Positions 1 to 23,901 of a stretch of DNA of 23,901 nucleotides are shown here, in pieces (position 1 is the first letter of the stretch; every line of letters begins with the position of its first letter). Position numbers and translations under genes: made by a program. This DNA is from a virus. The notes under the pieces are model-generated. The model was not told the origin of the DNA. It worked only from the letters and a program-made list of their open reading frames with translations, and made no database searches. Location: IMG/VR virus record IMGVR_UViG_3300027788_000081, positions 1-23,901 of that record; one strand, 5' to 3'.

Positions 1-3000
1 ACATTTTTACGCAAAGCTCGAAGTTCATCAGCTGTGTCTTGATCAAATTTATCATAACGAGCAATTCTTGCTGATATTTCTGAAAGAACAACTTCTCTAT
101 CACTAGCTCTTACAACAAGTGTATTAACATCTTTTCCTAAAACTTTTGATAACTTGCCTTCAACATTTAAGACACCTGTTCTTTCACCAGCGCCATAAAA
201 TGTAACCATGTTTTGAGCCTTAGCTGCTTTTCTTAAATCTTTTTCAGTAAGACCTAGTTTTTCATTAAGCCTTTTAAACCGAGGGTCGCTGAAAGTTTCC
301 GCAGCGATAACATCATACAATCGATTTTTTTGTTGAGTTGGTATGACATTCGATAGCTCTGCAAGCTGCTTGTTTTTTGTCGTGAGAGCAATGATTTGCG
401 CTCCAGACGATGAAGCATCTTGCTCAAGGGCAAGCCTTGTCCTGTATTTTGATATTCGTTTAATATCGCTAAAGTCACCGCCGCTCCATTCATTGATCTT
501 GGAGTATTCAATTGCAAAGCGGAAGAATTTACCCATCTCTTCCCCTTCGATTCTTGAGACAATAGGTGATTCGAGTATAGCCCGAATATCTCTGGGTTTA
601 CCTCTGCGCATTTGATCCCCGATTTCAATAAGATCTTTACGCCATTTTTCTGATATTTTTTGTCGCCCTCTGATAGTGAGCGAATCAAGTCTTCCTTCAA
701 AAAAGTCATCTAGTCCCCCAAGGAAAGATCCAACCTGGTCATTAAAGTTATTCCAACCACTGATACTTATTTCTTTTTCTGCAATTGTGTTTAGAAAGGG
801 TCTGAACGTCTCACCTGATTGCGGCCCAATGAGACCTCTATCATAGATACGTGCACGATGGTCAACAAAGGGATTATTACTAAAGGCAAGATTTTCCTTA
901 CGAAGGTATTCCATTGTTTTAAATCTTTCGTAAGCATCTCCTCTTGCGGCAATATATTTTTTATACTCATTGATTCCGTTATAAAACTTGGCTTTGCCTC
1001 GGTCGTCTTCAAAATAAAGCAATTTTTGAATAAAATCATAAAAGTCCTCATCTATTGTATATTGCGATTTAGCCGTCCAGTTTAAAGCGTCAGCCATATT
1101 ATCATCTATTAAGGAAGTAGGGAAGTTTCTAAAAGAGCTGGTAGAAGTTATTGGAATCCCTGTATCAAACTGTAAGCCTAGCTTGTTTTTAGCAAAATAA
1201 GTTTTAAAGCCAGCTCTGAAAATTAATCGATTTCTCTCTTCAGTTACAGGTATTCTTAAACCGAGGTCTACAGCTCTTGTTAATTTTGAATAAGCTTGTA
1301 TACGTGGGTCTGTAATCCTAATATTGTAAGAAAGAGTGTCATAATACGGGCCAAAGTACTGTCCAGAGTTTCTGCTTTTCATTCTTCTCTTTTGAACACC
1401 AAAAGTTTCAATTTCATATAAATTGTTATTAGAATCTAAAAGCTTTACGCCAAGACGATACCATTGATTTCTTGACCCGTTCAAGTTAGCAGAGTTGTAA
1501 AGATCTCTGCCTAACTGTACAGCAAGCTGATCGCGATCTGGAGTATCAGCAAGTGCTAAACGTCTGGCAAATCTTTCATAAAACTGATCAAGTTCATTAT
1601 CAGCTAACCTAGATCTTATTATCAAAGGTATATTAAAATCAAAAGTATCTCTAAGTTCTTTTGCTATCTTAGGAGCTGTTCGTACTTCCCAGTTATTCTT
1701 GCTAACTATATTATCAATAAACTTAGCTTGTAAATCTTTTAACATTACTGGGCCCAGTACAGGGTCAATATAATTACCATTAAGTAACTTTTTGAGAACA
1801 TCAGAATCTTTACGCAGTTGTGTTTCTAAAGAATCAGAAATATTCATAACATCAAATTTTATTTGAGATTGAGATACAGCTTTAAAATTAACCCAAGATT
1901 CACCATCACGCCTATACCTTGTAAACAGGATTCGTAAGTTATCTACAACAACTGCTCGTTCATTAACACTCATTTTTTGTGCAAGCGAATTGCTAAACTT
2001 TTCAATGTATTCTTTATCTTTTAGTTTAAGTAAAACACTCTCTTTTACTAACCTTAGGTTGTTATTTAAAACAGAAGGATTTGGTGTAAACATTCTTGTG
2101 TCTTCATAACGGCTAGTTATTGGATTAAAAATTAATTGATCTTCTCTAGGCGGACTTTGCAATACGCGTCTTTTTTGAGAACGTTTAGTGCCTATTAAGT
2201 TGCCTCTATAGTTTGTTGTTGAAAGAATACCATCAAGATCTTTAGATTGTAAGAGATAATAATCTCTTAAGGTATTAGTCATTTTTACATCGTTAAGTAA
2301 ATCTTCAGGCCTTGCTGCACCAATTCTCATTGCATCTAGCTTTTCTTTAGCAACAGCAAATCTTTTTGTATCAGTGTTTGCTGTAAAAGAAGAATCAGTA
2401 AGCTTCCTTAGCTGGTTAATGCCGATATTAGCCCCACCAACTCCTTTAAATTCTTTAGCAGATAGCTGTCCTTTTCTAAATAATTCTACTTTTTGATATT
2501 CTCCCAAATGTTTTAACTGCACATCAGGAGACTGCCTTGTTAGCCATATATTATACGGCTCTTTAAGTGCTGTCTTACCATCATAAAAGTTTTGTTCTTT
2601 TCGGCTCAAGCTTCCTAAGTTTCTTTTTCTGATTTGACTGACGTTATCGAGAGTGGCAAGGTCGGCCCAGGCTTTGAAAACAGGTGTAGTTGTGCTACGG
2701 CAATTATAATGAGCGGGAGGAAGATGAATAACATCGTCAACATCATATATATTACCATCACGCCCTGAGCAGATAAATGAAGTTCTTGAATCAAGCACTG
2801 CAACATATTGCCATCCTTCTATTGCTTTTTCATTGGCTTTGTAAACTTCTCGGTCAGCCTGTGCAACAACAGATGTAACAGAAGTTGTCACTAAAGCGCG
2901 AGAATTGTTCCTTGTTATTTTTGTAGACTTTCTTACAATACGCGCTATTTGGTTAGTGCTCATACCTTCAGCAATTCCGCGTCTTATTACTTGCTCAATT

Positions 3001-3431
3001 CTGCGTGTTTCAGTCTTTGCAATACCTTTCCAAGCCGGTGAAAGTGCCTTGTCTCCGGCCAGAGTGCGCCGTAGTACAATTTCTTCGGCAACGCTAGGGT
3101 TCGCTTTAGCGGTTCGCCAAAGCTTCCCTATGGCACGCTCTGTTGTCACATAAGCATGGTTTAATTCGTCTGAAGCTAGGTCTAATAAAGATCTTTTTGA
3201 AATCTTAAAAGCTTCAGCGGCTGTTTTATTAGACTCGCTGGCAAGTGCTGTACGTAATCTAAAAAAGCCTCTGTTTGAAAACTTTGCGTCTCTTATTAGT
3301 TTATCAACACGAACCCGATGACCATTAATCTCTAAATCAACTTTATTGCTTAAACGTTTTTCATAAAGTCTAATCATTGCAGACCTGTCTAGTTTTTCGT
3401 CAAAGACTTGTGTATTTACATTAATAGCCAT
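1..3431 (-). CDS. Minor head protein (MuF/SPP1 gp7-like) fused to single-subunit RNA polymerase, partial
   Basis: The frame opens with ATG at 3431 (upstream TGAGGT, 8-nt spacing, 11 bp after the portal stop) and stays open for 1,143 codons to the left edge. I translated it codon by codon and found no stop. Residues about 100-250 match the phage head-morphogenesis fold: a helical stretch, then W207-QYVAVLDSRTSFIC221, and PPAHYNC ending at C244, as in Mu F and SPP1 gp7. Those proteins sit at the portal inside the head. Residues about 250-800 are unassigned. Then come single-subunit RNA polymerase motifs: D857-HRAR-IYDRGLIGPQSGE (the DxxGR element, with Ala for Gly), motif A D1005-ASSSGAQIIALTTKN, and motif B K1071-AQNMVTFY1079-G1080. 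K-x7-YG has the same spacing as T7 K631/Y639/G640. The 148-residue gap from the first element to motif A is nearer to N4 virion polymerase than to T7. Motif C (second catalytic Asp) should lie beyond the edge. The likely role is a capsid-packaged, injected polymerase. Confidence 0.88.
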   Translation of the reverse strand, partial: MAINVNTQVFDEKLDRSAMIRLYEKRLSNKVDLEINGHRVRVDKLIRDAKFSNRGFFRLRTALASESNKTAAEAFKISKRSLLDLASDELNHAYVTTERAIGKLWRTAKANPSVAEEIVLRRTLAGDKALSPAWKGIAKTETRRIEQVIRRGIAEGMSTNQIARIVRKSTKITRNNSRALVTTSVTSVVAQADREVYKANEKAIEGWQYVAVLDSRTSFICSGRDGNIYDVDDVIHLPPAHYNCRSTTTPVFKAWADLATLDNVSQIRKRNLGSLSRKEQNFYDGKTALKEPYNIWLTRQSPDVQLKHLGEYQKVELFRKGQLSAKEFKGVGGANIGINQLRKLTDSSFTANTDTKRFAVAKEKLDAMRIGAARPEDLLNDVKMTNTLRDYYLLQSKDLDGILSTTNYRGNLIGTKRSQKRRVLQSPPREDQLIFNPITSRYEDTRMFTPNPSVLNNNLRLVKESVLLKLKDKEYIEKFSNSLAQKMSVNERAVVVDNLRILFTRYRRDGESWVNFKAVSQSQIKFDVMNISDSLETQLRKDSDVLKKLLNGNYIDPVLGPVMLKDLQAKFIDNIVSKNNWEVRTAPKIAKELRDTFDFNIPLIIRSRLADNELDQFYERFARRLALADTPDRDQLAVQLGRDLYNSANLNGSRNQWYRLGVKLLDSNNNLYEIETFGVQKRRMKSRNSGQYFGPYYDTLSYNIRITDPRIQAYSKLTRAVDLGLRIPVTEERNRLIFRAGFKTYFAKNKLGLQFDTGIPITSTSSFRNFPTSLIDDNMADALNWTAKSQYTIDEDFYDFIQKLLYFEDDRGKAKFYNGINEYKKYIAARGDAYERFKTMEYLRKENLAFSNNPFVDHRARIYDRGLIGPQSGETFRPFLNTIAEKEISISGWNNFNDQVGSFLGGLDDFFEGRLDSLTIRGRQKISEKWRKDLIEIGDQMRRGKPRDIRAILESPIVSRIEGEEMGKFFRFAIEYSKINEWSGGDFSDIKRISKYRTRLALEQDASSSGAQIIALTTKNKQLAELSNVIPTQQKNRLYDVIAAETFSDPRFKRLNEKLGLTEKDLRKAAKAQNMVTFYGAGERTGVLNVEGKLSKVLGKDVNTLVVRASDREVVLSEISARIARYDKFDQDTADELRALRKN

Positions 3432-3442
3432 CAGGTTGTACC

Positions 3443-5002
3443 TCAGTTATCTAATGACCTGTCAAAGTCATTTAAGTCATCGTTACCTCGACTTATCAGA
3501 TCGTCACTGGCAATTTCTGCCTTGCCGTCTTCATCGTCGTAGTCCGGATCCACGATATCATTGCTTTTGAGTATTTGTAGCCATATGCTTCTAGGCACAA
3601 GCCCGTTTTCATACCACTCAGTAGCAAGTCGCAGCCAGTCCGCTCCAAGAGGAACTGGTGAAAAGTCTTCAGTTAAACTAAATTCGATTTCTCTGACTTC
3701 ACAATCTACGTCATATTTCCAGTTAACCATAAAACAGATTACTTGGGACATGATATTGCTCACACGCTCATTGAGACTACCTAACTGGGCAGTCTGTGCA
3801 GCGTTTCTAATTTCTAAAGCAATTCCAGATTGTGACACTTCGGGTGTAAGCATTCTTACACCAAGTTTAGCCATTTCTTCGATATTAGCAGCAATTGCTT
3901 TTTCCATGTCGCCCAGTGCATCTGTAGGAGTGGCGAGTATGTCAGCTTTTGCATCTTTTGGTAATTTCCACATACTCCCTAAACCTGATTCAACAATTGC
4001 ATCAAAATCATCAGAGTTCATATCAGAAGTAATATAAGGCGTGTATGTCGCGGCACCATATAGAAGATGGTTGCGACGTGTAACTTTGTTATATAAAGCT
4101 TTTTCTTTAGCAACTAAAGAAGACATCATAGGTTCAGCAGGTTCAACGTCACCATTAGCAGGCCAAGCAGGAATAAAAGTAAGTCTTTCTCCGTTTTTAT
4201 AAAAATTATCTAGTGTTTCAACAACTTCATACCCTGATTCTAGTTCCATAAAAAGTCTTATTTGATACAGACCATTAACAATTTCGTGAACCCATATTGC
4301 TGGAATTTCTTCGTCATGAAACTCGTTATCAGGGTCTGCTTTATTTACAATACCCTGTACTAAAACTCTTTGCAACTCTTCCTCACCTAGTGTGTTGTTT
4401 CCGATTTTCCAGTTTATAACATTTTCGGCTGTCCAAAGCACAGGATATGGCGATATTTTTTGTCTATCAGTTAAAGACAGCTTAGAATCTTCTGGTATAA
4501 ACGGGTGATCTACATAAAGCCAAGAGCGCGATGTCTGCATTTCTTCCCATAACATTTTATCAAGAAAAGAAGTAAGTGAATTACCTTCTCTGCTAAAATT
4601 ATTCATTATCCAGTTATAAGCTTCTTCAGGCACTTTTTCAGGCAATCTTAAGACAGGCTTTTTTCTTAACAAGCCGCTAACTAACATTTTTGCAAAAATG
4701 TTACATATTCCAGGCAACTCAGCTTCTTCAATTAAAAAAGAATATTGCTCGAAAGTCATTTTAGATGAAAAAGGTATAAGTATTCTACCCTCTCCACCAA
4801 CCAAATCAAGATCGTGTTCTTTAACTTTTCGCTCGCCGCCTAGAATAGCCCTGTTTTCAGACCAAGTTGTTTCAAGTGCAATATAGCGGTCAACAGGGTC
4901 TTCAACACCCCTGTTACCTGCATTTTGCATATGTCCAAGCTTTGAACTACGTTTAAGATGGCTTGTGCTTGTACGAACCACCTTTTTCTCAGGGAGTCTC
5001 AT
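3443..5002 (-). CDS. Portal protein (DUF4055-type)
   Basis: The 519-residue product would form the dodecameric ring at one head vertex through which DNA is packaged and ejected. The match rests on the pattern of DUF4055-type portals. There is a conserved N-terminal block around residues 70-125 (LIPFSSKMTFEQYSFLIEEA, then LPGICNIFAKMLVSGLLRKKP). A middle beta-rich region around 200-290 includes WTAENVINWKIG and IWVHEIVNGLYQIRLF. A helical block around 365-430 (EEMAKLGVRMLTPEVSQSG followed by a run of Ala/Gln/Ser) matches the C-terminal helices of that family. The C-terminus is very acidic (DPDYDDEDGK). The ATG lies one base after the upstream stop (TAATATG), so translation is probably coupled. 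The minor head/polymerase gene follows after 11 bp, the usual portal then MuF order. Confidence 0.9.
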   Translation of the reverse strand: MRLPEKKVVRTSTSHLKRSSKLGHMQNAGNRGVEDPVDRYIALETTWSENRAILGGERKVKEHDLDLVGGEGRILIPFSSKMTFEQYSFLIEEAELPGICNIFAKMLVSGLLRKKPVLRLPEKVPEEAYNWIMNNFSREGNSLTSFLDKMLWEEMQTSRSWLYVDHPFIPEDSKLSLTDRQKISPYPVLWTAENVINWKIGNNTLGEEELQRVLVQGIVNKADPDNEFHDEEIPAIWVHEIVNGLYQIRLFMELESGYEVVETLDNFYKNGERLTFIPAWPANGDVEPAEPMMSSLVAKEKALYNKVTRRNHLLYGAATYTPYITSDMNSDDFDAIVESGLGSMWKLPKDAKADILATPTDALGDMEKAIAANIEEMAKLGVRMLTPEVSQSGIALEIRNAAQTAQLGSLNERVSNIMSQVICFMVNWKYDVDCEVREIEFSLTEDFSPVPLGADWLRLATEWYENGLVPRSIWLQILKSNDIVDPDYDDEDGKAEIASDDLISRGNDDLNDFDRSLDN

Positions 5003-5003
5003 A

Positions 5004-5336
5004 TTACTTGCTACTCAGTTTGCCATTAAATACACTAGTTTTACCGACAAAAAGTTTAGCAGTGTCGAGATGTCTAGCAAGAACTCGGTCATTTCCGAGA
5101 TTTTCTAAAGACCAGCGGCAAGGAACAGACTCGCTTCCTACAAACGGCTCACAATCTTGATCTTTATATTCAACAATACCAGGAACATATTCTTTATTTA
5201 AAACCGCTCCATTATCTGAAATATTTTTAGGGCTTGCAAGGGGTTCTTTTACTGGCGCAACAGCTTCAATTGTTTTCTTAGCTATTACTGGACTTACAGT
5301 GCTTGCTGGCTGTGTTGTGCTTTTTTCTTCAGACAT
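5004..5336 (-). CDS. Hypothetical protein with disordered N-terminus, next to portal
   Basis: I do not recognise this 110-residue protein. Residues 1-40 are low-complexity (Ser, Thr, Pro, Ala, Lys, Val), as in a flexible tail. The rest looks folded and holds two cysteines (CEPFVGSESVPC). The start is well supported by AAGGAG six bases before the ATG. The stop is one base from the portal start. The position directly before the portal suggests a small virion or head-assembly protein, for example a decoration or scaffold accessory. That is inference from position only. Confidence 0.75.
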   Translation of the reverse strand: MSEEKSTTQPASTVSPVIAKKTIEAVAPVKEPLASPKNISDNGAVLNKEYVPGIVEYKDQDCEPFVGSESVPCRWSLENLGNDRVLARHLDTAKLFVGKTSVFNGKLSSK

Positions 5337-5370
5337 TTAAGTCTCCTTGTTTTTAAACTGTTAACATACA

Positions 5371-6009
5371 TTAAGAACGCTCTTCAAATGATTCTGCTAA
5401 ACCTCGCAGGCGACTTGCAACCATTCTACATTTTGTTTGAGTATTAGCATCTAATCTGGCATCGCTATGTGTTGCAAAAGAACAGTAAGTAATAGCTTTG
5501 CTGTCTGTACCAACAAGCTCATACGTAGAAAGATGTACCCAAAGCGCTGCAGTAATACCTTCTACATTGTATACTGATTTTATTTCAGAATTATCTATAT
5601 TGCTTGTATCTATGTAGATTTGCTGTGTTTTCATCAACTCTCTCAACTTAATAATATAATCATCATCAAGTTCAAAATGTATATAAGAAACAGGTTCTTG
5701 TGCAGAGTCTCTTATTTGATAAACAGCAGTAGTCCATCGAGGCTCTAAGTGGCCATTCCATGCTCGTAGTATCATAAAACGATCAAGGCAAGTTGACGAC
5801 ATTAAGTCTACAATTGCTTTGCTTATTTCATCCCATTCTTCTACAAAATCAGGAAATTTTAACGCTGCTCTTTGAAAACGCATTTCTTGTTCTGCTTGAG
5901 CTGTTTTTCGTTTCTCTACTTTAACCCTAAGATAGCCTAAGAGTGAAGTAGAAAGTACGCTAACCATCCCAAAAACACCTATAATTATTTCTCCCCAATC
6001 AAGTGGCAC
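5371..6009 (-). CDS. Membrane-anchored protein, possible GAF-like cytoplasmic domain
   Basis: I chose the GTG at 6009 because AAGGGG lies seven bases upstream and the gene then starts 20 bp after the preceding stop. An ATG at 6069 in the same frame would add 20 residues and overlap the upstream gene by 40 bp without a good ribosome binding site. With the GTG start the protein has 212 residues. Residues 6-26 form one membrane helix (EIIIGVFGMVSVLSTSLLGY), followed at once by basic RVKVEKRK and a short coiled coil. By the positive-inside rule, the remaining 170 residues face the cytoplasm. Their alternating pattern (LDRFMILRAWNG, VSYIHFELDDDYI, ITAALWVHLSTY) looks GAF-like, but this is a weak resemblance. 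It could be a lysis or superinfection-exclusion factor expressed late. The function is unknown. Confidence 0.75.
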   Translation of the reverse strand: MPLDWGEIIIGVFGMVSVLSTSLLGYLRVKVEKRKTAQAEQEMRFQRAALKFPDFVEEWDEISKAIVDLMSSTCLDRFMILRAWNGHLEPRWTTAVYQIRDSAQEPVSYIHFELDDDYIIKLRELMKTQQIYIDTSNIDNSEIKSVYNVEGITAALWVHLSTYELVGTDSKAITYCSFATHSDARLDANTQTKCRMVASRLRGLAESFEERS

Positions 6010-6029
6010 TTTTAATCCCCTTGTATCTT

Positions 6030-8234
6030 TTAAATTGCGCTTGCTGTAATTGTCCAAACAAATGTCCAATCTTCACCAACTTCTCCGGCATTGGACAAGA
6101 ACGGAAGACCATACAAAAAGCCAATTAACGAATCCGCAGTTAATACCGTATCAGCTAAATTACTGAATGTAATTTTATTAGCAGCTCCAAACGACGGGTC
6201 ATTTACAGCAGTTGAGCCGCGAGTGTCATAAAGTTCGTACATAACTCTTTGTTCTGTTATATACGTGAGTCGGTTTGCTGATGTACATTTGCCAACACAT
6301 CTAGCAATAATTTCATAAGGGATGCCAACTTGACTAGCAGTATTAGCGTTTGGAGAGTAGAAAGTATCAAACCCATATTGAACTGTATTAGGTGTGTTGA
6401 CTACCAAACTAACTGTTGCTTGATGTCTGCTGTTTGCTGTTGAAGCGCTAAGTCCACCAGAAGCATCAATTAACACTGGAGAAGTGTATGTTGCTGGCTT
6501 AATACTTGTAAGCGAGAGAGCACCGTTCCAATTTAAGTTAGTTGTGTTTTCAGTATAAACTAAAGCATTTTGAGAAGTTTGCTTAGCGGCCCCTGTTCCA
6601 AAAGATATTCTTGAAGTACCATCATCAGGACAGCGTATGTGTATCCCAGAATCTCTGTTACCTTGGCCTATTATAACTTGTGTTTTTACTGGGCCAATGT
6701 CAACGCCTTCATTATATTCTGCGCCAGCAAGAAAAACCATCTGTTTCTTATCAGTTGAAACTGGATTACCTATTTCAAGTGAAGCTTCAGAGCCAACACC
6801 TATTTTTAAAGTTTCAGTTTCGGGCGTAGTAGTATCCTGTGCCGCAAATATTGACAAATTCTTTGAGGTGTTAATCAGTACTAAAGATGAAGCATCAATT
6901 GTATCTATTACAAAATCAGCCACTTTTGAAGTATGTGATTCAAACCGCATATAAGCATTATTTGCAACAGTTACGCGACCAGTTATTGCTGCAACCGTTG
7001 CAACAACAAGCGCTGTTGTGCCAATATGAACACTCGGGCTTGTCGTTGAAAACTTTGTAGAATTGTCAGTATAAGGCGATTGTACAAGTAAACGATTTTT
7101 AACAGAATAATATAGCGAATCAGCTGCAGCCGTTTGGCTTTTTGCATATATATCAGAGCCAATTTGAGATGCAAGGTTTGTTGTTAAAAGATATTGTGGG
7201 TGTGGGTCTCCTGTACTGAGTCCTTGTAAACCCGCATGATCTACAATAATTCCGTTTTTAGTACCATTGCCAGGGCCCTTAATTGCTATCTTAGCAGCTC
7301 TAAAACCTATATCAACTAACTCCATAGGGCCAAAGTGCCCATAAACATCAAGAGCAGGCAGCCCACTAGTAGATACAATGTGAGTATAATCATCAGATTG
7401 GTGAAGAATATATTCGGTGTTCTTTGAGAACCGATAGGACATGTTAGTCACGACAAGGGACGCATCTATTCTTTGCTGAGCGTATTGATGAAGAATGACT
7501 TGTGATTTATTTTTTTCAAGAAAAAGCCCTTCATAACGCTTTCGCATGACGTCAAAACTATCAGCATATCCTTGCGCCGTAACTTCATTAATTTCTGTTT
7601 CGCCATAAACGGATGCTGAACCAGGTACCGAATTTGACTCACCTTGAATCCAAAGGAAAACATCAACTTTTGATACTATTCCTGATAAATGAGAGCTAGC
7701 AAAAGCAGCGCTAACAGCGTTTCTTAAATAGATATCAGCAGTCGCATTCTCAGCCCAGTAAGAAATAGGTCGGCCATTAGCGGAAACTTCAATAAGATAA
7801 ACTTTTCGACCAGTAAGCTCATTTAGCTTTCTTGCACAAGCAATACCAATAGACCCTACACCGCCTTCACGATAACCTACATAAACCGATGAGTCAGCTT
7901 GTTGGCTCGGCCAGTCACCTTTTGCAGGAGTAGTAGAGTCTTGAGATCTAAACATGAAATTTGCATTAGATCCGTCAGAACACCAATTATATACATCAGG
8001 GTTTGGAAACCAACGATCAGCAATAGGTGCCGTGCCATTTATCGGGCTAAAGACATCGAGCGGCCATACGGCAACGCAGTTGCTTTGCCCCGTAGCAACT
8101 ATAACGATTGGCTCATCCTCTGCTTTATAAGGAAAGGCTAAATGCCCCATTTGTTTTAATTCTTTAAAATTACCGTCAACTTGTTCTGTTGTGAGCGGAT
8201 TTGAAGTATCCGCCCTGTATATTATATTTGCCAT
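6030..8234 (-). CDS. Tail fiber/spike with SGNH carbohydrate acetylesterase domain
   Basis: This is a 734-residue modular receptor-binding protein. Residues 1-30 (IIYRADTSNPLTTEQVDGNF) are the short attachment head seen in many phage fibers. Residues 42-320 form an SGNH esterase of the sialate O-acetylesterase-like type. GQSN (49-52) carries the nucleophile S51, WIQGESN (194-200) is the block V Gln-Gly-Glu-Ser, and D295-VYG-H299 supplies the DxxH pair. All catalytic positions are present. HAGLQGLSTGDPHPQYL (about 332-348) is a typical fiber linker. The remaining residues (about 350-734) are beta-rich and repetitive, as in a trimeric shaft and tip. The likely task is removing O-acetyl groups from host surface polysaccharide during adsorption. 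The start overlaps the upstream stop (TAATG), so the two are co-translated. Confidence 0.88.
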   Translation of the reverse strand: MANIIYRADTSNPLTTEQVDGNFKELKQMGHLAFPYKAEDEPIVIVATGQSNCVAVWPLDVFSPINGTAPIADRWFPNPDVYNWCSDGSNANFMFRSQDSTTPAKGDWPSQQADSSVYVGYREGGVGSIGIACARKLNELTGRKVYLIEVSANGRPISYWAENATADIYLRNAVSAAFASSHLSGIVSKVDVFLWIQGESNSVPGSASVYGETEINEVTAQGYADSFDVMRKRYEGLFLEKNKSQVILHQYAQQRIDASLVVTNMSYRFSKNTEYILHQSDDYTHIVSTSGLPALDVYGHFGPMELVDIGFRAAKIAIKGPGNGTKNGIIVDHAGLQGLSTGDPHPQYLLTTNLASQIGSDIYAKSQTAAADSLYYSVKNRLLVQSPYTDNSTKFSTTSPSVHIGTTALVVATVAAITGRVTVANNAYMRFESHTSKVADFVIDTIDASSLVLINTSKNLSIFAAQDTTTPETETLKIGVGSEASLEIGNPVSTDKKQMVFLAGAEYNEGVDIGPVKTQVIIGQGNRDSGIHIRCPDDGTSRISFGTGAAKQTSQNALVYTENTTNLNWNGALSLTSIKPATYTSPVLIDASGGLSASTANSRHQATVSLVVNTPNTVQYGFDTFYSPNANTASQVGIPYEIIARCVGKCTSANRLTYITEQRVMYELYDTRGSTAVNDPSFGAANKITFSNLADTVLTADSLIGFLYGLPFLSNAGEVGEDWTFVWTITASAI

Positions 8235-8680
8235 TATCCATTTACCTTAAGTGTCCATATTAAAGTTACAGAAGAAGTGACAGTTTTTGTTATAGTTCCT
8301 GTAAGAAGCCGAGATATCATTACACCGCCAGTTTGTAAATTAAACAACCCAGCTTCTTCTATACTTATTGCGGTAGCTGGATTACCAGGGCTAAACAATG
8401 CTGTGTACTGCGCTGTATCGCCATTAATAACTGTACTTGTCACGGCAGCAGCAGCTTGATGCGAAATTAGTGTAGTGTCTGCTAGTGCAGCCGTTTGTGA
8501 CGAAGAGCCAATTCTAATATAGCTTGGTACAAGAGTGTCATTACTTATAAGCCTGTCAGCAATAAGCCCTTTGCCTCCGGTAACAATTAAGTTGTCTTTA
8601 ATAACTTCTTGTTCTAAATTCCCGTCTTTGTCGTGGACTTGAATAGTAACTTGCCCAAAAAGCTGTAGTGTATCTTTCAT
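8234..8680 (-). CDS. Small beta-sandwich virion protein, tail-fiber associated
   Basis: This 148-residue protein belongs by pattern to a family that sits beside fiber genes in many phages. It has a strand-rich N-terminus (LFGQVTIQVHDKDGNL), then IVTGGKGLIADRLI, then VPSYIRIGSSSQTAALADTTL, and a hydrophobic C-terminal beta hairpin ending WTLKVNG. These proteins are generally virion components. I cannot tell whether this one is a fiber base, a collar or an adaptor. The ribosome binding site AGGAG lies in a 12-bp palindrome. The stop overlaps the start of the esterase fiber, which suggests the two products work together. Confidence 0.8.
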   Translation of the reverse strand: MKDTLQLFGQVTIQVHDKDGNLEQEVIKDNLIVTGGKGLIADRLISNDTLVPSYIRIGSSSQTAALADTTLISHQAAAAVTSTVINGDTAQYTALFSPGNPATAISIEEAGLFNLQTGGVMISRLLTGTITKTVTSSVTLIWTLKVNG

Positions 8681-8682
8681 GC

Positions 8683-8694
8683 AGGAGTACTCCT
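8683..8694. promoter_or_regulatory. Perfect 12-bp palindrome containing the ribosome binding site
   Basis: AGGAGTACTCCT reads the same on both strands. On the minus strand its AGGAG is the Shine-Dalgarno sequence of the gene starting at 8680, and it overlaps the upstream stop codon (8693-8695). In mRNA it could fold on itself with a GUAC loop or pair between two transcripts, which may lower initiation. The effect is inferred. Confidence 0.4.
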
Positions 8695-9226
8695 AAAAAG
8701 TGTTTAATTGATCCATGTAGCCTGCCTCAGCATAGCCAAGTTCAGCAAACCAAAATGTATAAAGTTTACCAGCGTCAGTGATTGTAACAAGCTCGGTAGG
8801 TATGCTTTCGATTATTTCGAAATCAATATTATCTATAATTGCTGGCGTGTCAGCTATACGAACCGGTCTATATTCAGAAGCACCACTAAACAATGAATCT
8901 GACATGTTTAAATTTTCATCAAGAGCTACTGATATAGAATAATTTAAACTGTCGGTTAATTCAATAGATTCGTTGTTAGCAACAGTCAACAAGGTTGTAA
9001 AGTCTTCAGATAATGAAGCTGTCTCATTAGGTGAAAAAGATTCGAAAAAGACTATTTCATTGTTAATTATTTCTGTAATTGCAAGTGCGTCGTATACATA
9101 TAAAGTATAACCTGCAGCCATGTATGTTGGGCTTGTAACAACATTTAATGCTTCTATTTTTGTAACAATCTTTACAGACTCAGGATTTTTTATTTGTGCT
9201 ACATACGGAATTATTTTATTTTCCAC
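8693..9226 (-). CDS. Hypothetical virion protein with repeated acidic beta motif
   Basis: This 177-residue protein starts with GTG, preceded by AGAGAGG at a spacing of five. Residues about 55-120 hold a loose repeat of roughly 20 residues with an acidic or Asn-Glu turn followed by Ser/Thr and alternating hydrophobics: NETASLSEDFTTLLTV, NESIELTDSLNYSISV and DENLNMSDSLF. Such repeats are common in beta-structured phage surface proteins. There are no catalytic motifs or membrane segments. Its place between the two fiber genes suggests a part of the fiber or tail-tip apparatus. No function is assigned. Confidence 0.75.
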   Translation of the reverse strand: MENKIIPYVAQIKNPESVKIVTKIEALNVVTSPTYMAAGYTLYVYDALAITEIINNEIVFFESFSPNETASLSEDFTTLLTVANNESIELTDSLNYSISVALDENLNMSDSLFSGASEYRPVRIADTPAIIDNIDFEIIESIPTELVTITDAGKLYTFWFAELGYAEAGYMDQLNTF

Positions 9227-9237
9227 AGAAACCTCTC

Positions 9238-9591
9238 TTAGTTAGATAACCAAGGCATTCCAACAGAAACAGAATTTCGTTTTAAAAACTTAGCTTCAAG
9301 AGCCTTCTCAATTTTTTCTTGACTGACATCAGACTCGTAAACAACACCAGTCTCAGGATCAGTTTTACTAGCCCAGCACCAATTTAAAACTTGAGATTCT
9401 GTCAAGTCTTGATACGGAATATATGAATCTAATGAAGTATCTGGAGTGAAACTAACACAACCGAATAAGCTTTCTGTTATACCATTTTCAAATGCTACAC
9501 ATTCCCAATAGGCCACAATAACACCTCCCGCAGCATCAGCGGGGGCTGTGTTGTATGTTAATGATGTTATTTTCCAATCAAATGTAGCCAT
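9238..9591 (-). CDS. Conserved small phage protein (DUF7936-like)
   Basis: This 117-residue protein begins with the strand ATFDWKITSLTY, continues VIVAYWECVAFENGI, and ends with a helical segment (LTESQVLNWCWAS, then SQEKIEKALEAKFLKR). The pattern WKI...VIVAYWE...C/VSF...VLNWCWA recurs in small virion-region proteins of many phages. I believe it is the DUF7936 type, from memory rather than a search. It lies one base after the long fiber's start region on the map, in the same operon. It is probably a structural or fiber accessory protein. Confidence 0.78.
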   Translation of the reverse strand: MATFDWKITSLTYNTAPADAAGGVIVAYWECVAFENGITESLFGCVSFTPDTSLDSYIPYQDLTESQVLNWCWASKTDPETGVVYESDVSQEKIEKALEAKFLKRNSVSVGMPWLSN

Positions 9592-9592
9592 A

Positions 9593-12500
9593 TTATTTAT
9601 TCTCCAAAGCTTCTATCCTGCCAATTAATGACTGTATTAACGCTTGTTGTTCTTGATTCTTTTCTTCTTGTTCTTGATTTGCCTTAACAAGCACAGTAAT
9701 TATAGACTCATAGCGCATTGAAAGAATGCCTTCTGAATCGGCGTCAACTGCAAGTGGCAACACTTTCTGAACATCTTGTGCTAATAAACCAATATGCGGT
9801 TTACGATTTTCTAGCGGTTCATTATTGTAAGTGAAATAGACAGTTCTAAGCTCACTAAGCATTTCTGTTGCATTTTCTACATTACTAGAGATATCTTTAC
9901 GTCGTTCGTCACTTGTTATACTAAACGTACTTTGACCCCATGACAGAGTAGCTGAGTTACCAACTGTCGCTCCTTCTGCAGTAAAGAAACTTAAGCTAGG
10001 GTTAGTACCACCGTTGCTCCTTATCAGCCAGTCTTGATCTGAAGAAGCTGGAACACTATCGTTATTATTAAATCTAAGAGAGCCTCCGATGGCCGAGCCT
10101 GTTTGTTGTGCGAGGTTAAGCTCACCGGTAGCCGTTACCCAGTTTGATTGAAGAACGAGCTTTCCATACATTAAAGGATCATCGCTTTCTATGGTTAAAA
10201 CCCCAGCTGCGGTATTTTGAAAAATCCAATTATTAGCACGATCTCCTGAAGACAGTTTAAACGTAGCCCCAGCCCCATCTTGTGCGTGCTGCATTATACG
10301 AACATTTCCAGTAAATTGGCTCTCTGTATTGTTCATATTTAAGCTAGTTGTTGTAGTTGCACTTCCATTAAGTCGAAGGCCATCGCCATCGAGACGTAAA
10401 CGCTCAACTTTAGCAAAAGGATTTCCTACACCAAAAAGAACAGTGTTTACCAGATTGTTTTCAGCCAGATGACAACCGATTACTACATTTCCTCTTCCAC
10501 TGACTATCGCCGCTCCAGCACTATCTCCTATTCCAATATTATAAGAATACGACTGCCAGAGATTTTGATTTTCGCTTGCTGCGTTCATCGCGGCGGTGAC
10601 GTTGGCGCCAAGATATCCAAGAGACAGCCTTCCAATCGAAGTATTATGAGTACCTATTTGGTTAAATGGTATTGTTAAGTAACCCATTGCAATATTATTA
10701 AAACCGGTAGTGAGAGATTGACCTGCGTCTCGCCCTATTATCGTGTTGTCTGTTCCTGATATATCAGCAAAGGGTGTGGCAGAAGCTCCATCTCCAATTA
10801 GAGTGTTGCCAGCTATATTGTTCGGCCCTCGCGCAATAAGTCGACTACCATTAATCTTAAAGTCTATACCGTCATTAAGCACTATACCTGCGTTATCAAC
10901 TTTTATACGCGGTATACTACCGCTCGCAATTAGCAAGGTTTGATTTAACGTTTCTGTGCCAGCTAAATTACCAATAATCGTGTTATTAGCACCAGATGTT
11001 ATTGCAGAACCGGCATTATTACCTATACCTAAATTGCTGCTAGCTGTGCTATTCTGTAAGGCGTTTGAACCAAATGCGGTATTCATTGTACCTGTAAGAT
11101 TTGAACCTAGCGCAGAGCTTCCTATTGCAGTATTGGTAGTTAAGCCACTGTCATTAAGTAGTGGCATTATTACAGCCGCTGTAACCTGAGTGCCAACATA
11201 TGTTTCTGTGGCATACGTTGCTAAGCTATGATCGCCCCAGCCATAAGTAGTATCTACTTTAATACCATCAGCCTCTACATCACGCCCGTCGACTAATCCT
11301 GGGTTTAGTATATTGCGAGAAGCATCAACTAAAATCGCGTCACCAAGCCATATTGCGTCAGGGAGTCGTTCAACCTCAATAGACTGTATTACTGTTTCAC
11401 CACTACCTTGATAGTTAGTGATAATCAATAAATCAAAGTACTTACCTTCTGGGTCAAACTTTTGTCTGTCGCCCGTGCCGGGTCCTGGGTCGGTAGAAGT
11501 GTTGTAACCACTGAAAGTATCTTCAAACGTGTAAGTTGTGCCAGCAGTTAAAGTTTGACCGCTCGCGATACCGTAGTTGTACGTATTTGCAAGGTCACTG
11601 GAGAGGTTAGTCTTGTCTTCGTTTAGCGTCTTAACTGCCGCATAAAATATTCCAGTACCTGTAGTAGTGGTGATCTGCTTGACCCTAACCTTTATCCTGT
11701 AGTGCGCTGTAGGGTCAATTGGAACCTGACACCTTATAGCTGACGATATATTCTGCGCGCCGTTGAACGACATACCTTGGTGATCTTGGCTGTAAGTCAT
11801 AGTGCCGCTACTTGTGGAAACCAAGCTGCCCCAGTCGTTGTTTCCAAGGTAGTAGTGGCCGCTGGTGTTAAAATCAGCAGTTGGGGTGGCCCAAGTGAAT
11901 GTACCATCACCGTCAGAGCGTAGGTACTGGCTTGATGTACCATTGCCCGTTACGTCCAAGTGCTGGGCCTTAATGCTGTTGTCAGCATAGTCATCATTAC
12001 GCAAACTAAACGTGCCGACACTATCAGTAGCAGTCCAGCCATCAGCATTCTTAAAGTCGATGCTTCCTAGAGAGCTTGCTATGTGGATGTGACCAGCAGT
12101 GGTGTCATTTAGTGCAGCTCCAGAGGAGTTGATGATGATACCGGTAGCGCCTTGGTTGGTGTTGCCCGCTGCGTTTCCTACAGCGATAGAGTTTGTGCCT
12201 TGCGTAGTTTCGCCTGCTAATCTACCAATAGCTACGGCTGCTACGCCCTGCGTATCGTTACCAGCTGTGTTACCAATAGCTACGCCGTTGTTGCCCTGCG
12301 TAATATTACCTGCTGAGTTACCTACAGCTACAGAGTTAGCGCCCTGTGTACTCTGACCTGCTTTGTAGCCTAAAGATACAGCCTTAACACCCTGCGCACT
12401 CATACCCGCTACGTATCCAATAGCAACAGAGCTTTCGCCCTGCATATTGTTACCAGCTAAGTATCCTACAGCAACAGCATTAGAGCCTTGCGTAGCGGCT

Positions 12501-13306
12501 CCAGCATTGACGCCAGCTCGGAAGCTGTTAGCGCCTGCGCCTGTGCTTTGTAGGCCAGCAGTTAAATCAAGCGAACCGCCACTAATATTCAAAGTTCCAG
12601 TAATGCTGACATCACCGCCATCTGTAATAATCAAAGCAGGACTGTAAATCCAGCCTGTACTGCCACTATATCTAAGTACAGAACCTACAGTTGTTGTAGG
12701 CTCAAGAACAGTATCAGGAGTTACAAGCATTGTTGGACTAAATAAGATTTTTACTAAACCTCTTACTGGCTTCCAAGTTCTTCTGTAAGTGTTGTTATTT
12801 GGCTCTGTTACGCGAAGCTCTATAAAACCATATACAGGAAACCCAATAGCAGGGCCAGGAGCCCAGCCAAAACCTAAATTAGAAGGAAAAGACAAGTAAA
12901 CAGTTGTAGGATCATGCTCTAACCATAAAGGGTTTAATGCCGGATTTATATCGTTAATATAGTTAGTTCCAACATTGAGTTTATATGATTTGTTCTCGAA
13001 GCTAACAACATCTTCTAGCGTATAAGCTGTTGTATTTAACCAAGCGCCTCTGTTGTTCGGGATTCGAACATTAAGCGTTGTTTGATATCCGTCAGTTTTG
13101 TATGTAGAGGGTATAGTACCCGCCCCGTCATTAACACCTTCTAGTATAACATATTCATATTCAAAACCGTCATCAGGGTCAGAAAATTCAAAAATGTCTA
13201 GAGTTACTGGGAGCTCTAATTGCTCTCCTTGGACTATGTCCATTATAATTGTTTCGCTTAGCGGTGTTACATCGATATTACCTGTTGTTAGACCAGATCT
13301 TGCCAT
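9593..13306 (-). CDS. Long tail fiber with head-repeat stalk and C-terminal S74 intramolecular chaperone
   Basis: This 1,237-residue fiber has several parts. Residues 1-200 form the N-terminal virion-attachment region. Residues about 260-387 contain eight 16-residue repeats of the trimeric-autotransporter head type (AVAVGYLAG-x-x-x-QG, AVAIGRLAG and so on). About 480-690 is a beta-sandwich resembling a carbohydrate-binding module. About 745-920 is a second block of the same repeat style (NTAIGSSALGSNLTG, NNTIIGNLAG). Residues 1132-1237 are a Peptidase_S74 domain: S1132-DERR-K1137 matches the catalytic Ser and Lys spacing of endosialidase chaperones, followed by HIGLLAQDVQKVLPLAV, MRYESIITVLVKA and a coiled coil. 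This domain drives trimer folding and then cuts itself off before the serine. The start forms a TAATG overlap with the terminase stop, with AGGAG upstream. Confidence 0.93.
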   Translation of the reverse strand: MARSGLTTGNIDVTPLSETIIMDIVQGEQLELPVTLDIFEFSDPDDGFEYEYVILEGVNDGAGTIPSTYKTDGYQTTLNVRIPNNRGAWLNTTAYTLEDVVSFENKSYKLNVGTNYINDINPALNPLWLEHDPTTVYLSFPSNLGFGWAPGPAIGFPVYGFIELRVTEPNNNTYRRTWKPVRGLVKILFSPTMLVTPDTVLEPTTTVGSVLRYSGSTGWIYSPALIITDGGDVSITGTLNISGGSLDLTAGLQSTGAGANSFRAGVNAGAATQGSNAVAVGYLAGNNMQGESSVAIGYVAGMSAQGVKAVSLGYKAGQSTQGANSVAVGNSAGNITQGNNGVAIGNTAGNDTQGVAAVAIGRLAGETTQGTNSIAVGNAAGNTNQGATGIIINSSGAALNDTTAGHIHIASSLGSIDFKNADGWTATDSVGTFSLRNDDYADNSIKAQHLDVTGNGTSSQYLRSDGDGTFTWATPTADFNTSGHYYLGNNDWGSLVSTSSGTMTYSQDHQGMSFNGAQNISSAIRCQVPIDPTAHYRIKVRVKQITTTTGTGIFYAAVKTLNEDKTNLSSDLANTYNYGIASGQTLTAGTTYTFEDTFSGYNTSTDPGPGTGDRQKFDPEGKYFDLLIITNYQGSGETVIQSIEVERLPDAIWLGDAILVDASRNILNPGLVDGRDVEADGIKVDTTYGWGDHSLATYATETYVGTQVTAAVIMPLLNDSGLTTNTAIGSSALGSNLTGTMNTAFGSNALQNSTASSNLGIGNNAGSAITSGANNTIIGNLAGTETLNQTLLIASGSIPRIKVDNAGIVLNDGIDFKINGSRLIARGPNNIAGNTLIGDGASATPFADISGTDNTIIGRDAGQSLTTGFNNIAMGYLTIPFNQIGTHNTSIGRLSLGYLGANVTAAMNAASENQNLWQSYSYNIGIGDSAGAAIVSGRGNVVIGCHLAENNLVNTVLFGVGNPFAKVERLRLDGDGLRLNGSATTTTSLNMNNTESQFTGNVRIMQHAQDGAGATFKLSSGDRANNWIFQNTAAGVLTIESDDPLMYGKLVLQSNWVTATGELNLAQQTGSAIGGSLRFNNNDSVPASSDQDWLIRSNGGTNPSLSFFTAEGATVGNSATLSWGQSTFSITSDERRKDISSNVENATEMLSELRTVYFTYNNEPLENRKPHIGLLAQDVQKVLPLAVDADSEGILSMRYESIITVLVKANQEQEEKNQEQQALIQSLIGRIEALENK
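12146..12530 (-). repeat. Eight tandem 48-bp (16-codon) repeats inside the fiber gene
   Basis: The repeats encode a Gln-Gly turn every 16 residues (Gly 274, 290, 306, 322, 338, 354, 370, 386) with A-V-A-I/V-G-x-x-A-G between. The units differ at the DNA level by synonymous and loop changes, so this is an old coding repeat rather than a recent expansion. Such heads form left-handed beta-rolls in trimeric adhesins. Confidence 0.85.
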
Positions 13307-14655
13307 TAAAATGTACTCCTTTGTCGTACCATTGTACCCCCGTGATTCACTGGGTAAAGGAACTCTGTTGAATATCTGACTTCATCGCTCCAGTGTTCAT
13401 GGCCGCCTTTCTTATCTATGACCATCATATCACTGTTTCTATCTAGCCAACTCGTTCGCTCCATAGACATTATAGTGTCTTGAGCTCTTGGATGAAAAAA
13501 CATTGAACTGTTACCAGATGCTGTCAAAAGCTTCCTGTTAACAGCTTGTGCACTGTCAACAATTTTAGGTGAAGCTGTTCTTGCGCAAACAGCAAACCCT
13601 GCATCTCTTAATAAAGATAGATCAGAAGCACCCAGTGTTGCAGATGTTTTAGCTGAATTACCAGTAGGGTCAGGGTAAGTAATTATTCTTTTATCAGGGT
13701 ATTTAGCTTTTACAACTTTAATAAGTTCAGTTGTATTGGGCGAACCTTTGAAATCTTCTATATAGTGTATTTGATCAGCTCTCACTGCAAAAGCGCTAGC
13801 TGCCATAATACCAACGTTAAAGTCAATACCTAGATGAACGTCTTCTCCAACCTGAAAATCAAGAATATCATCTCTAACATGTTTATCTCTGTTAAAATTA
13901 TAAAATACGCTAAAGCCGGAATCTTGAAACTGCGCAAGGTACTCTGAAGCCCATTCAACAGGGTCTATGCGATGCTTAATTTTTTCTATTTCAGCCGGGT
14001 CTAGATACTTAGACTTAGTATAATCATAGTGATACGAACGCCATTCACTGTCATTCTCTGCAAAATGAAACATATTATGTAAAAAGTTATACCCTTTGGG
14101 AGTACTAATAGCAGCGGCTCTTCCTGGACTTGGAGCGCCATAATGTTCAGCCATCATTGGAGACCAACGAGTTCTGATACAAGGCTCTATTATTCTTTCC
14201 CAAGCCACACGCAAGCCAGGCCCTCTATTCCATGAGCTTACTTCATCCATTACAACGAAATAAGCGCCCTTCCCTAGCATCCTTTCAATAGCTTCATAGG
14301 AGACTAGCCGTAAATGAACATTCCCTGGGAACTCAAATGTTCCTCTATCGTGAGAAGACTTAATAGCATAAGCTTCTAGCCCCATGTGATGAGCAAGTAA
14401 CGGAAAATAAATTTCTTTAACCTGATCAAATGTTGGAGCAATAATATAAACATTCTTATTTGGAACCATTGGTGACAGCTCCATCAACTCTCTACAAGCA
14501 GTCCAAGCTGCAACTGCTGCAAAGAAGGACTTGCCCCATCCGCGAGCACAAACACCTACTGCAAATCGTGCTTCTTTAGTAATAAAGAGGTCTTTAAACA
14601 TAGGTGTTTGATATTTATGCAATGTTATTGTAGGCTTTAAGCTAGCATTCATCAT
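13306..14655 (-). CDS. terL: Terminase large subunit (packaging ATPase and nuclease)
   Basis: The 449-residue protein pumps DNA into the prohead at the portal and cuts the concatemer. The ATPase domain carries a Walker A variant A37-RGWGKS43, Walker B VVMDE (134-138) and the coupling motif AISTPKG (182-188). The C-terminal RNase H-like nuclease has LGIDFN with D278, then TYPDPTG with D329, and a C-terminal acidic site around HWSDEVRYS. The length is normal for a terminase large subunit. The start overlaps the preceding stop by four bases (ATGA). The gene order small subunit then large subunit is usual, but here a fiber follows directly and the portal comes seven genes later. Confidence 0.95.
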   Translation of the reverse strand: MMNASLKPTITLHKYQTPMFKDLFITKEARFAVGVCARGWGKSFFAAVAAWTACRELMELSPMVPNKNVYIIAPTFDQVKEIYFPLLAHHMGLEAYAIKSSHDRGTFEFPGNVHLRLVSYEAIERMLGKGAYFVVMDEVSSWNRGPGLRVAWERIIEPCIRTRWSPMMAEHYGAPSPGRAAAISTPKGYNFLHNMFHFAENDSEWRSYHYDYTKSKYLDPAEIEKIKHRIDPVEWASEYLAQFQDSGFSVFYNFNRDKHVRDDILDFQVGEDVHLGIDFNVGIMAASAFAVRADQIHYIEDFKGSPNTTELIKVVKAKYPDKRIITYPDPTGNSAKTSATLGASDLSLLRDAGFAVCARTASPKIVDSAQAVNRKLLTASGNSSMFFHPRAQDTIMSMERTSWLDRNSDMMVIDKKGGHEHWSDEVRYSTEFLYPVNHGGTMVRQRSTF

Positions 14656-15065
14656 TCGGGCAACGTATCTAAGTCATTTTGGCTTGGGTCTTCAAGCGCC
14701 AAAATAAACGGTTGATTAACAGGTGTATCGAAGTTAATACCTTCAGGTACACGACCATACATATAGCGTGTGAGGTCAGTGCCTGTCTTCTGCATTAAAC
14801 TAAGAATAGCTGCATGCGCCATTGGAGAATAGCGTCGTTGTTTACCATCGCCATTTAACTGGGCAATAGTGCCTGTTTGCATTCCTTCATGATATTCTGT
14901 TTGAGCTTCAAGCTTTCGATATAGTTCTACTTGTTTAGCTATTGGGTCAAAGCCTAACTCAACAAGCCTACGAACTGACCGGATATTTGACAAATCGCTA
15001 TCATCGTCATCTAAGCTGTTCAGATCAGGCTTAGTTATCTGTAAATAAGATACATTCCCTGTCAT
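14652..15065 (-). CDS. Probable terminase small subunit
   Basis: This 137-residue acidic protein has a disordered acidic N-terminus (SLDDDDSDLSN), a central helical region (SVRRLVELGFDPIAKQVELY, then RKLEAQTEYHEG) and a conserved-looking segment QRRYSPMAHAAILSLMQKTG. It is the first gene of the virion operon and overlaps the large terminase by four bases. That is the standard place for the subunit that recognises phage DNA. I see no clear helix-turn-helix, so the assignment rests mainly on position and size. The ribosome binding site is AGAGGA, seven bases before the ATG. Confidence 0.7.
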   Translation of the reverse strand: MTGNVSYLQITKPDLNSLDDDDSDLSNIRSVRRLVELGFDPIAKQVELYRKLEAQTEYHEGMQTGTIAQLNGDGKQRRYSPMAHAAILSLMQKTGTDLTRYMYGRVPEGINFDTPVNQPFILALEDPSQNDLDTLPE

Positions 15066-15292
15066 TAGTGTGTCCTCTGGTTATAACTTTTCTAATACAA
15101 CCGGACTCTCTTGCGAATCAAACCGTATTTCTTCAAGTTAGGATATGTTCTTGCCTCATTGTGGGTTAATTAAACGGCATAAGAAACCCAACAGAATCAA
15201 CAAAGTGTAAACGTGATTATTAAAGCGTCACTATCATTAAAAACTGGTAAAAGATAATTCAAAGAGACGTTAGGTTTGTAAACGCGTGTTGC

Positions 15293-15307
15293 TTAAGACA
15301 ATCTTAA
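15293..15307. promoter_or_regulatory. Hairpin, 6-bp stem and 3-nt loop
   Basis: The plus strand reads TTAAGA-CAA-TCTTAA, a perfect 6-bp stem with a 3-nt loop. The geometry is that of N4 virion-polymerase promoters, which need a 5-7 bp stem and a 3-nt loop with a central purine on the template strand. Here the plus strand is the template for leftward genes and the central base is A. A chance palindrome cannot be excluded. Confidence 0.3.
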
Positions 15308-15377
15308 ATGTTTGTATTCAAGCAGCTATTGTAATAGTTTGTTTAAAAACCCCGTTAAATTAGCCCGCGAAAGGATA

Positions 15378-15392
15378 TCTCAAAGGTTGAGA
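15378..15392. promoter_or_regulatory. Hairpin, 6-bp stem and 3-nt loop
   Basis: The plus strand reads TCTCAA-AGG-TTGAGA, a perfect 6-bp stem with a purine-centred 3-nt loop. It overlaps the first copy of the CTCAA(A)GGTTGA direct repeat. It could be an N4-type hairpin promoter element or an operator. There is no experimental or comparative support within the window. Confidence 0.3.
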
Positions 15393-15397
15393 ATTCA

Positions 15398-15439
15398 GGG
15401 AATTGATTAGTACACATTGTACAATAAAAGTCAATTCCC
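15398..15439. promoter_or_regulatory. Nested palindrome: 9-bp outer arms around a 5-bp/3-nt hairpin
   Basis: The outer arms are GGGAATTGA (15398-15406) and TCAATTCCC (15431-15439), and match perfectly. Inside them sits GTACA-CAT-TGTAC (15410-15422). No T tract follows on either strand, so it is unlikely to be a terminator. It fits an operator, or a structured promoter or leader for the virion operon that begins about 340 bases downstream. Confidence 0.5.
15406..15434 (-). promoter_or_regulatory. Possible sigma70-like promoter for the virion operon
   Basis: On the minus strand TTGACT (15429-15434, five of six to the -35 consensus) is followed after 17 bases by ACTAAT (15406-15411, four of six to the -10). 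The small palindrome GTACA-ATG-TGTAC fills the spacer, where a repressor could block polymerase. It is the best promoter-like sequence in this gap, but the -10 match is weak. Confidence 0.35.
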
Positions 15440-15509
15440 GCTCTTGGATAAACTCAAGGTTGATTTTTAGATTCTTATTTAAATTTATAATCAAGGGACT
15501 CTTTTAATC

Positions 15510-15565
15510 AAAAAAAAAAAAAAAAAAAAATACTCCCAGCCACCCAAAAAGGGAAGCCAGGAGTA
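15510..15565 (-). terminator. Strong rho-independent terminator of the small-gene operon
   Basis: In RNA read leftward, the arms at 15531-15545 and 15551-15565 pair over about 15 positions. They include three G-U pairs and one U-U mismatch, and close a UUUUU loop. The outer part is UACUCC with GGAGUA. The stem is followed directly by 21 consecutive U residues (plus-strand A tract at 15510-15530). It lies six bases after the last small gene. Confidence 0.93.
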
Positions 15566-15570
15566 TAAGA

Positions 15571-15735
15571 TTAGTTAGTAATCAGAATGACAAATAAAAA
15601 GCCATATATAATACCGAGAAACAACGAAAGAGTAAAAGTTTGTGCTTTTGTTTTTTGTTTAAATGCTGAATAGACTAACACGAATGACCAGACAAGACCC
15701 CATAACCAGATAAAAAACCAGGTTAATAGCCCCAT
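15571..15735 (-). CDS. 54-residue membrane protein with two helices, holin-like
   Basis: The ATG at 15735 overlaps the upstream gene's end by 13 bases, with GGAAGAGG upstream. The product is almost entirely hydrophobic. Helix 1 is about residues 3-22 (LLTWFFIWLWGLVWSFVLVY), then a short basic loop FKQKTKAQ (about 25-32), then helix 2 (about 34-51, TLSLFLGIIYGFLFVILI). A two-helix hairpin of this size is the layout of small class II holins, but also of other phage inner-membrane microproteins. No endolysin is visible next to it. It is the last gene of its operon, six bases before the terminator. Confidence 0.75.
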   Translation of the reverse strand: MGLLTWFFIWLWGLVWSFVLVYSAFKQKTKAQTFTLSLFLGIIYGFLFVILITN

Positions 15736-16004
15736 ATCCCTCTTCCGTCAAACAGTATTTCTTTCATTTCAATAATCTTTTCACTATCAGTTTTTGTTTC
15801 GTGATACAAAACGTTTGATGCAGATTGGAAGCTTTGGTACTGGTTTGTCACTGCATCTAAATTAGACTCGTGTGTTTCTGAACGATCTCTAGCCGCATCA
15901 CGCTCTTGTATTAATTCCTCTTCAAGATTCTCTATATGATTCTGTAAACTTTCTACTTGATTGTTTAGCGATATAATTAATACATCTTTTTCTAATTCTG
16001 TCAT
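15723..16004 (-). CDS. Coiled-coil hypothetical protein
   Basis: The 93-residue product is mostly one long coiled coil. Heptad-like leucines and charged residues run from about residue 3 to 50 (LEKDVLIISLNNQVESLQ, NHIENLEEELIQERDAARD), followed by a helical tail. It overlaps the upstream stop by four bases (ATGA), so expression is coupled. There is no enzymatic motif. It is probably an oligomeric adaptor or an unspecific small phage factor. Confidence 0.75.
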   Translation of the reverse strand: MTELEKDVLIISLNNQVESLQNHIENLEEELIQERDAARDRSETHESNLDAVTNQYQSFQSASNVLYHETKTDSEKIIEMKEILFDGRGIWGY

Positions 16005-16426
16005 TCCTTGTTTTCTCCTTGTTTTAAAGTAGCCATTAAACTAGAAAGACGATCTCTTCCTACATATAAAATTAAATTTACACAACAGGCCCAGTTAGCA
16101 TCTTCAAGGCTGTCGTGATATATCTGTAATTCTTGCAATATCTCTTGATAGTTATAGATTGCTTCAAACTCGTCTTCATCTATATCAAGACTTGTGTTAA
16201 TAATTTGCAAAATATCTTTATTACCAAAACCAAGTATCTTTGAGTTTTCTGGTAAGAGCAAGCCAACTGTACACTTGTTACCTTGAGGGTCTAGATATAA
16301 ACCCCCGTCTTCTTCTTTTAAAGACAAAGCTCTCTTCCCTTGTTTTTCAAGAGCTGAAAGAGAGAACTCAGCTACTTGTTTACTGCTCCACGTCTCTTGA
16401 AAAATCTGAATAATGTCCTTTGTCAT
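16001..16426 (-). CDS. Recurrent phage protein of unknown function
   Basis: The 141-residue protein has a pattern I know from other phages. A helical start includes LSALEKQGKRAL. A turn, LDPQGNKCTVGLLLPE (about 46-61), matches the usual G-x-K-C-x-x-G-x-L-[IL]. The segment LQELQIYHDSLEDANW (about 97-112) matches L-x-x-L-Q-x-x-H-D...W. No biochemical role is established that I know of. It overlaps the upstream gene by about 47 bases and the next one by four, inside the long small-gene operon. Confidence 0.78.
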   Translation of the reverse strand: MTKDIIQIFQETWSSKQVAEFSLSALEKQGKRALSLKEEDGGLYLDPQGNKCTVGLLLPENSKILGFGNKDILQIINTSLDIDEDEFEAIYNYQEILQELQIYHDSLEDANWACCVNLILYVGRDRLSSLMATLKQGENKE

Positions 16427-16655
16427 ACTCTATGTTTTCCTTACGATTGTTTTTTATTATAGAAGTACAAGTATCGCAATAATCAGCACCATATCCAACA
16501 ATATCATTACCATCGTAATAGCAACGATATTTAATATGACAACCAGGGCACCTAAAGCTTTTTTCTATTTTCCAAAAAGTTGGGCAAGAGAATAGCTTGT
16601 GACGCCATTTTCCTAAATATTGTTTTATACTAGTGCCTTTCTGGTTAATCGTCAT
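16380..16655 (-). CDS. Zinc-ribbon-like small protein
   Basis: The start used is the ATG at 16655, with AAGGA eight bases before it. A TTG two codons upstream is possible but less likely. The 91-residue product has six cysteines: C24, then CPGC (36-39), C45, and CDTC (60-63). CPGC and CDTC with a loop of about 20 residues form the knuckles of a zinc ribbon. The C-terminus is charged. It probably binds zinc and perhaps nucleic acid or host RNA polymerase, as many small phage zinc ribbons do. The partner is unknown. Confidence 0.75.
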   Translation of the reverse strand: MTINQKGTSIKQYLGKWRHKLFSCPTFWKIEKSFRCPGCHIKYRCYYDGNDIVGYGADYCDTCTSIIKNNRKENIEYDKGHYSDFSRDVEQ

Positions 16656-16893
16656 TTTCAAAGTCCTTAAGAAGATGGTGGTACTGGTCGTTTGAACTCG
16701 GATTAAAGTCCACTGCTTTTAAAAGAGTAAAAATAACTCTATTACTGTTTGCTGTAGCTTTTAAATTATGCACTTTACAAAAATTTAAAAAATCTTGAGA
16801 TTCAAAACTTTTAAAAATTGTTGAAAATGTACTTAACGTTATTTCACAATTGCAATTTTGTGAAACTTCTCTTAATATTGTTCTTTTTTCCAT
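16645..16893 (-). CDS. Hypothetical small protein
   Basis: The ATG at 16893 follows ATAGGT at a proper spacing. An in-frame TTG ten codons upstream would sit directly on a purine-rich stretch with almost no spacing. The 82-residue product is not recognised. It looks alpha/beta (REVSQNCNCEITLSTFSTIF, ANSNRVIFTLLKAVDFNP), with no membrane segment or metal site. It overlaps the next gene by 11 bases. Confidence 0.7.
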   Translation of the reverse strand: MEKRTILREVSQNCNCEITLSTFSTIFKSFESQDFLNFCKVHNLKATANSNRVIFTLLKAVDFNPSSNDQYHHLLKDFENDD

Positions 16894-16901
16894 AAAAAAA
16901 C

Positions 16902-17237
16902 CTATATCAATTTTTCTTGCCAACCCTCTCTTGGTGGTGAAAGACCGTTTCTGTCACAGTAGTTTGCTAACGCTAGCGATATTCTTTCATGATTACAGCC
17001 TTTCCCTAAATTAATTTCTGTGTCTTCTACCATGCACATACCTAAAAAACCAAACAAGCTCTCACTCCCTGAAAGCTCATTTTCTTTATTAATTTGGCTT
17101 GCTAGGCAAAGCTCAGGGGCTGTGGCTATTCGCATACTATTTCCATTTTTAAATAGATAGCTTTTACCATCAGTCTCGTTAACTCTTATTCCGTAAATAT
17201 CTCTACTTATTAGAGACTTGCTATCGTTCTTTTCCAT
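16902..17237 (-). CDS. Hypothetical protein
   Basis: This 111-residue protein is not recognised. It starts with ATG after AGAGGA. It has a beta-hairpin-like N-terminus (DIYGIRVNETDGKSYLFKNG) and three cysteines in the second half (residues about 44, 68, 82), which are too scattered for a clear metal site. It ends with a short helix and GLSPPREGWQEKLI. Its neighbours are other small proteins in the same operon. Confidence 0.72.
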   Translation of the reverse strand: MEKNDSKSLISRDIYGIRVNETDGKSYLFKNGNSMRIATAPELCLASQINKENELSGSESLFGFLGMCMVEDTEINLGKGCNHERISLALANYCDRNGLSPPREGWQEKLI

Positions 17238-17258
17238 ATAAACTTTCCTCTTTGAAAA

Positions 17259-17459
17259 TCAATCAGCTTTTTCAGCTTCTTTTGCTAAAAGTTCTAAAAG
17301 CGTATTCATGCCTATTAACAAATAGACAATAGCGTTGCTATTACCAGTAGCATGCATTTCATCAGTAATATCTTTTACCGACATTTTTGTTGCAAACATG
17401 TCATTTTTCATTGATCTTAGCGTTTCTGCCGTAATTCCTTTAGCTGCTGAGTATGGCAA
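17259..17459 (-). CDS. Hypothetical small helical protein (TTG start)
   Basis: The start is a TTG at 17459, supported by an ideal GGAGG six bases upstream inside the preceding gene, which it overlaps by 20 bases. The 66-residue product is helical (ITAETLRSMKNDMFATKMSV; IVYLLIGMNTLLELLAKEA). The C-terminal half is moderately hydrophobic but interrupted by Asn and charged residues, so a membrane helix is doubtful. No function is assigned. Confidence 0.72.
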   Translation of the reverse strand: MPYSAAKGITAETLRSMKNDMFATKMSVKDITDEMHATGNSNAIVYLLIGMNTLLELLAKEAEKAD

Positions 17460-17718
17460 GCTCGGCCTCCAAGATAGCTCTAGAAGCTTTTAACCTGTTT
17501 AAATTATCAGTAAAACGAATAAGTGAAAGACTTGCTTCTTGAGCTATGTCTTCGTCTTTTTGATCAAGTGGTTGTTCGGCTACTTCGAAGTAATATGTTT
17601 TAGCTTCTTGGTAATACGTAATATTATCTTGTGCAATTCCAATTGAAGTTTTTATAATTTGTATTTTATTTAAAACTTCAGCAACTAACTGCAGTTCTGA
17701 TTGTGTCGGTACTGTCAT
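17440..17718 (-). CDS. Hypothetical helical/coiled-coil protein
   Basis: The 92-residue product is predicted to be nearly all helix. The two long amphipathic segments are about residues 6-50 (LQLVAEVLNKIQIIKTSIGI onward) and 58-90 (EASLSLIRFTDNLNRLKASR onward), a likely helical hairpin. The ribosome binding site is AGGGG, six bases before the ATG. It overlaps the next gene, whose ribosome binding site lies within it. There is no recognised family. Confidence 0.72.
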   Translation of the reverse strand: MTVPTQSELQLVAEVLNKIQIIKTSIGIAQDNITYYQEAKTYYFEVAEQPLDQKDEDIAQEASLSLIRFTDNLNRLKASRAILEAELAILSS

Positions 17719-17743
17719 ACTTTACCCCTGTTTAAAAATGTGT

Positions 17744-17801
17744 GTAATCGTCTGGACTTTTATTAATTTTAATGTTCTTTCTTACACCGCCACACGATTA
17801 C
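17744..17801. repeat. 12-bp inverted repeat in an intergenic gap
   Basis: The arms GTAATCGTCTGG (17744-17755) and CCACACGATTAC (17790-17801) pair at 11 of 12 positions around a 34-nt AT-rich loop. They lie in the 86-bp gap between two genes. After the left arm the minus strand reads ACACATTTTT, so a weak terminator or an mRNA processing site is possible. Confidence 0.55.
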
Positions 17802-17804
17802 TGC

Positions 17805-18056
17805 TTATTTAGATTTAGCTCCAGAACACTTCCAACGCTTTCGTGATAAATTGTTAGGCGTATTAGGGTCGTTTGCTTTCTTTTTAGACAGTCTTTTCTT
17901 TATTCCAAGACTTCTAGCGCAGTATGCGTCACCTTTAGAGGTGCCTGCTTTTACTCTAGGCCCACCACCCTTCGCTGCACCCGCTTGGCCGTAGCTAACT
18001 TTCTTTCCGCTAGAGGTTACTTTAACCTTTGCCTTTCCTTTTGCTGGTTTAGCCAT
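17805..18056 (-). CDS. Small basic phage protein with conserved YCARS / LSRKRWKC motifs
   Basis: The 83-residue protein is strongly basic. It contains a glycine-rich middle (GQAGAAKGGGPRVKAG), then TSKGDAYCARSLGIKK (39-54) and NDPNTPNNLSRKRWKCSG (62-79). This pair of motifs recurs in small proteins of many phages, especially marine ones. The two cysteines (46, 77) are conserved in the versions I remember. The role is unknown. Its charge suggests DNA or RNA binding, or packing with DNA in the head. The start is supported by AAGAGGA eight bases upstream. Confidence 0.8.
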   Translation of the reverse strand: MAKPAKGKAKVKVTSSGKKVSYGQAGAAKGGGPRVKAGTSKGDAYCARSLGIKKRLSKKKANDPNTPNNLSRKRWKCSGAKSK

Positions 18057-18080
18057 TCTTAGTGTCCTCTTATTCTGGAT

Positions 18081-18269
18081 TCATCGTCTTTCTTCTGTTG
18101 TTCTTTGTATTTGCTGTAGGCGTATTAGCACTACGTCAATGTTACAATTATCACAGCATTGACCTGAAGCTAATGGCTCAGCGTTGTTGCCTTTTTTCCA
18201 AAAAGTTGAGTCTATTGCGTTAGCTTCTATGCTTTCTTCACAGATAACGCAGATGTCTTTTTTATCCAT
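18081..18269 (-). CDS. Small zinc-finger phage protein
   Basis: The 62-residue protein has a treble-clef-like cysteine set: CVIC (7-10) and CCDNC (38-42), separated by GNNAEPLASGQ. The pattern C-x2-C ... NNAxPL/V-x2-G-x-C-C-x2-C-N-x2-V-V-x2-R-L is a widespread phage microprotein whose function is unknown. It very probably binds one zinc ion. It overlaps the upstream gene by eight bases. Confidence 0.82.
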   Translation of the reverse strand: MDKKDICVICEESIEANAIDSTFWKKGNNAEPLASGQCCDNCNIDVVLIRLQQIQRTTEERR

Positions 18270-18450
18270 AACTGTATTTTACCTTTTTTGTATTGTTTTT
18301 ATTTGATGTTTTCTTTTTAGACATAGAGATTGTTTTCTTTTTAGGCATAGCTTTATGGGTCTTACCTGCCATTACTGTGCCATCTGGCATAATGTGAGTG
18401 TCTTTTTTCTTCTTAGAATTTTTCTTTGATGGTTTTTTAAGACTGGGCAT
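18262..18450 (-). CDS. Very lysine-rich small protein
   Basis: The 62-residue product holds 20 lysines and almost no acidic residues, in two lysine clusters flanking DTHIMPDGTVMAGKTH (17-32). The central motif recurs in small phage proteins. It is likely disordered apart from that hairpin and probably binds nucleic acid. AGAGGT lies seven bases before the ATG. No function is established. Confidence 0.78.
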   Translation of the reverse strand: MPSLKKPSKKNSKKKKDTHIMPDGTVMAGKTHKAMPKKKTISMSKKKTSNKNNTKKVKYSYG

Positions 18451-18485
18451 GCTATTAACCTCTTGACAGTTGTTAAAACGAAAAA

Positions 18486-18824
18486 CTACTCAACGTGTGC
18501 TAAGTAATAGTGTTTAGCAATTCCACAAATATCTTTGGCGTAACGGTTTGATCTTAATACTATTGTTTTCATGTGATTAGCGTTTAAAGGTATTTCTTCG
18601 CCAGAATTTACAACAGTAAGAATGAACTTATAAACAGCGCCTACATTAGGTTCAATATCTGCAACTTCAGCATAAATTTGAAATGTGGTTAAATCATTTA
18701 TATCTCTTAGTTCACAATGTCTTACATTACACATTGGTGGCAATCGAAAGAAACCATCGCTATCTTCTTTAAACATAGCTATTACTGTTCTAGCGTTATT
18801 TATTACTGTGCCTTCAGGTAACAT
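18486..18824 (-). CDS. Hypothetical alpha/beta protein
   Basis: This 112-residue protein is not recognised. It has an alternating strand pattern (GTVINNARTVIAMFKED; FQIYAEVADIEPNVGAVYKF) and a C-terminal helix with histidines. It has three cysteines without pairing into a metal site. GAGGT lies upstream. It overlaps the preceding gene by 11 bases, so the two may be translated together. Confidence 0.72.
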   Translation of the reverse strand: MLPEGTVINNARTVIAMFKEDSDGFFRLPPMCNVRHCELRDINDLTTFQIYAEVADIEPNVGAVYKFILTVVNSGEEIPLNANHMKTIVLRSNRYAKDICGIAKHYYLAHVE

Positions 18825-19149
18825 TTATAAGAACCTCTACTTCGTGGGCTGGTGTGCCGTATTGGTTTATTTGAACAGTTCGCCCTGTTGCTTTTACAAT
18901 TCCTGCAGCTACAAGAGCTTCTAAAATACCTTCATTTTCTGACCAAGTCTTAATCCAAGTATACTTAGAATTGTCTTTCAATTTATATGATTCTAAGTTA
19001 CTAGTTGCTGTTGCAATAACACTTTGATCATCAGCGTCTAACAACCGCAAGCAGAGCGTGCGAGGGTGGATATAGTGTCTTACATCTACACGACAAGTAT
19101 AGCCTCTAAAAAACACAAGAGGCGTATCAAAAGCGACTATTTCGTCCAT
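18814..19149 (-). CDS. Hypothetical protein with WSENEG motif (possibly DUF4313-like)
   Basis: The 111-residue product has an N-terminal beta region (VFFRGYTCRVDVRHYIHPRT) and a striking segment TWIKTWSENEGILEALVAAG (64-83). The segment IK-x-[WY]-S-E-N-E-G-x-L-x-x-L resembles a motif I associate with DUF4313 proteins from phages and plasmids. I recall this pattern only approximately and have not checked it. Start context is moderate (GAG at six bases). No function is assigned. Confidence 0.72.
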   Translation of the reverse strand: MDEIVAFDTPLVFFRGYTCRVDVRHYIHPRTLCLRLLDADDQSVIATATSNLESYKLKDNSKYTWIKTWSENEGILEALVAAGIVKATGRTVQINQYGTPAHEVEVLINVT

Positions 19150-19448
19150 ACAAACTCAAACCATAAGTAAAAGTTAACAAGCCAAGCTATTGCGTTTAAC
19201 ACTGAAAGCATAACAATAGCATGTCCTGCAAGATAAGCGCTTATTCTACAAAACTCTACTACAACATTTGTAATGTTATGACAAACATTTATAATACTGT
19301 TTGAGGCTTTTAAACGCAAGATATGTGGAGCTATTTGGGGCTTACAAACAAATGTCCAAAGCCAAGACAGCTTTTGAACATCACGCCTTATTCCGTTTTT
19401 ATCACTTTTAAAATCTTTTTCTGTTAATATCTTCTTTGCTCTTGGCAT
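19137..19448 (-). CDS. Small membrane protein
   Basis: The 103-residue protein has a basic, soluble N-terminal half. Its C-terminal third (about 60-101) is hydrophobic, including AYLAGHAIVMLSVLNAIAWL and VNFYLWFEFVW. One long or two short membrane helices are likely, with the basic N-terminus in the cytoplasm. AAAGGA lies seven bases before the ATG. It overlaps the next gene by 13 bases. It could be a membrane-targeted host-takeover or lysis-control factor. There is no family match. Confidence 0.72.
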   Translation of the reverse strand: MPRAKKILTEKDFKSDKNGIRRDVQKLSWLWTFVCKPQIAPHILRLKASNSIINVCHNITNVVVEFCRISAYLAGHAIVMLSVLNAIAWLVNFYLWFEFVWTK

Positions 19449-19463
19449 AATTTTATCCTTTAA

Positions 19464-19949
19464 CTATTCGGGAAATCTTATAGGCAAACTTGCCCAATCG
19501 CACTTACGACTTATTACCCAATCAGAACACCCTGTGTGACTCATTATCCACTCAGGTTTGTGAAAAAGTTCTATAAGTTCTAATGAATTATAAATCATTC
19601 GGTTACCTGCATCTGTTAAAATTTCAGCAAGGTATTCATCATCTGAAATTACTAAAGCATTACCGATCTTTCGACCGTCTCTAGTCATTAGTTGTGTTAA
19701 AAATTCTTGATAGCTACCGGCAGAAGGTCTATCCGCCCAAGAAGGAAACTCATCGGTTATTTCAAGATATTCTTCAGTTTCAAAAAAATCAAAAGAGTCT
19801 TTCTTAGACATTGCTGGTGCTAAAACAGCTGTTAAAGCGTTTGCAGATTTAACTGGAAAACTTGGAACAACAGTTGTTTCTTTTTGTTCTATTTGAGGTG
19901 CTTTAAGTTTTTCTTTTTTTAAACCGGGAGCACCTTTTGGCGGTGGCAT
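19464..19949 (-). CDS. Phage protein with RDGRKIGNA motif
   Basis: I prefer the ATG at 19949, with GAGG upstream. A GTG at 19994 in the same frame would add 15 residues but lacks a ribosome binding site and overlaps the previous gene. The 161-residue product starts with a Pro/Lys-rich tail. It then has a folded region with TRDGRKIGNALVISDDEYLA and ILTDAGNRMIYNSLELIELF. The combination D-G-R-x-x-G-N-A-x-V ... D-x-G-N is a recurrent small phage domain of unknown role. The C-terminus holds two cysteines and aromatic residues. Confidence 0.75.
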   Translation of the reverse strand: MPPPKGAPGLKKEKLKAPQIEQKETTVVPSFPVKSANALTAVLAPAMSKKDSFDFFETEEYLEITDEFPSWADRPSAGSYQEFLTQLMTRDGRKIGNALVISDDEYLAEILTDAGNRMIYNSLELIELFHKPEWIMSHTGCSDWVISRKCDWASLPIRFPE

Positions 19950-19975
19950 TCTCTTTTTTACCTCTTTCTTTATAA

Positions 19976-20197
19976 TCACTTGTCTCTCCACCACATTTCA
20001 TATATGGAATATTTAGCTTCGTTTTTGATATTTGCATTTTTATTTTGAATCAAATCAGATCTAGACTGGGCTCTATAAAACGAACAAGTACTAGTAGGCT
20101 CTACGTTAGACACACCGCGCTCTACACAAATACCTTCGTAATCATTTAGTGACAGCTTTACAAAACTTTTGCATGTTTCACAGTTAAAGTCAGTCAT
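19976..20197 (-). CDS. Four-cysteine small protein, probable zinc binder
   Basis: The 73-residue product has cysteines at 6, 9, 24 and 38 (FNCETCKSF, GICVERG, STCSFYR). The layout C-x2-C-x14-C-x13-C suits a small zinc finger or iron-sulfur site. The second half is charged and ends in an aromatic tail (YEMWWRDK). It is the third cysteine-rich microprotein in the operon. The ligand and partner are unknown. Confidence 0.72.
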   Translation of the reverse strand: MTDFNCETCKSFVKLSLNDYEGICVERGVSNVEPTSTCSFYRAQSRSDLIQNKNANIKNEAKYSIYEMWWRDK

Positions 20198-20204
20198 ACT
20201 TGCC

Positions 20205-20486
20205 TCATTCTACAAAGTCTATCAGTAAGAACTTAGATTCAAATTCTTTAATATCTCTAATTGACTGAGCTAATCTATCTTTAGCTTTTTCAGTAAGCTT
20301 GGTTGCCATTATTGCAGATTGCTCAGCAAGGAAGCTTGAGTGATCTTTTATATCAATTTCAACAACATTAATCAACTTGATGTCTTCATCTTCTTCATAC
20401 ATAGGCCACCGGTCTTCTGCCATTATCTCAAAGTCATAACCAGTGCTAGTGTATTCATTTAATCTTAAAACTATATACAGTTTCAT
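20205..20486 (-). CDS. Hypothetical small acidic protein
   Basis: The ATG at 20486 is preferred, with GAGA seven bases upstream. A TTG four codons earlier has no better context. The 93-residue protein begins with a beta strand (KLYIVLRLNEYTSTGYDFEI), has an acidic loop (MYEEDEDIK) and ends in a long helix (AEQSAIMATKLTEKAKDRLA). It is not recognised. Confidence 0.7.
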   Translation of the reverse strand: MKLYIVLRLNEYTSTGYDFEIMAEDRWPMYEEDEDIKLINVVEIDIKDHSSFLAEQSAIMATKLTEKAKDRLAQSIRDIKEFESKFLLIDFVE

Positions 20487-20499
20487 AATAATTCTCAAT

Positions 20500-21129
20500 T
20501 TAAAAAATCATAGGTGACCAGTCCCATTGTTGCGGAAAGCTAGTCGCGTTCGTTAATTTAACTAGTTTTTTGAAGTGATTTCTTGCTTTTGTTTGATTAA
20601 ATTGGGCGTCATATTTAATAGATTCTATTTCTGAATTTAAAACAGAAGCTTTGTATAAATAATAGTTTATAATTTCAATTGAATCAAACTCTAAATCCCA
20701 CATTTTGTCAAACATCCATAATTTTTGTGTAAGAGGATCACCTATCTTAATTCTATAGATATCTTCTTCATTTTTATGGCTTTTTAGTTTACCTTCTTGT
20801 CTTGCTAACGCTACTTGCAATGCTAGTGCGTGACTGGCATTATCTCTCTGAACCCATTTGTTCCAAGCGTTTGGCATTAATGGGTAGTGCAAGAGGTACG
20901 TTACATGGTTTAAGTAAATAATTTCATCTATTATAAACCAAAAAGTAATATCTTCAAATTTAAAAGAATTACCCATCCTTCTGTATGGTGAAATTGAAAG
21001 TCTGTCTGCATATTCTCTGGCGGGGTCTTCTTCCCAAACAAAGTAATCTCTAAGTTTTTCATTCTTAAAATAATGCTTATGTAGATTTGTAGCAGAAAAC
21101 TTAATTAATTTTTCTACTGAAATTGGCAT
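20500..21129 (-). CDS. Hypothetical protein, 209 residues
   Basis: The ATG has AGAGGA eight bases upstream and overlaps the preceding gene by 29 bases. The protein is rich in aromatic residues and largely helical (FEDITFWFIIDEIIYLNHVT; MWDLEFDSIEIINYYLYKAS). I see no nucleotide-binding, nuclease or metal motif. It is the largest gene in the small-gene cluster. Its function is unknown. Confidence 0.72.
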   Translation of the reverse strand: MPISVEKLIKFSATNLHKHYFKNEKLRDYFVWEEDPAREYADRLSISPYRRMGNSFKFEDITFWFIIDEIIYLNHVTYLLHYPLMPNAWNKWVQRDNASHALALQVALARQEGKLKSHKNEEDIYRIKIGDPLTQKLWMFDKMWDLEFDSIEIINYYLYKASVLNSEIESIKYDAQFNQTKARNHFKKLVKLTNATSFPQQWDWSPMIF

Positions 21130-21454
21130 TTATTAAATCCTCTCGCAAGCCAGCAACTAGTAATTTTTTAGTATTATCACTAGCTGGCATGTCTATTATT
21201 TCACAAAGAATCTCAAAAGCAGCTACAACACCAATTGTAAAATCTTCAAAAAGTTGTGAATTTTCACTGTATTCTGCTTTAAACTCTTTGTCAATTCTTA
21301 ACAAAAATTGCTTAAAGATCTCTTCACGGATAGAAACGTCTAAAGCACCTGGTTGCATGAATGCAAGAACACCGGCTTGCGCTCCCGTATAATATGCACG
21401 TTCGTCAATAACAACTCCGTTTGTTTTAAGAAAATAGCTTTGAAAAGTTCTCAC
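21101..21454 (-). CDS. Hypothetical helical protein (GTG start)
   Basis: The only upstream start before an in-frame stop is the GTG at 21454, which has no good ribosome binding site of its own. A five-codon minigene with an excellent site ends two bases before it, so the gene is probably read by reinitiation. The 117-residue product is helical (FEDFTIGVVAAFEILCEIID). A conserved-looking patch ERAYYTGAQAGVLAFMQPGA lies near the N-terminus. There is no known family. Confidence 0.7.
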   Translation of the reverse strand: MRTFQSYFLKTNGVVIDERAYYTGAQAGVLAFMQPGALDVSIREEIFKQFLLRIDKEFKAEYSENSQLFEDFTIGVVAAFEILCEIIDMPASDNTKKLLVAGLREDLINANFSRKIN

Positions 21455-21456
21455 GG

Positions 21457-21474
21457 CTATCGTTTGTATTCCAT
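21457..21474 (-). promoter_or_regulatory. Five-codon minigene (MEYKR) before a GTG-start gene
   Basis: ATG at 21474 is preceded by GGAGGG at seven bases, the best ribosome binding site nearby. It lies one base after the stop of the 40-residue gene and reads M-E-Y-K-R-stop. The stop (21457-21459) lies two bases before the GTG start at 21454, in another frame. This looks like a translational coupler. An unnoticed one-base sequence error that would merge the frames is the other explanation. Confidence 0.45.
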
Positions 21475-21475
21475 A

Positions 21476-21598
21476 TTAGAACCCTCCAGTTAAGATAATA
21501 AGCAAAAATGTTCCGTTTGCTTTAAACGTTAAACCTCTTTGAGTTAATTCTTCAATTCCATCATAAAAATCTTGTCGGTTGTTATATTGTATTTCCAT
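21476..21598 (-). CDS. 40-residue conserved phage microprotein
   Basis: ATG at 21598 starts a 40-residue reading frame: a hydrophilic first half (MEIQYNNRQDFYDGIEELTQ), then RGLTFKA, and a hydrophobic end FLLIILTGGF. The pattern FYDGIEEL-x-x-RGLTF ... LTGGF matches small proteins I have seen in several phages, so it is likely a real gene although short. It starts five bases after the stop of the 181-residue gene. The function is unknown. Confidence 0.75.
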   Translation of the reverse strand: MEIQYNNRQDFYDGIEELTQRGLTFKANGTFLLIILTGGF

Positions 21599-21602
21599 AG
21601 TT

Positions 21603-22148
21603 CTAGTGGTATTTCAGTCCTTTGTCAATAAAATAAGGCTTCCCTTCAGAGTAAATCGTGCGGTAAGGCAATACGACAGATTTTACAAAAGTCAACTCAT
21701 GCAAAAAGCCGCTACGAACAAGGGGAAGAGAAGAACGATTCGTTTCACTTGACCGTTTTAAGTAAAAAGGTGTCATCCACTTAAGGAATCCTTCTTTTTT
21801 ATTATAATCTTCTATTGCATCTTGAGTCATTGAGTTCTCTATAATGTTATAATATCCTGAATGCTCCCACGATAAAAGCACAGGCAACTGGGAGTTAACA
21901 GACTGATCAGGCTTCTCGTCGATTATTATGCAACTTCTAGGCTTTACTTTATTCATTATTAATTCTGAAAACATTTCAAGAACTTTTTTCTTGTTGCCTT
22001 TTAGATTATAAGTTTTTTTAATATGACTGTAAATTGTTGGGCTTCCGCTTCGAATTTGCATACCTGTTTTTATATTCAACTTTAATGCGGATCTTTGGGC
22101 TAACATTTGATACATATAAATATCGTTTCCAACTAAAGTTTTATTCAT
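21603..22148 (-). CDS. Recurrent phage protein with LKGNKKKV motif
   Basis: This 181-residue protein has an N-terminal helix LAQRSALKLNIKTGMQIRSG, followed by a linker and YNLKGNKKKVLEMFSELI. The combination A-L-K-L-x-I-x-T-G-M ... G-L-K-G-x-K-x-x-V recurs in small phage proteins. It resembles a DNA-binding helical unit, though nobody has shown this to my knowledge. The C-terminal 90 residues look separate (ending FIDKGLKYH). AAAGG lies upstream of the ATG. Confidence 0.75.
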   Translation of the reverse strand: MNKTLVGNDIYMYQMLAQRSALKLNIKTGMQIRSGSPTIYSHIKKTYNLKGNKKKVLEMFSELIMNKVKPRSCIIIDEKPDQSVNSQLPVLLSWEHSGYYNIIENSMTQDAIEDYNKKEGFLKWMTPFYLKRSSETNRSSLPLVRSGFLHELTFVKSVVLPYRTIYSEGKPYFIDKGLKYH

Positions 22149-22160
22149 TTTATTTAACCT

Positions 22161-22679
22161 TTAATTTTTATTTACTAGTTTAGTAAAAGCTTGAGTAACT
22201 GGCTCTAAAGCATCGCTTGACTTTGTTTTAGAAAAACAACTTAAAGCCCAAGCGTTAGATAGATTTTTTATAAATCGATCTTCTGGTTGACCAAAGTATC
22301 TGACAACTATTTCTTTTTGAGACAAATGTACAAAAATACAATCTTTATTGCTATTTTTAAGTAAATCATTAGAAAGTTCTGATACATGTTTTATTATTTC
22401 TAAAAGATCTTTTGGTAAAGCAAGCGGCTTCTCTTCAGAGAGACAGCTTAAAAAAGGGTATTCAGCAACTTTTGTTTTTTCTTTAAAAACTTGACTGGGC
22501 CCACAAACAGTTAAAAAGCCTGTAGACATGTTTACGCAAAAAAATCTTCTATCGCCTTGTTTTACAATGTCGCTAATTAGTTTAGATCTACTTAAAGAAG
22601 GTATTGGAGTTACCCGAATAAAAATATCTTCGCCGTAGTTTACATGATGAAATAATTCACCTATTTTTGGGACATTCAT
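22161..22679 (-). CDS. Hypothetical protein, first gene after the 22704 terminator
   Basis: The 172-residue product is not recognised. It begins with a beta-rich part (GELFHHVNYGEDIFIRVTPI; RRFFCVNMSTGFLTVCGPSQ) and continues with helical segments and KDCIFVHLSQKEIVVRYFG. AAGGAG lies 11 bases before the ATG, only about 25 bases after the terminator hairpin. Its expression therefore depends on read-through of that terminator or on an unseen internal promoter. Confidence 0.73.
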   Translation of the reverse strand: MNVPKIGELFHHVNYGEDIFIRVTPIPSLSRSKLISDIVKQGDRRFFCVNMSTGFLTVCGPSQVFKEKTKVAEYPFLSCLSEEKPLALPKDLLEIIKHVSELSNDLLKNSNKDCIFVHLSQKEIVVRYFGQPEDRFIKNLSNAWALSCFSKTKSSDALEPVTQAFTKLVNKN

Positions 22680-22703
22680 TTTACTAAGAACTCCTTATAA
22701 ATT

Positions 22704-22733
22704 AAAAAAATCCCCCGAAATTAATCGGGGGAT
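22704..22733 (-). terminator. Rho-independent terminator
   Basis: On the minus strand an 8-bp GC-rich stem (ATCCCCCG with CGGGGGAT, 22710-22717 and 22726-22733) closes an 8-nt AT loop and is followed by seven U residues. It ends or attenuates the transcript of the gene at 22915-23478. The plus strand lacks a proper T tract. Confidence 0.92.
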
Positions 22734-22914
22734 GTTTCTTAACATTTTGAGTGTATCTTGTTGGCGTATCGCACTTTCAAGGTAACACGTTAGGCCGTTA
22801 AGAAAGCCTCATTGAATGTCTCCTCCAGTCCTAGTTGGCAGTCACAGGGTAGCCTTAGGAGTCACAACTGCTGCCGCTCTTCCGGTTTCCTTTGGAGACA
22901 ATTTGTTACTGCTA
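22734..22914. other. Structured spacer with a four-codon minigene
   Basis: This 181-bp gap has no ordinary gene. On the minus strand it holds GGAGGAG (22820-22826) seven bases before ATG-AGG-CTT-TCT-TAA (22798-22812), a minigene coding for M-R-L-S. It has a direct repeat AGTCACA (22840-22846 and 22860-22866, 20-bp step) and GGCAG/CTGCC arms (22837-22841, 22871-22875). Since a terminator follows, this may be a leader with attenuation or the body of a small RNA. Confidence 0.4.
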
Positions 22915-23478
22915 TTACGCCGCAGCGTTTGCTTCAGCAGCTTTACGCGCTCGGTAGTCTGCAAGACCTTTCATAGCATTTTCACTAGGAGCACGCTTTT
23001 CTTTGCCAGCATCAAAGCTTTCTAAGAGAGCAACTTCGTTAGCTACAATCCAGCTAGCAAGGTCTTCGTTACCATCAGCGAGTGCAATTAAAGAGTTTTT
23101 AACAGCTACACTCTTTTCTTCAGCTGTCATTCGCCGTTGAGTTGGCCACCGAAAAGTTTCAACAATAGCAGTGCCGTGTTCATTCAAGAAAGCAAGCTTA
23201 GTATCACCTGTTTCTTCATAGATTGCCTGAAGACGCTCAATTGCTTTAGCAAGCTTGCTTCTTTCAGACTTAGTTACTCGTTTGATAGAGCCTGTGTCAA
23301 AACAGGAGGCTACGTCAGCACGATTAGTGGCTAGCCAGTCAGACAAACTTTCGTCGTTTTGAGTGAGACTATTAAGAGCCGTCACTACCAGAGGCTTACG
23401 AGTGTGCTCATTAGCTTCTGCTTTTGTATCGAAAGCTTCATTGTCTTCGGTAATCCACTTTTGCCTTAATTCAGCCAT
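22915..23478 (-). CDS. Protein with threefold WLxxN...F repeat
   Basis: The 187-residue protein starts with KWITEDNEAFDTKAEANEHT, a small beta/alpha unit seen in other phage proteins. It then carries three related helical units: residues 40-70 (LSDWLATNRADVASCFDTG), 91-117 (LAFLNEHGTAIVETFRWP) and 134-165 (LASWIVANEVALLESFDAG). In each, an aromatic-aliphatic pair (W48-L, F97-L, W143-I) is followed exactly 12 residues later by Phe (60, 109, 155). Basic KR stretches follow units one and three. It ends in an Ala-rich tail. The ribosome binding site is AGGA. It stands alone between a leader and a terminator, suggesting strong, separately controlled expression. The function is unknown. Confidence 0.85.
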   Translation of the reverse strand: MAELRQKWITEDNEAFDTKAEANEHTRKPLVVTALNSLTQNDESLSDWLATNRADVASCFDTGSIKRVTKSERSKLAKAIERLQAIYEETGDTKLAFLNEHGTAIVETFRWPTQRRMTAEEKSVAVKNSLIALADGNEDLASWIVANEVALLESFDAGKEKRAPSENAMKGLADYRARKAAEANAAA

Positions 23479-23510
23479 TTTTAATATTCCTATTTACGTA
23501 TTTAGAAAGA

Positions 23511-23532
23511 ATCTTAACTCTATAGTTAAGAT
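23511..23532. promoter_or_regulatory. Perfect 9-bp inverted repeat in the 5' leader
   Basis: The arms ATCTTAACT and AGTTAAGAT pair perfectly around a 4-nt loop, 33 bases upstream of the ATG at 23478. It could be an operator for a dimeric repressor or a stabilising hairpin at the mRNA 5' end. There is no T tract of terminator quality downstream on the minus strand. Confidence 0.55.
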
Positions 23533-23546
23533 CAAGAAACCACGTG

Positions 23547-23559
23547 CCTACAAAGTAGG
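23547..23559. promoter_or_regulatory. Hairpin, 5-bp stem and 3-nt loop
   Basis: The plus strand reads CCTAC-AAA-GTAGG, with a purine-centred loop on the strand that is template for leftward genes. It is about 70 bases upstream of the start codon at 23478, a suitable distance for a promoter. It is a candidate N4-type hairpin promoter and may also be a chance palindrome. Confidence 0.33.
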
Positions 23560-23618
23560 GTTAACTTAACGGATTCATCCGTGGTAATGAAACCGTGACT
23601 ATTTTCTGACAACTTGTT

Positions 23619-23680
23619 AAAAAAACCCTTAGTGTGCTACACACTGTCAAGCTCTTGGCGTTTTTGTAAAACCCTAAGGG
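23619..23680 (-). terminator. Terminator-like structure with branched interior
   Basis: On the minus strand CCCTTAG (23674-23680) pairs with CTAAGGG (23626-23632) and is followed by seven U residues (23619-23625). The 41-nt interior forms its own small hairpins, among them AGTGTG-TAG-CACACT. It may end a transcript arriving from the right edge. The long loop makes it less certain than the other terminators. Confidence 0.5.
23631..23650 (-). promoter_or_regulatory. TTGACA box abutting a 6-bp/3-nt hairpin
   Basis: The minus strand reads TTGACA (23645-23650), a perfect -35 match. It overlaps by one base the hairpin AGTGTG-TAG-CACACT (23631-23645). No -10 box lies at 16-18 bases. The arrangement, TTGAC then hairpin then CTAA, is shared with the 15406-15434 element, which suggests a common regulatory site. 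In N4 terms the loop's central base on the template strand is T rather than a purine, so this copy fits less well. Confidence 0.35.
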
Positions 23681-23857
23681 GTATCCATGCCAATCTACAG
23701 CAGTGCAGAGCGTTGCACAGGGGTACACAATAGCATTAGCCAGGAAATAGTCTTTTGAATAAAGCCAATATTAGCTTTTTCAGTTTAAAACGATAATAAA
23801 GTGTTATTTTCATTTATTTTTAATATTGCTATTACTTTAATGTTTTTTATTCTTAAC

Positions 23858-23886
23858 AATACACTTCTCTTTTAATACATTTTCAA
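23858..23886 (-). promoter_or_regulatory. Weak sigma70-like promoter candidate
   Basis: On the minus strand TTGAAA (23881-23886) and TGTATT (23858-23863) are separated by 17 bases, matching the consensus at five of six and four of six. In such AT-rich sequence this can arise by chance. If real, its transcript would have to pass the terminator-like structure at 23619-23680. Confidence 0.2.
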
Positions 23887-23901
23887 TTTCACGCAAGCAA
23901 T

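Follow-up and report, generated by a model that had tools for sequence, protein, structure and literature searches.

What does an RNA polymerase do when it is joined to a phage head protein? This question is raised by a 23,901-nucleotide stretch of viral DNA (record IMGVR_UViG_3300027788_000081; hereafter, the window), one end of which is occupied by an open reading frame that starts with ATG, runs on the minus strand for 1,143 codons, and reaches the end of the contig without a stop. An earlier reading of the letters alone (the sequence-only reading) had taken it for a MuF/SPP1 gp7 minor head domain fused to a single-subunit polymerase and suggested that it could be a transcriptase built into the virion. 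The fusion is genuine, and we consider it likely, with a probability of roughly three in four, that its product is a one-chain virion RNA polymerase that docks at the portal through the MuF region, is ejected with the DNA, and serves as the first enzyme in a cascade of two polymerases.

Extent of the gene and its head region

The missing 3' end of the gene is found on an IMG/VR contig of the same virus (L002/L006), which overlaps the window over 4,765 b at 99.98% and carries the complete gene with the stop codon (L002:1335-5954) that was expected past the left edge of the window. The frame, which the sequence-only reading put at no fewer than 1,143 codons, has 1,539 codons in L002, and we refer to its product as MuF-RNAP. 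Features of the window are listed in Table 1.

Table 1. Features of the window and their coordinates
Feature	Position	Strand	Basis or remark
MuF-RNA polymerase gene	3..3431	-	First 1,143 of 1,539 codons; 3' end outside the window
N-terminal MuF/SPP1-gp7-type head region, residues 1-330	2442..3431	-	Pfam, phrog_241, model
Pfam Phage_Mu_F domain, residues 144-248	2688-3002	-	59.5 bits
Probable flexible linker, residues 331-356	2364..2441	-	pLDDT <50 at 331-333 and 344-356
Single-subunit RNA polymerase part, residues 357-1143 in the window	3..2363	-	Continues to residue 1539 in L002
DxRxR motif, D857-R861	849..863	-	Equivalent of the T7 D-x-R-G-R region; aligned to T7
Motif A, DASSSGAQ, catalytic D1005	396..419	-	Motif scan of loci
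Motif B, K1071-x7-Y1079-G1080	192..221	-	Present in 163/163 loci
Portal protein gene, 519 aa	3443..5002	-	DUF4055, 36.9 bits; phrog_145, E 9.4e-50; next gene upstream of MuF-RNAP
Terminase large subunit, 449 aa	13306..14655	-	phrog_2, E 1e-28
Promoter-like motif CCGTTTAATTAACCC	15163..15177	-	Intergenic; ~110 b upstream of the late block (14652-15065, then terminase)
Promoter-like motif CCGTTAAATTAGCCC	15352..15366	+	Same intergenic region as 15163..15177, opposite orientation
Promoter-like motif CCGTTAAGTTAACCC	23558..23572	-	Intergenic; ~90 b upstream of a 187-aa gene (22915-23478)
Candidate promoter, example: ATAGGGTRCGTTAAAGAGGGG			

The assignment of the N-terminal part to the MuF/SPP1 gp7 family is borne out by profile searches. 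The Phage_Mu_F score of the window copy is well matched by those of the complete protein (58.6 bits) and of its homolog in phage DSS3_VP1 (51.7 bits), all above the curated Pfam cut-off of 29.6, and the window frame matches the head morphogenesis family phrog_241 with an E value of 3.8e-55. All 58 relatives in the alignment share C221, P238, P239, H241, C244, and R245; C221, the PPAH motif, and C244 had been singled out as key residues from the sequence alone, as had W207, which in fact varies between W, Y, and F. A structural model of residues 1-617 consists of long helices followed by a compact domain, the low-confidence linker, and the start of the polymerase; a Foldseek search of the PDB with this N-terminal model gave no match at E<=1e-3.

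MuF proteins bind the portal (PMC6316719), and SPP1 gp7 is targeted by the portal into the procapsid in one or two copies (PMC6316719, PMC5576092); the MuF proteins of other phages bear effectors at the C terminus, which are presumably delivered during infection (PMC6316719, PMC5576092). In the Pelagibacter phages Kolga and Aegir, the MuF protein matches only the first 348 residues of MuF-RNAP, so the head part is able to exist without the polymerase; Kolga has a separate polymerase gene.

The polymerase half

The C-terminal ~1,150 residues are, judging from sequence profiles and a structural model, a complete single-subunit RNA polymerase of the T7/mitochondrial superfamily that is predicted to be catalytically intact. 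The window copy alone scores 21.1 bits with the Pfam RNA_pol profile, just below the cut-off of 22, because it is truncated; the complete protein passes the curated cut-off with 49.3 bits (E 4.5e-13), and in PHROGs the window frame matches the RNA polymerase family phrog_414 (E 1.2e-11). Motifs A, B, and C, which follow each other in this order in MuF-RNAP, were found in 163 of the 164 unique loci scanned, with motif A reading DASSSGAQ in 159 and DASASGAQ in 4 of the 163; the sole locus that lacks the motif A pattern (L164) is 5'-truncated. The residues D857, R859, R861, D1005, K1071, Y1079, and G1080, as well as H1412, D1415, H1437, and D1438, are invariant in 63/63 aligned sequences, and the first seven of these lie exactly where the sequence-only reading had placed them (D857-HRAR, D1005, and K1071-x7-Y1079-G1080). 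That reading had also anticipated motif C at 170 to 280 residues after Y1079. The motif is there in the complete protein from L002 (STIHDAFFT, with H1437-D1438) but stands 359 residues after Y1079, partly because of a clade-specific insert (~1235-1329, modeled by AlphaFold with low confidence) that lies between motifs B and C and is mostly absent from the DSS3 clade.

Similarity to polymerases of known structure becomes apparent only with a family profile or a structural model: a phmmer search of the PDB with one MuF-RNAP sequence gave no match, whereas the family profile ranks T7 RNA polymerase first among PDB sequences (E 3e-4), with the DxRxR motif, motif A, and motif C lined up. The AlphaFold2 model of residues 398-1539, built with the 63-sequence alignment (mean pLDDT 80.4, pTM 0.77), had 74 Foldseek matches in the PDB at E<=1e-3 (best E 7.6e-18), and the best 50 of these 74 were all RNA polymerases of T7 or of human or yeast mitochondria, so the palm/fingers fold proposed as a check of the initial idea is recovered. 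In BFVD, the best match was a 1,463-residue model (E 3.3e-64), identified by protein length only as the DSS3_VP1 homolog, and the next ones, of 762 and 732 residues (E ~3-4e-19), were identified, again by length only, as the separate polymerases of Kolga and DSS3_VP1; T7-like enzymes came lower, followed by the weaker N4-type virion polymerases (~1e-10 to 1e-11). The nearest structures outside the family thus appear, on these models, to be the Pelagibacter phage RNA polymerase and the second polymerase of DSS3_VP1.

The N4-like character of the polymerase that had been suggested from the sequence did not hold up. Scored directly, the family profile gives 21.2 bits for T7 RNA polymerase and 15.5 for N4 RNAPII versus -1.3 for the N4 mini-vRNAP (the second polymerases described below score 7.6 to 0.8 bits), and the BFVD fold scores point the same way, with N4-like vRNAPs at ~1e-11 versus 3-4e-19 for proteins of the second-polymerase type. 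Homology to the N4 vRNAP was therefore rejected. Since both kinds of score favor T7-type enzymes, it looks, by sequence and model, as if a T7-type enzyme has been recruited to the virion independently of the N4 vRNAP. In a tree of polymerase cores, the MuF polymerases form a single clade (100/100), whose origin is not placeable because of long branches.

Distribution and integrity of the fusion

Full-length relatives among 50,697 phage records come only from EBPR siphovirus 1 (56% identity) and DSS3_VP1/PM1 (31%), where they are annotated as "head protein" and "minor head protein-like," respectively, and none as a polymerase; apart from these, the polymerase half has weak matches, almost all of them to genes whose annotation is RNA polymerase, T7-like or N4 RNAPII. 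Scans of IMG/VR yielded 496 and at least 497 confirmed relatives in two overlapping, unmerged sets, and GTDB yielded two, both within one metagenome-assembled genome. The loci that were fetched fall into two clades that are ~33% identical. The MuF and polymerase parts are encoded as one frame in 108/108 intact, untruncated genes across both clades (108/109 if all untruncated frames are counted, the exception, L163, being a frameshift in a 5'-truncated contig), and the fusion is also present in the deposited DSS3_VP1/PM1 genomes. An assembly artefact at the junction, named at the outset as a finding that could overturn the idea, is therefore ruled out.

The EBPR siphovirus 1 gene is interrupted within motif B: it stops at ...KAQNMV and resumes at TFYGAG.... 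Between the two parts lie a match to the group I intron family RF00028 and an HNH endonuclease gene; the intron match scores 40.5 bits (E 1.4e-8), short of the gathering score, which is 50. Group I introns favor the most conserved sites of essential genes, and this intron in motif B was counted in favor of the virion polymerase reading.

Gene neighborhood, second polymerase, and promoter-like motifs

All other convincing genes of the window, including those for the portal, terminase, and tail fiber, are on the minus strand. In L002, the portal gene is followed by the MuF-RNAP gene, scaffold (phrog_206), major head protein (phrog_247), head-tail adaptor (phrog_477), major tail protein (phrog_158), and tape measure (phrog_3519), so that the neighborhood is a late siphovirus module and the fusion gene occupies the position of MuF family genes, directly after the portal and before the scaffold and major head protein. 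The homologs in DSS3_VP1/PM1 and EBPR siphovirus 1 are likewise adjacent to the portal gene, in the same gene order. A protein encoded in this late block would be made too late for the early genes unless it is carried in the virion.

Besides MuF-RNAP, all 12 IMG/VR records of the family that reach 49.8 kb, plus two smaller ones, encode a second RNA polymerase as a separate protein (735-994 aa, E 1e-32 to 1e-88); in the five genomes that were mapped, its gene lies ~17-32 kb downstream of the MuF-RNAP gene. The search of the 54-kb EBPR record, which is partial, gave none.

The clade that includes the window has a promoter-like motif, CCGTTAA[A/C/G]TTAACCC, with 5 to 7 sites per full genome (counted at <=2 mismatches) versus 0.4-1.0 expected; these sites are mostly intergenic, nearly all on the gene strand, and usually precede a gene by 20-350 b. 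Three of them are in the window. DSS3_VP1 has a different motif, AGG[G/T]T[A/G]CGTTAAAGAG, with 14 sites versus 0 expected, and the two motifs have CGTTAAA in common. This analysis separated no promoter as belonging to the MuF polymerase rather than to the second polymerase.

Proposed role and alternatives

By analogy with SPP1 gp7, the MuF region would dock a few copies of the protein, made late together with the portal, scaffold, and major head protein, at the portal inside the procapsid. The protein would then leave the head with the DNA through the siphovirus-type tail, the passage of 1,539 residues through the tube being presumed, and transcribe the first genes without the host RNA polymerase. 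These would directly or indirectly include the gene for the second, T7-type polymerase, which would then take over. The same succession is seen in P23-45 and N4, where a virion polymerase starts early transcription and is followed by a second phage polymerase (PMC10770324, PMC12633501, PMC4496689). The original suggestion of a virion transcriptase thus gains support from the gene position and the second polymerase; together with the MuF fusion itself, these features point to packaging and ejection.

It is also conceivable, if unlikely, that the enzyme remains attached to the portal or conduit and works as an entry motor as well as a transcriptase: by transcribing the leading end of the genome, it would pull in the DNA of this long-tailed phage. 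A single polypeptide would then link the entry of the genome with the onset of its expression. The entry of T7 DNA is driven by transcription, which counts for an anchored motor, as does the flexible linker that the model predicts between the head part and the polymerase. The portal-binding property of MuF proteins (PMC6316719) and the suggestion of transcription at the translocation pore made by the authors of the P23-45 study (PMC10770324) also fit this scheme. However, the head interior is outside the cell and devoid of NTPs, so an anchored enzyme must occupy the cytoplasmic end of the conduit.

A purely late function in the infected cell, either the transcription of late genes or a coupling to portal assembly or packaging, with no virion transcriptase, would agree with the location of the gene in the late structural block and with the promoter-like motifs that precede late genes, but we regard it as rather improbable: these phages already have a separate T7-type polymerase gene at another locus, a portal-targeting fusion would take the enzyme out of the cytoplasm, and in the precedents for such a pair of polymerases it is the enzyme fused to a structural protein that acts early. 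That the polymerase is degenerate and retained as a structural or DNA-binding filler is highly improbable, since its sequence outside the motifs is indeed too distant from known RNA polymerases for single-sequence phmmer, yet the catalytic residues are all invariant across two clades, motifs A, B, and C are nearly universal in the loci, and the modeled fold is intact.

Virion RNA polymerases are known in a few phage groups (N4, phiKZ-type, crAss-like, and P23-45). A virion polymerase ejected with the DNA, as favored here, would add a large and overlooked group, whose relatives in IMG/VR number nearly 500 or more and in which a T7-type enzyme was seemingly recruited to the virion independently via a portal-associated MuF protein; the predicted portal-vertex protein has a built-in T7-type polymerase, and the virus probably injects its own transcriptase. 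This suggests that the range of MuF cargo includes core viral enzymes besides toxins, and it offers a new single-subunit polymerase with a natural packaging tag. DSS3_VP1, which grows on Ruegeria pomeroyi, is an isolated phage in which host-independent early transcription becomes testable. Its DNA contains deoxyuridine in place of thymidine (PMC12697855), which may favor carrying its own polymerase.

Comparison with known systems

Virion polymerases and MuF cargo are both known already, and the new element is a MuF protein that carries a complete T7-type polymerase. As the sequence-only reading had supposed, literature searches found no description of such a fusion, although the description of the Naomviridae (Curr Biol 2021) may mention one.

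One parallel to the role predicted here is gp96 of the Thermus phage P23-45, a virion polymerase fused to a structural protein in a long-tailed phage that has a second, non-virion polymerase (PMC10770324). That enzyme, however, is a member of the two-barrel superfamily of cellular-type polymerases, has a DFDGD site, and is carried by the tape measure, whereas MuF-RNAP has a different fold and the tape measure is a separate gene. N4 gp50, which is packaged and ejected with the DNA (PMC12633501), is similar to MuF-RNAP in that a polymerase of the single-subunit superfamily forms part of a larger chain and the genome encodes two phage polymerases; in contrast to MuF-RNAP, it has 3,500 residues and no described MuF domain and resides in a podovirus particle (Schitoviridae). 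A survey that covers both MuF fusions and N4 RNAPs states that N4-like virion RNAPs are confined to N4-like phages or prophages (PMC5512222).

MuF polymorphic toxins, MuF-PBECR, and MuF-ART share with MuF-RNAP the N-terminal Phage_Mu_F domain, the portal-adjacent gene, and a variable C-terminal enzyme, and such cargo enzymes are thought to be delivered with the DNA (PMC5576092, PMC5512222, PMC6316719). The cargo of MuF-RNAP, in contrast, is a complete RNA polymerase, and the searched portions of the MuF cargo surveys describe none. The T7 and mitochondrial RNA polymerases have the fold, motifs A, B, and C, and the DxRxR motif in common with MuF-RNAP but are free in the cytoplasm or organelle, whereas MuF-RNAP has in addition the head region at its N terminus and, between motifs B and C, an insert that is disordered in part. 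Its direct homologs are the proteins of DSS3_VP1/PM1 and gp47/gp49 of EBPR siphovirus 1, the latter copy being distinguished by its group I intron and HNH gene.

Second RNA polymerase and candidate promoters

In addition to MuF-RNAP, all 12 IMG/VR records from this family that reach 49.8 kb or more encode, in a separate gene, a second RNA polymerase of the T7 type. An intergenic motif, CCGTTAAnTTAACCC, is common to five family genomes and the window; in DSS3_VP1 it takes the form AGGKTRCGTTAAAGAG, with 14 sites against 0 expected, and nearly all family sites lie on the gene strand. One of the phage's two polymerases may use these motifs as promoters.

The second polymerase is longer in the records behind the family loci L041 and L070 (926 and 994 codons, respectively, versus ∼750), where an in-frame insertion, possibly an intein, lies midway through the RNA_pol match.

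Interruptions of MuF-RNAP and other family features

In EBPR siphovirus 1, the MuF-RNAP gene is interrupted within polymerase motif B by a group I intron with an HNH gene, and the pieces of the split gene are listed in the record as separate genes, gp47, gp48, and gp49. Window-clade MuF-RNAPs carry an insert between motifs B and C (residues ∼1235 to 1329 of the protein from the overlapping contig L002), which is modelled at low confidence and which the DSS3 clade largely lacks.

The 1,237-aa structural-block protein of the window is tail-fibre-like and contains repeats; its C-terminal part is an S74 chaperone peptidase. The 734-aa protein has a SASA-type sugar esterase domain. A Gammaproteobacteria metagenome-assembled genome includes two family phage contigs, one of 74 kb and one small: L086 (JAOUJT010000001.1), identical in size and coordinates to virus record L048, and L087 (JAOUJT010000313.1).

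Coordinates of features in the window and in related phages
Feature	Location	Strand	Remark
Two structural-block proteins (1,237 and 734 aa)	window 6030-13306	-	
Candidate promoter	window 15163-15177	-	family-wide intergenic motif
Candidate promoter	window 15352-15366	+	family-wide intergenic motif
Candidate promoter	window 23558-23572	-	family-wide intergenic motif
tRNA-Asn gene	L004:19822-19897 (DSS3_VP1)		flanked by portal and MuF-RNAP genes
Second T7-type RNA polymerase	L004:41195-43393 (DSS3_VP1)		example
Longer second polymerase	G005:40438-42273		record behind L041
Longer second polymerase	G010:18123-20177		record behind L070
Group I intron match and HNH endonuclease gene	L003:23180-24045 (EBPR siphovirus 1)		RF00028, E 1.4e-8
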